64,000 bases of DNA, from NCBI RefSeq assembly GCF_000337135.1, contig NZ_AOIN01000008.1:223989-287988 (forward strand). The letters run 5' to 3'. Each line of letters opens with the position of its first letter. Position 1 is the stretch's first letter. Below, one piece after another: positions 1 to 64,000 of the stretch. The notes beneath the pieces were generated by a model that was given only the letters and a program-made list of their open reading frames with translations, made no database searches and was not told the DNA's origin. This DNA comes from Natrialba chahannaoensis JCM 10990 (GTDB taxonomy: Archaea; Halobacteriota; Halobacteria; Halobacteriales; Natrialbaceae). The position numbers and the translations under genes are program-made.

Positions 1-117
1 ATCGAGGACGCGCTCGTCGTGGACGCGGTGGGAGACGGTTTGGACCATCCGCTCGCGAGCGGCCGCAAAGTCGCCGTCGTCCGGATCGTCGGTGTCGCGA
101 CCGAAGCGATCGAACAT
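1..117 (-). CDS. pcm: Protein-L-isoaspartate O-methyltransferase, N-terminal fragment
   Basis: Only the first 39 codons lie in the window; the gene runs off the left edge. The translation starts MFDRFGRDTDDP and continues ARERMVQTVSHRVHDERVLD, which matches the N-terminal helix of archaeal PCMT proteins (typically ARERMVxxxxxR, then VLEAM and VPRHxF). The family uses S-adenosylmethionine to methylate isoaspartyl residues in damaged cytoplasmic proteins. The downstream minus-strand partner in haloarchaeal genomes is often the zinc-ribbon protein found next to it here. The catalytic part is outside the window, so the call rests on the N-terminal motif and context. Confidence 0.65.
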   Translation of the reverse strand, partial: MFDRFGRDTDDPDDGDFAAARERMVQTVSHRVHDERVLD

Positions 118-258
118 AGGTATAGGTACCAATTAGCGTTCGGGAGGAAAGAGTATGTGGGGCGCACGTGCGCGCTGGTTCAGAGTGGGGCCGAGAGGGG
201 CCGAGAGGGACCGAGAGAGACAGGAGAGGCGAGAGAGGGCGAGAAAGGGACGCGACCA

Positions 259-912
259 TTACCAGGCCGACCACGCGCTCGACGTCTCGTCGTAGGCGTA
301 CACTCGCTTGACATCCTTTGCGGGTACCGTATCACCCTCCATATCGTATCGGTCCCGGTCGTAGCCCGTTACTGTCTTGCGGACCACGAAGGCATCGATT
401 TCGAACTCGTCGTCACCGAAGTCGTCGACTGCGCCAACCTCGAACTCGTAGTCGCCGGGGACGTGAACCGTGATGCTCCGACTGTCGTCTCGGGACCCGT
501 CCTGTGGGTGGATCGTAATATCGACGGAGACGTTGTCGACTTCGCGCGTCCAGACAGTCTCGATCTCGTCGGCTGGGGCACTCTCGACGCGGCGCTGGCC
601 ATCGAGTTCGAGGCTGGTCACGCGAACGGTCGAGAGGACCTCCTCGGTTTCGAGGAGGAACTCATCGCCGACCTCGATGGTCGCGCCTTCGGGTGTCGTC
701 ACGTTGGCGGTGAACGATTCGCCGTCCTGGGAGACGACGACATCGAGCGTTACCTCGCGCTCTCGTTCTGGCTGTACCTTGTGGACGTGGCTGCACTCGC
801 TGCAGCGCACAGTGAGGGAGCCGCCGCCCTCGGTGAGGACCTCGTGGACGGTTTCGAGGTCCGGCGAGCACGACGGACACGGCGTCGGAATCCGATCCGG
901 TATATCGTTCAT
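259..912 (-). CDS. HVO_0476 family zinc-ribbon protein
   Basis: A 217-residue acidic protein. The N-terminus carries two CxxC pairs (TPCPSCSP near residue 12 and VRCSECSH near residue 36), forming a four-cysteine zinc ribbon. The rest is predicted beta-rich and matches the haloarchaeal HVO_0476 family, whose biochemical role is unknown. It lies upstream of the pcm fragment on the same strand with about 140 bases between them, an arrangement I recall from other haloarchaea. It could bind nucleic acid or mediate protein contact through the ribbon, but nothing in the sequence decides this. Confidence 0.75.
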   Translation of the reverse strand: MNDIPDRIPTPCPSCSPDLETVHEVLTEGGGSLTVRCSECSHVHKVQPEREREVTLDVVVSQDGESFTANVTTPEGATIEVGDEFLLETEEVLSTVRVTSLELDGQRRVESAPADEIETVWTREVDNVSVDITIHPQDGSRDDSRSITVHVPGDYEFEVGAVDDFGDDEFEIDAFVVRKTVTGYDRDRYDMEGDTVPAKDVKRVYAYDETSSAWSAW

Positions 913-1058
913 AGCACGGCGTAGACGCTACGTGCCTAAAAGGCGATTGGACCTGTTTTGATGGAGCGATTCGACTGGTCGGTACTCGAAATCCTCATTC
1001 GAACGACGAACTCCCGAAGAGAACACACGGTAAGCAGAGCCTTGCTTGCGGCCGGGTC

Positions 1059-2021
1059 TTACTCGCTCTGTGGGAGGTCCACTTCCTCCCCGTCCACGTA
1101 CACCGTCGGCCCGCGAATAATGCCGTCGAGGTGGATGGGTGCCTCCACGTCGCCGCCGATTCCAGCGTCGTCACCGATTGCGATATGAACCGTCCCGCCG
1201 GCCTTCTCGTCCAGTAGGACTGAGCCGACGAGTTCCGTGACGGCGACGTTGGTTCCGATACCGAGCTCCGCGAGGTTACGCGCCGCGTCACCGACCTCTT
1301 CGGCCGCACTCTCGACCGTTTCGCGGATGTCGTCGTCCGAAATATCTGTGACGAGACCGTCCTCGACCTCGAAGGCGAGTGTCTGGTCGTCCTCGAGAAG
1401 CCCGTGGGGCATCATCGTGCCGTCGACGACGAACGTACCGCTCGCGCTTTCAGGGCTGACGAACACCTCGCCGGCAGGGAGGTTCGACATGACACCTGGC
1501 TCGTGGACGATACCGGTATCCGAGAGGAAATCGTGGCCGCCAACGTCGAACGTAATGTCAGTCCCCGCAGGCGCGGTCACGCGAATCTCGTCAGCGTCGT
1601 CGACCTGCTCGCGAACGTCGGCGCAGTGGTCCGCGATCAGTTCGTAATCCGCGTCGAGTCCGGTCGTGAAGACCTCCTGGGTGATTCCGGGCAGTGTCGC
1701 GACGCGTGCGCCGGCCTCGTTGGCCTCGGTTCGGGCGCGAGTGTGGCTCAGGCTCTTGGTCGTCGGCGCGAGCACCACGTCCGCGCCGGCCATCGCTGCT
1801 GCAACCGGGTCCGGTGGCTCGCTCCCGTGGGTCGTTCCCGGTGGGTACCGAACGATCACCGCATCGTCCGTAATCTCGCTCGCCACGTCGTAGAGCGCCT
1901 CCCCAATCGGCTCGCGCTTGTCGTCGGTGACGATCGCACAGGACTCGTTGGACTCGAGTGCAAGACACTGTGCGACTGCGGTTTCGGCTGGGTCTCGAAG
2001 TGTGGTGGGGGTGGTAGACAT
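1059..2021 (-). CDS. Aminopeptidase-like metalloprotein (M29 / NicX-like family)
   Basis: A 320-residue cytoplasmic protein resembling the haloarchaeal group annotated as leucyl aminopeptidase (M29-like) or 2,5-dihydroxypyridine dioxygenase-like. Visible features are a Rossmann-like N-terminal half (VVLAPTTKSLSHTRAR near residues 80-95) and a C-terminal half with the conserved LAELGIGTN and HIAIGDD segments plus HLDGIIRGPTVYVDG, typical of the metal-binding part. The start codon sits at the upstream edge of a region shared with the divergent gap gene. Peptidase versus ring-cleavage activity cannot be separated by eye, so the substrate is open. Confidence 0.65.
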   Translation of the reverse strand: MSTTPTTLRDPAETAVAQCLALESNESCAIVTDDKREPIGEALYDVASEITDDAVIVRYPPGTTHGSEPPDPVAAAMAGADVVLAPTTKSLSHTRARTEANEAGARVATLPGITQEVFTTGLDADYELIADHCADVREQVDDADEIRVTAPAGTDITFDVGGHDFLSDTGIVHEPGVMSNLPAGEVFVSPESASGTFVVDGTMMPHGLLEDDQTLAFEVEDGLVTDISDDDIRETVESAAEEVGDAARNLAELGIGTNVAVTELVGSVLLDEKAGGTVHIAIGDDAGIGGDVEAPIHLDGIIRGPTVYVDGEEVDLPQSE

Positions 2022-2217
2022 ACCTCAGGGTGTGTGCGGGGAGTGAATATGTCTTCCCCTCTGTGAGTCTCGCGGTGTTAGGAGACGAGCCGACGTTCGA
2101 GACACGGGTTGCAGAGTGAACAGGAAACCGTACTGAGAAACTCTGTGGCGAGTAAAAATCCCGCGAGAAGCCTCGAAACGGTTATCCGCCTCGGTAGTGG
2201 ACTGCCGGATACACACA

Positions 2218-3231
2218 ATGATCCAGGTCGCGATCAACGGCTACGGTACCATCGGCAAACGCGTCGCAGACGCCGTCCGAGCCCAGCCCGACATGGAAGT
2301 CCTCGGCGTCGCGAAGACGCGACCGAACTTCGAAGCCGAGACCGCTATCGACAAGGGATTCCCGCTCTACGCCGCCATCGAGGAGCGCGAGCATCTGTTC
2401 GAGGAAGCCGGACTCGACATCGCCGGCTCCGTCGACGAACTCGTCGCCGACGCGGATGTCGTCGTCGACGCCACACCCTCCGGCATCGGCGCGGAGAACA
2501 AGTCACTGTATGAGGAGTACGAGACTCCTGCCCTCTACCAGGGCGGCGAAGACGCCGATCTGGTCGGCGTGAGCTTCAACGCGCGCTCGAACTTCGAGGA
2601 CGCCGCCGAGGCAGATCACGTCCGCGTCGTCTCCTGTAACACGACCGGTCTCTCCCGCGTCATCGCACCGCTTCGGGAAGAGTACGGCGTCGAGAAGGTC
2701 CGCGCTACGCTCGTCCGCCGCGGCGGCGACCCCGGCCAGACCTCCCGCGGCCCGATCAACGACATCCTCCCGAACCCGGTGACGATTCCGTCCCACCACG
2801 GCCCCGACGTAGAGACCATCTTCGACGATCTCGACATCGACACGCTCGGGATGAAGGTCCCGGCGACGCTGATGCACATGCACAGTCTCAACGTCACACT
2901 CGAGGAGGAGGTCGACGCAGCCGACGTTCGCGAGCTGTTCGCAGACGAGTCGCGGCTGTTCCTGATCCCCGAACACATGGCTATCGACGGCAGTGGGAAG
3001 CTAAAGGAGTACGCGCTCGACGCGGGCCGGCCACGCGGCGACGTCTGGGAGAACGCCATCTGGGAAGAGTCCATCTCAACCGTGGGTCGCGACCTCTATC
3101 TCTTTCAGGGGATTCACCAGGAAAGCGACGTTGTGCCGGAGAACATCGACGCGATTCGTGCAGTGCTCGGTGCGGCCGACGCCGAGGAGAGTATCGAGAC
3201 GACTGACGAGACGCTCGGCATCGGGCTCTGA
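2218..3231 (+). CDS. gap: Type II glyceraldehyde-3-phosphate dehydrogenase
   Basis: A 337-residue archaeal (type II) phosphorylating GAPDH converting glyceraldehyde 3-phosphate, phosphate and NAD(P)+ to 1,3-bisphosphoglycerate. It begins [20 protein letters not shown], the nucleotide-binding glycine motif. The catalytic cysteine is C140 in [12 protein letters not shown], the usual position for archaeal enzymes. An upstream in-frame ATG would add seven residues before the Rossmann strand, so the ATG at 2218 was chosen. Haloarchaea usually also have a type I GAPDH, with type II thought to serve gluconeogenesis. Direction is inferred, not visible here. Confidence 0.93.
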
Positions 3232-3394
3232 ACCGTCGGTCGCGCGGTGCTCCCACAGCACACAACCACGAGAACACAAGAGCCGAACCGTTTCGGACCG
3301 CAACAGCCGATTCGGCGCTCGAGACACCTCTCGAGTCACCGAAACAACTAGTTCCGACAGAAAGTTTTTCCCCCGTGGGCCACTACTGGCGTCT

Positions 3395-3796
3395 ATGCGA
3401 AGAGACGACCGCGACGAGCCCTTCGATGACCTCTTTCGCGAGATTGAGCGGATGATGAACGAGATGATGAACGGTGCCGACGCGAATGTAAACTTCAACT
3501 CTGCTCGAAACGTCGACACCGGATTTGGCATGGATACGCACGTCGATATTCACGAAACTGACGATGAACTGCGCGTCGTTGCGGATCTTCCCGGCGTCGA
3601 AAAGGAAAACATCGACCTCGAGTGTGACGGCGAGACGTTGACCATCTCGGCGGGTAGCGATCACCGCCAGTACGACGAGCGCATTACGCTCCCACAGCGG
3701 GTCAACGAACACACGGCCTCTGCAACCTACAACAACGGGGTGCTCGAGGTCGTCTTCGATTCGGCCGAACAGTCCTCGGGAATCAGTCTCGAGTAA
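3395..3796 (+). CDS. Hsp20 / small heat shock protein
   Basis: A 133-residue small heat shock protein, an ATP-independent holdase that binds unfolding proteins. The N-terminus is acidic and methionine-rich (EIERMMNEMMNGAD). The alpha-crystallin core begins near residue 45 (DTHVDIHETDDELRVVADLPGV) and includes the conserved DLPGVEKENIDLEC strand and the NGVLEVVF motif near the end. The ATG at 3395 follows a T-rich tract. The frame stays open far upstream, but that extension has no Hsp20 similarity and the length from 3395 fits the family. Confidence 0.9.
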   Translation: MRRDDRDEPFDDLFREIERMMNEMMNGADANVNFNSARNVDTGFGMDTHVDIHETDDELRVVADLPGVEKENIDLECDGETLTISAGSDHRQYDERITLPQRVNEHTASATYNNGVLEVVFDSAEQSSGISLE

Positions 3797-3889
3797 GCCG
3801 ACTCGCGGTCCAGAAGTCGTCCGGTTTCGGTCTCCGATCGCGCTTGTTCTGCGTCTGGGCCAGCTACCAACTCACCACACGCCACCGGC

Positions 3890-4765
3890 TCACAGCCCCT
3901 GCGCTGCAGTCTCACGAATCGCAGCCGCCAGTCGATCGTAAAATGCCGGTTCGTACTTCGTCTCCGCGTCGATCGTCGGTCGTGCGTTCGTCTCGTTGAT
4001 CACCACCCGCTCGTCCGTCACGAGCAGATCGACGCCGACAAAGGGAATCTCGAGTTCCCGCGCCGCAGCCTCGGCAACCTCACGCCACTCTGTCGGCAAC
4101 TCAACCCCCGTCGCCTCCGCACCCCGATGGACGTTGTGCTTCCACTGTCCCTCCCGACCCGCGTCGTCCGGCAGCCGCCGCTCGACCGCGCCAGCGTACT
4201 CGGACTCAAGTACCATCACGCGATAGTCGGTCGCGTCGGGGAGGTACTCCTGGACGAGAAACGAGCGGTCGCCGGTCGCCCGGTAGTCATGGACCAGCGA
4301 AAGGTAGTCACAGATTCCCAGAAACGAATCCAAGTCGTATGCCTTCGCGACGCCGACGCCGCGCGTGGTCGAGTTCGGTTTGACGACGACGGGGGGATCG
4401 AACTGGGCGAAGACAGCGGCCAGTTCGTCCTCGTCGATATCGTTCGAGACGTAGACCGACTTCGGAACGGGGAGGTCAGCGCGGTTGAGTCGCGCGATGA
4501 CCTCGGCTTTGTTTCGCGAAGTCAGCACCGCCTCGCGGTCGTTGAGCCACGGAATTTCGAGTAAGGCATCCGCGACGCCGCCCTCCATCAGCCGGCCGGG
4601 GTAGACGAAGCCGACATCGTACTTGTCGGGCTCCCACGGCGGATCGGTCAGGTCCACCACGCGCTCGCTCGCGGGCACGTGATGGGCTCGAACGTCGCGT
4701 TCTGCGAGCGGGTCGCACATTCGCCGGAACGTCTGCTTCGCGTTGGCGACCGCGAGCTCAATCAT
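3890..4765 (-). CDS. RimK-like ATP-grasp protein
   Basis: A 291-residue ATP-grasp protein of the RimK/glutathione synthetase-like group, which forms amide bonds through an acyl-phosphate intermediate. The start MIELAVANAKQTFRRM matches haloarchaeal homologues. Visible motifs are the ATP-binding lysine and glycine loop (VVKPNSTTRGVGVAKA near residue 135), the VQEYLP strand and the metal-binding C-terminal motif INETNARPTIDAE. An upstream ATG would add nine residues with no conserved content. The amino-acid or cofactor substrate is unknown, and no neighbouring gene suggests coenzyme F420 or lysine biosynthesis. Confidence 0.8.
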   Translation of the reverse strand: MIELAVANAKQTFRRMCDPLAERDVRAHHVPASERVVDLTDPPWEPDKYDVGFVYPGRLMEGGVADALLEIPWLNDREAVLTSRNKAEVIARLNRADLPVPKSVYVSNDIDEDELAAVFAQFDPPVVVKPNSTTRGVGVAKAYDLDSFLGICDYLSLVHDYRATGDRSFLVQEYLPDATDYRVMVLESEYAGAVERRLPDDAGREGQWKHNVHRGAEATGVELPTEWREVAEAAARELEIPFVGVDLLVTDERVVINETNARPTIDAETKYEPAFYDRLAAAIRETAAQGL

Positions 4766-4814
4766 ACACCGACTTCGGGAGTAGAGAGACAAAAAAGTAG
4801 CTCGACACCGAAGT

Positions 4815-4898
4815 TATAGTAACAACTGAAACTGTTTACACGCCAATCGCACGACAACTGTGCAATTGGGTGTGCACTGACTTTCAGTGGCTACTATA
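4815..4898. repeat. Structured dispersed repeat, copy 1 (about 84 bp)
   Basis: An imperfect palindrome whose ends are exact inverse copies (TATAGTA at 4815 and TACTATA ending at 4898). The inner arms are ACTGAAA / TTTCAGT and GCAC / GTGC. It shares its arm sequences and architecture with 18039-18118. The right part overlaps the 3' end of the lipoprotein gene and supplies its stop codon. It looks like a member of a haloarchaeal intergenic repeat family, but no transposase or target duplication is visible. Confidence 0.7.
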
Positions 4899-5603
4899 CT
4901 CGTCGGCCTCCTCCGCATGAGTCGCCTCCGCGCGCACGTCGTAAGACTCCCGCCCCCGCAAAAACGCCCCCTCGAACGAGACCGTCTCGGTTTCCTCTGT
5001 AGCTAACTCGAGTTCCTGCTGGTCGTCGATATGGCCGCGAACCTGTCCGCCACTCGGTGTGGTGAGCGTGACGTCGATGGGGCCAGCCTCGCCGTCGTTT
5101 CGGACATCTGCCTCGATGGCTCCGATCTGGGCCTCGAGGTAATAGGCGTCGTATCCGCCGAGGTCGACATCGGTATCGTCGAAGACGATTTCGCGCCGTT
5201 CGCCCGCTTCGAAGTGAGCAGTGGTCGCGCGAGCGGGCGCGGCGGCCGTGAGGACGGAGTCGCTGTCGTCGGACGCCTCAAGGAGATACAGCAAAATCGT
5301 GGCCTCGCCGGGATCACCGTTGTTTTCGAACGTGCCGGTGAGTTCGAGAGTAGAAGCAGAGTCGGGATCGGACGCAGAACCGGAACTGGAATTAGAACTA
5401 GAACTGGCGTCCGCATCGATTGACTCGATGGGCGGCATACCGTCGCGGTCGACGTGCGCGACTGCTGGAATCCGAACGGCTTCGACGACTGGTTCCGGCA
5501 GTTCGTCGTCCTCGTCCGCCGACTCGGTCGAAACGGAGACACAACCGGCGACCGAGATCGGAAGGAGACCGCCAGCAGTGGCGAAGACCTGTCGACGTTC
5601 CAT
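4884..5603 (-). CDS. Secreted lipoprotein, function unknown
   Basis: A 239-residue exported protein. The N-terminus MERRQVFATAGGLLPISVAGC has an RR pair, a short hydrophobic stretch and a lipobox (VAGC), so it is a likely Tat-exported lipoprotein anchored at the membrane. A Ser/Asp/Asn low-complexity stretch at about residues 65-85 is encoded by a hexanucleotide repeat. The remaining domain is predicted beta-rich (LTGTFENNGDPGEATI), like FxLYD or CARDB-type folds. The last residues (YSSH) and the stop codon come from the structured repeat at 4815-4898, so the original C-terminus may have been replaced. Confidence 0.75.
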   Translation of the reverse strand: MERRQVFATAGGLLPISVAGCVSVSTESADEDDELPEPVVEAVRIPAVAHVDRDGMPPIESIDADASSSSNSSSGSASDPDSASTLELTGTFENNGDPGEATILLYLLEASDDSDSVLTAAAPARATTAHFEAGERREIVFDDTDVDLGGYDAYYLEAQIGAIEADVRNDGEAGPIDVTLTTPSGGQVRGHIDDQQELELATEETETVSFEGAFLRGRESYDVRAEATHAEEADEYSSH

Positions 5604-5839
5604 ACGCCGTTAGCCACAGCGTGCCCTCGTTATTCTTTCGCCTCGGTTGCTGTCGAATCAACGGGTGGGTGCGTAATCTGGGACAGTCGGACCGTAATCA
5701 GCAGCCTGCTCGAACGGCTACAAAGGGTGCCACTGGAAAGTAACAGCTGTTTGTCCGGTTGATGTCGGAAGACGCCGCGCTATCTGGGAGCGGTGCTACA
5801 GTAGCACGAGAGACTGCAAGGGAAAAGGTGGGTCTCAGT

Positions 5840-6370
5840 CTACGCGATGAGCTTCTCTTCGCCCTTCTCCACGACGATACGACACGGCGGCGTGATCTTG
5901 TTGTAGGAGCGACGGAGCGCCTCCTTGGCGAACTCAGCGTCGTCGACGTCACACCAGATCGTGAAGATACGCTCGCCGGCGTCGATGCGGGCTGCAGTGC
6001 CGACGATCTTCCCGAACGCCTGGCGCATCCCGTCGGAAACACGGTCTGCACCTGCGCCGGTTGCCTGCTTGTTCTCCCGGATGACGTGGTGGGGGAACTT
6101 GCGCAGGATCATCTTGTACTGGTGCTCGCCAGCGTTTTTCAGCATGTGGCGGTTGGCCGAGAGGCGGGAGGCCTCGAGGCTGCCGTGGCGGATCTGGACC
6201 TCTTCTTCGGTGACGAGGCTGATCTGGACCGGGTAGTCCTCGGGGTCTGCCTGCAGGTCGCCCATCTGGTGCTGTGCAATCTTCGAGCCGGGAATGCCAG
6301 TAATGTACTCGCGTCGCGTGTATGCTGGCTTGCTAATTTCCCGGTACATTGAGGCGGGTTTGTCGGACAT
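5840..6370 (-). CDS. rpl10e: Ribosomal protein L10e (uL16)
   Basis: A 176-residue large-subunit ribosomal protein, the archaeal counterpart of bacterial L16, located near the tRNA-binding face of 23S rRNA. The start [31 protein letters not shown] is diagnostic. Internal [12 protein letters not shown] and the acidic VEKGEEKL tail fit haloarchaeal homologues in sequence and length. A TATA-like element on the minus strand (GCTTTATCC near 6407-6415) lies about 40 bases upstream. It is transcribed away from the divergent protease gene. Confidence 0.96.
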
Positions 6371-6575
6371 GGTTGTGGTTACTTACGAAAAGGCAGGCCT
6401 ACCGTCCGGATAAAGCCTTCGAAGCGCGCGCTGGAAACGGCCCCACGATACCGGTTCGTACCCGTTCTTCGCTTGTTAGTGTGTCGCAAGAAAAAGAGGT
6501 GGAAGTGTGAAACAGGTGGCCAATACAGGATTGAGAACCGGCCGAGCGAGCGAAGCAAACCCGCTTATTGCGGCG

Positions 6576-6590
6576 GGGTACTTAAGTTTC
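6576..6590 (+). promoter_or_regulatory. TATA box for the site-2 protease gene
   Basis: The AT-rich element TACTTAAGTTT lies about 25-32 bases before the ATG at 6611, the spacing expected for a leaderless archaeal transcript. It follows a GC-rich stretch. Confidence 0.5.
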
Positions 6591-6610
6591 TACCACAGGT
6601 AGCATAACGC

Positions 6611-7858
6611 ATGATGAAGAGTTTCCGGATCGGAACCCTCTTCGGAATTCCGATTAAACTCGATATCACGTTCTTGCTGGTGCTCCCGTTCTTTGCGTAT
6701 ATTATCGGGTTCCAGATCGGTACCGTAGCGGAACTCCTCAACGCATTTATGGGAGCCAACATCGACATCGAGTACGTCTCAGCCGGGTGGAATCCCTGGA
6801 TCTTCGGGCTCGCGGCCGCGCTCGGACTCTTCGTCGGTGTCATCTTTCACGAACTCGGCCACTCGCTGACCGCCCAGCGATACGGCTTCCCGATCGAGTC
6901 GATTACGCTCTGGCTGTTCGGCGGCGTCGCCGCGTTCTCTGAAATGCCCGAAGACTGGCGACAGGAATTCGCAATTGCCATTGCCGGTCCCATCGTCTCC
7001 GTGCTCGTCGGTATCGCCTCGTACGGTCTCTTCTACGTCACTCCGGCGAGCATGGACGGCACGCAGTTTGTGCTTGCATACCTCGCAATCCTGAACATCG
7101 CCCTCGCCGGGTTCAACATGCTCCCCGCGTTCCCGATGGACGGTGGTCGCGTCCTACGAGCCTTTCTCGCCCGGTCGAAACCGTACGCACAGGCGACCCA
7201 GCAGGCCGCAGGTATCGGCAAGCTCTTTGCAGTCCTCATGGGTCTGTTCGCCCTCATCCCGCCAATTAACATCATCCTGCTCGGCGTCGCCTTCTTCGTC
7301 TACATCGCCGCCTCGAGCGAGGCCCAGCAGGTGACGATGAAAGCGGCGTTCCAGGACGTGACCGTCTCGGATATCATGACCCCCGCAAACGACCTCCATA
7401 CGGTCGCTCCCGACGCCTCCGTCGCACAACTGATCCAGCGGATGTTCAGCGAGCGCCACACGGGCTATCCGGTCGTCGAACCCAACGGTGCCGGCGGCGG
7501 TCGGCTGGTCGGACTCGTGACGCTCTCGGACGCCCGCGAGATCCAACCCGTCGAACGCGACGCCTACATGGTCGAAGAGATTATGACGACGGATCTGAAG
7601 ACCATCTCCGCAGAGTCAGACGCGATGACCGCGATCGAACAGATGCGCGAGAATAACATCGGCCGGCTGCTCGTCGTCGAACGAAACGGTCACAATGCCA
7701 TCTCCGGCCAAGAGACTGACGTACCGCCGGGAAGCGAACCGCAGGCAGGCGACGATCTCGTCGGCCTCATCTCGCGCTCCGATATCATGACCGCCTTCGA
7801 TATTGTCCAGAAAAGCGGGTCAGTCGGCCTTGCGGCACAGACCCAGCGCGCGGACTGA
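6611..7858 (+). CDS. Site-2 protease (M50) with CBS domain pair
   Basis: A 415-residue intramembrane zinc metalloprotease of the SREBP-S2P / SpoIVFB type, which cleaves transmembrane substrates. The zinc motif HELGH is at residues 80-84, and the second motif NMLPAFPMDGGR supplies D177. Several membrane helices surround these motifs. A C-terminal cytoplasmic pair of CBS domains (about residues 250-400, starting VSDIMTPANDLHTV and MVEEIMTTDLKTI) probably binds adenine nucleotides to gate activity. The first two codons are both ATG, so the start could be 6611 or 6614. The substrate is unknown. Confidence 0.9.
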   Translation: MMKSFRIGTLFGIPIKLDITFLLVLPFFAYIIGFQIGTVAELLNAFMGANIDIEYVSAGWNPWIFGLAAALGLFVGVIFHELGHSLTAQRYGFPIESITLWLFGGVAAFSEMPEDWRQEFAIAIAGPIVSVLVGIASYGLFYVTPASMDGTQFVLAYLAILNIALAGFNMLPAFPMDGGRVLRAFLARSKPYAQATQQAAGIGKLFAVLMGLFALIPPINIILLGVAFFVYIAASSEAQQVTMKAAFQDVTVSDIMTPANDLHTVAPDASVAQLIQRMFSERHTGYPVVEPNGAGGGRLVGLVTLSDAREIQPVERDAYMVEEIMTTDLKTISAESDAMTAIEQMRENNIGRLLVVERNGHNAISGQETDVPPGSEPQAGDDLVGLISRSDIMTAFDIVQKSGSVGLAAQTQRAD

Positions 7859-7963
7859 AAGTGACAACCGATGACCGTACAGATGCCGCCATAGCCGCCG
7901 AAACACGCGTCTCGTGTGCCGAGACCAACATTCTTAACCGCGGCGGTAGCCGAGAGTGCGCCG

Positions 7964-9049
7964 ATGCCACCGGCCATCGAGACCGTCGATCTCGTGAAGG
8001 ATTACGGGGAGTTGCGCGCGTTGAACGAGCTGTCGCTCACCGTCGAGGAGGGTGAGTTCTTCGGCCTCCTCGGTCCCAACGGAGCGGGAAAGACGACGTT
8101 CATCAACACGCTCGTCGGTCTCGTCCGCAAATCGGGCGGCAAAGCGCAGGTCTTCGGCTACGACGTCGAGGCTGACTACCAGCAGGCTCGCAACGCGATC
8201 GGACTCGCACCGCAGGAGTTCAACGTCGATCGGTTCTTCCCGATCCGGGAAGTCCTGATGCACAAGGCCGGCTACCACGGAATTCCCGAAGACGAAGCCG
8301 GCGAGCGCGCCGACGAGGTACTCAAGCGCGTCGGCATCTACGACAAGCGCAACGAGCGCTTCGACTGGCTCTCCGGCGGGATGAAACGCCGCCTGCTCCT
8401 CGCGCGGGCGCTCGTTACTGACCCCGACTTGCTGATCCTCGACGAGCCAACCGCGGGCGTAGACGTCCAACTGCGCCACGACCTCTGGGACCTCGTCACC
8501 GAACTCAACGAGGAAGGGACGACCATCCTCCTGACGACCCACTACATCGAGGAGGCCGAACGCCTCTGTGACCGCGTCGCCATCATGAACGAAGGCCACA
8601 AGGTCACCGTAGCAACCCCGGACGACCTCAAACGCCGCGGCACGGACACGATCGAGATTCGACTCGAGTCCACCTCACCCGCTGCCACGACCATCGAGTC
8701 CGCGCTCGGCGAGTACGCCCACGAGGTGTCGACGAGCGGCGACCAACTCGAGATACGTGTCGACGATGGCGGGTCGACCGTGCCGCAGGTGTTGCACGAT
8801 CTGGAGGCGGCAGGCCACGAGATTGCGGACCTCGAGATTTCGCGGACGTCACTCGAGGAGATCTTCGTGGATCTGACGCGCCAGGAGGATCGGTCGGTGA
8901 CGCGGTCGTCTGCGTCGAGCGCAAGTGGGAGTGGGGGACCTGATGGTGATGATGTTGCTAGTGAGGCTGCGCACGGACAGACACAAGAACAAGAGCGAGA
9001 GCACGAACACGAGCATGAGCAAGAGCGCGAACAGGAGGGGGTCGCCTGA
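7964..9049 (+). CDS. ABC-2 type exporter ATP-binding protein
   Basis: A 361-residue ATPase of the DrrA/NatA/CcmA group. Walker A (GPNGAGKTT) begins at residue 37, followed by the signature LSGGMKRRL, Walker B LLILDEPTAGVD and the switch histidine in LLTTHYIEE. The C-terminal regulatory domain ends in a Glu/Gln/His/Arg tail (residues about 340-358) encoded by a hexanucleotide microsatellite. The ATG at 7964 begins MPPAIETVDLVKDYG; an upstream in-frame ATG lacks similarity. The stop overlaps the start of the permease gene (TGATG), so the two are translationally coupled. Confidence 0.92.
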   Translation: MPPAIETVDLVKDYGELRALNELSLTVEEGEFFGLLGPNGAGKTTFINTLVGLVRKSGGKAQVFGYDVEADYQQARNAIGLAPQEFNVDRFFPIREVLMHKAGYHGIPEDEAGERADEVLKRVGIYDKRNERFDWLSGGMKRRLLLARALVTDPDLLILDEPTAGVDVQLRHDLWDLVTELNEEGTTILLTTHYIEEAERLCDRVAIMNEGHKVTVATPDDLKRRGTDTIEIRLESTSPAATTIESALGEYAHEVSTSGDQLEIRVDDGGSTVPQVLHDLEAAGHEIADLEISRTSLEEIFVDLTRQEDRSVTRSSASSASGSGGPDGDDVASEAAHGQTQEQEREHEHEHEQEREQEGVA

Positions 9050-9861
9050 TGCTCTCCGTTGGCTTTCGCGCCCTGTTCAAGCGCGAACTCCTGCGATTCA
9101 TCCGCCGGCCGAAGAACACGTTCATGCCGCCGGCGATCACGAACGTGCTCTACTTCGCCGTCTTCGGGATGATCCTGGGCGGCCGCATCGACAGTCCGGT
9201 CGAGGATGTGGCGGGTGTTGACTTCGGCTACATTCTCTTTCTCATCCCCGGGCTCGTCGTCCTCGGCACCATCTCGAACGCCTTCGAGAACGCCTCGTTC
9301 TCGATCTTCCACGGGCGGTGGAACGAGTACATTCACGAGACGCTCACCTCGCCGCTGTCGTACGTCGAGATGGTCGTCGCCTACGTCTCCGCGAGCGCTG
9401 TCCGCGGGCTGATCGTCGGCATCATTATCGCCGTCATCGGCCGCCTGTTCGTGCCGATCAGCATCGAGAACGGCCTCTTCCTCGTGGCCACGATGGTCGT
9501 CATCGCCGCGCTCTTTGCAGGCCTGGGGATCATCGGCGGTCTCGTCGCACGGGACTTCGACGACCTCACCGTGATGAACCAGTTCATCCTGCGCCCGCTG
9601 GTGTTCTTCGGTGCCGTCTTCTACTCGCTGACAATGCTCGAACCGATCTGGCAGGCCGTCTCGTTGCTGAACCCGATGGTCTACATGGTCGACAGCGTCC
9701 GCTACGGCCTGCTCGGCTACTCCGATATGTTCGAAGTCGCACCGGCAGCCTACGCCGAGTTCGTACCGCTTGCCTCTCTCGGCGTGCTCACGCTACTGAC
9801 CGTCGTCGTCCTCACGATCGACGTCTACCTGTTCAAGATCGGCTACGGACTCACCGACTGA
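9049..9861 (+). CDS. ABC-2 type exporter permease
   Basis: A 270-residue inner-membrane permease with about six hydrophobic helices. It starts with a basic amphipathic N-terminus (RALFKRELLRFIRRPKN) followed by ITNVLYFAVFGMIL, typical of the DrrB/NodJ-like ABC-2 family. It contains the conserved central region ISNAFENASFSIFHGRWNEYIHETL and the C-terminal LNPMVYMVDSVRYGLLG. It overlaps the ATPase gene by one base, forming a two-gene exporter. The substrate could be a drug, lipid or polysaccharide. Confidence 0.9.
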   Translation: MLSVGFRALFKRELLRFIRRPKNTFMPPAITNVLYFAVFGMILGGRIDSPVEDVAGVDFGYILFLIPGLVVLGTISNAFENASFSIFHGRWNEYIHETLTSPLSYVEMVVAYVSASAVRGLIVGIIIAVIGRLFVPISIENGLFLVATMVVIAALFAGLGIIGGLVARDFDDLTVMNQFILRPLVFFGAVFYSLTMLEPIWQAVSLLNPMVYMVDSVRYGLLGYSDMFEVAPAAYAEFVPLASLGVLTLLTVVVLTIDVYLFKIGYGLTD

Positions 9862-9946
9862 ACGGACGAGGAAGCGCGAACACGCCAGTCGAAACCAGCC
9901 ACTCGATTAGCGCCGTTTTATTGTGTTCTGGAAATATCTTTCCAGT

Positions 9947-10561
9947 ATGACAACTGAGGAGTACTGCTGGAACTGCGGATCGGTACTCGAGTCCGACGCA
10001 AATTATTGCTCGGCGTGTGGTGTCGAAGTTGGTCGCGATAGCGAGGGAGATGTGAGTGGGGGAGGGGATCGAACGGATGAGTGGGGAACGGGTGAGTGGG
10101 GAACGAACGACTACGGAACTGATGACTATGGAACGAACGACTACGGAACTGACGACTACGAAGCCGACGACTATGGAGACGATTACGGCACCAGTAGCAA
10201 CGAGCGAACTGGGTACGGTTCGGACGACTACGCGACAGCGGAGTACGGAACACGGGGAAACGACACGGCGTTCGCCGCCGTGACGCATCTGCTCGCGATC
10301 TTCACGTGGCTCATCGGTCCGCTAATCGTGCTCGTCGTTACGGAAGACGAGTTCGTCGACGCGAACGCGCGGATGGCAGTGAACTGGCAGATTATGTTCA
10401 CCATCTACATGCTGCTCTCGATGATGCTGGTCATCGTCGGCGTCGGTATTCTTGGGCTGATCATCCTGCCGTTCCTCGACATCGCGTTCTGCGTCGTCGC
10501 GGCGGTGAAGGCGAACGATGGCGAGGTCTGGCAGTATCCGCTCACACCGGAGATTGTCTGA
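9947..10561 (+). CDS. Zinc-ribbon DUF4870-like membrane protein
   Basis: A 204-residue protein in three parts. An N-terminal zinc ribbon has two CxxC pairs (CWNCG and CSACG). A middle low-complexity region (residues about 40-95) is made of five-residue repeats of the type T(N/D)DYG, encoded by a 15-base repeat. The C-terminal membrane domain has helices AFAAVTHLLAIFTWLIGPLIVL and MLLSMMLVIVGVGIL, as in DUF4870 (Tic20-like) proteins. The frame is open upstream, but the ribbon begins right after the ATG at 9947. Function is unknown. Confidence 0.8.
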   Translation: MTTEEYCWNCGSVLESDANYCSACGVEVGRDSEGDVSGGGDRTDEWGTGEWGTNDYGTDDYGTNDYGTDDYEADDYGDDYGTSSNERTGYGSDDYATAEYGTRGNDTAFAAVTHLLAIFTWLIGPLIVLVVTEDEFVDANARMAVNWQIMFTIYMLLSMMLVIVGVGILGLIILPFLDIAFCVVAAVKANDGEVWQYPLTPEIV

Positions 10562-10570
10562 GAAGTGGAA

Positions 10571-10680
10571 ATCGCTGTCTGTTGCTGTCTGTCGCCGTCT
10601 GTCGACGTTTGTTGACGTTTGTCGACGTTTGTCGACGTTTGTCGGCGTTTGTCGCCATCTGTCGCTGTTTATCGCTATCC
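10571..10680. repeat. Tandem decanucleotide repeat array (11 units)
   Basis: Eleven consecutive 10-base units with consensus GTCGACGTTT fill nearly all of the space between two convergent genes (stops at 10561 and 10691). The central units are almost perfect and the outer ones diverge, as expected for an array growing from its centre. The 10-base unit is not in a coding frame. Confidence 0.92.
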
Positions 10681-10690
10681 GTCTCGTCCG

Positions 10691-11759
10691 TTACGCATCG
10701 TACTCGCCGACCTGCACGAGCTGTTTGCCGATGTTGTCACCCTCGAACAACCCGAGGAACGCGTCGGGTGCGTTCTCGAAGCCCTCCACAGTGTGCTGGC
10801 GGTACCGAATCTCCTCGTTCTGGATGAACGTTGAGAGCCGGCGGAGTGCTTCGCCCCAGCGGTCCTCGTAGTCACGAACGAGTAGTCCTTCTACGCGGGC
10901 GCGACTCTCGATGAGTTTGGCGAGTTTTCGCGGCCCGGTCGGAACCGCCGTCGCGTTGTAGATCGAGATCTGTCCGCAGACTGCGACCCGCGAGCGGACG
11001 TTGAGCAGCGGCCAGACGGCGTCCGTGATCGGCCCGCCGACGTTGTCGAAGTAGACGTCGATACCGTTCGGGCAAGCCTCGGCCATCGCACGACCGAGGT
11101 CGTCGGTCTCCTTGTAGTTAATCGCCGCATCGAAGCCCAACTCGTCGGTGAGCCACTCGACCTTCTCGTCGGACCCTGCGGTGCCGACGACGCGTGCACC
11201 AGCGAGTCGGGCGAGTTGGCCGGCGACGGAGCCGACCGCGCCGGCAGCCGCCGAGACGACGACCGTATCGCCCGGCGACGGAGCCGACCGCGCCGGCAGC
11301 CGCCGAGACGACGACCGTATCGCCCGGCGTCGGCTCTGCCACGTCGAGCATCCCGAAGTACGCGGTGACGCCGGGCATGCCAAGCGTCCCGAGCGCAGTC
11401 GAGATCGGCCCCTGGTCCGGGTTCACCCGCCGAACCTCGTCGGCGTCGGCGACCGCGTGCTCGGCCCACAGGAGTTCGCCGGTGACGACATCGCCCTCCT
11501 CGAGCGTATCGGCGTTCGACTCGAGTACCTCGCCGACGACGCCGGCGCGCATCGGCTCGCCGACATCCCAGGGTTCCTCGTAGGACTCCGTGTCGCGCAT
11601 CCGACCGCGCATGTAGGGGTCGACCGACTGATACAGCGTCTTCACAAGCACCTCGTCCGGCCCGGGTTCGGGTCGCTCGACGGTTACAAGTTCAAAGTTC
11701 TCGAGGCCCGGTTCGCCGGTTGGGCGGCTCGCAAGATGCCATTGTCTCGTCTCTGTCAT
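10691..11759 (-). pseudogene. MDR-family NADP-dependent oxidoreductase, frameshifted
   Basis: This should encode a medium-chain reductase of the curcumin/leukotriene B4 dehydrogenase-like group, which reduces alpha,beta-double bonds with NADPH. The N-terminal part begins MTETRQWHLASRPTGEP (ATG at 11757-11759) and includes VDPYMRGRM and the nucleotide-binding loop AAAGAVGSVAG. The C-terminal part (VVGTAGSDEKVEWLTDELGFD through GKQLVQVGEYDA) is in another frame. The break is a perfect 52-bp tandem duplication at 11221-11324. Deleting one copy gives a single frame of 338 residues, the normal family length. It is either a recent inactivation or an assembly artefact. Confidence 0.85.
11221..11324. 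repeat. Perfect 52-bp tandem duplication
   Basis: The 52 bases from 11221 recur exactly from 11273, with the next bases partly continuing the match to about 11329. Fifty-two is not a multiple of three, so the second copy shifts the frame of the surrounding oxidoreductase gene. Both copies encode the dinucleotide-binding loop. Confidence 0.95.
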
Positions 11760-11933
11760 ATGGACACTTTGGCGCGCCGGCAGGTGAAGATTGGGCTGCC
11801 GGAAGCCTGTCACGACCAGGACAACGTCGGTTCGAAACCCCCACCCACTCGAGGAGCCCGTGGCTCGCGTCGGCCGCTCCGTTCGAAGCCGCCGCATGCT
11901 ACCTTTTTGTCCATAATCAACGTATCCCATCTC

Positions 11934-12635
11934 ATGGCAACCACGCCCGCGTTCCTCGAGGAGTTACTCGCGGGGAACCGCCGCCACGTGGAGTCGCTCC
12001 CGGACGAGTATTTCGCCGGCGTGCAAACGAGCCAGCACCCCGATGTCGTCGCGATCTGTTGCTCTGACTCGCGGATTCCTCAGGAACACATGTGGGGGTT
12101 CGATCACCCGGGTGCGGTGTTCACGCCGAGCAACATCGGCAACCAGGTCTGGGACGAGGACGAGGGCGAACGGATCGTTGACGGCGGACTCCTGTACCCG
12201 ATCCATCACGCCGGCACCAATGTCGCGGTCGTCGTTGGCCACACTGGCTGTGGCGCTGTCACGGCCGCCTACCAGGTCGCAACGGGAGACGACCTGCCGG
12301 GACCACAGGGCGTCGACAAGTGGGTCAACATGCTCGTCCCCGTCGTCAAGGAGGCACTCGAGAGCGGCTTGATCGACCGCGAGGCTGACGAGGAGACGGT
12401 GATCAACCAGCTCGTGGAGTACAATGTCGACCACCAGACGCAGTTCCTGCGTGAGGCCGAGAACGTCCCCGCCGATGTCGACATCTACGGCTTCGTTTAC
12501 GACTTTCAGGGAGTCTACGGCAACGAGGCCGGCTGTGCGCACCTGGTCAACGTCAACGGTGAGATCGACCCCGAGTCGATCGAGAAACTGGTTCCAGCGG
12601 AGTACGAGACGGCGACCGAGAGTCTGTTGTTCTGA
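11934..12635 (+). CDS. Beta-carbonic anhydrase
   Basis: A 233-residue beta-class carbonic anhydrase, which interconverts CO2 and bicarbonate. The zinc ligands are C43 (in ICCSDSRI), H103 and C106 (in VVGHTGCGAV), with the D45-R47 dyad. The start MATTPAFLEELLAGNRRHVE matches the N-terminal helix of beta-CAs; the frame is open upstream but opposes the neighbouring oxidoreductase gene. It converges on dabA, whose stop is 137 bases away. That context suggests work on carbon delivered by the DabA/DabB system. It is likely cytoplasmic, since no signal peptide is visible. Confidence 0.92.
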   Translation: MATTPAFLEELLAGNRRHVESLPDEYFAGVQTSQHPDVVAICCSDSRIPQEHMWGFDHPGAVFTPSNIGNQVWDEDEGERIVDGGLLYPIHHAGTNVAVVVGHTGCGAVTAAYQVATGDDLPGPQGVDKWVNMLVPVVKEALESGLIDREADEETVINQLVEYNVDHQTQFLREAENVPADVDIYGFVYDFQGVYGNEAGCAHLVNVNGEIDPESIEKLVPAEYETATESLLF

Positions 12636-12772
12636 GCCGGCCGCCACCCCAGTTTCGAGGCGACCGACGCCGGAGTGCGGCCACAGCGTCGTGGACTGCC
12701 GGACGCTAACACCGGCTCGAAACGTACCAAACTCCGAGAACTGTAGTTCGACGGGAGAGCCATGACCCGGCC

Positions 12773-15262
12773 TCAGTCCGAAGTCGCGGGCGATCCGGCG
12801 GGCTGCTGTGTGACCGTCGCCACGACGGGGGGCTCCCACTCGAGATCACCCTGGTAGTGGAACACCCGGTTGTCCTGTGTCGGATCAACGACCGTTAGGC
12901 CGCCGATCCAGCCGTTGGCGACCAGTCGCTCGACATCGTCGTGTTCGCGGAGAATCTCGGTCACGCGGTCGACGGGGGCGTGGATCACCGCCGACAGACG
13001 AAGCGGCTGGTGGAACGGCCGCTCGTCGTCGGCCTTCAGCGACTGTAACGGCAGGCCAGTCATCAGGTCGCCGCCGTTGCCCTGCACGACGCCGACGTTG
13101 CCCACCGGGTTCTGGGTGACCTTCGAGCCGCTGCCGTAGACGCCGTTGTCGACCGTCGCGAAGTAGTACTGGTTGTTGATCCACTGGGTGACCACGAGGG
13201 GGCCAGCCATGATCGCTTCGAGCGCCTCTCCGTCGGGGTCGGTCGTCCAGTCGTAGGAGTGGAGGAACGCCCGGCCCTCGAGGGAGGCGTCGTCGGTCAA
13301 CTCACGCGGACCGATGACGAACCCCGCGTTGCCGGCCAGCCCCCACTCCGGGCGGGTTTCGGCCCAGTCGACCGCGCGGCGCTCGGTCTCGGCGACGCCA
13401 CGATTCGGATCAGCGCCAGCCATCGACGCCACGCGTTCGGTCGCCGCGGCCTCGCGGGCCGCCTCGAGATTCTCGCGAAGTCGCTCGAGTTCCCCCGCGT
13501 GGCTCTCGGGGACGTCGCCGTCGAACAGCGTGACCGCGTCGGTCGTCGTGTTGTGCTCGCCGGCGAGAAAAACGGTGTCCTCGGGGATGTCGTAGCCGCG
13601 CTCGCGGAGTTCGGTTCGCACGCCCTCGTCGTTACAGATTGCCGCGAGCGCACGGGCGTTCGGCCCGCCCGGGTTGCCGGCGCAGGCCCCGCAGTCGAGG
13701 CTCGAGTCGAACGGGTTGTTCGTCGTGTGGCTCGCGTGGCCGGTGAAGACGACCAGGCGGGCGAATTCAGTCCAACCCATGAGGTCGAACGCAGTCTGGG
13801 CGTACTCGACCCGCTGCTCGTGGGTCATCCCCACCGAGAGGTCGTGCTCGTCGTGTTCGTAGCCGTACTCGTGGTCGTCGCAGTCGACGGTCGGGGAACA
13901 GAACTCGCCGGGACGGGGCACGCGCTCGTCGACGGCCGTACGGAGTGTGGCCAGGCTCGAGGGGAACAACGTTCGAGCCGCCATTGCCGAGCCGTAGGCA
14001 CTCCCTGCCCCCTCAATGAACGTGAACGCGGCGACAACGTTGGTTTTCAACCGCTTGAAGTGCTTACGGGTCGCGTGCGCGAGACCAGACCACCGGTCGC
14101 GGATATCGGCGTCGGCTGCTCCGTCCGCTCTGGGGCGGTCGACGACTCGGTGCTCGGGCTCGAGAATGGGCGGACAGGCGTCGACCTCGACGGCCGAGTC
14201 GTACCCCTGATGGCGCATCGGAATCCCGAAGAAGCCCGCGTAACCGTGAGTCTCGTAGGGACCCTGTGCCTCGAGGTGGCGGCGGATGATCTCCGAGCGC
14301 GTGTCGATGCAGAAGACGAGTTGAGCGGCCGGGCGCTCCCCGTCGCCGTGGGATGACTCAGTCACGGAGTCATCGACGCACTCGAGTAGGTCGTGGCGGT
14401 AGCTCTCCTCCCAGGCGGAGAGGAAGCGTTCGGGGATCGGAACCGCCTCGTCGCCGGTCGCGTCGTCGACCTCGTCGACGTTTGCTTCCGCGCCCGGTTC
14501 GGTCGGCGCGTTGAACAGGTCCGAAAGCGTCAGCCGCACCGCCAGGTACTCCGTGATCGTGATCGGGTACCGCTCCTGCCAGGAGTCAGTGCTTGCCTCG
14601 CGCTGCTTGATGAGCCCGGTCCAGCCCGGCAGCGAGGCCAGGTGGTGCTCGAGGGTCTCGTCCCAGCGCGGTTCTGGGCACTCGCCCAGCACTGCCTCGA
14701 GCGCCTCAAGCGGCGTCTCCGGGAGGTCGTCACCGTCATCACAGGGAATCTCGCCGTCGTAGGGCGCGAGGGTCCGCCAGGCGGCGTAGAAGCCCGCCTC
14801 GCGATTCGGCATCGACCACTGGGCTTCACCCTGTTCGAGGAAGGACGCAAGCCACTTCGTGAGGACGCGGTCGACCCGCTCGGTCGCCTCGTCCGTCGCG
14901 GGTTTCCGGTCTGCTTCGGCGGCTTCCATCTCTTCGAGCAGCGCCTCGGGGTCGCGGTCGACGCCGTGAGCGGCGAGTTCCTCGTCGAGGATAACGGAGT
15001 CAATCCGGCCGTCCTCCCACGCCTGACGGAAGACCGACGGGTGCGGGTAGCCGCGGCCACCGAAGAGGTCCTGCGCTTCGTCGACGGCGCGGTGGAACGG
15101 CCGGTGCTCGAACCCCGAGAGGGGGTTCGCGGTGACGAACGAGTGCAGCGGCCATACGGAGCCGACAGTGTCGGCCGCACGGTCAATGCTGTCGCGGATG
15201 TGTTCGTGGATATCGGTGCCGTCGGTGCCGTCGGTCGGAGACTGGGTGCGTGTGCGGCTCAT
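12773..15262 (-). CDS. dabA: DabA inorganic carbon uptake subunit (DUF2309)
   Basis: An 829-residue member of DUF2309/UPF0753 (DabA), the large subunit of the DAB dissolved inorganic carbon accumulation system. DabA is thought to act as an energy-coupled, vectorial carbonic-anhydrase-like zinc protein. The predicted zinc and active-site residues are present: C318 and D320 in VFCIDTRSE, H509 in GHASHTTNN and C524 in DCGACAGN, the same order as the known C-x-D...H-x14-C pattern. WPLHSFVTANPL is the conserved N-terminal motif. The ATG at 15262 overlaps the dabB stop (ATGA), so the two are co-translated. The ORF is open further upstream into dabB without homology. Confidence 0.92.
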   Translation of the reverse strand: MSRTRTQSPTDGTDGTDIHEHIRDSIDRAADTVGSVWPLHSFVTANPLSGFEHRPFHRAVDEAQDLFGGRGYPHPSVFRQAWEDGRIDSVILDEELAAHGVDRDPEALLEEMEAAEADRKPATDEATERVDRVLTKWLASFLEQGEAQWSMPNREAGFYAAWRTLAPYDGEIPCDDGDDLPETPLEALEAVLGECPEPRWDETLEHHLASLPGWTGLIKQREASTDSWQERYPITITEYLAVRLTLSDLFNAPTEPGAEANVDEVDDATGDEAVPIPERFLSAWEESYRHDLLECVDDSVTESSHGDGERPAAQLVFCIDTRSEIIRRHLEAQGPYETHGYAGFFGIPMRHQGYDSAVEVDACPPILEPEHRVVDRPRADGAADADIRDRWSGLAHATRKHFKRLKTNVVAAFTFIEGAGSAYGSAMAARTLFPSSLATLRTAVDERVPRPGEFCSPTVDCDDHEYGYEHDEHDLSVGMTHEQRVEYAQTAFDLMGWTEFARLVVFTGHASHTTNNPFDSSLDCGACAGNPGGPNARALAAICNDEGVRTELRERGYDIPEDTVFLAGEHNTTTDAVTLFDGDVPESHAGELERLRENLEAAREAAATERVASMAGADPNRGVAETERRAVDWAETRPEWGLAGNAGFVIGPRELTDDASLEGRAFLHSYDWTTDPDGEALEAIMAGPLVVTQWINNQYYFATVDNGVYGSGSKVTQNPVGNVGVVQGNGGDLMTGLPLQSLKADDERPFHQPLRLSAVIHAPVDRVTEILREHDDVERLVANGWIGGLTVVDPTQDNRVFHYQGDLEWEPPVVATVTQQPAGSPATSD

Positions 15263-16752
15263 TTGTCGTACTCCTCCTTGTCGGTGAGGATGGTCGAAGG
15301 GGCGGGCTGGGAGACGTTCAGCAGAGAGACGTAGAGGCGCTCGCTCGAGCGATGCCAAGCGAGTTCGGTGGCGAGGTAGGCGCTGACAAAGAGCGCGACG
15401 ACGAGATAGTGGGCGACGGTGAGGTCGGTCGGCGCGTAGGCCATCGGCACGTCGGCCAGCATCGTCGAGACGGCGTTAAACGCGATTGCGTAGCCAGAGA
15501 TGGCGACGAGCACGACAAGCGGGACGCTGACGAACCTGACCGAGGTCGGCAGCGTTGATCGCCGAAGGATGTCACGCGCAGCCGTCAGGGTCGTGAGGAC
15601 CACAACGACCGTCAGCACAAGGCCGCTGTCGAGTGTCAGCGCGAGGTCTGAGAGCTTTCCGGTGAGGGCCATGAAAAGGACGCCCGCGCCGACTGCAGTG
15701 AGGAGGCTGACGGCGAGTCCCGGGAAGCCGAGATGCGTACGCTCGGCGTGCTTCGGAGCGGTGTGCTCGACCGACGCGCCCGACGAGAGGAAAAGATAGG
15801 CCTTGTAGAAGCCGTGAAGAATCAGGTGGGCAATGGCGGCGGCGAAAAAGCCCAAGCCACATTGCATGATCATAAAGCCCATCTGGGCGATGGTCGAACT
15901 GCCGAGTTCGCGCTTAACGTCGGTCTGGACGAGCAACATCGCCTGTCCGAGCAGGGCGCTGAACGCGCCGACAATGACAATAACTGACATGAACAGCAGT
16001 TCCTCGCCGACGACCGGCGCAAACCTTGTCAGCAAGACCCCGCCCGCGTTGACGAACCCGGCGTGCATCAGCGCCGAGGCGGGCGTCGGCGCAGTCATCG
16101 ACGACAGCAGCCAGTTGTGAAACGGGAACAGCGCCGACTGGAGCATCGCCGCGAGGAGGATTCCGCTCGCGGCGACCAACAGAACCGTTGTCGACGCTCC
16201 TTCGAGCCCGCCGAGGATGCCGGTGACGGTCGTCGCGCCGGTCGCCCAGACGAGGACGCCCAGGCTCCCGGCGAGGAGGGCGCTACTCGCGGCGAAGTAG
16301 CGGCGAGCGAGACTCGCAGCGGACCGGGCCTGGGTCCACTCACGGACGTGGCCGATCAGTGAGGCCATCGCCAGTCCCATCCCCAGCCACGCCAGCGCGA
16401 ACAGCGCGACGTGGTCGGCCGCGGTCAAAGTCATGACGACCAGCGTGAACGCGAAGATTCGACCGTAGAACCAGTTCAAATCACGGTCGCCGGCCATGTA
16501 CCGCCGGGAATAGCTGTGGACGATGCCGCTGAAAAAGGTGACCACAACCCACATGACCGCGGTCAGGCCGTCGATCACGAGGGCGTCCGGGAGCACCCAC
16601 TCGTGTCCGCCCCAGGCGGTCAGTCCGAGGACACCCAGGCTCGCCAGAAACAGCGTCCAGACCGACCAGGTAGCCGCTCGCGGAACGGATGACGTCGATT
16701 GTGTCGGCGGTTCGGCGTGGTGCACTTCGTCGGTGGTGCTATCGTCGTGCAT
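15259..16752 (-). CDS. dabB: DabB, NuoL-like cation-conducting subunit
   Basis: A 497-residue polytopic membrane protein with about 13 hydrophobic segments, homologous to the proton-conducting subunits of complex I and Mrp antiporters. In DAB systems this subunit couples DabA to the cation gradient. Typical segments are GIVHSYSRRYMAGD, ALAWLGMGLAMASLIGH, LLSSMTAPTPASALMHAGFVNAGGVLL and ADVPMAYAP. The proline- and alanine-rich helix and HAGFVNAG are NuoL hallmarks. The start MHDDSTTDEV is used; the alternative upstream start is TTG. It overlaps dabA by four bases. Only this Nuo-like gene is present, excluding a full Mrp or complex I operon. Confidence 0.92.
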   Translation of the reverse strand: MHDDSTTDEVHHAEPPTQSTSSVPRAATWSVWTLFLASLGVLGLTAWGGHEWVLPDALVIDGLTAVMWVVVTFFSGIVHSYSRRYMAGDRDLNWFYGRIFAFTLVVMTLTAADHVALFALAWLGMGLAMASLIGHVREWTQARSAASLARRYFAASSALLAGSLGVLVWATGATTVTGILGGLEGASTTVLLVAASGILLAAMLQSALFPFHNWLLSSMTAPTPASALMHAGFVNAGGVLLTRFAPVVGEELLFMSVIVIVGAFSALLGQAMLLVQTDVKRELGSSTIAQMGFMIMQCGLGFFAAAIAHLILHGFYKAYLFLSSGASVEHTAPKHAERTHLGFPGLAVSLLTAVGAGVLFMALTGKLSDLALTLDSGLVLTVVVVLTTLTAARDILRRSTLPTSVRFVSVPLVVLVAISGYAIAFNAVSTMLADVPMAYAPTDLTVAHYLVVALFVSAYLATELAWHRSSERLYVSLLNVSQPAPSTILTDKEEYDK

Positions 16753-16788
16753 TCGTTGTTCTCGTTCCGGCCCGACCGGTCTCGTTCG

Positions 16789-16816
16789 CCGGTACCTCGT
16801 TGCCAACAGGTACCGG
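16789..16816 (-). promoter_or_regulatory. Perfect 9-bp inverted repeat in the dabB leader
   Basis: CCGGTACCT at 16789-16797 and AGGTACCGG at 16808-16816 are exact inverse copies separated by 10 bases. They lie between the likely TATA box (16851-16860) and the dabB start (16752). It could be an RNA hairpin in the 5' leader or an operator just downstream of the transcription start. Confidence 0.6.
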
Positions 16817-16847
16817 ACCGGTTGTAACCAGCCCTACTTTGAACAAG

Positions 16848-16884
16848 GTGATTATTATATCCACTGGTTCGAACAAAATGTTCG
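16848..16884 (-). promoter_or_regulatory. dabB TATA box and upstream palindromic operator
   Basis: On the minus strand the AT-rich TATA element ATATAATAAT occupies 16851-16860. Directly upstream is the perfect palindrome CGAACA-AAA-TGTTCG at 16870-16884. Such a dyad next to the TATA/BRE would suit an activator of the Lrp type, and an Lrp gene is the next gene upstream. Confidence 0.55.
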
Positions 16885-17189
16885 TGCCACGGCGTGCCAA
16901 AGACCAGATTGATACCACAGCCACCGCGGATCGAAACGATCGCTCCAACCGAGACGAGTTCGACAGTTCGGGACGACGACTCCGGCCGGCCGAGAGACCG
17001 TGCTTGGCCGCTCGATACCATACCAGCGGGGCTCGAGTTCCGCTCAAGTCAGGATAGGTGACAGCCCGGTATAAAATCACCCGGTTTCGAACGTTCCGTT
17101 GAATAGTGCGAACATATCGAACGGTTCGGTACGATCGCTTCTGAGGGAGCGACTTCCCGCGAAAAGGGCGAACGGCAGAGACCCCACAG

Positions 17190-17654
17190 TCACTCGGCGA
17201 CGAATTCGTCGAACGATGTCGCCTCGTGACTGCGAACGAGCACCTCGTCGGTGATCGTCAGACCCATATCCGACAGTTTCTGGGCGACCGGCGTGATATC
17301 CTGGTCGGTCTCGCCGACGGCCGTCACGAGCAGGTTCTCTTCGCCGGTGACGAGTTCCTGCACCGAGATGACCCGCGGGATATTCAGGATCTCCTCTCGG
17401 TACTCGCCGCGTTCTGGAATCGGTGCCGTACAGAACAACAGCATTCGGATCGGATAGCCAGACCCAGTGAAGTCGATGTCGGCACTGTACCCTTTGATGA
17501 TCCCCTCCGACTCGAGTCGTTGAATTCGCTTGCGAACCGTACTCGAGGAAGCCTCGGTTCGCTCGGCGATCTCGCCCGACGAGAGGTTCCGGGCTTCCTC
17601 CTGCAACGCGTAGAGGATTTCCCGGTCGACCGCATCGAGCTCGTAGTCACTCAT
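17190..17654 (-). CDS. Lrp/AsnC family transcriptional regulator
   Basis: A 154-residue regulator starting MSDYELDAVDREILYALQEEAR. The N-terminal winged helix (residues 5-55, with the recognition helix SSSTVRKRIQRLE) is followed by a RAM-type ligand-binding domain (residues about 65-150). These proteins form dimers or octamers and respond to amino acids or other metabolites. The ATG at 17654 is about 25 bases from a TATA box; a longer in-frame extension is basic and unlike the family. It is encoded upstream of dabBA on the same strand, separated by 437 bases, so it is a candidate regulator of that operon. Confidence 0.9.
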   Translation of the reverse strand: MSDYELDAVDREILYALQEEARNLSSGEIAERTEASSSTVRKRIQRLESEGIIKGYSADIDFTGSGYPIRMLLFCTAPIPERGEYREEILNIPRVISVQELVTGEENLLVTAVGETDQDITPVAQKLSDMGLTITDEVLVRSHEATSFDEFVAE

Positions 17655-17674
17655 ACTAGCCGTTTGCCCCGGGA

Positions 17675-17683
17675 AATATAAGG
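17675..17683 (-). promoter_or_regulatory. TATA box for the Lrp-family gene
   Basis: On the minus strand CTTATATTT lies about 25 bases upstream of the ATG at 17654, the spacing for a leaderless mRNA. Confidence 0.55.
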
Positions 17684-17807
17684 ACGTTCGGCTGTCGGAA
17701 ACCGCCGAGCGCTCGCCGCGGCGGCGTCGAGGGGCGTCGAGCGCCCAGCCCGACCCCAAACGGACAAGAATCCCGCGTCGTGTCTCACGGTAAGGGCCGA
17801 GTCGGTG

Positions 17808-17816
17808 TATTTATAC
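17808..17816 (+). promoter_or_regulatory. TATA box for the cold-shock gene
   Basis: ATTTATACG ends about 27 bases before the ATG at 17843, an almost ideal archaeal TATA element and spacing. Confidence 0.65.
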
Positions 17817-17842
17817 GTCCCCACCCATTCTCTTCAGAAGCA

Positions 17843-18037
17843 ATGGCGAAAGGAACCGTTGATTTCTTCAACGACACTGGCGGCTACGGATTCATCGAGA
17901 CTGAGGACGCGGACGACGACGTGTTCTTCCACATGGAAGACATCGGCGGCCCGGACCTTGAGGAAGGACAGGAACTCGAGTTCGAAATCGAGCAGGCCCC
18001 AAAGGGCCCGCGCGCGACGAACGTCGAGCGCCTGTAA
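17843..18037 (+). CDS. cspA: Cold-shock domain protein
   Basis: A 64-residue CspA-like single-stranded nucleic-acid binding protein, an RNA chaperone. It begins MAKGTVDFFNDTGGYGFIE and carries RNP1 (GGYGFIE, residues 13-19) and RNP2 (DVFFHMED), with the conserved C-terminal KGPRATNVERL. Length and start agree with haloarchaeal homologues. It is preceded by a clear TATA box and followed, two bases after the stop codon, by a structured repeat. Confidence 0.95.
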   Translation: MAKGTVDFFNDTGGYGFIETEDADDDVFFHMEDIGGPDLEEGQELEFEIEQAPKGPRATNVERL

Positions 18038-18366
18038 GGTAGGAGCAACTGAAACACAGTGCACATCGCTCGCACACTCTCGTGCGAGCGGGTGTAAACC
18101 GTTTCAGTTGGTGCTATCAATTCGTAACGGTATCGACTCTTGACTGCAGTATTCTACACCTGTGAGCGACAGCCCTGTCGTTACTCCTGTCGCCACTCAC
18201 TGGCAGTCCGATAACTGACAACCCGAATCGAGCGGCTGCGCCGTAACCGGTCGACTGGACCGTGCCCTTTTATTTCACTCGCCTCTGTAGCTTCGGTTTG
18301 ACTTCCCAGTCGGGCGGTTTCAGCGACCACGCCGACTGGCACACAGCCGAACACGACTCACCACCA
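18038..18366. other. 329-base intergenic region
   Basis: The first 80 bases are the structured repeat (copy 2). The remaining sequence has no credible coding frame. The region just before the next ATG (18367) contains the element TTTTATTTC (18270-18278), a possible TATA-like box but rather far upstream. Confidence 0.5.
18039..18118. repeat. Structured dispersed repeat, copy 2 (about 80 bp)
   Basis: An imperfect palindrome with outer arms AACTGAAAC and GTTTCAGTT and an inner stem CGCTCGCAC / GTGCGAGCG around a short loop at 18067-18090. It shares outer-arm sequence, size and layout with the copy at 4815-4898. It starts two bases after the cold-shock gene stop, so it may also act as a terminator or RNA stabiliser. 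Confidence 0.7.
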
Positions 18367-19011
18367 ATGGCGAACCAGTACGTCACGGCCGCAGAACACG
18401 TCCCCGAGGATGCAACAGGCGAGACAGTAACGACACTCCAGTTACGCGATCCCGAGACGAAAGAAATCTTCGAGGCGCGCGTCCGCCTGTCCAGAACCGA
18501 AACCCACCTCGAAGACCCACATCCCCTCTCGGTCGTCAGCGGCCCCCACGAGACCACGACCGAACAGTGGTACGTCGAGTTCGTCGATCGCGCCGTCGAC
18601 GAGACACTACTCGAGTCCCTCGCCGCAGACCAGCGCGAGCGCTCGAACGTGATCAACACCAGATCGGACGATCTAAAGGTTCTCCTTCGGTATCTCGTCG
18701 AGACGGGCCGCTACGAGTCCTCGTCGGCGGCCATCCGCAAGCTGTTGTTCAGCCAGTTGGCCGAGCAGGAGCCGGCGTTGCTCGACGCGTACGACGAGAT
18801 CCGCACCGAGTACGACTCCGATCCGCTGCGTGAGGCGCTCGAACGGACGGCTGACAGAGACGAGCAGGCAGTCCCGAATACGGGGGCAGATGCGGATAGG
18901 GATGGAGATGAGGATGCGAGTGGGAGTGGGAACGAGAACGCGGCCAGCGAGGAGACCACACCGAACACAACAGCGCCGACCGACCGCGATCGCACCCATC
19001 CCTCCCGATGA
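18367..19011 (+). CDS. Conserved haloarchaeal protein, unknown function
   Basis: A 214-residue acidic protein beginning MANQYVTAAEHVPEDATGE. No family is recognised. The first 90 residues look beta-rich, with LQLRDPETKEIFEARVRL and TEQWYVEFVDRAVDE. The middle part is helical (LKVLLRYLVETGRYESSSAAIRKLLFSQL) and resembles a small helical DNA- or protein-binding module. The C-terminal 45 residues are an Asp/Asn/Thr tail encoded partly by a hexanucleotide repeat. Its stop overlaps the following UbiD-family start (ATGA), so it belongs to the same operon. Confidence 0.7.
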   Translation: MANQYVTAAEHVPEDATGETVTTLQLRDPETKEIFEARVRLSRTETHLEDPHPLSVVSGPHETTTEQWYVEFVDRAVDETLLESLAADQRERSNVINTRSDDLKVLLRYLVETGRYESSSAAIRKLLFSQLAEQEPALLDAYDEIRTEYDSDPLREALERTADRDEQAVPNTGADADRDGDEDASGSGNENAASEETTPNTTAPTDRDRTHPSR

Positions 19012-20642
19012 CGACCCCCGCAACGACGTTCCGTGAGTTTCTCACCGTACTCGAAGACGCCGGTGCGCTCACTGAAATCGAGACGCCGGTTTCCTGGGAC
19101 CTCGAGGCGAGTGCGATCACGATGGCTGCGAACGCGGCCGATGAACGGATTCCGGTCTTCGAGTTCGTTGAGGGCAACGGCAGGGCTGCCCGCCTCGTCG
19201 GCGATCCCTACCGCGGTCCCCGCGGACGGGAGTTCGACCACCTCGCGCGGGCGTTCGATCTGCCGAAGCCGGCGCGGCAGTCAGGACCTGCCTACTACGA
19301 CCAGCTTATCGACCGACTCGAGGAGCAGCGCGAACCGACCGTCGTCGAGCCGGAGACAGCGCCGTGCAAGGAGGTCGTTCGTACTCGCGCGGCTGAAAAC
19401 ACAGACGCAAGCGCAATCGGGAGTGCAAACACGAATACAGACACAGCGAATCCGGACGCGAACCTACTCGAGTTCCCCTGGCCGTACATCCACCAGCAGG
19501 ACGGCGGGCGCTATGCCACGCTGACGACGCTGGTCGCGCCCGATCCGGACGGCGAGTGGGGGCGCTGGTCGCGCCACCGGGCGATGATCCACGGCGAGTC
19601 GCGAGCGAGCGTGTTGTTCCTCGCGGGCGAGCAGCTCCCAAACCGCTACTACTACGAGTACGAGCGCCGCGGCGAGGCGATGCCGGTTGCGCTCACTCTC
19701 GGCGCGGGGCCGGCGGTCACCGCTGCCAGCGAGATGTGGATCCCCGTCGGGCGGAGCGAGGCGACGTTCGCCGGCGGCCTGCAGGAGTCGCCGGCCGAAC
19801 TCGTTCCCTGTGAGACGAACGACCTCCGCGTGCCGGCGTCGGCCGAACTCGTCATCGAGGGGCGAATCCTCCCCGAGGAGCGGCTCGACGAGGGACCCTT
19901 TGGCGACTACTTTGGGTACGTGAACGGACCGCGCCGCTCCATGCCGGTACTCGCAGTCGACGCGATCACCCACCGTGATCGGCCGTACCTCCCCTTCTGC
20001 GTGGAGGGCTCTGGCGTCGGCTACGCCAGTAACTCGACGAGTTCGATGCAGGTCGCAGCTGCCGGGCCGGATGCTACCCTCGGCCTGCGCGCCGCGGGCT
20101 ACGACGTTGCGATGGCCGCGCCCTGGCCCTACACCGAGCGGACCGTCTGGGTGATCGCGACGGATCGGCCGTATCCAGGCGCGTTGCACGAACTCGCGAA
20201 CTTCATCTTCACGACCTGGGGGATGCTCCACATCGACTGCTTCGTCTTCGTCGACCGCGAGGTCAACCCGCTCGACTCGCGCGCGGTACTCGAGGCGCTG
20301 GCGCTACACGCTGATCCGGCCACGGACTTCCACCAGTTCGGCGTCGAACGCATGCCGAAGGTGCCGCTGAACATCTACCAGACGCCCGACGAGAAGGGAA
20401 GTGCCGCCGTTGGCACTTCGAAATCGAAAACCGCGAAGGCATACATCGACGCGCTCTCGGAGGGCGACCGGCCAACCCAGACCATCGGCGATCCCAAGGA
20501 GCGTCGGCGCGCACGCGACCTGCTCGCTGAGGCCGGTGTGGCCGGCGTGGCTGCCGAAGTCGACGCGATGGGCGAACCGCACAGTGCACTCGATCAAGAG
20601 ATGGACGCGACGCAGCACCCACAGCACCACCAAAATCGATGA
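19008..20642 (+). CDS. UbiD-family decarboxylase
   Basis: A 544-residue UbiD-like protein. The family uses prenylated FMN to decarboxylate aromatic or unsaturated acids reversibly. Visible motifs are the metal/flavin region GRWSRHRAMIHGE, the ALTLGAGPAVTAAS segment, AELVIEGRI and EGPFGDYFGYVNG, where the acidic residues of the catalytic network reside. A low-complexity insert (residues about 130-155, Asn/Thr/Asp/Ala) comes from a hexanucleotide repeat. It overlaps both neighbours by four bases. No UbiX prenyltransferase gene is seen in the window. The substrate is unknown. Confidence 0.85.
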   Translation: MTTPATTFREFLTVLEDAGALTEIETPVSWDLEASAITMAANAADERIPVFEFVEGNGRAARLVGDPYRGPRGREFDHLARAFDLPKPARQSGPAYYDQLIDRLEEQREPTVVEPETAPCKEVVRTRAAENTDASAIGSANTNTDTANPDANLLEFPWPYIHQQDGGRYATLTTLVAPDPDGEWGRWSRHRAMIHGESRASVLFLAGEQLPNRYYYEYERRGEAMPVALTLGAGPAVTAASEMWIPVGRSEATFAGGLQESPAELVPCETNDLRVPASAELVIEGRILPEERLDEGPFGDYFGYVNGPRRSMPVLAVDAITHRDRPYLPFCVEGSGVGYASNSTSSMQVAAAGPDATLGLRAAGYDVAMAAPWPYTERTVWVIATDRPYPGALHELANFIFTTWGMLHIDCFVFVDREVNPLDSRAVLEALALHADPATDFHQFGVERMPKVPLNIYQTPDEKGSAAVGTSKSKTAKAYIDALSEGDRPTQTIGDPKERRRARDLLAEAGVAGVAAEVDAMGEPHSALDQEMDATQHPQHHQNR

Positions 20643-22135
20643 CCGCCTTCCGCAAACACCTCGAGTTCCTCCACCGCACCGACGACTGTCGTACCCTCTT
20701 TCGGCCCGCCGATTGCTCCCCACAGGTCATCGCCGCTGAGGGGCTTCGAGCGGGCGGTCCTGCGGTCGAGATGGAACCCGGTACCGACGGCGAGGGCACA
20801 CCCACCGCAACCACCGTCACCCTCGCAAGCGGCGTCTACGGCGGCATCGACCAATCGCGCGGACAGCGCACAACGGACTCCCGACACCGGCAGCGCTACC
20901 CCTGGACCCGACTCGGCATCGGGCTCGGCATCGACCAGGATCCTGCCTACACCGACGTACTCGAGTCCCTCCTCGCGCTCGGCGAGCGCCGCGACGAGCG
21001 CGACGTGACCTACGTCGAGCGCGCTGCCGACGCAACGGCACAGGATCTCCGGGAACTCGGACTCCCGACACCGCCGGACGAGGCCTGGCCGCGGTTCACC
21101 CTCGGACTGCTCTCGATCGGCACCGATCGGGGTTCCTACTGGGCACCGATTCACGGCACAGTCCTCGACGGCAACACCATCCGTGCCCGAGTGCCGACGG
21201 CCGTCGCCGAGCGAGACCTCCTCGAGACGGGCACGGCGGTCACCATTGCACTCGGTGTTCCCCCGGAAGCGCTCGCGGCGACACACTTGCTCGCGATCAC
21301 GGACCGACTCGAGACGCCGATCGAAGACCGCGGCGTCGGCGCGACGGTACCTGTCATCCCCACCGCGGGCGGCGTCGTCCCGAGTTCCGCAGAAGTCGTC
21401 ATCGAGACGACCGTCGCTGATCGTCAGCCCGCAACCCAATCCGAGAAACGCGAGTTCTGGGAGCGCCTCGATGAGGGAACGACGCTGACACTCGAGTCCG
21501 ATGCAATCTTCACGCGCGAGAATCCGGTCGTGCCGTTCACGCCGCTTGGGGTGCCGCTGTCGGACGACCTGCAGCTTGCGGCGCTGTCGCTGTCGGCGAC
21601 GCTGTTCGATCGGGTCAACAGCTACTGGGGCGTCTCACCGGTTGACTGGCTGTTGTTGCCCGCGGAGGGCCGACTCGGGCTCTGCATCGTCGCCTCGGAG
21701 ATTCTCTACGCCGGCTTCGAGTGGCAGCTTGCGAACCTGCTGTTCTCGCTCTCTGATTGCTTCGACAAGGTGCTCGTCGTCGACACTGAGATCAGTCCGC
21801 GAAACCTCGGCCGGGCGCTCGGCGATAGCTGGGTCAAGGCCCACCCCTCGCGGGACTGGCTGGTGAGCGAACCGGAGGCACCAAGTGCCCGGATGCCGGC
21901 CTACGGCCGGAACGGTGCTGGAGACGGGAACAGAGGCGAGGACGGTGATAGCGACACCGGTGCACGTCTCTACGTCGATGCCACCTGGGATCCCCGCTGG
22001 ACGGACGAGTTCATCGCGCCGCAGGTCTCGTTCACTGAGTCGTACCCGCCAGAGATTCGGACAGCGGTCCACGACTCGTGGGCAGCGTTCGGGTTCGATC
22101 GGAGACCGCTCATCGATCGGGAGCGCGACCCGTGA
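20639..22135 (+). CDS. Divergent UbiD-like protein, probably not catalytic
   Basis: A 498-residue protein translationally coupled (ATGA overlap) to the UbiD gene. UbiD-like landmarks are recognisable but eroded: TAVTIALGVPPEALAATH aligns with the ALTLGAGPAVTAAS region, PSSAEVVIETTV with AELVIEG, and FDKVLVVDTEISPRNLGRAL with the C-terminal strand. The EGPFG(D/E) motif that provides the acidic catalytic residues is missing. It may be a non-catalytic partner that stabilises or regulates the preceding protein. The assignment is by pattern only and should be tested by profile search. Confidence 0.65.
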   Translation: MTAFRKHLEFLHRTDDCRTLFRPADCSPQVIAAEGLRAGGPAVEMEPGTDGEGTPTATTVTLASGVYGGIDQSRGQRTTDSRHRQRYPWTRLGIGLGIDQDPAYTDVLESLLALGERRDERDVTYVERAADATAQDLRELGLPTPPDEAWPRFTLGLLSIGTDRGSYWAPIHGTVLDGNTIRARVPTAVAERDLLETGTAVTIALGVPPEALAATHLLAITDRLETPIEDRGVGATVPVIPTAGGVVPSSAEVVIETTVADRQPATQSEKREFWERLDEGTTLTLESDAIFTRENPVVPFTPLGVPLSDDLQLAALSLSATLFDRVNSYWGVSPVDWLLLPAEGRLGLCIVASEILYAGFEWQLANLLFSLSDCFDKVLVVDTEISPRNLGRALGDSWVKAHPSRDWLVSEPEAPSARMPAYGRNGAGDGNRGEDGDSDTGARLYVDATWDPRWTDEFIAPQVSFTESYPPEIRTAVHDSWAAFGFDRRPLIDRERDP

Positions 22136-22189
22136 ATTGCTCGAACGCAGAGATGTGTCTACATTGCGGCCAATACCGTATACGATACT

Positions 22190-22285
22190 GTTTACGCAAT
22201 ACGGGAGCGGGGTAGATCTGTGTTCGGCGTAGGCCAACAATTTGTTTCCAAACCCAAATTGGCAAAAATTACCAGAATAGTTATC
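22190..22285 (+). promoter_or_regulatory. Promoter region of the acyl-CoA synthetase gene with inverted repeat
   Basis: CAATTTG (22238-22244) and CAAATTG (22255-22261) are exact inverse copies spaced by 10 bases. A TATA-like element (ATAGTTATC) follows at about 22276-22284, roughly 27-35 bases before the ATG at 22311. The dyad upstream of the TATA box is a candidate regulator site. Confidence 0.45.
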
Positions 22286-22310
22286 ATGTCCGAAGTGACC
22301 GCTTCGCCAT

Positions 22311-24044
22311 ATGGCATCGGACCACAACCTGGCATCGTACGGCGATGAATGTAAATCGTTCTCGTGGGACAGTATCTACGAGGACGCAGACTGGAACGCA
22401 CCCGACAGCATAAACATCGCACACGAGGTGTGCGATCGCCACGCTGAGAACAAAGAAAAGGTTGCGCTCTACCAGGTTGCGGAAGACGGCGAGTTGACGA
22501 CGTTGACCTTCTGGGAACTCGCCGACCGAACCAACCGGTTCGCGAATCTCCTCGAAGAACTCGGAATCGAGCAGGGAGACCGCGTCTTCTCGTATATGCC
22601 ACGAATCCCTGCACACTATGTGGCGCTCGTCGGGACGCTCAAACGAGGTGCGGTCTTCGGTGGCATCAACGAGCGCTTCGGGCCTGACGGCATCTCGTAC
22701 CGCCTCAATGACTGTGACGCGACGGCAGTCGTTACTACCGCTTCAAACCGCGACACCGTTGCATCGGCGCTCGAAGATGCGCCTTCAGTCGAACACGTTA
22801 TCGTCGTCAGTGACGACGGAACGGGGCTCTACCGCACCGATGTGAGTTATCACGCTGCGATGGAACGAGCTGATCGGGAGTACGAGCCGGCCAAGACGAG
22901 TGGCGAGGTCGATGCCTTGCTGTACTACACGAGCGGGACGACCGGGCTAGCAAAAGGTGTTCTCCACAAGCACCGCTGGGTGACCGGCGTCGCCGCGACC
23001 CAGAAGTATGCGGTCGATCTGCAGAAAGGCGATTGCTACTGGTCGACGGGCGATCTTGGCTGGCTGACCGGCCCGATCAACACGCTCGGTGCCTGGTTTT
23101 GGGGAACCGCCTTATTCACCTACGAGGGAGAGTTCGATCCGGAGACGTGGGCCGATCTGCTCGACACGTATCCGATCACCGTTCTGTTCTCGGTGCCGAC
23201 GGCCTACCGAATGCTCCGGGAAAACGAGGACGTTCTTTCGGACGCCTCGCTCGATCTGCGCCACGCGCTGTCGATCGGTGAACCGCTCTCGGCCGGCGTC
23301 GTTGAGTGGGGCGAGGAGACCCTTGGGGTCACCATCCACGACACGTACGGGCAGACTGAGACAGGGAACATGATCATTAACAACTATCCGACGATGGAGA
23401 TTCGCCCCGGTTCGATGGGCAAACCGCTACCCGGGATCGAGGCAGACATCGTCGATCCGGAAACGGGTGTAGTTCTCGAGCCCGGCGAGACGGGGGAGAT
23501 CGCCCAGCGCGGAGACTATCCCTCCTTCTTCGCCGAGTACTGGGAAAAACCGGAGAAAACGAGCCGCTGTTTCGTCGACGGTCCGGATGGTGGTGAGCAG
23601 AGCGACGCAATGCGATCCTCACCAGACGAGATGGCTGGCAATGAATGGTACCTCTCGGGCGACCTCGCCCACAAGGACGAAGACGGCTATTTCTGGTTCG
23701 AGGGGCGGGCGGACGACGTCATCCTCTCATCGGGGTACCGCATCGGCCCATTCGAGGTTGAGAGTTCACTGGGCGAGCACGAGGCCGTCGCTGAGGCGGC
23801 CGTCGTCCCGAAGCCACATCCTGAGCGCGGGAACATCGTGAAGGCGTACGTCGTCCTCGGCGACGAGGCGGCACCGTCGGAGTCGCTCAAAGAAACGATC
23901 ACGGACCACGTAAAGTCCGAACTGTCGGCACACGAGTACCCTCGCGAGATCGAGTTCCGCGAGGAACTCCCAAAGACGGTGACAGGAAAGATTCGCCGCA
24001 CGGAGCTACAAGACGAAGCAGCAACTGAAGTGGACAACGAGTAG
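22311..24044 (+). CDS. AMP-forming acyl-CoA synthetase
   Basis: A 577-residue adenylate-forming ligase activating a carboxylic acid with ATP and CoA. Motifs seen are the P-loop YYTSGTTGLAKGV near residue 205, the A5 motif DTYGQTETG, the hinge aspartate in YLSGDLAHKDEDGYFWFEGRADD and the catalytic lysine region LPKTVTGKIRR. The sequence is of the acetyl-/medium-chain acyl-CoA synthetase type. It heads a co-oriented group with acyl-CoA dehydrogenase and carboxylase genes, which suggests activation of a short or branched-chain acid. The ATG at 22311 is about 30 bases from a TATA-like element. Confidence 0.88.
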   Translation: MASDHNLASYGDECKSFSWDSIYEDADWNAPDSINIAHEVCDRHAENKEKVALYQVAEDGELTTLTFWELADRTNRFANLLEELGIEQGDRVFSYMPRIPAHYVALVGTLKRGAVFGGINERFGPDGISYRLNDCDATAVVTTASNRDTVASALEDAPSVEHVIVVSDDGTGLYRTDVSYHAAMERADREYEPAKTSGEVDALLYYTSGTTGLAKGVLHKHRWVTGVAATQKYAVDLQKGDCYWSTGDLGWLTGPINTLGAWFWGTALFTYEGEFDPETWADLLDTYPITVLFSVPTAYRMLRENEDVLSDASLDLRHALSIGEPLSAGVVEWGEETLGVTIHDTYGQTETGNMIINNYPTMEIRPGSMGKPLPGIEADIVDPETGVVLEPGETGEIAQRGDYPSFFAEYWEKPEKTSRCFVDGPDGGEQSDAMRSSPDEMAGNEWYLSGDLAHKDEDGYFWFEGRADDVILSSGYRIGPFEVESSLGEHEAVAEAAVVPKPHPERGNIVKAYVVLGDEAAPSESLKETITDHVKSELSAHEYPREIEFREELPKTVTGKIRRTELQDEAATEVDNE

Positions 24045-24112
24045 GAAACGAAGTACACAAACGTCAAGAGTTGGCACCAAACATATCCACACACACACGA
24101 ACAAGATACACT

Positions 24113-25279
24113 ATGAACTTCGAATCTACACAGGAGCGCGATCTAATCCGACAGACAGCAACCGACGTGGCCACCGAGTACGGCCCCGAGCACTGGCGCG
24201 AGAAGGAAGAAGCCGGCGAGTTCTCCGAGGCCTTCTGGGACGAACTCGCGGAGGCAGGCTTTCACGGCCTGCTGATTCCCGAGGAGTATGAGGGCGCTGG
24301 CATGGGCATGCAGGAGATGGGCCTCGCCATGGAGACCCTCTGTGCGGAGGGCTGTGGCATGGCGGGCACCTGGTACCTCGTACTCACCGCGGGGATGGCC
24401 GCGGTCGGTATCCGTGAGTACGGCACCGAAGCCCAGAAGGAGACGTACCTGCCGGACATCGCGAACGGGAAGCGTAACTTCTCGATCGGGATCACCGAAC
24501 CCGAGGCGGGGACGAACACGCTGAACGTAGCGACGAAGGCAGAGAAGGACGGGGACGAGTACGTTCTCAACGGCCAGAAGGCCTGGATCACGTTCTCAGA
24601 TCGCGCCGAGAACATGATCATCGTCACGCGGACGACCCCCCGCAAGGAAGTCGACCGCGGCACGGACGGAATCAGCCTGTTCATCGTCGATATGGACGAC
24701 TCGAACATCGACGTCTCGCCGATCGACAAACACGGCATCAACTACTCGAAGTCCTGCGAGGTCTTCCTGGAGAACGTCCGCGTTCCCGAGGAGAACATGC
24801 TCGGCGACGAGGGCGACGGATGGTGGGTCCTGGTCGACATGCTCAATCCCGAGCGGATCGGCTTCGCAGCGGCCGGAACGGGAATCGGCAAACTCGCTGC
24901 GAACACGGCCATCGAGTACGCGAACGAGCGCGAGGTGTTCGACGCACCGATCGGCTCCCATCAGGGCGTCTCGTTCCCAATCGCGAAACCCTACGCGAAG
25001 ATGGAGACCGCCGCGCTCATGCGCGAGAAGGCGGCCTGGCTCTACGACCAGGGCGAGGACTGTGCCTACGAAACCAACGTCGCGAAGGCGACCGCCGTGT
25101 CGGCCGGCATCGAGGCCGTCAAGCAGTCGATGCAGGCCTTCGGCGGCTGGGGGTACGCCACCGAGTACGACGTCGAGCGCTGGTGGCGCGAGATCAACCT
25201 GACCCGGCTCGCGCCGGTCTCCCAGCAGATGGCGTACAACCACATCAGCCAGCAGCTCGGCTTCCCCAAGTCCTACTGA
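24113..25279 (+). CDS. Acyl-CoA dehydrogenase
   Basis: A 388-residue FAD-dependent acyl-CoA dehydrogenase that introduces the alpha,beta double bond in acyl-CoA thioesters. Motifs are the FAD-binding FSIGITEPEAGTNT and the domain of KAWITFSDRAE, with the C-terminal AMQAFGGWGYATEYDVERWWREI. The start MNFESTQERDLIRQT is standard; an upstream in-frame ATG lacks family similarity. The stop is nine bases from the biotin carboxylase start. It could be an isovaleryl- or other branched-chain acyl-CoA dehydrogenase given the adjacent carboxylase. Confidence 0.92.
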   Translation: MNFESTQERDLIRQTATDVATEYGPEHWREKEEAGEFSEAFWDELAEAGFHGLLIPEEYEGAGMGMQEMGLAMETLCAEGCGMAGTWYLVLTAGMAAVGIREYGTEAQKETYLPDIANGKRNFSIGITEPEAGTNTLNVATKAEKDGDEYVLNGQKAWITFSDRAENMIIVTRTTPRKEVDRGTDGISLFIVDMDDSNIDVSPIDKHGINYSKSCEVFLENVRVPEENMLGDEGDGWWVLVDMLNPERIGFAAAGTGIGKLAANTAIEYANEREVFDAPIGSHQGVSFPIAKPYAKMETAALMREKAAWLYDQGEDCAYETNVAKATAVSAGIEAVKQSMQAFGGWGYATEYDVERWWREINLTRLAPVSQQMAYNHISQQLGFPKSY

Positions 25280-25288
25280 GTGATCACG

Positions 25289-27067
25289 ATGTTTAGCAAA
25301 CTACTCGTTGCCAACCGCGGCGAAATCGCCGTGCGCGTCATGCAAGCCTGCGAGGAACTGGGTATCGACACCGTCGCAATCTACAGCGACGCGGACCGAA
25401 ACGCGGGCCACGTCGAGTACGCCGACGAGGCCTACAACGTCGGCCCCGCACCCGCGAGCGAGTCCTACCTCGATCAGGAGACGATCATCGACGTCGCCGA
25501 CCGGGCAGGTGCCGACGCGATCCACCCCGGCTACGGCTTCCTCGCGGAGAACGCCACGTTCGCCGCCCGTGTCGAGGGTGCCGAGGGAGTCACCTGGGTC
25601 GGCCCACCGAGCGAGGCCATGGAAGCCCTCGGCGAGAAGACGACGGCCCGACAGGTCATGCAGGAGGCCGATGTGCCGGTCGTCCCCGGCACGACCGATC
25701 CCGTCGACTCCGCCGACGAAGTCCGCGAACTCGGCGAGGAGTACGGCTATCCCGTCGCGATCAAGGCTGCCGGCGGCGGTGGCGGTCGCGGTATGAAGAT
25801 CGTCCGTAGCGCCGAGGAGGCCGACGACGCCTTCGAGAGCGCAAAACGCGAGGGCGAGGCTTACTTCGACGACGACACGGTCTACGTCGAGAAGTATCTC
25901 GAGTCCCCCAAGCACGTCGAGGTCCAGATTCTGGCGGACGAACACGACACCGTGCTCCATCTGGGCGAACGCGACTGTTCGCTGCAGCGCCGTCACCAGA
26001 AGGTCATCGAGGAAGCGCCGAGTCCAGCACTGGACGACTCATTGCGCGAGTCCATCGGCGAGGCGGCACGCCGCGGGGTCCGCGAGGCAGGCTATACGAA
26101 CGCCGGAACCGTCGAGTTCCTCGTCGAGGACGGCGAGTTCTACTTCATGGAGGTCAACACCCGGATTCAGGTCGAGCACACCGTCTCCGAGGAGGTGACG
26201 GGAATCGACATCGTCCGGGAACAGCTTCGCATCGCGGCTGGCGAGGAACTTCCCTACGAACAGGCGGACATCGACATCGAGGGCCACGCCATCGAGTTCC
26301 GGATCAACGCCGAGAACCCTGCAAAGGAATTCGCGCCGACACCAGGTACACTGGAAACCTACAACCCGCCGAGCGGCCTCGGCGTTCGCCTCGACGACGC
26401 GGTCTCCCAGGGCGACGAGATTGCGGGCGACTACGACTCGATGATCGCGAAACTGATCGTTCGCGCACCGACGCGCGAGCGTTGTCTCGACCGCTCACAG
26501 CGCGCGCTCGCCCACTTCGACATCTCGGGTCCCGAAACCATCGTGCCGTTCCACCGACTCATGCTCGCTGACGAGGTCTTCCGCGCAGGCGAGCACACGA
26601 CGGCCTACCTCGACCGCGAGGTGAGCCAGGACGAACTCGCCGACGCCGTCGAGCGCTGGGGCTCGAGTGCAGCAGCCAGCGACGCAGGCGGTGACGACGC
26701 GAGCGAGCACGAACTTACCGTCGAGGTCGACGGCCGGCGATTCGACGTGCTGGTCGAAGACGGCCTGCCGCGGGCGGCCAGCAACGGCGGCACAGCCGCT
26801 GGTGAGTCGTCAGGATCGGGTGGTGGGTCTGGCGCTACCGAACAGGTTGCGGCCGGCGACGCGGTCACGGCCGAGATGCAAGGCACCGTGCTCTCGATCG
26901 ACGTCGGACCGGGCGACGAAATCGGAAGCGGGGACGTGGTCTGCGTCCTCGAGGCGATGAAGATGGAGAACGACGTGGTCGCGCCGGGGACTGGAACCGT
27001 CGCCTCGGTTCCCGTTTCCGAGGGCGATTCGGTCGATATGGGCGACCCGCTGGTCGTACTGGAGTGA
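25289..27067 (+). CDS. Acyl-CoA carboxylase alpha subunit (biotin carboxylase and BCCP)
   Basis: A 592-residue protein with an N-terminal biotin carboxylase domain ([19 protein letters not shown]-grasp loop [48 protein letters not shown]) and a C-terminal biotin carrier domain. The biotinylated lysine is K558 in EAMKMEN, 35 residues from the end. Gly/Ser-rich linker lies at about residues 505-525. It carboxylates biotin at the expense of ATP and bicarbonate. A GTG at 25280 is in frame three codons upstream, but the ATG fits the conserved start. The carboxyltransferase gene follows nine bases later. Confidence 0.93.
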
Positions 27068-27076
27068 GCTGAAACG

Positions 27077-28936
27077 ATGACGATAGACCTCAAACTCAGA
27101 ATTTCGGACGCGGCGGCACAGGACGAGAGCGAAGTGCAGGCGGTCGCCTCGGCGCTCGCCGAGCACTTCGGCGAGGATGTCGAACTGTACACGCAGTCGG
27201 GGGACGACCTGCTCGCGAGCGCGTCAGCGCCCGCTGGTGCGGCGAGTGGCGGTAGCGGTGGCAGTGGCGCTGCCGGCTCCGGACCAGTCCAGAGCGCCGG
27301 ACGAAGCCGTGACCGCAGTAAGGCGGCGGACGACCTTGAGCCCACCGAGCGCGAGGAGCTCCTGCGCGAGGAAATCGAGGAGATACTCGAGGGCGGCCCC
27401 GAGAAGTACAAGGAGCGACTCCCCGATCAAGGGAAGCTGTTCGTTCGTGATCGGCTCGACCTCTGGTTTGGCGACGACGGCGGGGCGGACGACGGCGGTT
27501 CGGACGGCGACGCGGCCGATAGCGGCAGCAGGAACACCATCAAGTTCGAGGACGGCAAGTTCGCCAACTTCGACGCCGAGGACGACCTGCCCGCGGACGG
27601 TCTCATCACCGGTGCGGCGGAGTTCGAGGGCCGCAACCTGCACTTCATGGCCAACGACTTCACCGTCAAGGCGGGCTCGATGGCCGAGAAGGGCGTCGAG
27701 AAGTTCCTGCGGATGCAACAGCGTGCGCTCAAGACCGGCCGCCCCGTCCTCTATCTGATGGACTCCTCGGGCGGCCGTATCGACCAGCAGACCGGCTTCT
27801 TCGCCAACCGCGAGGGCATCGGGAAGTACTACTACAACCACTCGATGCTTTCCGGGCGCGTTCCACAGATTTGTGTGCTCTATGGCCCGTGTATCGCCGG
27901 TGCGGCCTACACGCCGGTCTTCGCGGACTTCACGATCATGGTCCGGGACGTGAGCGCGATGGCCATCGCCTCGCCGCGGATGGTCGAGATGGTCACCGGC
28001 GAGAACATCGACCTGCAGGATCTCGGTGGCCCGGACGTCCACGCCCAGCACTCGGGTAGCGCGGATCTGATCGCCGAGGACGAAGAACACGCACGCGAAC
28101 TCGTCGCGAAGCTGATGGGTTATCTGCCGGACAACAGCGACGAGAAGCCGCCTCAGACTGCGGGCACGACTCCACGACTCTCTCCCGAGGGTATCGACGC
28201 TGTCGTCCCGCAAGATCCGAATCGCGGCTACGACATGTTCGACGTTATCGAACGCGTCGTCGACGCCGACTCGGCCCTCGAACTGCGGCCGGAGTACGGC
28301 AAGGAGATCATCACGGCCTTCGCGCGAATCGACGGCCGGCCGGTCGGTATCGTGGCTAATCAGCCGAACCACCGCGCGGGCGCAATCTTCCCCGACGCGG
28401 CCGAGAAGGCCGCCGAGTTCATCTGGACCTGCGACGCCTACGACGTGCCGCTGGTGTACCTCTGTGACACGCCGGGCTTCATGGCCGGCTCGCAGGTTGA
28501 GAAGGACGGCATCTTAGAACAGGGCAAGAAGATGATCTACGCGACCTCCTCGGCGACGGTGCCCAAGCAGTCGGTGGTCGTCCGTAAAGCCTACGGCGCG
28601 GGTATTTACGCCATGTCCGGGCCCGCTTACGATCCGGAGAGTGTTATCGGCCTGCCGAGCGGCGAAATCGCGATTATGGGTCCCGAGGCTGCGATCAACG
28701 CGGTCTACGCGAACCGACTCGCAGACATCGACGATCCCGACGAGCGCGCCGAACGAGAGCAGGAACTGCGCGAGGAGTACCGCGAAGATATCGACATCCA
28801 CCGGATGGCAAGCGAAGTCGTCGTCGACGAAATCGTTCCGCCGAGTTCGCTGCGCGAGGAACTCGAGAACCGCTTCGAATTCTACGAGACGGTCGAGAAG
28901 GACATTCCGGACAAGAAGCACGGGACGATTCTCTAA
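27077..28936 (+). CDS. Acyl-CoA carboxylase carboxyltransferase with N-terminal extension
   Basis: A 619-residue carboxyltransferase of the propionyl/methylcrotonyl-CoA carboxylase type. The catalytic core begins near residue 85 (EELLREEIEEILEGGPEKYKERL) and carries LYGPCIAGAAYTPVFADF, PNHRAGAIFPDAAEKAAEF and KAYGAGIYAMSGPAYDP with IAIMGPEAAINAVY near the end. The first 45 residues form a separate small domain, then a Gly/Ser linker. That domain resembles the small PccX-like subunit that haloarchaea encode separately, so it may be a fusion. A Gly/Asp-rich insertion sits at residues about 132-152. The substrate is not determined. Confidence 0.88.
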   Translation: MTIDLKLRISDAAAQDESEVQAVASALAEHFGEDVELYTQSGDDLLASASAPAGAASGGSGGSGAAGSGPVQSAGRSRDRSKAADDLEPTEREELLREEIEEILEGGPEKYKERLPDQGKLFVRDRLDLWFGDDGGADDGGSDGDAADSGSRNTIKFEDGKFANFDAEDDLPADGLITGAAEFEGRNLHFMANDFTVKAGSMAEKGVEKFLRMQQRALKTGRPVLYLMDSSGGRIDQQTGFFANREGIGKYYYNHSMLSGRVPQICVLYGPCIAGAAYTPVFADFTIMVRDVSAMAIASPRMVEMVTGENIDLQDLGGPDVHAQHSGSADLIAEDEEHARELVAKLMGYLPDNSDEKPPQTAGTTPRLSPEGIDAVVPQDPNRGYDMFDVIERVVDADSALELRPEYGKEIITAFARIDGRPVGIVANQPNHRAGAIFPDAAEKAAEFIWTCDAYDVPLVYLCDTPGFMAGSQVEKDGILEQGKKMIYATSSATVPKQSVVVRKAYGAGIYAMSGPAYDPESVIGLPSGEIAIMGPEAAINAVYANRLADIDDPDERAEREQELREEYREDIDIHRMASEVVVDEIVPPSSLREELENRFEFYETVEKDIPDKKHGTIL

Positions 28937-28952
28937 GCGGGCAGGTCGAACG

Positions 28953-28977
28953 CAGCACCCAAACCGGGTGCTGTTTT
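28953..28977 (+). terminator. Hairpin followed by T-run after the carboxyltransferase gene
   Basis: CAGCACCC (28953-28960) and GGGTGCTG (28966-28973) pair perfectly around a five-base loop, followed by TTTT. It lies 17 bases after the stop codon at 28936 and is a plausible transcription terminator. Confidence 0.6.
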
Positions 28978-29002
28978 GGTTCTGGCGTCCGAATCGGCGG
29001 CC

Positions 29003-29368
29003 ATGACTGACCCACTAATCCGAACTGGTGACGAAATCGCTTACGAGGCCGTCGACGCTGCGGACGGACTCGAGAAGGGTGTGCTAATCGCGGCCGAACA
29101 CGGCGCGCCGAACTTCGCGATCCGGCGGTTCGTCCTCGAGGCGGGAGCCGAGGTTCCGGAGCACACGAACGCGGTCGAACACGAGCAGTACGTGCTGGAA
29201 GGCGAGTACACCGTCGGTATAGACAACGAAGAGTACGAAGTCGAGGCGGGCGACTCGCTGCTCATTCCCGCGGGAACAGTCCACTGGTACCGAAACGAGA
29301 GCGACGAAGACGGTGCGTTCCTTTGTGCGGTCCCAAACGGTGACGACGAGATCGAACTACTCGAGTAA
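29003..29368 (+). CDS. Cupin-domain protein
   Basis: A 121-residue single-domain cupin. Motif 1 (EVPEHTNAVEHEQYVLEGEYTV) and motif 2 (EAGDSLLIPAGTVHWYRN) supply the metal-binding histidines and glutamate of the double-stranded beta-helix. The start MTDPLIRTGDEIAYEA was chosen over an in-frame ATG nine codons upstream, which lies in a hairpin region. It lies behind the carboxylase operon but after a terminator-like hairpin, so it may have its own promoter. The ligand and function are unknown. Confidence 0.85.
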   Translation: MTDPLIRTGDEIAYEAVDAADGLEKGVLIAAEHGAPNFAIRRFVLEAGAEVPEHTNAVEHEQYVLEGEYTVGIDNEEYEVEAGDSLLIPAGTVHWYRNESDEDGAFLCAVPNGDDEIELLE

Positions 29369-29639
29369 GGCTGGTGGCAGGCCGCCAGTATACCACACCG
29401 CGTTCCGTCCGAGCACTGCCGATACTGGACAGCAGGACGGAACCCGAGCGAGTTGTCGTAACTGTCCGACGCCTGTAGAGCGGTTCCCGAACGAGGGGCA
29501 ACCCCCACATCTGGTTACCATTGTTCAATTGAGACTGACGTTCTGCTTACCGCTCCTGTTTTACGCCATTATTTCAACCAGCATATTGTGAAACATCCTA
29601 TGCTTTCAAGAGTGATCGCTTCCCTTGGTATGATAAGCC

Positions 29640-31664
29640 ATGGATTGGCAGACTGCAGAGCGAGAGTTCTCGAGCGACGTACTGGGAGGGGAACCACTGG
29701 GGCAGCTGTTCGAGGCGTCGGTCGAGCGGAATCCGAACGCGGTCGCCCAGCAGTATCAGGGCGGGATCTACGACCGGAGTTTGGCGGGGACGGCGTTCGA
29801 ACCCGCCCCACACGGCGACTATGCGAGTCTTACCTACACCGAGATGGCCGAGATCGTCCGGCCGCTGGCGACTGGCTTTCGCGAACTCGGCGTCGAGGGT
29901 GGCGATCGGGTCGGCATCTTCGCCCAGACGCGTATGGAGTGGGCACAGACCGACTTTGCGCTGCTTGCTGCCGGCGCGGTCGTGACGACGGTGTACAAGA
30001 ACTCCTCAGCTGAGAAGGCCAGGTATCTGCTCGACGATCCTGACGCGGAGGGTGTCGTCGTCGAAAACGCAGACGTGCTGGAGCGTGTCCTCGAAGTCGA
30101 AGACGAACTCGATCTGGAGTTTATCGTCTCGATGGACGAGTTAGACGACGAATACGCAGACGCTGAGACGGAGATTTACACGCTCGCGGACGTCTACGAG
30201 ATCGGCGAGGAGCGACACGATCCGGACGCCTACCGGGAGTGGCTCGAAGAGCGCGACCTCGACGACCTGGCGAGCATCATCTACACGAGCGGGACGACAG
30301 GCAAGCCGAAGGGGGTCATGCTCACCCACGGCAACTTCCGGACGAACGTCAACCAGGTCTATCGCCGGTACGGCCCGCGACCGGACAAGGACGACGACGT
30401 GCCGTGTATCGATCAGGACAGCACGCTGGTCTCCTACCTGCCGCTGGCGCACGTCTTCGAGCGGACGGCGGGGCACTTCCTGCTGTTCGCTGCGGGCGCG
30501 ACCGTCGCCTACGCCGAGAGTTCGGACACGCTGAAGGAGGATTTCCAGGCCGTTCAGCCGACCGGCGCGACAAGCGTGCCGCGCGTCTACGAGAAGATCT
30601 ACGACACGATCCGCGAGCAAGCGACGGAGTCGCCGGTCAAGGAACGCATCTTCAACTGGGCAACCAACGTGAGCCGCGAGTACTACCAGGCGGACGATCC
30701 AGGAGCAATTCTGGAGTTCAAGCTCTCGGTCGCAGACAAACTGGTGTTCAGCAAGGTCAAGGAAGCGCTGGGTGGAAACATCGAGATGCTCGTCAGCGGC
30801 GGTGGCAGCCTCTCGCCGGAGCTCTGCCAGCTCTACCACGGGATGGGGCTGCCCATCTTCGAGGGGTACGGTCTGACCGAGACCTCGCCAGTCGTCACGA
30901 CAAATCCGCCCGAGGAGCCGAAGATCGGTACCGTCGGCCCGGCGATCGTCGACTGTGACGTGACCGTCGACGACTCAATCGTCCCGGACGGCGACGCCAC
31001 CAGCACACCCGGCGAGACGGGTGAACTCCTCGTCCGCGGACCGAACGTAACCCAGGGCTACTGGAACAAGCCCGAGGCGACGGATCGGGCGTTCACTGAG
31101 CACGCACCGGGTGTAGACGAAGACGAGGACGGAGACAGTGAGGACAAAGGCAAGTGGTTCCGTACCGGCGACATCGTCACGATCCGCCCCGATGACTACA
31201 TCGAGTTCCACGAGCGTACGAAACAGCTTGTCGTGCTCTCGACCGGCAAAAACGTCGCGCCTGCACCGATCGAAGACGCCTTCGCCTCGAAAGGGCTCGT
31301 CGAACAGTGTATGGTCGTCGGCGACGGCGAGAAGTTCGTCGGCGCGCTCCTCGTGCCGAACATCGACGCGATCGAGCGCGCGGCCGCAGACGAGGACGTT
31401 GCACTCCCGGAGAATCCGTCCGACATCTGCGATCACGAGTGGGTTCGCGACCAGATCGACCAGGTGGTCGACACGGTCAACGAGAACTTTGAGTCCCACG
31501 AGACGATCAAGGAGTACCGACTCGTTCCGATCGAGTTCACGGAGGAGAACGACCTGCTCACCCCGACGATGAAGAAGAAGCGCCGCGCGATCCTCGACGC
31601 GTTTGACGACGAGATCGAGTCGATCTACGCGGATGACTCGGCCGAACAGGCACCCGAAGCCTGA
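29640..31664 (+). CDS. Long-chain acyl-CoA synthetase
   Basis: A 674-residue AMP-binding ligase of the long-chain fatty acid type. Motifs are IIYTSGTTGKPKGVMLTHGNF (P-loop), YLPLAHVFERTAGHF, FEGYGLTETSPVV (A5), KWFRTGDIVTIRPDDYIEFHERTKQLVVLSTGKNVAPAPIED and TPTMKKKRR near the C-terminus. The length and the long C-terminal module fit the FadD15-like group. It activates fatty acids for beta-oxidation or lipid remodelling. The ATG at 29640 has an AT-rich region upstream. It may cooperate with acyl-CoA dehydrogenases elsewhere in the genome. Confidence 0.92.
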   Translation: MDWQTAEREFSSDVLGGEPLGQLFEASVERNPNAVAQQYQGGIYDRSLAGTAFEPAPHGDYASLTYTEMAEIVRPLATGFRELGVEGGDRVGIFAQTRMEWAQTDFALLAAGAVVTTVYKNSSAEKARYLLDDPDAEGVVVENADVLERVLEVEDELDLEFIVSMDELDDEYADAETEIYTLADVYEIGEERHDPDAYREWLEERDLDDLASIIYTSGTTGKPKGVMLTHGNFRTNVNQVYRRYGPRPDKDDDVPCIDQDSTLVSYLPLAHVFERTAGHFLLFAAGATVAYAESSDTLKEDFQAVQPTGATSVPRVYEKIYDTIREQATESPVKERIFNWATNVSREYYQADDPGAILEFKLSVADKLVFSKVKEALGGNIEMLVSGGGSLSPELCQLYHGMGLPIFEGYGLTETSPVVTTNPPEEPKIGTVGPAIVDCDVTVDDSIVPDGDATSTPGETGELLVRGPNVTQGYWNKPEATDRAFTEHAPGVDEDEDGDSEDKGKWFRTGDIVTIRPDDYIEFHERTKQLVVLSTGKNVAPAPIEDAFASKGLVEQCMVVGDGEKFVGALLVPNIDAIERAAADEDVALPENPSDICDHEWVRDQIDQVVDTVNENFESHETIKEYRLVPIEFTEENDLLTPTMKKKRRAILDAFDDEIESIYADDSAEQAPEA

Positions 31665-31797
31665 AGCGGGCGCTGTAGCGAGTTTCAGCACAGCCGTTGC
31701 TGTCTATTTTACGTGCAGTTGCCAATGGCTCACCGGCTAGCCAGCTAGCACCGCTGAGACCAGAAGACAGACAAGCCCCCACCCAAGCATCAGCCCT

Positions 31798-32094
31798 ATG
31801 GTCCTCCACCGCTGGGCGTATCGCACGAGCGCGGACGCCCTCCACCCTGGCACGACCGTTCGCTACTACTACCGGACTGGCGACTCCCTCGCAACCGTCA
31901 TCGAACGAACCGAGCGCTACGTTACCTTCGCCGGCGAGGAGTGCAATGGTCGGTTCACGCACGACCAGATCGACCGCCTGATTCGAGACGGGCGACTCGA
32001 GATCGTCCTCGACGACACGAATCACTGTCCAACGGCAGTCGGAGTAATATTCGATCACCCTTCCAAAAATCCTCATGACACTGTCCGAGATTGA
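31798..32094 (+). CDS. Small conserved protein, unknown function
   Basis: A 98-residue protein beginning MVLHRWAYRTSADALHPGTTVRYYYRTGD. The charge pattern (mixed basic N-terminus, acidic middle, ERYVTFAGEECNGRFTHDQIDRLIRDGRLEIV) is consistent with a folded haloarchaeal protein, and codon bias follows the neighbours. No family is recognised. It sits alone between a ligase gene and the AOR gene with 133 and 90 bases on either side. An opposing frame overlaps but is less protein-like. Confidence 0.5.
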   Translation: MVLHRWAYRTSADALHPGTTVRYYYRTGDSLATVIERTERYVTFAGEECNGRFTHDQIDRLIRDGRLEIVLDDTNHCPTAVGVIFDHPSKNPHDTVRD

Positions 32095-32184
32095 ATGATT
32101 AAACCAACTAGTCGATTGAGGGCCAAACAGACCTAGTCACAGAACCGGTATCATTTTGCCGGAGCGCGTACCACGGTACCGTGT

Positions 32185-33870
32185 ATGAAACACGTCCGGG
32201 GACCGCTGTGTACGATCGACGTCGGCGAACAAACAGTCGAAACTGAGCCGATCGACGACGTTCTCGAATCATCGATCGGCGGCCGTGCGCTCGGGACGTC
32301 CCTCGCCCACGAGCGCATCCCGTTCGACGCCGACCCGCTCGGGCCGGAAAACCGACTCTACCTCGCGACCGGCCCGCTCCAGCACTCGACGATGAGCTTC
32401 ACGGGCCGCATGTCGGCCACCGGCGTCTCGCCGCTGACCGACGGCCTGCTCTCCTCGAACGCGGGCGGCTTCCTCTCGCGGAACTTCACCGGTACCGGCT
32501 ACAGCGCCGTCGAAATTGCCGGCGCGAGCGACGATCTCGTCATCGTCCACGTCACTGATGAGGGCGTCGAGTTCGAAGCCGTCCCCGAACTCGAGAAGGC
32601 CACCGTGCCAGAAACCTGTGAGTACGTCGAGGACGAACACGGGTTGGACTCCGAACACACGGTCGTGATCGGACCCGGTGGCGAGAACGAAGTCCGCTTC
32701 GCCTCGATTATGACATCCGAAGAGCGCGCGTTCGGCCGCGGTGGCCTCGGTGCCGTCCTCGGGTCGAAGAACGTCAAGGCGATCACCTTCGACGGCGACT
32801 CCACCCGCGAGGTTGAGATCCCACCACTGCAAATGGACGTCCACCGCGAGGCTGCCCAGTCCGACCACATCATGAAGCGACAGGGGACCTCCTCGATGAC
32901 CGAGTACGCGAACACCGTCGAAGCCCTGCCGACGCGATACTTCTCGGAGCTCTCCTTCGAGGGTGCCGAAGGCATTAACGGCGACCGTGTCGAGGAGAAA
33001 AAGTACAAGAAAGGGACCTGCTCGGCCTGTGCGTTCGCCTGCAAGCTCCCGACGAAGGACGAGGAGGCCGGCATCGAGACCGAAGGCCCCGAGTACGAAA
33101 CCGTCATGGCGTTCGGCTCGAACTCCGGCGTCGACGACATCGTCGACGTGATGCAGTCGAACAAGCTCTGTGACGAACTCGGACTGGACACGATTTCCGC
33201 CGGCGACGTCGTCGCCGCCTACCTCGCCAGCGAAGACGAATTCGGCAACGTCGACCTCATTCACGAAACCGTCGAGAAGATTGCCCACCGAGAGGGCATC
33301 GGCGACGATCTCGCGGAAGGGATCGACCGCGTCCACGAGGATCTCGGCGTCGACAACTGGAGCGTCAAAGGCATGGAGTTCCCCGCTCACGACGGCCGCA
33401 CGCTGAACGGACAGGGGCTCTCCTTTGCGACCTCGAATCGCGGTGCCGACCATATGTACGCCGAATTCTACCCCTACGAGTACCCGCTGGTCGACGCCGA
33501 GAAAGCCTTCAGCAAGGACGGACTCGAGGGCAAACCACCGAAGGTCATCGAACTCGAGAACATCAACGCGATCAAGGACAGCGCCGTCCTCTGTAAGTTC
33601 TCTCGTGACTTTGTCACCACCGAGCGCATGGAGACGCTGCTCGATGCCGACTACGAGGAACTGCTGGCAGTCGGTGCCGAAACAGTCGCACTCGAGCGCC
33701 ACTTCAACAACCAGCGCGGCTTCGACCGCGAGGACGACAGCCTCCCGTACGACATTCCCGAGTTCGAGCAGGGGCTCGACGAGTACTACAAGGAACGCGG
33801 CTGGAACGAGGACGGGACGGTGCCCAGAGAACAGTTCGACGGAAGCTTCACCACACCAGCCGACGACTGA
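32185..33870 (+). CDS. aor: Tungsten/molybdenum aldehyde ferredoxin oxidoreductase
   Basis: A 561-residue AOR-family enzyme oxidising aldehydes to acids with ferredoxin as acceptor. The N-terminal domain starts GPLCTIDVGEQTVETEPIDD and has the characteristic GGRALGTSLAHERIP and FTGRMSATGVSPLTDGLLSSN segments of the pterin-binding domain. The [4Fe-4S] ligands are C279, C282, C286 (CSACAFAC) and C470, at the spacing seen in Pyrococcus AOR. It precedes eutBCA by 119 bases on the same strand, so acetaldehyde from ethanolamine is a plausible substrate. That link is inference. Confidence 0.9.
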   Translation: MKHVRGPLCTIDVGEQTVETEPIDDVLESSIGGRALGTSLAHERIPFDADPLGPENRLYLATGPLQHSTMSFTGRMSATGVSPLTDGLLSSNAGGFLSRNFTGTGYSAVEIAGASDDLVIVHVTDEGVEFEAVPELEKATVPETCEYVEDEHGLDSEHTVVIGPGGENEVRFASIMTSEERAFGRGGLGAVLGSKNVKAITFDGDSTREVEIPPLQMDVHREAAQSDHIMKRQGTSSMTEYANTVEALPTRYFSELSFEGAEGINGDRVEEKKYKKGTCSACAFACKLPTKDEEAGIETEGPEYETVMAFGSNSGVDDIVDVMQSNKLCDELGLDTISAGDVVAAYLASEDEFGNVDLIHETVEKIAHREGIGDDLAEGIDRVHEDLGVDNWSVKGMEFPAHDGRTLNGQGLSFATSNRGADHMYAEFYPYEYPLVDAEKAFSKDGLEGKPPKVIELENINAIKDSAVLCKFSRDFVTTERMETLLDADYEELLAVGAETVALERHFNNQRGFDREDDSLPYDIPEFEQGLDEYYKERGWNEDGTVPREQFDGSFTTPADD

Positions 33871-33960
33871 TACGGACCGCTGTACCTGTATACCGACGTG
33901 GTCGGTGCCGAATACAACTGTAGATTCAGTAGAACAACTGAGGTTTGTCAACAAATACCA

Positions 33961-33988
33961 AAGCATAATACCGATCCTCGATATAATG
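33961..33988 (+). promoter_or_regulatory. eutB promoter with two TATA-like elements
   Basis: AAGCATAATA (33961-33970) is about 24 bases before the ATG at 33990, and ATATAATG (33981-33988) is about 21 bases before a second in-frame ATG at 34005. The first spacing suits a leaderless transcript. The eut genes may therefore have their own promoter, separate from the AOR gene. Confidence 0.5.
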
Positions 33989-33989
33989 T

Positions 33990-35366
33990 ATGCCAGTCAA
34001 ACCCATGGCAATTGAAACCACTGATTCGTCGGTCAAAAGTCGGTTCGACTCGGTCGTCGAGGTTCTCGCGACGGCCAACGAACCGAAGACGGGAGACGAA
34101 CTGGCGGGGATCGCAGCCGAGTCTGACGCCAAGCGCGTCGCTGCAAAGCGAGTGCTGGCGGGGATGCGTCTCGAGACGTTGCGCGAAAACCCCGTCGTCC
34201 CGTACGAGGAAGACGAGGTGACACGGGTCATCCAGGATGGGGTACGGGAACCGATATACGACGAACTCAAAGACTGGACCGTCGCCGATCTCAGGGAGTT
34301 TCTCGTCGACAGCGCGACCGGTGAGCGCGAGATTGCGGCGATCCGACCGGGGCTGACCAGCGAGATGATTGCTGCGGTGACGAAGCTCATGTCGAACCTG
34401 GATCTGGTGCTTGCCACCTCGAAGATGGAGGTCACGGCCCGTTGTAATACGACCGTCGGCGAGTCGGGCACGCTTTCGTTTCGACTGCAGCCGAACGATC
34501 CGGCCGACGATGTCGAAAACATGGTCAGTGCGATACGAGAAGGGTTGGCCTACGGCGTCGGCGACGCGGTGATCGGCGTCAATCCGGTCGCCGACAGCGT
34601 CGAGACGACGACCCGCATTCTCGAAGCTACCCACGAGTTCATCGACGACTGGGACGTTCCGACCCAGAACTGCTGTCTCGCCCACGTTACTACCCAGATG
34701 GATGCCATGCGCCAGGGGGCACCGGCGGATCTCGTCTTCCAGAGTCTTGCCGGGACGGAGGCCGGCAACGACGAGTTCGGGGTCGACGTCGATCTGCTGG
34801 ATGAGGCCTACGATCTCGCTCGGCGTCGCTGTACCTCCTCGGGCCCGAACGTGATGTACTTCGAGACGGGTCAAGGGGCGGAACTGTCGGGCGACGCCCA
34901 CCACGGCGTCGATCAACTTACACTCGAGGCCCGCTGTTATGGGCTTGCAAAGCAGTACGATCCGTTCCTCGTCAACACCGTCGTCGGCTTCATCGGCCCG
35001 GAGTACCTCTATGACGGCCAACAGGTCATCCGTGCCGGCTTGGAGGACGTGTTCATGGGGCAGTTACACGGGCTCTCGATGGGGATCGACGCCTGTTACA
35101 CGAATCACATTCAGGCCGACCAGAACGACATCGAGAACCTCGCCGTCCTGCTGGCAGCGGCGGGGACGAACTATTTCATCACGGTGCCGATGGGCGACGA
35201 CGTGATGCTCAACTACCAGTCGAACAGCTATCACGATGCCGGCGCGCTCTGGGAACTCTTTGATCTCGAGCCGGCCCCGGCGTTCCGGGACTGGCTCGCG
35301 GAGATGGGACTCTGGCACAACGGACGACTGACCGACCGAGCGGGCGACCCGACGATCTTCGCGTAA
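33990..35366 (+). CDS. eutB: Ethanolamine ammonia-lyase large subunit
   Basis: A 458-residue EutB, the catalytic subunit of adenosylcobalamin-dependent ethanolamine ammonia-lyase, which converts ethanolamine to acetaldehyde and ammonia. The TIM-barrel core includes LATSKMEVTARCNTTVGESGTLSFRLQPNDP, GVNPVADSVETT, VFQSLAGTEAGNDEFGVD, MYFETGQGAELSGDAHHGVDQLTLEAR and NTVVGFIGPEYLYDGQQ, all typical of EutB. The start could be 33990 or the ATG at 34005 (MAIETTDSSV). EutC begins six bases after the stop. No microcompartment genes are nearby. Confidence 0.93.
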   Translation: MPVKPMAIETTDSSVKSRFDSVVEVLATANEPKTGDELAGIAAESDAKRVAAKRVLAGMRLETLRENPVVPYEEDEVTRVIQDGVREPIYDELKDWTVADLREFLVDSATGEREIAAIRPGLTSEMIAAVTKLMSNLDLVLATSKMEVTARCNTTVGESGTLSFRLQPNDPADDVENMVSAIREGLAYGVGDAVIGVNPVADSVETTTRILEATHEFIDDWDVPTQNCCLAHVTTQMDAMRQGAPADLVFQSLAGTEAGNDEFGVDVDLLDEAYDLARRRCTSSGPNVMYFETGQGAELSGDAHHGVDQLTLEARCYGLAKQYDPFLVNTVVGFIGPEYLYDGQQVIRAGLEDVFMGQLHGLSMGIDACYTNHIQADQNDIENLAVLLAAAGTNYFITVPMGDDVMLNYQSNSYHDAGALWELFDLEPAPAFRDWLAEMGLWHNGRLTDRAGDPTIFA

Positions 35367-35372
35367 TCACCC

Positions 35373-36149
35373 ATGACACCAGACTCCAACGCCAATGCGA
35401 CCGACCCGACCGACGACCGTACCGATGCGGAAACGCTCCGGCGTGTCGCCGATCGGACGCCGACGCGACTGGACGTCGGCCGGGCCGGCCCGCGACCGCC
35501 GACGGACGCGCTTCTCGAGTTCCGTGAAGATCACGGGCTCGCACGCGATGCGGTGTTCTCACGGGTCGATGACTCCCTCGTCGATGACCTTGACCTGGTG
35601 ACGCTCCGAACACGGGTGGCCGACGCGGACCAGTACCTCGCCCGTCCCGATCTCGGACGAGAGCTTGCCGAGGAGAGCATTACGCGACTCCATGAGGAGT
35701 GTTCCGAGACGCCGGGCGTACAGATCGTCGTCAGTGACGGACTCTCCTCGACCGCCGTCGAGACGAGCGTCCCCGAGTTGTTGCCGGTTCTGAAAGACGG
35801 ACTCGCGGAGCGCGACATCGATGTCGGAACGCCGGTGTTCGTCGAGTTCGGTCGCGTCGACGTGATGGACGTGATCGGAGAGGAGCTCGCGGCCGACTGC
35901 TGTGTCATCCTCATCGGCGAACGGCCCGGACTCAGAACGGCCGAGAGCCTGAGTGCGTACTTCGTCTACGGGCCGGAACGGGGCGGACCGACTGCCGAGA
36001 AGTCAGTCGTCTCGAACATTCACGACAGCGGCCTTCCACCGGTCGAAGCCGGCGCCGAACTCGTCGATCTGCTCGCGAACGTGCTCGAACAGGAGGCCAG
36101 CGGAATCGATCTCCGGGAGGACGACCGGGAGTTCGAAACGGAGTCGTGA
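35373..36149 (+). CDS. eutC: Ethanolamine ammonia-lyase small subunit
   Basis: A 258-residue EutC, which with EutB forms the adenosylcobalamin site. The N-terminal 35 residues are an acidic low-complexity haloarchaeal extension. The core begins TPTRLDVGRAGPRPPTDALLEFREDHGLARDAVFSRV, where RVGRAG-like and DHAxARDAV motifs are conserved, and continues with QIVVSDGLSSTAVE and LIGERPGLRTAESLSAYFVYGP. It is seven bases upstream of the GTG start of the reactivase gene, in a single transcription unit with eutB. Confidence 0.93.
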   Translation: MTPDSNANATDPTDDRTDAETLRRVADRTPTRLDVGRAGPRPPTDALLEFREDHGLARDAVFSRVDDSLVDDLDLVTLRTRVADADQYLARPDLGRELAEESITRLHEECSETPGVQIVVSDGLSSTAVETSVPELLPVLKDGLAERDIDVGTPVFVEFGRVDVMDVIGEELAADCCVILIGERPGLRTAESLSAYFVYGPERGGPTAEKSVVSNIHDSGLPPVEAGAELVDLLANVLEQEASGIDLREDDREFETES

Positions 36150-36156
36150 CCGTACC

Positions 36157-37620
36157 GTGACCGACTTCCAGGGGCCGCTCACCAGCATCGGCATCGACGT
36201 GGGAACGACGACATCTCACGCCATCGTTAGCCGACTGCAGATCGAGACCCCGCCAGGCGACGCCGCCAGCCCGGCGATCGTCGATCGCGAAATCGTCCAC
36301 CGTGGGGAGGTTCGGGAGACGCCGCTCGTCGACTCCCAGACGATCGATGTCGATCGAGTCGCAGCGTTCGTCGACCGCGAACTCACGGCGGCGGGCGTGT
36401 CACCCGCCGAGATCGACACCGGCGCGGTCATCGTCACCGGTGAGACAGCCCGTCGCGAGAACGCCGAACCGCTCGTCCACCGTCTGGCCGCTGACACCGG
36501 ACAGTTCGTCGCGGCGACAGCCGGGGCAGCGCTGGAGGCCGTGCTCGCGGGACGAGGCTCCGGCGCAGCGGCCCGCGCCGCCGAAACCGGCGGGACTGTC
36601 GCCAACGTTGATGTCGGCGGTGGCACGACGAACATCGCGATTTTCGACGGCAGCCAGACGTGCGATGACGGCATGGGGTTCGATGACGTTACCGTCGCCG
36701 AGACCCGCTGTCTTGACGTCGGTGGGCGACTCGTTACGGTCGACGACGACGGCCACGTCGAGTCGGTCTCGCCGCCGGCCCGAACAATCGCCGACGCACT
36801 CGATCTCCCGGTCGCTGTGGGGAGTGCCCTCGATGCGGACGTCCGCGATAGACTCATGAGCGCGATGGTCGACGCCATCGTCGACTCGTGTTCCGGACCG
36901 CCGTTCGACGCCCTCACCCGATCGCTCTCGATCGGCACGCTCCCGGACGACCAGCCGGCTCTTTCCGGCGTCGTCTTCAGCGGTGGCGTCGGTCGACTCG
37001 TCAGGACACCACCGAAAGATCCCTTCGAATACGGCGATCTCGGCGGCGGTCTGGCGGCCGCGATCGCAGACCACGAGACCGTTCGATCGTGGTCGGTGTT
37101 CGAACCCGCGGAGGACATCCGGGCGACCGTCGTCGGCGCGGGTACCGAGACGACGACGCTCAGCGGTCGGACCATCTCGCTCGATGAGTCGGTGTTGCCG
37201 CTGCGAAACGTTCCCGTCGCGGCGGTGTCCGGTCCCGTTTCCGATACAGAAGAGACGTTCAAACAGCGATTCGACGCTGCCACCGCGGCGATATTGTCCC
37301 ATCACGATCCCGGCGAGGTCGACGCGATCGCGCTGTCGATCGATGACGTTGGTGACCTCACGTACGATCGAATCCGGGTGATCGCCGACGCACTCGAGAG
37401 TGCACTCGCGCCGATCCCGCCGACGCTCCCGGTCGTCGTCGTTACGCGCCAGAACTGTGCGAAGGTTCTCGGGCAGACACTCCGGCGGACGACCGATCGA
37501 TCCCTGCTGGTCCTCGACGAGCTCGCCGTCGACGGCGGTGACTACCTCGACGTCGGCGAACCGACGGCAGGCGGCGAGAGCGTTCCTGCCGTGGTCAAGA
37601 CGCTCGCGTTCGGCGAGTGA
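36157..37620 (+). CDS. eutA: Ethanolamine ammonia-lyase reactivating factor EutA
   Basis: A 487-residue ASKHA-fold chaperone that replaces inactive cobalamin in EutBC using ATP. The start is GTG at 36157 (VTDFQGPLTSIGIDVGTTTSHAIVSRLQI), seven bases after eutC; no in-frame ATG lies nearby. Visible motifs are the phosphate loop DVGTTTSH, the second loop VDVGGGTTNIAIFDG and the adenine-binding segment GVVFSGGVGRL. It is the last gene of the eut unit and converges on the membrane-protein gene at 37705. EutJ, EutE and shell genes are absent. Confidence 0.9.
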   Translation: MTDFQGPLTSIGIDVGTTTSHAIVSRLQIETPPGDAASPAIVDREIVHRGEVRETPLVDSQTIDVDRVAAFVDRELTAAGVSPAEIDTGAVIVTGETARRENAEPLVHRLAADTGQFVAATAGAALEAVLAGRGSGAAARAAETGGTVANVDVGGGTTNIAIFDGSQTCDDGMGFDDVTVAETRCLDVGGRLVTVDDDGHVESVSPPARTIADALDLPVAVGSALDADVRDRLMSAMVDAIVDSCSGPPFDALTRSLSIGTLPDDQPALSGVVFSGGVGRLVRTPPKDPFEYGDLGGGLAAAIADHETVRSWSVFEPAEDIRATVVGAGTETTTLSGRTISLDESVLPLRNVPVAAVSGPVSDTEETFKQRFDAATAAILSHHDPGEVDAIALSIDDVGDLTYDRIRVIADALESALAPIPPTLPVVVVTRQNCAKVLGQTLRRTTDRSLLVLDELAVDGGDYLDVGEPTAGGESVPAVVKTLAFGE

Positions 37621-37704
37621 TCGTCGAGGTGTACACTCGCCTCCTATCCGATCCAGCCAGGTCGGAACCATCGGAACCGGTGACGTCACACAGTTGGCCG
37701 GCAC

Positions 37705-38037
37705 TCACGTTTCCTGCCGGTTTTCCTCGTCATCCGACCGATCCGACGGCGAGTCCTGATCGTCCTCCCGCGACCGAAGCGGTGCGTCGTCGGCTCGAGA
37801 CGGATGAATGTTGAAGTTGTGTCCTCGATACGGATCCGTCTCTGGATCGTAGTCGAGTTCGCTGCGCTCGAAGAGGTAGATGAAGAAGCCAAAGAGCGGG
37901 ATAAAGAAGGTGATCGCTGCCCACTTGGTTGGCGGCTCGAGTCCAACCTTTCCGGCGTCGTAGTACGTAAACGCCGTCAACCCGACGTGCCAGGCGAGTG
38001 GAATCCCGACGACGATAGCCACGAGCAGCAGGTCCAT
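37705..38037 (-). CDS. PLDc_N-like small membrane protein
   Basis: A 110-residue protein beginning MDLLLVAIVVGIPLAWHVGLTAFTYYDAGKVGLEPP. It has two hydrophobic helices (residues about 3-23 and 40-57), the second within WAAITFFIPLFGFFIYLFERSEL, followed by a charged cytoplasmic tail. This layout matches the phospholipase D nuclease N-terminal (PLDc_N) domain seen in many small prokaryotic membrane proteins. A longer ORF adds 22 residues without homology. Function is unknown. It converges with eutA, 84 bases apart. Confidence 0.7.
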   Translation of the reverse strand: MDLLLVAIVVGIPLAWHVGLTAFTYYDAGKVGLEPPTKWAAITFFIPLFGFFIYLFERSELDYDPETDPYRGHNFNIHPSRADDAPLRSREDDQDSPSDRSDDEENRQET

Positions 38038-38217
38038 TGGTTGTGCTACGTGCCCACGCGTTGTAAGTTGACTGCCGTACACAGGAACCGTGGCAGGACG
38101 CAAGCAACGGCAACATCAAAATCAGAACCAACCCGACTCGGATTATCGATCAGATGGAGCGCGACTCGAGTACCGCCACGACACGGACAAACACTGCACC
38201 GTGAAATCGCGGTCCAG

Positions 38218-39354
38218 TTACTTCACGTCGAACTCGATCGCTGCACCTTGACCGAAGCCGACACAGAGCGTCGCCAGGCCGAGACCGCCGCCGCGCTTCT
38301 GGAGTTCGTGGATCAGCGTCACGGGAAGGCGCGCGCCGGAGGCACCAAGTGGATGACCAATGGCGATTGCGCCGCCGTTGACGTTGAAGCTGTCGGGGTC
38401 GATGCCGAGTTCGTCGCGCGAATAGAGCGACTGGCTGGCAAAGGCCTCGTTGAGTTCGACGAGGTCGTACTCGTCGATGTCGCGGCCGTTACGCTCGAGC
38501 AGGCCTCGAGTTGCGGGGACCGGACCGATACCCATCACGGTTGGGTCGACGCCGGCGACGTTGTTCATGCCGACTTCGGCCATGATCTCGAGGTCGTTCT
38601 CCTCGGCGAATTCCTTGCTCGTGATGAGCAGCGCGGACGCGCCGTCGGAGATCTGTGAGGCGTTGCCGGGCGTGACGGTGCCGTCGGACTTGAAGACGGT
38701 CGGCAGTTCGCCGAGCTTCTCGGCGGTCGTGCCGGGGCGAAGGCCCTCGTCCTCTTCGACGGTGCCGTCCTCGGTTTCGATCAGGACGATTTCGTCGTCG
38801 AAGCGGCCCTCCTCGGTTGCTTCGACGGCGCGCTGCTGGCTCTGTGCGGCGTACTCGTCCTGCTCTTCGCGGCTGACGCCGTACTCCTCGGAGACCTTCT
38901 CGGCGGTCATCCCCATCTGGAGCTCGCCCATGTTGTACAGTTCGGCCATCCGTGGGTGGACGTTGTGCGTGTTCTCGCCCATCGGAACGCGGCTCATGCT
39001 CTCGACACCGCCCGCGATGATCGCGTCGCGGTTGCCGGCGGCGATGGCGTCCGAGGCGGAGATGACTGCCTGCATCGAGGAGGCACACCAGCGGTTGATC
39101 GTCGTTGCGGGAGTGTGCTCGCCGAGTTCAGAGAGCAGTGCGATGACGCGGGCGACGTTGTTCCCCTGTTCGTCGCGCTGCTGGGCACAGCCCCACATCA
39201 GGTCGTCGACGTCCTCGCCGGAGAGACCCGTCTCGGCCAGGATTTCGTCGATGAGCGGGACCGAGAGATCCTCGTTTCGGAGATCGGCGTACACACCGTC
39301 CTCCTTGCCCTGTGGTGTCCGCACGGCCTTCACTACGACTGGCGTCTGTGACAT
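38218..39354 (-). CDS. Acetyl-CoA C-acetyltransferase (thiolase)
   Basis: A 378-residue thiolase catalysing reversible condensation of two acyl-CoA molecules, or thiolytic cleavage in beta-oxidation. Residue C90 in INRWCASSMQ is the acyl-enzyme cysteine, H in the GHPLGASGAR motif and the second cysteine in ATLCVGFGQG complete the active site. The start MSQTPVVVKAVRTPQG is standard; the frame is open further upstream into the divergent gene. It may work with the acyl-CoA cluster at 22-31 kb. A TTTAAG TATA-like element lies about 28 bases upstream. Confidence 0.92.
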   Translation of the reverse strand: MSQTPVVVKAVRTPQGKEDGVYADLRNEDLSVPLIDEILAETGLSGEDVDDLMWGCAQQRDEQGNNVARVIALLSELGEHTPATTINRWCASSMQAVISASDAIAAGNRDAIIAGGVESMSRVPMGENTHNVHPRMAELYNMGELQMGMTAEKVSEEYGVSREEQDEYAAQSQQRAVEATEEGRFDDEIVLIETEDGTVEEDEGLRPGTTAEKLGELPTVFKSDGTVTPGNASQISDGASALLITSKEFAEENDLEIMAEVGMNNVAGVDPTVMGIGPVPATRGLLERNGRDIDEYDLVELNEAFASQSLYSRDELGIDPDSFNVNGGAIAIGHPLGASGARLPVTLIHELQKRGGGLGLATLCVGFGQGAAIEFDVK

Positions 39355-39514
39355 ACAGTATCGAAGACGCTTAACAAACTTAAATCCGGGAGAACTCGCG
39401 AGAATGCAGGCGGAGTTTATCGTGACACTCAGCCGCTGTCCCGAGATGGACACTTGTCGGTCACTGCCGGCGTCGAGAACAATCCTTATCTCGCGCGTCT
39501 CGGAATAGGCGGCC

Positions 39515-40264
39515 ATGGACGAGGACGGACCGAACGAGCGACGCGAACGCGAGCAGTCGCCAGCAGACGGCGACGCCGCTACGGCCGCACCAGCGAACGA
39601 TTCGGCGGCGTCGGCGAGTAGCTCCGAACGAGAGACACGGGAGGGTCAGCAGGCCGTCGTTGAGTCAGACGGTGAGTCTGAGACGAGAACAGATACGAAT
39701 ACAGACGCAAATCCCAACACTGACTCCGACTCGATGCCCGGCGTCCCGGACACCGAGCCCGAAGACTCCGACGTCCCCGAAGACGTCCAGAAGTACGCCC
39801 GCTTCACAAAGATGGACGGCGCGCAGTACGACCGTGTCAACGAGTTCCTGCGCGACCGAACCTATATCACCGCCCGCGAGTGGGCCATCGCGCGGCTCTG
39901 TTCTGACTTCCGGACCGAAACTGGCGTCGAGATGACCAAAATCGGCGAGAACCTGCCCGAACTCGTGCCGTTCATGACCGACACCTACACACCCCAGGCA
40001 GTCAACCAGGCCCGCTCCTCGTTCGAAGACAAGGTCCAAACCGCCGGCGCGACCTTCCTCTACGGCGCGATGTGTGACTTCTTCACCGCCGAGGAACTCG
40101 ACGACGTGATGTACGAATCCACCGAAGTCGCGAAGTTCTTGTTGGAGGTCGAGGGCGTCGACCTCTCCGTCGAGGACGAACTCGAGGCCGAGGAGCGAAT
40201 CTCCAGCGTCATGCGCGAGGTCCGCGAGGCGAGCGAGGAATTGCGTGAGCAGGAAGACGAGTAG
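39515..40264 (+). CDS. DUF5806 family haloarchaeal protein
   Basis: A 249-residue protein. The first 85 residues are a low-complexity acidic Ser/Asp/Thr/Asn region, partly encoded by a hexanucleotide repeat. The conserved C-terminal domain starts VPEDVQKYARFTKMDGAQYDRVNEFLRDRTYITAREWAIARLCSDF and is rich in predicted helices, matching the haloarchaeal DUF5806 group as I recall it. The role is unknown. The real start could be downstream, since residues 1-75 are not conserved. It is transcribed divergently from the thiolase. Confidence 0.65.
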   Translation: MDEDGPNERREREQSPADGDAATAAPANDSAASASSSERETREGQQAVVESDGESETRTDTNTDANPNTDSDSMPGVPDTEPEDSDVPEDVQKYARFTKMDGAQYDRVNEFLRDRTYITAREWAIARLCSDFRTETGVEMTKIGENLPELVPFMTDTYTPQAVNQARSSFEDKVQTAGATFLYGAMCDFFTAEELDDVMYESTEVAKFLLEVEGVDLSVEDELEAEERISSVMREVREASEELREQEDE

Positions 40265-40427
40265 CCACGCACGGCGCGAATGTGGCCAGTAGGGAGCGTC
40301 GATCAGACAGTTGTACCAAATACAATCGTTCTTTCCGATGGTAATCGGCGGAAAACACCGTTTCTGAATCGGGACTATCTGGTAGCTGACTCGATACTAA
40401 CCGTCCCGTTGTGCGAGCGAGTCGTGC

Positions 40428-41486
40428 ATGACATCCCACGAAACCGACGATGCAATCGACGACGGGACGACCGATAGCGACGACGGTCGTGATCGACACG
40501 CGACCTCACGAACTGCTACCAATGTGGACTCGAGTACCCCGTCAGCGGACAACCTGAAGCAAAACCAGAACCCAAGCCTGAGCCTGAGCCGCCGGCAGAC
40601 GATCCGCGCGAGTGGCGTTCTGGGAGCGCTCGGACTGGGGGGAGTTGTGGGTGGACTCGAGTTCGGGACTGGCGTTGGTGCAGCACAGACACCGGACACG
40701 ACGCAGTGCGGTCGGCCGGACGACGTGGTTCACCTGCAGTACGACGACTACGACAGGTGGGACGACATCTATCGGCTGTCGAACGGTGACCCGGCGTCGC
40801 TTGCCCTCGTTGCCGATCCGACGGCCTCCGGCGAGCGAGCACTGCAACTGCGCGTGCAGGAAGGAGACCACTGGGGTGCGAGCACACACTACGATTTCGA
40901 GGACGGTCTGTTCGAGCTCACCGGCCGTGTCCAGTTCGGGCTCGATACGGGCTGGGAGATGACTGGCCGGTATCCGGCGAACTGCCGGCTCTGGAACTGT
41001 GCGATGGCGCTCGGTGAGGGGAGCGCTGGCGGTGGGATGCCCGATGGGACGAACGGCTGGAGTAATCGACTGTACATCACCAATCAGGGATCGGACCCCG
41101 ACGGGCCGTTCTATCTCCTCTCGCACACGTACCATCTGGATCAGAACCAGGACCACGATTTCGTCATGGACGGCGAGCCGTACGCGCTCGGCCAGCCCGA
41201 GATCGTCCCCGGAAACTGGTACGAGTTCGAGTACTACGTCTGTGTGAACACCGTGACCGATGGTGAAGCGAACCCGGACGGAATCGTCCGCTACTGGCTC
41301 GACGACGACCTCGTCTATGAGCGCGAAGATCTCCGGTTCACCACGGACCACGCGGACAACATCATCGACTCGAACGGTCCCGCGGGCCACTACGGTGGCC
41401 AGTACACCGCACCGCAGAATCTCTACGCGTACTACGACGACCACTCGATGGCATTGAACGGGACGTTCGAGTTTGGGTCCTGCTGA
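40428..41486 (+). CDS. Tat-exported beta-sandwich protein, possible polysaccharide lyase
   Basis: A 352-residue secreted protein. The twin-arginine motif SRRQTIRAS (near residue 54) precedes a hydrophobic stretch and signal-peptide cleavage around GAAQTP. The upstream 50 residues are low complexity. The mature part has alternating aromatic and Gly-rich strands (DLDTGWEMTG-like RVQFGLDTGWEM, NGWSNRLYITNQG, YHLDQNQDHDFVMDG, NGTFEFGSC) that resemble a jelly-roll lyase of the PL14/PL20 type. The catalytic residues were not confirmed, so the enzymatic role is tentative. Confidence 0.55.
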   Translation: MTSHETDDAIDDGTTDSDDGRDRHATSRTATNVDSSTPSADNLKQNQNPSLSLSRRQTIRASGVLGALGLGGVVGGLEFGTGVGAAQTPDTTQCGRPDDVVHLQYDDYDRWDDIYRLSNGDPASLALVADPTASGERALQLRVQEGDHWGASTHYDFEDGLFELTGRVQFGLDTGWEMTGRYPANCRLWNCAMALGEGSAGGGMPDGTNGWSNRLYITNQGSDPDGPFYLLSHTYHLDQNQDHDFVMDGEPYALGQPEIVPGNWYEFEYYVCVNTVTDGEANPDGIVRYWLDDDLVYEREDLRFTTDHADNIIDSNGPAGHYGGQYTAPQNLYAYYDDHSMALNGTFEFGSC

Positions 41487-41510
41487 TCCAGTCTGGGTCA
41501 GTTCCAGTCG

Positions 41511-42044
41511 TCACTCACTCGGTGAGAACTCCCACGACTGCACGTCTGATTTCGAGAGGAACAGTGACGGATCGTCGTGAGAAAACGTCACCCACGGGTC
41601 CGTCTCGTCCGAATTGATCGCCCGAACGTGGATCAACAACTCCTCCTCGAGAAGCGCCGTCTCGAAAACGGGTTTCGCTTCGGGGAGGGAGTAGGTCACC
41701 GGAACGAAGACGGCGATCGAGTTGTCCACGTCTCGTTCGACAGCGAGTGCGAAACGATGGGTGTCGTCGTGAGTGGTGTCATCCTCGTCGACCGGCAGAT
41801 AGTACACTTCCGCGTCGCCAAACGTCGTCTCCGAATCCGCGACGTGTGCTTCGACCTGCTCGAACGTCTCTCGGCCGACGCCAACGTCGAGACCGAAACG
41901 CTCCTCGTCCTCGCCCGGCGAAACGGACGCCGGCTCGAGGACGATCGATTCCCAGCCGTCGTCCTCGTACTCCGCGGCGATGGCGTTCGCGTCGGCGAGC
42001 AGTTCCGTCCATCGGTCGTCGGTCGTCGGTCCATCGTCGCTCAT
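41511..42044 (-). CDS. Conserved haloarchaeal protein, unknown function
   Basis: A 177-residue acidic cytoplasmic protein starting MSDDGPTTDDRWTELLADANAIAAEYEDDGWE. It alternates helices with strands, including HRFALAVERDVDNSIAVFVPVTYS and DPWVTFSHDDPSLFL. I recognise it only as a type of conserved haloarchaeal protein and cannot give a fold. It shares its strand with the ligase-like gene downstream (42149-42961), separated by about 100 bases. Confidence 0.65.
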   Translation of the reverse strand: MSDDGPTTDDRWTELLADANAIAAEYEDDGWESIVLEPASVSPGEDEERFGLDVGVGRETFEQVEAHVADSETTFGDAEVYYLPVDEDDTTHDDTHRFALAVERDVDNSIAVFVPVTYSLPEAKPVFETALLEEELLIHVRAINSDETDPWVTFSHDDPSLFLSKSDVQSWEFSPSE

Positions 42045-42148
42045 CGCGAACCCTCCACGGCACGACCACCGTGCCGTCGGTCTGTCGCTATATCGGTCTG
42101 CATACTCGTGACCGACGGACCGGAGCCCGAAAACAGTACCTCTCGCTC

Positions 42149-42961
42149 TCAGAACGGTGTGTCATCTGGCGCATCGATTTCAGGTTGCTGTGCCGCTGGA
42201 CCGCCGTTCGACTGGCTGCTATCAGTCGGACCCCAGTCGACCTCGACCGGCACAGACTCGACGGTGACGGTCTCCGAGTCGACATCGCCGATAAGTGCCT
42301 CCTCGAACCGCGCGCGGACCACAGCCGGATGTGGCTCGCCACCAGCCGCCGCAATGGACCCAACTGAGTCGGGATCGAACGCAAGCCCGAGCGCGCCGTA
42401 GACCGACTCGAGTACCGGTCCGATCTCCTCTCGGTTGCCGACGAGGACGATTCCTGCCGTGAGGGCTGCATCCTGGCGAACACGCTGGGCAAGGCCGACG
42501 AGTTTGCCAAGCGTCGGATTCCCGCCATCGGCGGTAAGCCTGGCAGACACCGAGTGCGAGCCAGGGCAAAATGCGTCGGCCGGCTCGCCGCGCTCGCCAT
42601 CAACGCCCAGTTCGGAGAGTGCCCGCTCCGTTGCTTCCGTAACACGTTCGTAGCGTGCGTCGGTCCCGCGCCGGAAGTCCGCGACCGGGTCTGCGCGCGC
42701 AAGGGCGAGCGTCGTCTCGCCGTCGTAGGCGACCGCACGGCCGCCAACCGATCGCTCGATCGGCGCGAACCCGTGCTCACGTGCAGCCTCGTAGGCCACG
42801 TCGTATCCCTCTTGCCTGCGATCACGCCGGCCAAAAGCAACCTGTCGATGGGGCCGCCAGACACGAACCGCGGGTTCGCCAGCGGCGGCGAACTCGAGTA
42901 GCGACTCGCTTGCCCGCCGGTCAGCATCGATCGTGTCGGCGCGGCCGCGAAGCACTCGCAT
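42149..42961 (-). CDS. Biotin/lipoate protein ligase family protein
   Basis: A 270-residue protein of the LplA/BPL group, which activates lipoate or octanoate with ATP and attaches it to carrier lysines. The start MRVLRGRADTIDADRRASESLLEFAAAGEPAVRVWRPHRQVAFGRRD fits the family, with the conserved RxVGGRAVAYDGETTLALARADP region and NPTLGKLVGLAQRVRQDAAL carrying the ligand lysine. The C-terminal 35 residues are a low-complexity tail. The upstream ATG adds eight residues. The physiological carrier protein is not identified. Confidence 0.75.
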   Translation of the reverse strand: MRVLRGRADTIDADRRASESLLEFAAAGEPAVRVWRPHRQVAFGRRDRRQEGYDVAYEAAREHGFAPIERSVGGRAVAYDGETTLALARADPVADFRRGTDARYERVTEATERALSELGVDGERGEPADAFCPGSHSVSARLTADGGNPTLGKLVGLAQRVRQDAALTAGIVLVGNREEIGPVLESVYGALGLAFDPDSVGSIAAAGGEPHPAVVRARFEEALIGDVDSETVTVESVPVEVDWGPTDSSQSNGGPAAQQPEIDAPDDTPF

Positions 42962-43019
42962 ACCACGGGGTTCGTGTCGACGCACCTAAACGCTCTCGCT
43001 GCGAGTCGTCGGTACGGTT

Positions 43020-43925
43020 GTGATCGATGTGACGGGGACAGATACGGTAACGCTCTCGAAGACAGTACTGAGTCAGTACGCCCGCTTCTCGCTGTACAAC
43101 TCGCCGTACCCAGCCCACGACGCTGGGTGTGCGATCGACCTCTATCCCGGGACGCTGCGCGACGGCCGGACGACCGCCGCGCCGAGCCCCGTCGCTGGCA
43201 CCGTCCGCGAGACGCGCACGGTCCGCGCACCGCCAAAACCGTACGCGCCAGAACACGATCACCTCATCCTGATCGACTGCGACGGCCCCGGTGACTGTGC
43301 AGGGCTGACGGCCAGAATCCTCCACGTCGACCCCGCCGTCGAGGCCGGCGACCGCGTCGAACCGGGAGAGTCACTGGGCAACCTCGTCCGCGCCGGCTTC
43401 TTCGCCCCGTGGGTCGACAACCACCTCCACGTCGGCTTTCGAACGCCGGCACAGAACCCGTATCGTGCGTCGGGGTCGGTTTCGATCGAACTCGCAGAGG
43501 CCGTCCGTCCCCGCCCACTCGCGTGGGACGGCACGGGAACCGTCGTCGCGACCGGCGAAACGTACGCCGTCCTCGACGCGCCCACGCACCCGAATCCGGG
43601 CGAGGAATTCGTCGGTGTCGGAGTCGACGACAACGACACGAGCGGCGTCCTCGACGGCGGGCTCCCGCATTACGACGGCGGCGGTGTGTACTCGAGTACC
43701 CGGCTCCCGTCGCAGGTCTCGTTGAACGGGGACGAACTCGGCTCGGTCGCGGACGACGGCCGGTCGATCACGTGGGACGATGTGGTCGTCACGGCGAACG
43801 GCGACCCGATTACGGGGCTCTCGCTGTTCTGTGCACGAGATGCGGATTTCGGTGCGAAACTGATCTGCCCGAAGCGGCCGTTTGAGGATGGCGAGCAGGT
43901 ACAGGTCCGCGTTCGAGGGCAATAG
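43020..43925 (+). CDS. M23/LytM-like fold protein
   Basis: A 301-residue protein using a GTG start at 43020 (a second GTG is at 43029). The pattern AHDAGCAIDLYPG, then PSPVAGTVRET and the NHLHVGFR motif resembles the LytM/M23 metallopeptidase core, where two histidines and an aspartate bind zinc. Haloarchaea lack peptidoglycan, so the substrate would be different, or the protein may be non-catalytic. The C-terminal third (about residues 195-300) is a beta-rich region of unknown type. No signal peptide is obvious. The annotation is tentative. Confidence 0.5.
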   Translation: MIDVTGTDTVTLSKTVLSQYARFSLYNSPYPAHDAGCAIDLYPGTLRDGRTTAAPSPVAGTVRETRTVRAPPKPYAPEHDHLILIDCDGPGDCAGLTARILHVDPAVEAGDRVEPGESLGNLVRAGFFAPWVDNHLHVGFRTPAQNPYRASGSVSIELAEAVRPRPLAWDGTGTVVATGETYAVLDAPTHPNPGEEFVGVGVDDNDTSGVLDGGLPHYDGGGVYSSTRLPSQVSLNGDELGSVADDGRSITWDDVVVTANGDPITGLSLFCARDADFGAKLICPKRPFEDGEQVQVRVRGQ

Positions 43926-43957
43926 CGGGATACCGGTGACGGAGCCGACTCGTTGAG

Positions 43958-45463
43958 TCAGTCGTCGAACGTCTCGCCGTTGATAACCCGACCCAGAAAC
44001 AGCGGTGTCTCGGTCGGCTGGTCACGGATGTAGAAGAGGAACGGCCGATCGATCGTCAGGTCAACCTGTTCTGGCGGAGCCGCGGTCGGCATCATGACAG
44101 CCGTCGCCGCGGCGGCTTCGGTTCCCTCCTCGTCCACCTCGACGAAGCTCTGGTGGACGATATCGCCGATGAACAGGTCACTCGTCTCGCCGTCGACCAT
44201 CCCGCTGAAATCTGCGCTGGTGAACGCCCGCCGCATCCCCAGTTCCTGCATGATCGAGACGAGACTGACCTTCGACTCGATACCGAACTTCGGCATCGCG
44301 AGGTCGACCTGCGGATACGAGGCATCGTCGAGCATCGCCGCGAGCACGTCCACCGAGAACGACTCCTCGAAGGATTCGAACTCGCCTGCTGCGGGGAGGA
44401 TAATGACCATGCTCGTCTCCTCGTTGGCGTAGGGGAGTTCGACGAGCTGGTGGCCATCGTGCTCAGCGTAGCGCAATTCCTGCGTCTGATGCATCATCTC
44501 GACCTCGGTCTCGGCACCAGCGAGCCCGGTGAACGTCTCCGGCTCGTTCGCCGGGTCAAAGTCGTGCTTCCAGGCCGCAAGGAAGTAGACCGCGTTCGTC
44601 AGCACGAGCCGCGTCGAGGCGTCGACCGAGCCAGCAGGCAGGAGGTCCTCGATCCGATCGTTCGTCTGTGTTTCGACCCAGGCGTTGATCTCTTCTCGCG
44701 CCTCGTCGGGACTCCCGGTGAAGTCGACAAGGTGCTCGCCAGCCCCATAGTAGGCCTCGAGCAGATCGAAATACGCGTCGTCGAACGAATGGTCGTCGGC
44801 CGCCCAGACGGCGTTGGCACTCGAGAGCTGGAAGCCCAGCTCATCCTCGCTCTCATCCTCGTCTTCGTCCTCGGTAGCATCGTCATCATCTCCAACCGAA
44901 TCACCCCGCGGCTGGTCGACTTCCTCCCCGTCTTCGTTTCGCCGATCGAACTCGGTCTCGAGTGCACCGAAGGCTGCGTGGAGCGTCGCGTCATCGGATC
45001 CGGTTGCTGTCGACCAGTCGTCGGCACTTCCCGGCAGCTCGTATCGCAGTGCCTCACGCATCTCGGCAGCCGTCTCACCACGCGCACCGGCGTAGGTCAT
45101 CGCCAGCGCCACGGAGACGCTGTACGGGGAGAAAAAGAGGTTCTCATCGGGTTGGTCCGACCGGAGCTGGGTGAGAAGGTCGAGCGAGAACGCGACGTTA
45201 CTGCGGATCTGCTCTGCGAGCAGGTCCGTCTCGAGTTCGGGATCAGTGACGAACTCGAGTTCGGGGAAGTCGTCGTCAAGAGTGAGTTCGACTGGGCCCT
45301 CGTCTTCGTCGTCTTCGTCGTCTTCGTTGTCGGTTTCGTCCACGTCGTTCTCGGTCCACACTGGGTCGCCACCCGTCTCCGCACAGCCCGCAATCCCGGC
45401 GAGAAAGGCACCGGAAAGGGCGAGCATCGTTCGCCTGTCAGTCGTCCCGGAGATTGGTTGCAT
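43958..45463 (-). CDS. Serpin (serine protease inhibitor), lipoprotein
   Basis: A 501-residue serpin with an N-terminal Tat/lipobox signal (DRRTMLALSGAFLAGIAGC), so it is probably anchored outside the membrane. The serpin core begins near residue 88 (NVAFSLDLLTQL and FFSPYSVSVALAMTYAGARGETAAEM). It includes FLAAWKHDF and the reactive-loop hinge EEGTEAAAATAV, the composition of an inhibitory serpin; the scissile bond is likely around the Ala-Ala of PTAAPPE. Low-complexity acidic insertions follow the signal and sit at residues 180-215. Its target could be a secreted subtilase (halolysin). Confidence 0.88.
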   Translation of the reverse strand: MQPISGTTDRRTMLALSGAFLAGIAGCAETGGDPVWTENDVDETDNEDDEDDEDEGPVELTLDDDFPELEFVTDPELETDLLAEQIRSNVAFSLDLLTQLRSDQPDENLFFSPYSVSVALAMTYAGARGETAAEMREALRYELPGSADDWSTATGSDDATLHAAFGALETEFDRRNEDGEEVDQPRGDSVGDDDDATEDEDEDESEDELGFQLSSANAVWAADDHSFDDAYFDLLEAYYGAGEHLVDFTGSPDEAREEINAWVETQTNDRIEDLLPAGSVDASTRLVLTNAVYFLAAWKHDFDPANEPETFTGLAGAETEVEMMHQTQELRYAEHDGHQLVELPYANEETSMVIILPAAGEFESFEESFSVDVLAAMLDDASYPQVDLAMPKFGIESKVSLVSIMQELGMRRAFTSADFSGMVDGETSDLFIGDIVHQSFVEVDEEGTEAAAATAVMMPTAAPPEQVDLTIDRPFLFYIRDQPTETPLFLGRVINGETFDD

Positions 45464-45750
45464 ACGACGACCAACGGCTAGCGGTTTCAAGTTTGTTTGG
45501 CATGGTGAAACACCGGTTTGAGCTTGCGTTATTCGCCTGCGGTGCGCTCGCGGTGGCGTTCACGTGTTCCTGGTAGGCGTCGTCCTCCCGTACTGTTCCC
45601 GGTAGGATTCGAAGACGAGTACTGCCTCACGTTTGTCGGGGTCTCCCCACTGTTCAGAACGCTCAGTGACCCCCGAATCCCAGCAAACGTCCAACAACTG
45701 AGAACCACAAAAGCACAGCTATCAAGACAATTGGTGTCAGACCACAGAGT

Positions 45751-46245
45751 ATGACCGAAGAAACCCTCGATATCGCCAGCGACGGTGGCTACGACGACAT
45801 CGCACAGTTCCTCCAGAGCTATATCGACGAGTATCAGGACTTCCTCTCGTGGATCGGCACCAGCGTCGACGACGTCGGTCCCGGCACGATGACCATGTCG
45901 ATTCCCTACGACCAGAAGCTCACGAATGTCCGCCCGGCCACCGACACCGATCGACGCCCCGACATCCACGGCGGCATCGCCGCCACACTGATCGACACCG
46001 TCGGCGGTCTCGCGCTTCGGACCGAACTCGAGAACCCCGTCGACGCGTCGATCGCGACGATCAACCTGAACGTGAACTACCTGCGCCCGGCGACGGGTGA
46101 TCTGACGGCGACAGCGAACGTGATCCGCGTCGGTGGAACCGTCGGCGTCAGCGAGGTAACGGTCGAAAGCACGACGCCGGACGGCGAGACGAAGGAGGTT
46201 GCGACTGGACAGGGTTCTTACCGGGTGTTCCGGCGCGAGGACTGA
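45751..46245 (+). CDS. PaaI-family hotdog thioesterase
   Basis: A 164-residue hotdog-fold acyl-CoA thioesterase. The catalytic-loop motif is HGGIAATLIDTVGGLA near residue 74, followed by SIATINLNVNYLRPATGDLTATANVIRVGGTVGVSEVTV, the central strand of the fold. Such enzymes hydrolyse phenylacetyl-CoA or other aryl/acyl-CoA esters. The context does not specify the substrate, but it could regulate CoA pools alongside the other acyl-CoA genes. Confidence 0.88.
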   Translation: MTEETLDIASDGGYDDIAQFLQSYIDEYQDFLSWIGTSVDDVGPGTMTMSIPYDQKLTNVRPATDTDRRPDIHGGIAATLIDTVGGLALRTELENPVDASIATINLNVNYLRPATGDLTATANVIRVGGTVGVSEVTVESTTPDGETKEVATGQGSYRVFRRED

Positions 46246-46373
46246 GACGGTCTGTTGGTGGTCTGTACTGGTGATCGCTCGGCTAGGAAAGCGATCAGCA
46301 GTAAAACGTGAACAACGATACCGGTGAGGTCAAGGTCGAGTGCAACCGGCTCTGAGACGGGTGTGATGCCAGT

Positions 46374-46499
46374 TTACGTCTCGTTCCGACCGGCTCGCGA
46401 CCGAAACCGGAGTCGACCGTGGAGGTAACAGCCGATCGCACAGACGAGCACAAAGTAGCCGTAGATCGCCGTTTCGACGTAGACGGGGACCGGTTCCAT
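46374..46499 (-). CDS. Very small membrane protein
   Basis: A 41-residue protein beginning MEPVPVYVETAIYGYFVLVCAIGCYLHGRLRFRSRAG, with one clear hydrophobic helix (residues about 8-27) followed by basic residues, which is the positive-inside pattern. The start is an internal ATG in a longer frame. A second small membrane protein lies just upstream at 46653-46841 in the same direction. Not recognised; existence is moderate. Confidence 0.4.
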   Translation of the reverse strand: MEPVPVYVETAIYGYFVLVCAIGCYLHGRLRFRSRAGRNET

Positions 46500-46652
46500 C
46501 ACGATAGCGTGGGTACTCGTGTGGGATAGATCTGGACCTGAACTGCTTGCGGCTTTATTAACGATGCTAAGGCGCAGGCTAGAGTGACAACAGAACCCAG
46601 TCAAGTCACACACTATTCGTGTCGCAACCGTGCGAGTGCTATGCAGTGCCGG

Positions 46653-46841
46653 TCAGTGGGCACCGTAGTTCTGGCGTACCATCCAGAACCGAACACCCAG
46701 ATAGACCATGACAATGCCGAACGTGACGGCGTACAGCATCGCTCCGTTCGTCGCCGCGGCTACCAGCGCGCCAGCGTTGAGGAGAATACCGAAGACGTAC
46801 ATCGCCTGCAGTCGTCGTCCGGTCATCGACCGCTCCCCCAT
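46653..46841 (-). CDS. Small membrane protein with two helices
   Basis: A 62-residue protein beginning MGERSMTGRRLQAMYVFGILLNAGALVAAATNGAMLYAV, with two hydrophobic helices, each about 20 residues, separated by a short Asn/Gly turn, and a charged C-terminus (RQNYGAH). An alternative start is MTGRR five residues in. It is a plausible conserved haloarchaeal membrane protein. No function can be assigned. Confidence 0.5.
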   Translation of the reverse strand: MGERSMTGRRLQAMYVFGILLNAGALVAAATNGAMLYAVTFGIVMVYLGVRFWMVRQNYGAH

Positions 46842-47178
46842 CGATTACTCATACTCACGGCTTTGGCTGGGGCGACTAAAACTCCGTCTTTGTCGGTTCG
46901 CACCTCACCCGTCCCACCAGCCTGACCTCGTTCCACCGCATCGACAGTCGTTTCACATTCGGTTATGCTCATATCACTCTGCCCGATAGCGAACCTCCAC
47001 CGGTTTTGACAGGCAGCTATCTGTTTTATGTCGCTGTCCGCTGTACGGGTGAGACGGATATCGGTCTCTACCGGTCGTCAAACAGTGACAACAGACATGA
47101 CAGACGGACGGACGGACGGACCAGCGTCAGTGGCGATTCACCGACGGCCAGCGACCGCGAGCACCGCACATCGCTTCA
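46842..47178. other. 337-base intergenic region
   Basis: No credible gene on either strand. A short tetranucleotide run (GGAC/GACG repeats, near 47100-47119) lies before the start of the DUF2071 gene. No tRNA, hairpin terminator or clear TATA box was identified with confidence. Confidence 0.5.
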
Positions 47179-47892
47179 ATGACGTGGCGACACGGGTTGT
47201 TCGCGAACTGGCCGGTCGACCCCGACCAGCTCCAGTCACATGTCCCAGGACCCCTTGAATTCGAAACCTGGGACGGCGACGCCTGGCTCAGCATCCTCCC
47301 GTTCGTGCTCACGAACGTCGGCATTCGTGGCTCGCCTTCCGCGACCAGAATCGCGTTCCCAGAACTCAACGTCCGAACCTACGTCACCCACCGCGGTGAT
47401 CCGGGACTCTACTTCCTCAGCGTCGACCTCGACAAGCGACTGCTCACAAACGCTATCGGCCGACTGACCCGCCTTCCAGTGTTTACCGCCAGCATGTCCG
47501 TCAGCGGCACCGAGGACGGCATCACGTTCTCGAGTCGCCGCTCGGATACGCTGGCTACCGGCGCTGGAGAGAACGAAACCGACGACGAACCCGCCTGGTT
47601 CGCCGCAACCTACCGCCCGAACGGACCAGTCACCACGGCAGCACCGGGGACACTCGAGTACTGGCTGACTGAACGCAGGCGGTTCTATGCGCCGGCGAAG
47701 GGGCCCGGGCGTGGGAATGTACTTACGGCGGAGATTGCACACGATCCGTGGCCGTTACAGCCAGCGGACGCGACGATTATGGCGAACACGCTGTTCGACC
47801 GGCTCGGATTGACGGAGCCGTCCGGCGAACCGGTCTGCTATTATTGCGACGAACTCGAGATGACGGGATCGATTCCGCGGCGTGTGCGGTAG
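47179..47892 (+). CDS. DUF2071 (YqjF) family protein
   Basis: A 237-residue protein matching the bacterial and archaeal YqjF family. It begins MTWRHGLFANWPVDPDQLQSHVPGPLEFETWDGDAWLSILPFVLTNVGIRG, the family signature, followed by FPELNVRTYVTHRGDPGLYFLSVDLDK. Family members have been linked to detoxification responses but have no established chemistry. The protein has no signal peptide, and its C-terminus (CYYCDELEMTGSIPRRVR) is basic. It is followed 87 bases later by a sugar transporter gene on the same strand. Confidence 0.82.
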   Translation: MTWRHGLFANWPVDPDQLQSHVPGPLEFETWDGDAWLSILPFVLTNVGIRGSPSATRIAFPELNVRTYVTHRGDPGLYFLSVDLDKRLLTNAIGRLTRLPVFTASMSVSGTEDGITFSSRRSDTLATGAGENETDDEPAWFAATYRPNGPVTTAAPGTLEYWLTERRRFYAPAKGPGRGNVLTAEIAHDPWPLQPADATIMANTLFDRLGLTEPSGEPVCYYCDELEMTGSIPRRVR

Positions 47893-47979
47893 CTCACTCG
47901 CTCGTGTCGCTCAACGAACTCGATTTTTCGGATATCGATAGATTGTTACTACTATTGGAGACAATTATTATAATCGACG

Positions 47980-49419
47980 ATGGCAGACACAGCCACAGGA
48001 GCGGTCCCCGCACGTCGGAACTCGTTCGTGTACGTTGTCGCGGCGCTGGCTGCGCTCAACGGCCTCCTCTTCGGATTCGACACGGGCGTGATCTCCGGTG
48101 CGATGCTCTACATTCAGGAAACGTTCGATCTGACAACACTGTTCGGCCAGTCGATCCACCCGTCATACGTCGAGGGGATCATCGTCAGCGGGGCGATGGT
48201 CGGCGCAATTATTGGCGCTGCACTCGGCGGCCGCCTTGCGGATCGGCTCGGACGACGGCGACTCATTCTGGTCGGTGCCGTCGTCTTCTTCGTCGGCTCG
48301 CTCATCATGGCGGTCGCACCGACGGTAGAGATACTCATCCTCGGCCGTGTACTCGACGGTGTTGGAATCGGCTTCGCCTCCGTCGTTGGTCCGCTGTACA
48401 TCTCTGAGATCGCGCCGCCGAAAATCCGCGGCTCGCTCGTTTCCCTCAACCAACTCACCATTACGAGTGGTATCCTCATCGCCTATCTCGTCAACTTCGC
48501 GTTCTCGAGCGGCGGCGACTGGCGCTGGATGCTCGGTCTCGGGATGGTCCCTGCAACGGTCCTCTTCGTCGGTATGCTCTTCATGCCTGAGAGCCCGCGC
48601 TGGCTCTACGAACAGGGACGAAAGGCAGACGCACGTGAAGTACTTTCACGAACCCGCGTCGACGACCGCGTCGAGGACGAACTGCGCGAGATCACCGACA
48701 CGATCCAGACCGAATCCGGCACCCTCCGCGATCTGTTGCAACAGTGGGTCCGCCCGATGCTTGTCATCGGGATCGGACTCGCCATCTTTCAGCAGGTCAC
48801 CGGCATCAACACGGTCATGTACTACGCGCCGATGATACTCGAATCGACTGGCTTTGAGGACACGGCATCGATTCTCGCCACCGTCGGTATCGGTGCCGTC
48901 AACGTTGTGATGACCGTTGTCGCGGTGGTGTTGATCGATCGCACCGGACGCCGGCCGCTGTTAATTGTGGGGCTGGCCGGCATGACGGTCATGCTCGCAA
49001 TTCTCGGGACTGTCTTCTACCTCCCCGGTCTCTCGGGCTGGCTCGGGTGGCTCGCGACTGGCAGTCTGATGCTGTACGTGGCGTTCTTCGCCATCGGCCT
49101 CGGGCCGGTATTCTGGCTACTGATCTCCGAGATTTACCCGATGGAGGTGCGTGGAACTGCGATGGGTGTCGTGACGGTGATCAACTGGGCAGCGAATCTG
49201 CTCGTCTCGCTCACGTTCCTCCGCTTCGTCGACGTGCTCGGCGAGTCGGGCACCTTCTGGCTGTACGGTGTGCTCGCGCTTGGGGCCCTGCTGTTCTGTT
49301 ACCGGCTGGTTCCCGAGACGAAGGGGCGCTCGCTCGAGGAGATTGAGGCAGACCTTCGCGAAACGTCGTTGGGGACAACGACGGGCGATCAGTCTGATAC
49401 AGTTCGCGCTGATGACTGA
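47980..49419 (+). CDS. MFS sugar transporter (sugar/proton symporter family)
   Basis: A 479-residue, twelve-helix transporter of the sugar porter family. Hallmarks include FGFDTGVISGAMLYI in helix 1, GRLADRLGRRRLI between helices 2 and 3, PESPRWLYEQGRK after helix 6, the QQVTGINTVMYYAPMI motif in helix 7 and VPETKGRSLEEIEAD near the C-terminus. It likely imports a hexose or pentose with a proton or sodium ion. The AT-rich region just before the ATG holds a TATA-like sequence, but the spacing is short. The neighbouring genes do not define the sugar. Confidence 0.92.
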   Translation: MADTATGAVPARRNSFVYVVAALAALNGLLFGFDTGVISGAMLYIQETFDLTTLFGQSIHPSYVEGIIVSGAMVGAIIGAALGGRLADRLGRRRLILVGAVVFFVGSLIMAVAPTVEILILGRVLDGVGIGFASVVGPLYISEIAPPKIRGSLVSLNQLTITSGILIAYLVNFAFSSGGDWRWMLGLGMVPATVLFVGMLFMPESPRWLYEQGRKADAREVLSRTRVDDRVEDELREITDTIQTESGTLRDLLQQWVRPMLVIGIGLAIFQQVTGINTVMYYAPMILESTGFEDTASILATVGIGAVNVVMTVVAVVLIDRTGRRPLLIVGLAGMTVMLAILGTVFYLPGLSGWLGWLATGSLMLYVAFFAIGLGPVFWLLISEIYPMEVRGTAMGVVTVINWAANLLVSLTFLRFVDVLGESGTFWLYGVLALGALLFCYRLVPETKGRSLEEIEADLRETSLGTTTGDQSDTVRADD

Positions 49420-49644
49420 CGGCTGGCAGTCGGATTCGACAGGACAAAACGGGACAGAACAGAAAGGATAGCAGGACGGAGGAGTCACGGGTCCCGTTCA
49501 GGAGTGACGCGAACCGTACAGTAACCGATCACGGTCAGGTCACCCGTGGAACCCACACTGTTTTCGTTAGAAAGAGATCAACGGCGGCCAGAATCGAGGC
49601 CGGAAAACCGAGTCGGGACCACAATTGCGCTGCGTCGAGAACAC

Positions 49645-50697
49645 TCACTGGACAGTCGTGTCGATCAAGCCAAACGGTGTGCCGTTGTCGCGGTCGCGGG
49701 CGTTCTCGTAGACGACGTGGGCGGCAGCAACATCCTGGATCGCGAGCCCGGTTGAGTCGAATACAGTCACACCCGTCTCATCGGTTCGACCGTCTTTTGC
49801 ACCGACGACGAGTTCACCAATTTCGCCGTAGATGTCTGCATCAGTTAGCGTTCCCTCGTGGTACGGGACGTTGATCTCGCCCGAGTGGGTGCACTGCTCA
49901 TGGTCGTCGATGACGATGGTCGCCGCCTGCAGGAGGTCGTCGGCGAGTTCGTGCTTGCCTTCAGCGTCGGCACCGATGGCGTTGATGTGCGTCTGGTCAC
50001 CGACATCCTCGGGTGTGACGACGGGGTCGCGTACAGGCGTAACTGTGGAGAGGATGTCGCAGTGACCGGCCTCCGAAATCGAGCCGGCGCGGACATCGAA
50101 CTCGTCGTCGTAGGTGTCGATGAACCGCTGGGTGCGCGCGTCGTCGAGGTCCGAGACGATGACCTCCTCGATGGGACGGATCTCGCTGATTGCATCGAGT
50201 TGGGTATAGGACTGGACACCAGCGCCAACAAGTCCGAGACTCGTTGCGTCTGGGACGGCGAGGTAGTCCGTTGCGACGGCTGCTGCCGCGCCAGTTCGTT
50301 TCATCGTTAGCGCCGTCCCGTCCATGATCGCGAGCGGGGCGGCGGTTTCGGGGTCGGAGTAGATCATCGTCCCCAGCACGGTCGGCAGGTCGTGCTCGGC
50401 GGGGTTGTCCGGGTGGACGTTGACCCACTTGAGGCCTGCCGCGTCCCAGTCACCACCAGCGTCAGAACCGCCCTGCGATCCTGACTGACTCGAGGGCGCG
50501 TCGCTTCCTCGAACCTTGAGGTAGGCCGGCATCGACCGGAAGTCACCGTTGTACTGCGGGAGGTCGATGTAGGACTTGGCTGGCATCTGTGTATTGCCGC
50601 GTTCGAACGCGCCGAAGGCCTGTTCGACCGCCTCGATGATGGCACTCATCTGGGCGTTCTCCTCGACGTCGTCGCTGTTGAGAAGGAGTGTCTGCAT
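49645..50697 (-). CDS. Alanine dehydrogenase / ornithine cyclodeaminase family
   Basis: A 350-residue mu-crystallin-type dehydrogenase. It begins MQTLLLNSDDVEENAQMSAIIEAVEQAFGAFERG, with the substrate region NGDFRSMPAYL and a Rossmann loop in SLGLVGAGVQSYTQLDAI. The Gly/Ser/Asp insertion at residues about 67-83 is a low-complexity haloarchaeal insert. Homologues in haloarchaea act as NAD-dependent alanine dehydrogenases, but lysine/ornithine cyclodeaminases are close relatives. The cofactor motif is clear; the substrate is inferred. Confidence 0.83.
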   Translation of the reverse strand: MQTLLLNSDDVEENAQMSAIIEAVEQAFGAFERGNTQMPAKSYIDLPQYNGDFRSMPAYLKVRGSDAPSSQSGSQGGSDAGGDWDAAGLKWVNVHPDNPAEHDLPTVLGTMIYSDPETAAPLAIMDGTALTMKRTGAAAAVATDYLAVPDATSLGLVGAGVQSYTQLDAISEIRPIEEVIVSDLDDARTQRFIDTYDDEFDVRAGSISEAGHCDILSTVTPVRDPVVTPEDVGDQTHINAIGADAEGKHELADDLLQAATIVIDDHEQCTHSGEINVPYHEGTLTDADIYGEIGELVVGAKDGRTDETGVTVFDSTGLAIQDVAAAHVVYENARDRDNGTPFGLIDTTVQ

Positions 50698-50993
50698 AGA
50701 GGCAAATATTGCTCGGAGACACCTTAAGTCGTTCTCCGGGCAGGAGAGTCAAGTAACAGTATTGTTGTCACTACAGTGGTATCGAGCGCAAACGGCAAAA
50801 TGGGCCGTCACAAGTGTTCTCGGAGACGATCCGAGACGACAGTACTGTTCGGGTAGTGGGATGTGGGGGGTTGTAAATCCGGTTTGCTCGCGGATTACTC
50901 GTTCCCCGCACCGTTCACGAGGTTCTTACTCGCTTACTCACGGCGCGAAACGCCGTTCGCATGGACGCGATTTTCACTCAGTTCAAACCGCGC

Positions 50994-52667
50994 TTACATC
51001 ATGCCGCCCATGCCGCCACCCATACCGCCCATGCCGCCCATGCCACCGCCGCCTGGTGGCATGTCCTCGCCGTCGTCATCGTCGGCAACCGCGAGGTCGC
51101 CGGCCGCGATGACGTCGTCGATGCGAAGCAGCATGACTGCGGCTTCGGTTGCGGACTCGATCGCCTGCGTCTTTACGCGCAGTGGCTCATAGACGCCTTC
51201 CTCGGCCATATCGATCGTGTCGCCGGTGAACGCGTCGAGACCTGCGGCCTCGTTGCCACCGTCGTGGTCGGCGCGAAGCTCGACGAGGGAGTCGATGGGG
51301 TCGAGACCCGCGTTCTCTGCCAGCGTGCGCGGGATGACCTCAAGTGCGTCCGCGAAGGCTTCGACAGCGAGCTGCTCACGGCCGCCGACGGAGTCGGCGT
51401 AGTCACGCAGTGCGAGCGAGAGCTCGACTTCCGGTGCGCCGCCGCCGGCGAGCACCTTGCCGTCCTGGAGCGTCGTCCGAACGACGCCAAGGGAGTCCTC
51501 GATTGCGCGGTCGACTTCGTCGATGACGTGCTCGGTGCCACCGCGGAGGATCATCGTGACGGCCTTCGCGTCGTCGACGTCCTCGACGAAGATGCGCTGG
51601 TCGCCTGCGATGTCCTTCTGGGCAACGCTGCCGGCGAAGCCGAGGTCGTCCTCGCTGAGGTCCTCGACCGAGGAGACCGGCGTTGCGCCAGTTGCGCGGG
51701 CCAGCTGGGACTGGTCGCTGGACTTGACGCGGCGGACGGCGATGATGCCTTCCTGGGCGAGGTAGTGCTGGGCCATGTCGTCGATGCCGCCGTCGACGAA
51801 GACAACGTCGGCACCGGCGTCGGCGACCTGCTCGGCCATCTCCTTGAGCTGCTGTTCTTCCTGTTCGAGGAACTGCTCGAGCTGGTCCGGGTCGGTAACG
51901 TTGACCTCAGCGTCGATCTCGGTCTCCTTGATCTCGAGGTCGCCGTCGACGATCGCGACAGAGGCATCCTCGGCGAAGTACGGCATGTTGTCCGAGACGC
52001 GCTCCTTGTCGACGATAACGCCCTCGACGAGTTCGGAGTTCTCGATCGAACCGCCGACGACCTTCTCGACCTTGATGTTGTCCGTGTCGATGGTGTCCTC
52101 GTCAGCGACGGCCTGAACGGCGTCGACGACGAGACCCGACAGGAGATCTCGAGCGCTCTCTGCGCCCTTGCCAGTCATCGCGGTGGCGGCGATCTGGTGG
52201 AGGATTTCGTCGTCGTCCTCGTCGACCTCGATCGCGATCTCTTCGAGTGCGCTCGTGGCTTCCTCGGCAGCCTGGCGGTATCCCTGTGCGAGCGTGGTTG
52301 CGTGGATGTCCTGCTCGAGGAGATCCTCTGCCTGACTGAGGAGTTCACCGGAGACGACGACGGCGCTCGTGGTGCCGTCGCCGACCTCGTCCTCCTGGGT
52401 CTCGGCGACTTCGACGATCATGTCGGCCGCCGGGTGGTCGATCTCCATCTCCGAGAGGAGTGTGACGCCGTCGTTCGTGACGATGACGTTGCCCGAGGAG
52501 TCGACGAGCATCTTGTCCATCCCCTTCGGGCCAAGGGTCGTCCGAACGGACTCGGCGACTGCCTTACCGGCCTGTACGTTCATCGACTGCGCGTCTTTCC
52601 CAGAGGTTCGCTGGCTGTCCTCCGAGAGAACGATGAGGGGCTGGTTGCCCATCTGCTGTTGAGCCAT
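50994..52667 (-). CDS. thsA: Thermosome (group II chaperonin) subunit
   Basis: A 557-residue group II chaperonin subunit that folds proteins in an ATP-driven two-ring complex. Motifs are [15 protein letters not shown] near the N-terminus, [15 protein letters not shown] (phosphate-binding P-loop) and [15 protein letters not shown] in the apical region, with the Gly/Met tail [17 protein letters not shown]. The ATG at 52667 is preceded two codons upstream by an in-frame GTG. A TATA box lies about 30 bases upstream. Haloarchaea carry two or three such genes, so the exact paralogue number is uncertain. Confidence 0.95.
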
Positions 52668-52693
52668 AGTCACCTGAAGGATTGATTGCTATT

Positions 52694-52702
52694 CTATATA
52701 AG
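52694..52702 (-). promoter_or_regulatory. Thermosome TATA box
   Basis: On the minus strand CTTATATAG lies about 30 bases upstream of the ATG at 52667, the spacing expected for a leaderless archaeal transcript. Confidence 0.6.
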
Positions 52703-52777
52703 TGTTTTGATATAGTTCAGTATTAGTCCGGCAAAACGGCAACAGCAACCCCCTCTACTAAGTTATTCGCAACCTTT

Positions 52778-52953
52778 TATACTACGATAGCTCTTCCGTA
52801 GGAGATTGTTGATCCAGCCTTTCGTTGCGGACCGCATTCAGTAACTGGCCGTCAGAACTGCTGAGTCATGCGTTCTCGATCCGCTTGACTCACTACGGAA
52901 TCGCAAGACGGCTCTCCATCAACAATGTGCTACACAAGAACGTATACTACGAT
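52778..52953. mobile_element. MITE-like element with inverted repeats and target-site-like duplication
   Basis: An 11-base direct repeat (TATACTACGAT at 52778-52788 and 52943-52953) flanks 154 bases. The terminal 25 bases on each side (52789-52813 and 52918-52942) are imperfect inverse copies (19 of 25 identical), including the perfect 9-base core ATTGTTGAT / ATCAACAAT. There is no transposase gene inside. The 11-base duplication is in the size range known for IS4-type elements, so it may be a non-autonomous relative. A matching full-length element would be needed to name it. Confidence 0.7.
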
Positions 52954-53007
52954 TGGAGAGGAAGTAGTGATCAGAGATATCACTCATATACAGGCTAGAG
53001 ATTTGCT

Positions 53008-53403
53008 TCACTCCTCATATCGCATCCCATCCCTAGTCGTGTAGGATATCGTGATCTTTGTCAGCCCGGGGTTCTGTGTTTCTTGTAATTTTTTAGAAAT
53101 ATCAATACTGCCTGAATCCTCGTCGTTGACTACGTATTCTACTGTTTTTGCCTCAGCCGGAAAGGACTCGGTACGGAATCCCTTTCCAGGCTTGATCCGT
53201 GGGTGGCCCTTATACAGGATACAGTCTTTAGCCCCTCGAACGATAAGTTCAATCGACACCGGTTCTCGAGTGAGATTATTAACGATCAGGACTTCCTCAT
53301 CCTCATGATCGGTATTAATTACCCATTCTGAGCAACCCGGTAGCAAGACACCAATCCCGACGAACACGAGTTGAAGAATCTGTCTCCGTCTATGATAGGA
53401 CAT
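53008..53403 (-). CDS. AT-rich island lipoprotein, unknown function
   Basis: A 131-residue lipoprotein starting MSYHRRRQILQLVFVGIGVLLPGCSEW, with a basic N-terminus, hydrophobic core and lipobox LPGC. The mature part is beta-rich (EEVLIVNNLTREPVSIELIVRGAKDC) and carries conserved-looking KGFRTESFPAEAKTVEYVV. Codon usage and base composition are distinctly more AT-rich than the neighbours, suggesting foreign origin. The gene starts 34 bases downstream of the next gene's stop, so the two may be one operon. No family is recognised. Confidence 0.7.
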   Translation of the reverse strand: MSYHRRRQILQLVFVGIGVLLPGCSEWVINTDHEDEEVLIVNNLTREPVSIELIVRGAKDCILYKGHPRIKPGKGFRTESFPAEAKTVEYVVNDEDSGSIDISKKLQETQNPGLTKITISYTTRDGMRYEE

Positions 53404-53436
53404 ATATCATTAACCCTATATAATAAGGCTAAAAGA

Positions 53437-54333
53437 TTACATTACTTCTTTGGCTTTAATATGAAAGGTTTTACCCTCCGGAGTATGTTGTAGTGTTTCG
53501 GACTCCTCGTACTCATTCTGCTTAAATGTGATTGATGCTGGATATGACACTGCCACGTCCGGTTCTGTCCCTTTCCACGCATATTCGTATATTCCACGAA
53601 CGGATGTCTCAGGTCTGAAATCAACGTCCTTCTCAAGAAAAACTCCAGCGACGACCATCTGACTCCAGTCCGTTTCATCGTTTCCAGTCTTCCCGGAATC
53701 GATCGATGCCTGATATCCATCAACGAGAATACCGAGTCCCGATCCGGTCCAGCTTCCTTCGTCAAACTCGGTGTAGTCATCAGTCACAACGGATCTATGA
53801 ACCTCTCGATGGTCTCGTATCTCTAATCTCTTGGCTGCGGAACTGTTTTCCCACGTGAGACCGAGTGTGTCTACCGGATCTTCCGGTCCTGCATAGATAT
53901 CCCGTGGAGGGTACGATGGATCGTCTGCATACCCGTATCTAAACCGAATGTAATACGAATAATGGAATTCTTCTCCTCGTGGATTATAGGTCAGAGAAAA
54001 CTGGACGTTAATATCAGCATCACAGTCAAGTGGATCGACACAAATCGGTGGTTCGTGCGCTGGTTGTGCCCGGTCTTCTTCCGAGGCGTTTTTTTGGACT
54101 GCAAACTGATGGTCCTTTTCTATGTGATTGATGCCAACTCTGTCTAGATACTTCTGACGCTCCTCCAGCCCTTCTTGTTTTGCGATCTGTTGGGCCTGAA
54201 TCATCTGCTTCGTAAACTTCTCACTGGGATCGTCACGTTCACGAGCAACAACTGTTCCTGCAGCACCGAATCCGGCTGTTATTGCCCCGGCTGTCGCCAG
54301 CACTTTTCGTCGGGAGAGATCGTTTTTCTCCAT
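53437..54333 (-). CDS. Tat-exported protein, unknown function
   Basis: A 298-residue protein with a twin-arginine signal (LSRRKVLATAGAITAGFGAAGTVVAR), so it is exported folded. A helical segment follows (FTKQMIQAQQIAKQEGLEERQKYLDRVGINHIEKDH, residues about 40-75). The rest is beta-rich and acidic, with YNPRGEEFHYSYYIRFRYGYADDP and CVDPLDCDAD, suggesting a disulphide. It is unusually low in GC compared with the rest of the window. It lies upstream of the small lipoprotein and both likely share a promoter. No family is recognised. Confidence 0.72.
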   Translation of the reverse strand: MEKNDLSRRKVLATAGAITAGFGAAGTVVARERDDPSEKFTKQMIQAQQIAKQEGLEERQKYLDRVGINHIEKDHQFAVQKNASEEDRAQPAHEPPICVDPLDCDADINVQFSLTYNPRGEEFHYSYYIRFRYGYADDPSYPPRDIYAGPEDPVDTLGLTWENSSAAKRLEIRDHREVHRSVVTDDYTEFDEGSWTGSGLGILVDGYQASIDSGKTGNDETDWSQMVVAGVFLEKDVDFRPETSVRGIYEYAWKGTEPDVAVSYPASITFKQNEYEESETLQHTPEGKTFHIKAKEVM

Positions 54334-54635
54334 TACGATTTACTATTGCCTGCAATTAATATTGAATGGATGTTAACGTTATCTGCTTCGTTCAATAGGC
54401 ATAATATATATATATATATATATATATGGTTTAGAATAAGACGGTCCATATTTAGTTATAGCGACCAGTATATGTAGATAGACCATGAATGGGCTCACAG
54501 TTACCAATACATCACCGGTTTGAAAACCGACCCTAGTGAATCAAATCCCTCTATAAGACCGTACTACAGGACTGGATGGAGGAGAACAATTCCCTTTACT
54601 GAACACACGTAGTTCTGCAAGAATATAAGCGGCGG
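54334..54635. other. 302-base AT-rich intergenic region
   Basis: Contains a dinucleotide run (AT)12 at 54404-54427 and a perfect hairpin CGGTTT-GA-AAACCG at 54516-54529. No coding frame, tRNA or recognisable terminal repeat is visible. The sequence is among the lowest GC in the window and holds the promoter of the exported-protein gene. Confidence 0.6.
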
Positions 54636-55193
54636 TCAGTCCTGACCGCCGGGGAACCGGTGGTACTCCATCCCCTGGTGTTTCATCTCGTTGTGTTTCT
54701 CCTCGAGGAACGAGTAGACTGTTCCGTGTGGAGCCCCATCGAGGAGCATCTCTGCGGCAGTTCGTGCGGCCTCGACCTCCGGCGGCGTCCCGATGAGCCC
54801 CAGCGTCGAACCGTAGATAACGACCGACGCACCCGAGAGCTCTTCCATAAGTTCACGGGTCCGGCCACCCTCACCGATGAGTCGGCCCTTCTGTCGCTTC
54901 ATGTCGTTCTTGTTCCGTGATGCGGCGTCGATATCGACGACATCGAACAGCATCATGTCGTCTTCGAGCAACTGGAGGGCATCTTCCGGCGGGAACCCGC
55001 GTCCGATTGCACGGACGATTTCGGGACCCTTCAGCCCGAGAACGGGGTCGCCAACCGTTTCGATGGCAACCGAGCCGTTCTCCGAGTCGATATCCAATCG
55101 CACTTCGGCCGCCGCCTCGATCTCACGCATCGTCTCGCCTCCCTCACCGATGAGAACTCCAATCCGGTCCTGCGGAATCTTCACGTGCTGCAT
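54636..55193 (-). CDS. KH-domain RNA-binding protein (Dim2/Pno1-like)
   Basis: A 185-residue RNA-binding protein with two KH-like domains. It begins MQHVKIPQDRIGVLIGEGGETMREIEAAAEVRLDIDSENG (the GxxG-type loop is IGEGGE), and the second domain has KGRLIGEGGRTRELMEELSGASVVIYGST. This is the archaeal homologue of Dim2/Pno1, which works in small-subunit rRNA maturation. The start at 55193 follows the family start; the frame is open 177 bases upstream but that extension is not similar. RIO1, another small-subunit maturation factor, is encoded nearby at 58 kb. Confidence 0.85.
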   Translation of the reverse strand: MQHVKIPQDRIGVLIGEGGETMREIEAAAEVRLDIDSENGSVAIETVGDPVLGLKGPEIVRAIGRGFPPEDALQLLEDDMMLFDVVDIDAASRNKNDMKRQKGRLIGEGGRTRELMEELSGASVVIYGSTLGLIGTPPEVEAARTAAEMLLDGAPHGTVYSFLEEKHNEMKHQGMEYHRFPGGQD

Positions 55194-55493
55194 ACACCCG
55201 GCTACTTGCTGCGTGAGGTTAAGGCCTTGGTCCATCGTCGACGTTCGGGACCACTGCCCACACCCCGACAACCGGCCCAGTATGGAGAACCAGTGAGCCA
55301 CTAAGCCGTTCGGGGTGACCAGCACCGGTTCAGCCATCGCAAGAAGATCGAAAACAGCATCGTCGATCACGAGACGCTATGCACTGCAACTGATGTCAGT
55401 ACGGATGGTGAGCTGTCAGGGTTCGGCCTCAGAACCGCAGTCCCAGCGCTATTCGAGCACCGCCCCCGCAGTACCGCAGCCGAACAGCCCTCG
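55194..55493. other. 300-base intergenic region
   Basis: Separates the KH-domain gene from the TrpRS gene, both on the minus strand. No credible gene is seen in either strand. A TTAA-type element about 25 bases upstream of the KH-domain start may be its TATA box. Confidence 0.5.
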
Positions 55494-56807
55494 CTACTCG
55501 AGTACCCGCGGGACGCCAGCCCGTTCCAGTGCCCGCCGGCGCTCGTCGGCCGTGAGTCGGTAGGACTCGAGTTCGTCCGAAATTGCCCCCAGCGCGTTGC
55601 GCCGACGCTGGTGGGCCGCCAGGAAGTCGGTGATACGCTCGATTGCGAGTTCCTTCAACTCGCCGCTGAGCAGGTCGCCCGCACGGTAGGCGTCGGCGAT
55701 GGACTCGAGTGTCGCGTCGTCCTTCTCGAAGAAGAATCGCAGGTACTGGAAGGGCACGTCGACCGTTGGATCGCCGCCGTGTTCGCGGTGCTTCTCGAGC
55801 GTGGCCCGGCCGCCGGTGTAGGCATGGGTGTGGATCGTCTCGGCGACGGTGTCGGAATCAGCCGTCAACTCGATTGACGGCGCGTCGCCGGAGGAACTCA
55901 TCTTTCCCGGCCCCGCCAGACTCGGGAGGAAGCGCCCGAGCAGCGCACCGGGTTTGTCGACGGGCAGCGCCTCCTTCGCGGCCACGTCACGACAGACGCG
56001 AACGTGCGGGTCCTGATCGATGGCGATGGGGACAATCGTGGGCTGTCGCCCGTCGACGAGCTGCGGAAGCAGGAGGTGCGTTGCCTGCACGGCAGGGTAG
56101 AACTGCAGGCCGACAGTGTCCTGCTCGCCGTAGACGGCCTCGACGGTGGCCGGCGTAAGGTGTTTCGCCAGGCGAACGGCAATCGGATAGACCACGTCCG
56201 CGTCGGCGGTGTCGACCACGATCCGGGTGCGTTCGGGGTCGAAGCCGACCGCGAGAACGTCCCGGAGGTTTTCGCGAGTGTGCTCACCGATGGACGCGAA
56301 CGACTGTTCTTTCGCGAGGAACTTCTCGTCGTCTGAGAGCGGGATGTAGACGGTTGCACCCGTTGCCTGCTGGAAGCGCTTCGCGAGGTACAGCGGCAGG
56401 ATGTGGCCGAGGTGCATCGGTCCCGATGGCCCCCTGCCGGTGACGACGGCGTGTGGCTGGCCGCTGTTGGCGGCGGCGAGGTAGTCCTCGAGATCCCGAC
56501 CCGCGTAGAACGTCCGCCGACGCAGTAGTGGGTGGTCGGGAAAGCGCTCGATCTGGTCGTCGGTGAGCGGGTCAGCACCGAAGCGCTCGAGTAGCTTGTC
56601 GTAGTCGACCTCACCAGTGACGGCGTAGGGCGTGACCGTAAAGTCGTCAGTGGGTGCGTTCTGGTCGGATGCTGCGTCTGGTTCTGCGTCGGCGGGCGGG
56701 TCACTGTCGGTGCTGGTTGTCGCGTCGGTTGGCTCGCTATCAGTACTGGCTGTGGTATCGGTCGGTTCGCTATCGGTCTGCTCTCTCTGATCGGGTGGTG
56801 TTGGCAT
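55494..56807 (-). CDS. trpS: Tryptophanyl-tRNA synthetase
   Basis: A 437-residue class I aminoacyl-tRNA synthetase. The HIGH signature appears as HLGHILPLYLAKRFQ, and the KMSKS signature as KMSSSGDAPSIEL. The core includes PSGPMHLGH and FYPAVQATHLLLPQLVDGRQPTIVPIAIDQDPHVRVCRDVA, the tryptophan-binding region. The N-terminal 60 residues are a low-complexity repeat of about 11 residues (TDSEPTDTTAS, TDSEPTDATTS) before the VTPYAVTGEVDY start of the domain. The start is the ATG at 56807; a longer frame is non-homologous. Haloarchaea often carry two trpS genes. Confidence 0.92.
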   Translation of the reverse strand: MPTPPDQREQTDSEPTDTTASTDSEPTDATTSTDSDPPADAEPDAASDQNAPTDDFTVTPYAVTGEVDYDKLLERFGADPLTDDQIERFPDHPLLRRRTFYAGRDLEDYLAAANSGQPHAVVTGRGPSGPMHLGHILPLYLAKRFQQATGATVYIPLSDDEKFLAKEQSFASIGEHTRENLRDVLAVGFDPERTRIVVDTADADVVYPIAVRLAKHLTPATVEAVYGEQDTVGLQFYPAVQATHLLLPQLVDGRQPTIVPIAIDQDPHVRVCRDVAAKEALPVDKPGALLGRFLPSLAGPGKMSSSGDAPSIELTADSDTVAETIHTHAYTGGRATLEKHREHGGDPTVDVPFQYLRFFFEKDDATLESIADAYRAGDLLSGELKELAIERITDFLAAHQRRRNALGAISDELESYRLTADERRRALERAGVPRVLE

Positions 56808-57061
56808 GTATTGCGTCGTGACTGTCTCGCAGGTGCTCGTCAGCAATCTGTACGAAACGAAAAACGGAGGGAGCACCCGCCACCGCGACCGCGGGTTAGG
56901 CCGCGTCGGCCGCGATAGCGACACTGTCCGCTCTCGAGAACGGCTGCCAGCGCCAGCGCCACTGCCACTCGAGAGCGGTCGCCATCACCACCCAGTAGCC
57001 ACCCGGGCTACCTAACAGTTTCTCCGCTCCCGATCACGGTCAGACGATTCAGGGAGTTCGA

Positions 57062-57934
57062 TCACGACCAGCACTCGAGTCGCCGCCACCCGCCGTCGGG
57101 AACCGAGAGCGGTTCATCGGAGCGGGTGTCGTCGGTCCACTCACCAGGATCGTGTTCGATTCGGTAGACAGCGTCGGCCGTGAGGAAGTAACCGGCGAAC
57201 CACTGGCCGTGGCTCTCCCAGACGGCCGCGTCGTTGTCGGCGTAGAGTAGCTTGTCGTCGTGTTCGGTCTCGATCAGGAAATTATCGAGGTACTCGCCGG
57301 CCTCGGTGAGTGCCTCGAGCGAGTCGGCGTCCGTGATCGACCGAGACTCACCGGTATCGGCGACGTGGTCGATTGCGTCGAGCAACGGCTCGGAGGTGGC
57401 GATCGGGTCCGCTGTCGTGGAGACGCGTTCGAGGTCGGACGAATCTTCGGATTCGGTGTCGTCTTTGTCGCTGTCCGCAGCAGACTCGTCGTCCTCGAAC
57501 GGCCGAATCGTTATGCCCCCATCCCAGCCGCGGCCGCTGAAGCTGATGGATGCATCGACTCGTGCCCGGTTGACCCCGTCTTCGTCCTCGTCCGTGACGC
57601 GCACCGCCTCGATGGAGACGGCCCCGCTGCGTGTCGCGTTGTCTGGTGCCGAGGCAGCGATCCAGTCCGATTCGAACGCGTCGACGAACGATTCGGCCGT
57701 CTCACGCGAGAGTTCCGTCGGCGGGTCGACGTCGGTCGCGGGACAATGGGCACTCGGTGCGTTTCGGGGTGGGTCTGGAAGGGGTTCTTTGGAGCCGACG
57801 GTCTCGCCGTTGTCGTTGTCGTCACCATCTCCGTCACCGGTCTCGTCACCATTGCCGTCACCACCGTCACTGGTGAAACAGCCAGCGACCGCGGTAGTGA
57901 GTCCAGCAGCAGCCAGCAGGCGGCGTCGGTGCAT
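57062..57934 (-). CDS. Secreted lipoprotein, unknown function
   Basis: A 290-residue lipoprotein beginning MHRRRLLAAAGLTTAVAGCFTS, with an RRR motif and lipobox VAGC, so it is probably Tat-exported and lipid-anchored. The next 40 residues are a Gly/Asp/Asn linker encoded by a hexanucleotide repeat. The mature domain contains ETAESFVDAFESDWIAASAP, RARVDASISFSGRGWDGG and TADAVYRIEHDPGEWTD. Related haloarchaeal lipoproteins exist but have no known function. A second ATG nine codons earlier is less signal-like. Confidence 0.7.
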   Translation of the reverse strand: MHRRRLLAAAGLTTAVAGCFTSDGGDGNGDETGDGDGDDNDNGETVGSKEPLPDPPRNAPSAHCPATDVDPPTELSRETAESFVDAFESDWIAASAPDNATRSGAVSIEAVRVTDEDEDGVNRARVDASISFSGRGWDGGITIRPFEDDESAADSDKDDTESEDSSDLERVSTTADPIATSEPLLDAIDHVADTGESRSITDADSLEALTEAGEYLDNFLIETEHDDKLLYADNDAAVWESHGQWFAGYFLTADAVYRIEHDPGEWTDDTRSDEPLSVPDGGWRRLECWS

Positions 57935-58021
57935 ACGAACACGCACACAGGGAGAAGACAAGTAGCTTCAGCAAGGTGAAACGTCTCTTTGAGGCAATTT
58001 GAGGGAACCGTCGGCTCCAGC

Positions 58022-58897
58022 TTAGTCTCGAGACGGATCCGGCTCCGGATCGGTGACGAACTCGAGTAACTCCTCGGAATCGGTGTCGAGTCCCTGCCGA
58101 GAGAAGAAGTTCGCGACGTTCTCACAGTCGCGTTCTAAGAAGTCGCGGCTGTTGGGATGGTGGACGGTGACGGCCTGTCCGAGGTCGATGACGACGAGTT
58201 GGCCCTCGTGGAAGACGACGTTGTATTCGCTCAGGTCGCCGTGGATGAGGCCAGCCGCGTAGAGGCGACGCATGTACTCGCGCATGACCTCGTAGGCGGT
58301 CTGGGGGTTCTCGATGTGGACCTCGCCAAGACGCTTTGCGCGGCCGTCCTCGTTGCCGATGTACTCCATGACGAGGACGTTTCGTTCGGTGGCGATCGGT
58401 TCGGGAACGCGAACGCCCGCCTTCTCGGCTCGCATGAGGTTCGCGTACTCCTTTTTCGTCCAGGCGAGGACGACGTCCTTCTTCTTGCCACCCAGGCCCT
58501 CGAAGCGTGGGTCGCCCTCGAGATAGTCGCGCATGTGCCGGAAGTTCGAGGCGTTGATCCGGTAGATCTTGACCGCGACCTCGCGCTCGTCGCCGAGCGC
58601 GTGATAGACGTTCGCCTCCTTGCCCGTCGAGAGCGGGCCGCCGAAGGCCTCGACGTAGCCATCCTGGACGAGTTTGTAGAGCGCGGCGAAGGTCGCGTCG
58701 TCGAACACCGACTGCTCGACCTTGAACTGATCCGCGTCCGTGATTCGCTCTTCGAACTGCTCGAACTCGCGGTCGCGCTTGCGGGCGATTCGGTCGGCCT
58801 CGGTGTCCGAAACGTCGATCTCCTCCCATTCGTCGCCAGGTGTGTCGGCCTCCTCGAGGTCGACCAAGCCGTACTCCGCGTCCGTTCCCTGTCCCAT
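58022..58897 (-). CDS. rio1: RIO1-type serine/threonine kinase
   Basis: A 291-residue atypical protein kinase required for small ribosomal subunit maturation. It has the RIO1 nucleotide-binding loop STGKEANVYHA, the ATP-binding lysine in VAVKIYRI, the catalytic loop HGDLSEYN and the metal-binding aspartate in IDLGQAVTVHHPNS. The N-terminal 45 residues are an acidic extension. The C-terminus ends VTDPEPDPSRD. The Dim2-like KH protein about 3 kb away belongs to the same pathway. Confidence 0.93.
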   Translation of the reverse strand: MGQGTDAEYGLVDLEEADTPGDEWEEIDVSDTEADRIARKRDREFEQFEERITDADQFKVEQSVFDDATFAALYKLVQDGYVEAFGGPLSTGKEANVYHALGDEREVAVKIYRINASNFRHMRDYLEGDPRFEGLGGKKKDVVLAWTKKEYANLMRAEKAGVRVPEPIATERNVLVMEYIGNEDGRAKRLGEVHIENPQTAYEVMREYMRRLYAAGLIHGDLSEYNVVFHEGQLVVIDLGQAVTVHHPNSRDFLERDCENVANFFSRQGLDTDSEELLEFVTDPEPDPSRD

Positions 58898-59045
58898 CTG
58901 TTCGCTTCTAAGACGTGGAGGTGGGTAAAGGACTGGGTATCCGTTGCCCGAGCGACGATTCTGATACGAACCACCCTACATACAGTAGCCCGATTGAATC
59001 GGTATGCCGGCCGCGTCTTTTTTCCCGTCGCAACGTAGAACCGGT

Positions 59046-59093
59046 ATGAGCCAGTTCACTGGCGGTCAGCCGACGACGGAGGGACAACCGTGA
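59046..59093 (+). other. Possible 15-residue leader ORF overlapping the ferredoxin start
   Basis: An ATG at 59046 encodes MSQFTGGQPTTEGQP and stops at TGA, which overlaps the GTG start of the ferredoxin gene at 59090 in a different frame. It could allow translational coupling, or be chance. No ribosome-binding evidence is visible. Confidence 0.3.
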
Positions 59094-59485
59094 CCAGCTA
59101 CGAGGTGGTACTCGAGCGCGCCGGCGCGCCGAACCACACGATCGAGGTCGACGAACGTGAGACGATACTCGAGGCGGCCCGCCGAGACGGTGTTCGACTC
59201 CCGGCGGACTGCCTGAAAGGGACGTGCACGACCTGTGTGGGGCGAGTGGCCGGGATCGAAGGCGAAGACGAAAGCGAAAGCGAAGGCGAAGGCAATGGCA
59301 AGACGACTGATTCCAGGCCGGACGCAGCGCTCGCCGTCGACTATCGACGGCCGCCGCAGGCGCTCGACGAACACGAGCGCGCCGACGGCTACGTGTTGCT
59401 GTGTATCGCACTGCCACGAGCCGACTGCCACATCGAGGTCGGACCACAGGTGCGTGCCGAAGTCGGTGACAGTCCCTGGCGGTAG
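59090..59485 (+). CDS. Plant-type [2Fe-2S] ferredoxin with low-complexity insert
   Basis: A 131-residue ferredoxin with a GTG start at 59090 (VTSYEVVLERAGAPNHTIEV). The cluster ligands are in CLKGTCTTC (C-x4-C-x2-C) and the final cysteine in VLLCIALPRADC. Between them, residues about 56-80 form a Glu/Ser/Gly-rich insert encoded by a hexanucleotide repeat, not seen in usual ferredoxins. Such proteins donate electrons to oxidoreductases in the cytoplasm. It sits between rio1 and the DNA ligase gene, neither clearly its partner. Confidence 0.82.
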   Translation: MTSYEVVLERAGAPNHTIEVDERETILEAARRDGVRLPADCLKGTCTTCVGRVAGIEGEDESESEGEGNGKTTDSRPDAALAVDYRRPPQALDEHERADGYVLLCIALPRADCHIEVGPQVRAEVGDSPWR

Positions 59486-59708
59486 GTCGCTGTACTCGAT
59501 CGCTACCTGTATGATCATCACCTCTGTCGTTACCGTACCAGCCCGGTAGCTGGGATATCGTGGTGCTGATGAAGCCGCTGGCACAGCATCGTCTGGCACA
59601 GCAGCCGGCATGTCGCTGGCGCACTGGCTGGAGCCAGAGCCAGCGGAGCCAGAACGAAAGCCACGACAGTAACGTTAACGGGGGCGCGTGGCAAGTTTCG
59701 GGCAACGA

Positions 59709-61808
59709 ATGTCTCTCGCCGACGAAAACACGGACGAGAACCCGTATCTTCGAGACCCGCCGACAGCGTTCGAGCCGCCAGCGCAGCTTTCCGAGGACGA
59801 CGCACGCGAACAGGTCGCACAGCTCCGCGAGGCAATCCGCGAACACGACCGCCGGTACTACGTCGAAAACGACCCGCTCATCGCCGACCGAACCTACGAC
59901 ACGCTGTTCGAGCGACTGCAGGTACTCGAGTCCACCTTCGATCTCAGCCACCCCGACAGTCCGACGAGGAGTGTCGGCGGCGAGCCGATCGAGGCCTTCG
60001 AGACGGTCGAACACGAGGCACCGATGCTCTCGATCGACCAGAGCGGCGAGGAGGCCGATGTTCGTGAGTTCGACGAGCGCGTCCGGCGCGAGGTCGGAGC
60101 GGTCGACTACGTTTGCGAACCCAAGTTCGACGGCGTCTCGATGGAGTTCGTCTACGAGGACGGCAGCCTCCAGCGTGCCGTCACCCGCGGCGACGGCCAC
60201 GAGGGCGACGACGTGACGCGAAACGCCCGGACCATCGGCTCGGTTCCCCAGAAGCTCCACGGCGACTATCCCGACTTCCTCGTGGTGCGCGGCGAGGTCT
60301 TCATGCCGAAAAGCGCCTTTCAGGAGTACAACCGCAAGCGGATCGAACGCGGCGAGGAACCCTTCGCCAACCCGCGCAACGCGACCGCCGGCACCATCCG
60401 ACAGCTCGACCCCGAAATCGTCGCCGAGCGCCCCCTCGACGTCTTCTACTTCGACGTGCTCGCAGCGAGCGAACTCGAGGACAGTCATCGTGAGGAACTC
60501 GAGCGCTTTCCTGAGTTCGGCCTGCGAGTGACGGACCACGTCGAGATTGTCGACGACATCGACGACGCCATCGCGTACCGCGACCGGATGCTCGAGGCTC
60601 GCGACGACCTGAACTACGAAATCGACGGCACTGTCATCAAGGTTGACGACCGCGACGCTCGCGAGGAACTCGGCCGAACGGCCAGACACGACCGCTACGC
60701 CTTCGCCTACAAGTTCCCCGCCCGTGCCGAAGTGACTCCGATTGCCGACGTGGCCGTCCAGATCGGTCGTACCGGTCGGGTAACGCCCGTCGCCCTGCTC
60801 GAGCCAGTCGACGTCGGCGGCGTGACCGTCTCGCGTGCGAGTTTGCACAACCCCGAGGAAATTGCCGAGAAAAACGTCGATATTGGCGACACGGTTCGCG
60901 TCCAGCGTGCGGGCGACGTGATCCCCTACGTCGAGGAGGTCATCGAGAAAGCGGCGGAGAACGAGCCCGAGAGCCACTACGAACTCCCCGATCACTGCCC
61001 GGTCTGTGACAGCGCTATCGAACGCGATGGACCGATGGCGTTCTGTACCGGCGGCCTGGCGTGTGACGCCCAGCTTCGCCGCTCCATCGAGTACTACGCG
61101 AGCGACGACGGCCTCGATCTGGAGGGCCTCGGCGAAAAGAGCGTCCACCAACTCGTCGACGCCGAACTCGTCGAGTCCATTGCCGACCTCTACGAACTCG
61201 AGCGCGAAGACCTGACCGCACTCGAGGGCTGGGGCGAAACGAGTGCCGAGAATCTCCTGACCGAGATCGAGGCCAGCCGCGAGCCACCACTGGCGGACTT
61301 CCTCTCGGCGCTTGGCATCCCCCACGTAGGACCGACGACGGCACGCGAACTCGCCCGCGAGTTCGGGACATTCGAGGCAGTCCGCGAGGCGGCCGAGGAC
61401 GACCCAGCGGCGCTCGAGGCCGTCGACGACGTGGGCAAGACAGTCGCGGAGACGATTCACGAGTTCTTCGCGAGCGAGGCGAACGCCGCAGCGGTGGCCG
61501 ACATTCTCGCTCACGTCTCGCCACAGGAGTCCGACCTAGAGTCCGGTGGCGACGAACTCGACGGGCTTACGTTCGTCTTTACGGGGTCGCTCGCCGACGT
61601 GACTCGCAGCGAGGCCCAGGAGACGGTTGAAGCCCACGGTGCGAATGCGACAGGAAGTGTATCTGGGAATACGGACTATCTCGTCGTCGGCGAGAATCCA
61701 GGTGCGACGAAGCGTGAGGATGCTGCGGCGAACGATGTGCCGATCATCGACGAGGGCGAGTTCCGTGATCTGCTGGCGGAGCGTGGGATCGACCTCGCGT
61801 CCCAATAG
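59709..61808 (+). CDS. ligA: NAD-dependent DNA ligase LigA
   Basis: A 699-residue bacterial-type DNA ligase that seals nicks using NAD+. The adenylation lysine is K139 in EPKFDG, with the N-terminal Ia domain (residues about 30-100) in front. It has an OB fold, a four-cysteine zinc finger (CPVCDS and CTGGLACDAQ), helix-hairpin-helix repeats and a C-terminal BRCT domain (LDGLTFVFTGSLADVTRSEAQ). The ATG at 59709 (MSLADENTD) was chosen over one seven codons upstream. Archaea normally use ATP ligases; this gene is known as a laterally acquired haloarchaeal addition. Confidence 0.95.
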   Translation: MSLADENTDENPYLRDPPTAFEPPAQLSEDDAREQVAQLREAIREHDRRYYVENDPLIADRTYDTLFERLQVLESTFDLSHPDSPTRSVGGEPIEAFETVEHEAPMLSIDQSGEEADVREFDERVRREVGAVDYVCEPKFDGVSMEFVYEDGSLQRAVTRGDGHEGDDVTRNARTIGSVPQKLHGDYPDFLVVRGEVFMPKSAFQEYNRKRIERGEEPFANPRNATAGTIRQLDPEIVAERPLDVFYFDVLAASELEDSHREELERFPEFGLRVTDHVEIVDDIDDAIAYRDRMLEARDDLNYEIDGTVIKVDDRDAREELGRTARHDRYAFAYKFPARAEVTPIADVAVQIGRTGRVTPVALLEPVDVGGVTVSRASLHNPEEIAEKNVDIGDTVRVQRAGDVIPYVEEVIEKAAENEPESHYELPDHCPVCDSAIERDGPMAFCTGGLACDAQLRRSIEYYASDDGLDLEGLGEKSVHQLVDAELVESIADLYELEREDLTALEGWGETSAENLLTEIEASREPPLADFLSALGIPHVGPTTARELAREFGTFEAVREAAEDDPAALEAVDDVGKTVAETIHEFFASEANAAAVADILAHVSPQESDLESGGDELDGLTFVFTGSLADVTRSEAQETVEAHGANATGSVSGNTDYLVVGENPGATKREDAAANDVPIIDEGEFRDLLAERGIDLASQ

Positions 61809-61879
61809 TGTGAATAGTTGGTTGCGGGTCTGGGACGGCAACCAGAACGCCGAAGCTGATCGGTGCACAACAGTACCGC

Positions 61880-62302
61880 ATGTACGAAACGCTTCTAGTT
61901 GGAGTGGATGGTAGTGATTTCGCACAGAAAGCGCTTGAACACGCTGTCGAACTGTCGCAAGCTGTTGGGGCAACCCTCCACGTCATCACGGTTGTCGATT
62001 CGACGGCGAACCCAATGCGGTTCAGCGTTACTGAAGTAGCTGAACTGAACCAGGCGAAGGCGACACTCATTGAAAGTGTTACAAACGCAACGAATAATGA
62101 CGACATCACGGCCGAGGTTCGTCGAGGCGATCCCACTGACGCCTTGCTGGAGTATGCTGCCGAGATTGATGCGGATTTGATTCTCGTTGGACAGAGTGGT
62201 GTCGGACAACTCGAAGCGACGATTTTTGGACGGACAACCGATCAACTGGCAGAACAGACACAGGTCCCACTGACTATCGTGCCGCTCTCGAACGGAGACT
62301 GA
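61880..62302 (+). CDS. Universal stress protein UspA family
   Basis: A 140-residue UspA-fold protein beginning MYETLLVGVDGSDFAQKALEHAVELSQAVGATLHVITVVDSTANP. The ATP-binding-type motif GQSGVGQLEATIFGRTTDQLAEQTQVPLTIV is near the C-terminus, in the ATP-binding subgroup pattern. Function is general stress tolerance. The gene begins 72 bases after the ligase stop and may be transcribed with it. A short GC-rich inverted repeat follows in the next intergenic space. Confidence 0.9.
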   Translation: MYETLLVGVDGSDFAQKALEHAVELSQAVGATLHVITVVDSTANPMRFSVTEVAELNQAKATLIESVTNATNNDDITAEVRRGDPTDALLEYAAEIDADLILVGQSGVGQLEATIFGRTTDQLAEQTQVPLTIVPLSNGD

Positions 62303-62378
62303 CCACACTGCTGGCTGTTGAATCCCACCCTACCAGTGTGGGGCCTGCAATTTAGTACCAAAGCGGTGTACAGACCCC

Positions 62379-62780
62379 ATGACTTCGATTCCCGATGATT
62401 GTCAGGACCTGTTCGAGAAGGAAACATTCGCCCACGTCGCCACGCTGTTGCCGGACGGTGCACCGCACGTGACACCGGTGTGGATCGACTACGACGCCGA
62501 CGCTGATCAGTTACTGGTGAACACTGAGCGGGACCGGCGTAAGGAAAAAAACGCCCGCAACGACGTTCGCGTGGCCGTGAGTATGACCGATCCCGACAAC
62601 CCGTATCGGATGCTCTCAGTGACCGGCACGGTTGATGAGGTGACGACGGAGAACGCTCGCGAACACATTGATGAACTCGCACGGCGGTATATGGACGTTG
62701 AGGAGTATCCGAATCCAATCGAGACCGAACGCGTCATTATATCAATCGAACCCAAGCGTGTGAGTCACTTCGACGGGTGA
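62379..62780 (+). CDS. PPOX-class pyridoxamine oxidase-like protein
   Basis: A 133-residue split beta-barrel protein of the PNPOx/F420 reductase group. It begins MTSIPDDCQDLFEKETFAHVATLLPDGAPHVTPVWIDYD, then VNTERDRRKEKNARNDVRVAVSMTDPDNPYR, typical of F420- or FMN-binding PPOX-class proteins that reduce unsaturated compounds. The cofactor is not certain; F420 is more likely in haloarchaea. It converges on the ABC permease gene at 62794, 13 bases apart. Confidence 0.85.
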   Translation: MTSIPDDCQDLFEKETFAHVATLLPDGAPHVTPVWIDYDADADQLLVNTERDRRKEKNARNDVRVAVSMTDPDNPYRMLSVTGTVDEVTTENAREHIDELARRYMDVEEYPNPIETERVIISIEPKRVSHFDG

Positions 62781-62793
62781 CGAGAAAGTCGCT

Positions 62794-63753
62794 CTACAGG
62801 TCGACTCGATCGAACCGGAAGAGCGCAATCGCGATCGGCACGACGATCCAGGCCAGCAGAATGACGAACGCGAACCAATCCTGCAGGTAGAACGGCACGC
62901 TGCCGAACGTGTTTTCGAGGATCTGCACGGTCTGCTGATCCATCTCGGGCATCGAGGTGGCGAGCGAGAGGACGTTCTGGTATGCCACTCCCGGGTCGAG
63001 ACTGTTGAAGAACAGCGCAACCTGCGCGGACGTCTCACCCTCCGGCAGGTAGCCCGAATTCATCAGCGTCATGAACGCGACGAGCATGGTGTCCCAGAGA
63101 ATGTAGAACAGGACGAAGATGCCGAACATCCCCGCACCAGCAATGGTCGTCGAGCGCGTCAGCGACGACACGGCGACGGCGATGCTCGTGTAGGCAAGGC
63201 CGTAGATGATCGACATTACGAGGAGCCCGCCGTAGTCGACGATATCGAAGCTCCCGAGCAGTGCGACGACGACGAGCGCTGCGAGCACGAAGCCGACGAT
63301 GAGCGACACCGAAAGCACGGCAGCCCGTCCAATGAGCTTCCCGAGGAGCACGTCCTTCCGGGAGTGGGGAAGCGAGAGCAGAATCTTGATGCTGCCCGAC
63401 TCACGCTCGCCGGCGATGGCCTTCCAGCCGAGGATCAGCGCGATCAGCGGGATGACCAGCCGCGTGATTCCGTTGACCATGGCCACGAGCGCCTCCGTCG
63501 TCTGTCCCTGCGCAGCGATATCATCACCGAAGTAGGAGATAGCGCCAGTCGTCGCGACCAGCAGGGTGAAAAAGAAGACGCTCAGCCCCCAGAACATCCA
63601 CGAGCGGATCGAGTCCCGGAAATCCTTCTTCGCGACCGCGCGGACGCTCGCCGGGTTGATCGAACTACTCGAAGAACCGCCTGCCGCTGCGTCGGCTCCG
63701 ACCTCGATTGTGGTCGCATCAGATCCAGTGCCGGACCCGATATCAGTGCTCAT
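62794..63753 (-). CDS. ABC-2 type exporter permease (NosY-like)
   Basis: A 319-residue permease with six predicted helices. The N-terminal 30 residues are a Gly/Ser/Ala low-complexity stretch. The core begins VRAVAKKDFRDSIRSWMFWGLSVFFFTLLVATTGAISYFGDD, with KAIAGERESGSIKILLSLPHSRKDVLLGKLIGR typical of the NosY / ABC-2 membrane family. It starts four bases inside the preceding ATPase gene (63750-63753 overlap), so the pair is a coupled exporter, perhaps for copper or lipid handling, but the substrate is unknown. Confidence 0.88.
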   Translation of the reverse strand: MSTDIGSGTGSDATTIEVGADAAAGGSSSSSINPASVRAVAKKDFRDSIRSWMFWGLSVFFFTLLVATTGAISYFGDDIAAQGQTTEALVAMVNGITRLVIPLIALILGWKAIAGERESGSIKILLSLPHSRKDVLLGKLIGRAAVLSVSLIVGFVLAALVVVALLGSFDIVDYGGLLVMSIIYGLAYTSIAVAVSSLTRSTTIAGAGMFGIFVLFYILWDTMLVAFMTLMNSGYLPEGETSAQVALFFNSLDPGVAYQNVLSLATSMPEMDQQTVQILENTFGSVPFYLQDWFAFVILLAWIVVPIAIALFRFDRVDL

Positions 63754-64000
63754 CGCGCATGCACCTCCGTACCCGTCGTATACGACTGGAAGACATCTTC
63801 GAGCGACGCCTCATCGGTCGAGAAGTCTCGAACGTCGACACCGTGGTCCTCGAGTGCGGTGAGCACAGCGGTCTTCGAGCCCTCGACCTGTGCGGTGATC
63901 GTCGGTGGCTGTTCCGACCCGACGGTGACGGTCGAGACGTCAGAGAGGGACCGAACGGCCTGCACCGCTTCGTTGTCGATGCGATCAACTGTGACCCGAA
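63750..64000 (-). CDS. ABC transporter ATP-binding protein, C-terminal fragment
   Basis: Only the last 83 residues are inside the window, cut by the right edge. They read VTVDRIDNEAVQAVRSLSDVSTVTVGSEQPPT and VEGSKTAVLTALEDHGVDVRDFSTDEASLEDVFQSYTTG, the accessory C-terminal regulatory domain of the ABC-2/NosF-like ATPases, with SLEDVF as the usual final motif. It overlaps the permease start by four bases, so they form one operon. Walker motifs lie beyond the window. Confidence 0.8.
   Translation of the reverse strand, partial: RVTVDRIDNEAVQAVRSLSDVSTVTVGSEQPPTITAQVEGSKTAVLTALEDHGVDVRDFSTDEASLEDVFQSYTTGTEVHAR

What the first reader, a model, noticed from the sequence alone, without database searches (positions are those of the whole stretch)
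52778..52953. Non-autonomous MITE-like element next to the thermosome gene
Direct reading shows an 11-base direct repeat, TATACTACGAT, flanking 154 bases whose two 25-base ends are imperfect inverse copies (19 of 25 identical). The repeats, terminal inversion and lack of any gene inside are the marks of a miniature inverted-repeat transposable element. The direct-repeat length is in the range of IS4-type target duplications. I do not know a named element with these ends. It lies at the boundary of the AT-rich island.
Basis: partly seen in the sequence, partly recalled or inferred. Interest (0 to 1): 0.7.

Follow-up and report, generated by a model that had tools for sequence, protein, structure and literature searches.

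The report
ISH4-type MITE upstream of thermosome gene
This is a short, gene-less jumping-DNA element of a kind already known in salt-loving archaea; a full-size transposon in the same genome carries matching ends and probably supplies the enzyme, and a related genome shows the unoccupied site, so it is real but ordinary.

Summary
"MITE" is right; "IS4-type" is wrong. The same genome holds many copies of a 1000/1001-bp insertion sequence whose ends match the element at 23/25 on each side and whose 294-aa protein is an IS1595-family transposase. Full-length 150-155 bp relatives occur in many haloarchaeal genera at different places; where a target duplication survives it is 7-9 bp, as in the IS. 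A Natrinema-group genome has the orthologous site empty, with one copy of the 11-mer (10/11 identical). The nearest relative is a Natrinema thermotolerans copy (147/154 identical). A named relative exists: the 154-bp element of Halobacterium pNRC100, split by ISH8B in pHS1, fits published MITEHsal1 (PMC10264941). The 11-bp duplication is 2-3 bp longer than is usual in relatives and stays unexplained. The element lies about 120 bp upstream of the thermosome start codon, outside the likely core promoter. A new member of a known kind; low interest.

The parts
52778..52788 (.). left copy of the 11-bp target-site duplication TATACTACGAT
   Evidence: single copy (TATAGTACGAT) at the orthologous empty site
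52789..52942 (+). 154-bp MITE; ends and family of IS1595/ISH4-type elements; no known protein or RNA inside
52789..52813 (+). left terminal inverted repeat AGCTCTTCCGTAGGAGATTGTTGAT (family consensus begins with C, here A)
52918..52942 (+). right terminal inverted repeat ATCAACAATGTGCTACACAAGAACG (family consensus ends AAGAGCG)
52943..52953 (.). right copy of the 11-bp target-site duplication
50994..52673 (-). thermosome (Cpn60/TCP-1) gene downstream of the insertion; start codon probably at 52667, about 120 bp from the element
   Evidence: ORF; PF00118

Best explanation
The 154 bp are a miniature inverted-repeat transposable element. It has no transposase; the IS1595-family (ISH4-group) transposase encoded by full-length insertion sequences in the same or a former host genome recognises the shared ends and moves the element to a new target, duplicating the target bases. 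This copy inserted between the thermosome gene and a neighbouring AT-rich island, most simply after the lineage split from its Natrinema-group relative. Shown: anatomy, matching IS, family copies at other sites, empty site. Inferred: that this transposase does the moving in trans, and that this copy is now probably inert (one change at each end; only full copy in the genome).
For: Own genome: about 14 left and 11 right IS ends match the element's ends at 92-96%. Complete IS copies at C8:327070-328069 (1000 bp, reading frame disrupted) and C8:136663-137663 (1001 bp, intact 294-aa ORF), each flanked by an 8-bp duplication and matching the element at 23/25 on each end. The protein hits NF033547 IS1595 transposase (3e-40, above cutoff) and PF12762/PF12760. 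Family: 95 of 292 class genomes match (this includes IS ends); full-length 150-155 bp copies in many genera, most with CGCTCTT...AAGAGCG ends. In the tallied set 17 of 48 MITE copies have a 7-9 bp duplication and 14 of 33 IS copies likewise. Empty site in G196 with one TATAGTACGAT between flanks about 88-90% identical. The Natrinema thermotolerans copy is 147/154 identical, at another locus with its own 9-bp duplication.
Against: The 11-bp duplication is longer than in every relative measured with exact ends (7-9 bp). The first base is A where nearly all relatives have C. Only one full copy exists in this draft genome. The interior shares no significant sequence with the IS (best nhmmer E = 0.28), so it is not a simple internal deletion of the present IS.
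Confidence: 0.95

Rival explanations
1. The element is moved by an IS4-type (ISH8-like) transposase, as ISH2 is in Halobacterium, which would explain the long 11-bp duplication.
For: ISH2 is described as a MITE mobilised in trans by ISH8, with 10-bp duplications (PMC10264941); 11 bp is nearer to that than to 8-9.
Against: The ends match the IS1595/ISH4 elements of the same genome at 23/25 on each side, and relatives with the same ends show 7-9 bp duplications.
Confidence: 0.02
2. The conserved element has been kept for a host function, for example as a regulatory or RNA element upstream of the thermosome gene.
For: It sits about 120 bp upstream of the thermosome start codon; besides the ends, an inner box AATCGCAAGA is conserved across the family.
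Against: Family copies lie at unrelated loci; the orthologous relative lacks it; no Rfam match; it lies about 87 bp beyond the likely TATA box.
Confidence: 0.03
3. Same element and mechanism, but the true duplication is 8-9 bp and the extra 2-3 repeated bases are chance or carried-over bases at one end (a sub-hypothesis about the duplication, not a rival to the MITE reading).
For: Relatives have 7-9 bp; two extra matching bases would occur by chance about 1 time in 16, and the terminal base here is unusual.
Against: With an 11-bp duplication the element has exactly the consensus length of 154 bp and no extra bases.
Confidence: 0.3

Closest known systems
MITEHsal1 (Halobacterium salinarum, PMC10264941)
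   Same: The 154-bp element at pNRC100 122425-122578 has the same length and ends; in pHS1 it is split by ISH8B next to an ISH4, as described for MITEHsal1.
   Different: The interior has diverged; the MITEHsal1 reference sequence itself was not available, so the identity is inferred from position and description.
ISH4 (IS1595 family, ISH4 group)
   Same: Terminal repeats; 8-9 bp target duplications (PMC10264941 lists 8 and 9 for ISH4).
   Different: About 1000 bp with a transposase gene; the interior is unrelated to the MITE.
ISH2 / ISH8 (IS4-type MITE system of Halobacterium)
   Same: A transposase-less element depending on a full IS; 10-bp duplications.
   Different: About 530 bp and tied to another transposase family; its ends were not aligned to this element here.

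Membership tests
MITE of IS1595 family, ISH4 group | short, no transposase gene, terminal inverted repeats | tested here: met
MITE of IS1595 family, ISH4 group | ends match an autonomous IS with an IS1595 transposase | tested here: met
   23/25 at each end
MITE of IS1595 family, ISH4 group | target duplication of 8-9 bp | tested here: inconclusive
   family copies 7-9 bp; this copy 11 bp, or 8-9 plus chance bases
MITE of IS1595 family, ISH4 group | insertion polymorphism / empty site | tested here: met
   G196 orthologous site empty with one repeat
MITE of IS1595 family, ISH4 group | mobilised in trans by the IS transposase | not testable with these tools
   needs a transposition assay
MITEHsal1 | sequence match to the ISfinder reference | not testable with these tools
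   the reference was not held; the pNRC100/pHS1 location and the ISH8B interruption fit the published description
IS4-type MITE (ISH2/ISH8) | ends matching an IS4-family element | not tested
   ISH8/ISH2 ends were not aligned directly; the IS found with matching ends is IS1595-family, which makes this reading unlikely

The most novel reading that the evidence does not exclude
An old, class-wide MITE lineage (about 154 bp, conserved ends plus an inner AATCGCAAGA box not shared with the IS) travels between haloarchaeal genera, can duplicate targets of variable length up to 11 bp, and may carry host genes as MITE-bounded composite transposons.
Probability: 0.2. Interest if true: 0.4.

Novelty: new member of a known kind. 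Interest (0 to 1): 0.22.

Why it matters
It adds a documented insertion with an empty site to a haloarchaeal MITE family and ties the family to its likely transposase. The 147/154 match between two genera points to recent horizontal movement. The effect on the thermosome gene is untested and not expected to be large.

Tried and rejected
IS4 assignment: rejected on the end matches to an IS1595-family IS. Derivation from the present IS by internal deletion: no significant interior similarity. Structured RNA: no Rfam match. Empty site within the genus: not available, because the six congeners show no match to the island beyond the thermosome start region and those read directly have only a short gap there; found in a related genus instead. 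Phage records: only one chance-level hit. Literature on ISH4-type MITEs: only MITEHsal1/2 found by name. Bacterial promoter scan: one hit, at the level of shuffles and not apt for archaea. A pattern test with an 8-bp repeat abutting 15/25 ends gave nine chance-like hits in the window and not this element, whose repeat is 11 bp.

Full report
Observation. TATACTACGAT lies at 52778-52788 and 52943-52953 and nowhere else in the window; the 154 bp between have 25-bp ends that are inverted copies at 19 of 25, the best of 63,846 equal placements in the window. Nothing inside matches an RNA family and the only listed ORF across it is a 57-aa frame.

What it is. A search of the window's own genome with the 154 bp gave one full copy plus about 25 hits to the two ends only, many of them at contig ends, as expected where a multicopy IS breaks an assembly. 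Two of these pairs are complete insertion sequences on the same contig, 1000 and 1001 bp, each flanked by an 8-bp duplication (TCGCACGA; TTGTTCTT) and matching the element at 23/25 on each end. One has an intact 294-aa frame that is an IS1595-family transposase with zinc-ribbon and ISXO2-like DDE domains; the plasmid annotation calls the Halobacterium relative an IS1595-like ISH4 family transposase. That the window's IS is ISH4 group rests on this family match, its size and its 8-bp duplication. The partner is therefore ISH4-type, not IS4-type.

The family. Of 292 genomes of the class, 95 had a match (this includes IS ends); full-length copies of 150-155 bp occur in many genera. Their alignment shows conserved ends of about 30 and 22 bp, an inner AATCGCAAGA box, and a variable middle. 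The interior shows no significant similarity to the IS. In an exact-pattern scan of one genome per species, all 14 hits were Halobacteria. The closest copy (147/154) is in Natrinema thermotolerans with its own 9-bp duplication. Duplications, where present, are 7-9 bp both for MITE copies (17 of 48) and IS copies (14 of 33); a few loci in these sets are repeats or ambiguous. The rest have none, which may reflect recombination or adjacent deletions; this was not resolved.

Empty site. The six congeners have no match to the island that follows the thermosome gene; in those read directly the thermosome and KH-domain genes are separated by only a short gap. There the orthologous sequence reads CTTTTATAGTACGATTG, one 11-mer (10/11) with no element, between flanks about 88-90% identical.

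Mechanism. The best account is mobilisation in trans by an IS1595/ISH4 transposase. Shown: shared ends, resident IS with an intact frame, copies at many sites, duplication, empty site. Inferred: the transposase acting on this element, and the present copy being inert, since it has A for C at its first base and A for G near its right end and is the only full copy. The 11-bp repeat is the one odd feature: either a longer stagger, which fits the exact 154-bp length, or an 8-9 bp duplication plus chance bases.

Known or new. In Halobacterium pNRC100 a 154-bp copy lies at 122425-122578; in pHS1 it is split by ISH8B beside an ISH4. The description of MITEHsal1 in PMC10264941 (targeted in pHS1, ISH4 nearby) fits this element, so the family very probably has a name already. 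The finding is a new member of a known kind.

Setting. The element is about 120 bp upstream of the likely thermosome start codon (52667) and about 87 bp beyond the TATA-like box at 52694-52702 (sequence; placement is my reading). No effect on expression can be claimed.

Noticed in passing
L189 (Natribaculum breve plasmid CP095391.1) 545-697 and 5985-6137: Two identical 153-bp MITE copies in the same orientation bracket a 1583-aa subtilase/PKD-domain ORF; the outer flanks TATCCAGTA and TATTCAGTA match at 8 of 9, as in a MITE-bounded composite transposon.
   Followed up: partly
window about 52710-54620: AT-rich (45% GC) island between thermosome and KH-domain genes, with two ORFs without family matches, not found in six congeners but about 88-90% identical in one genome of another genus.
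   Followed up: partly
L173 reverse complement about 2500-2590: Near the orthologous site G196 has an extra stretch of about 80 bp with inverted ends AGCAACTGAACG / CGTTTCAGTTGCT, possibly another small mobile repeat.
   Followed up: no
loci L083-L164: About 60% of MITE and IS copies show no target duplication at all, while the rest have 7-9 bp.
   Followed up: no
L034 / G000:C34:16792-16825: Partial match (88%) to the right part of the MITE near a degraded ISH4-type copy at C34:15858-16576.
   Followed up: no
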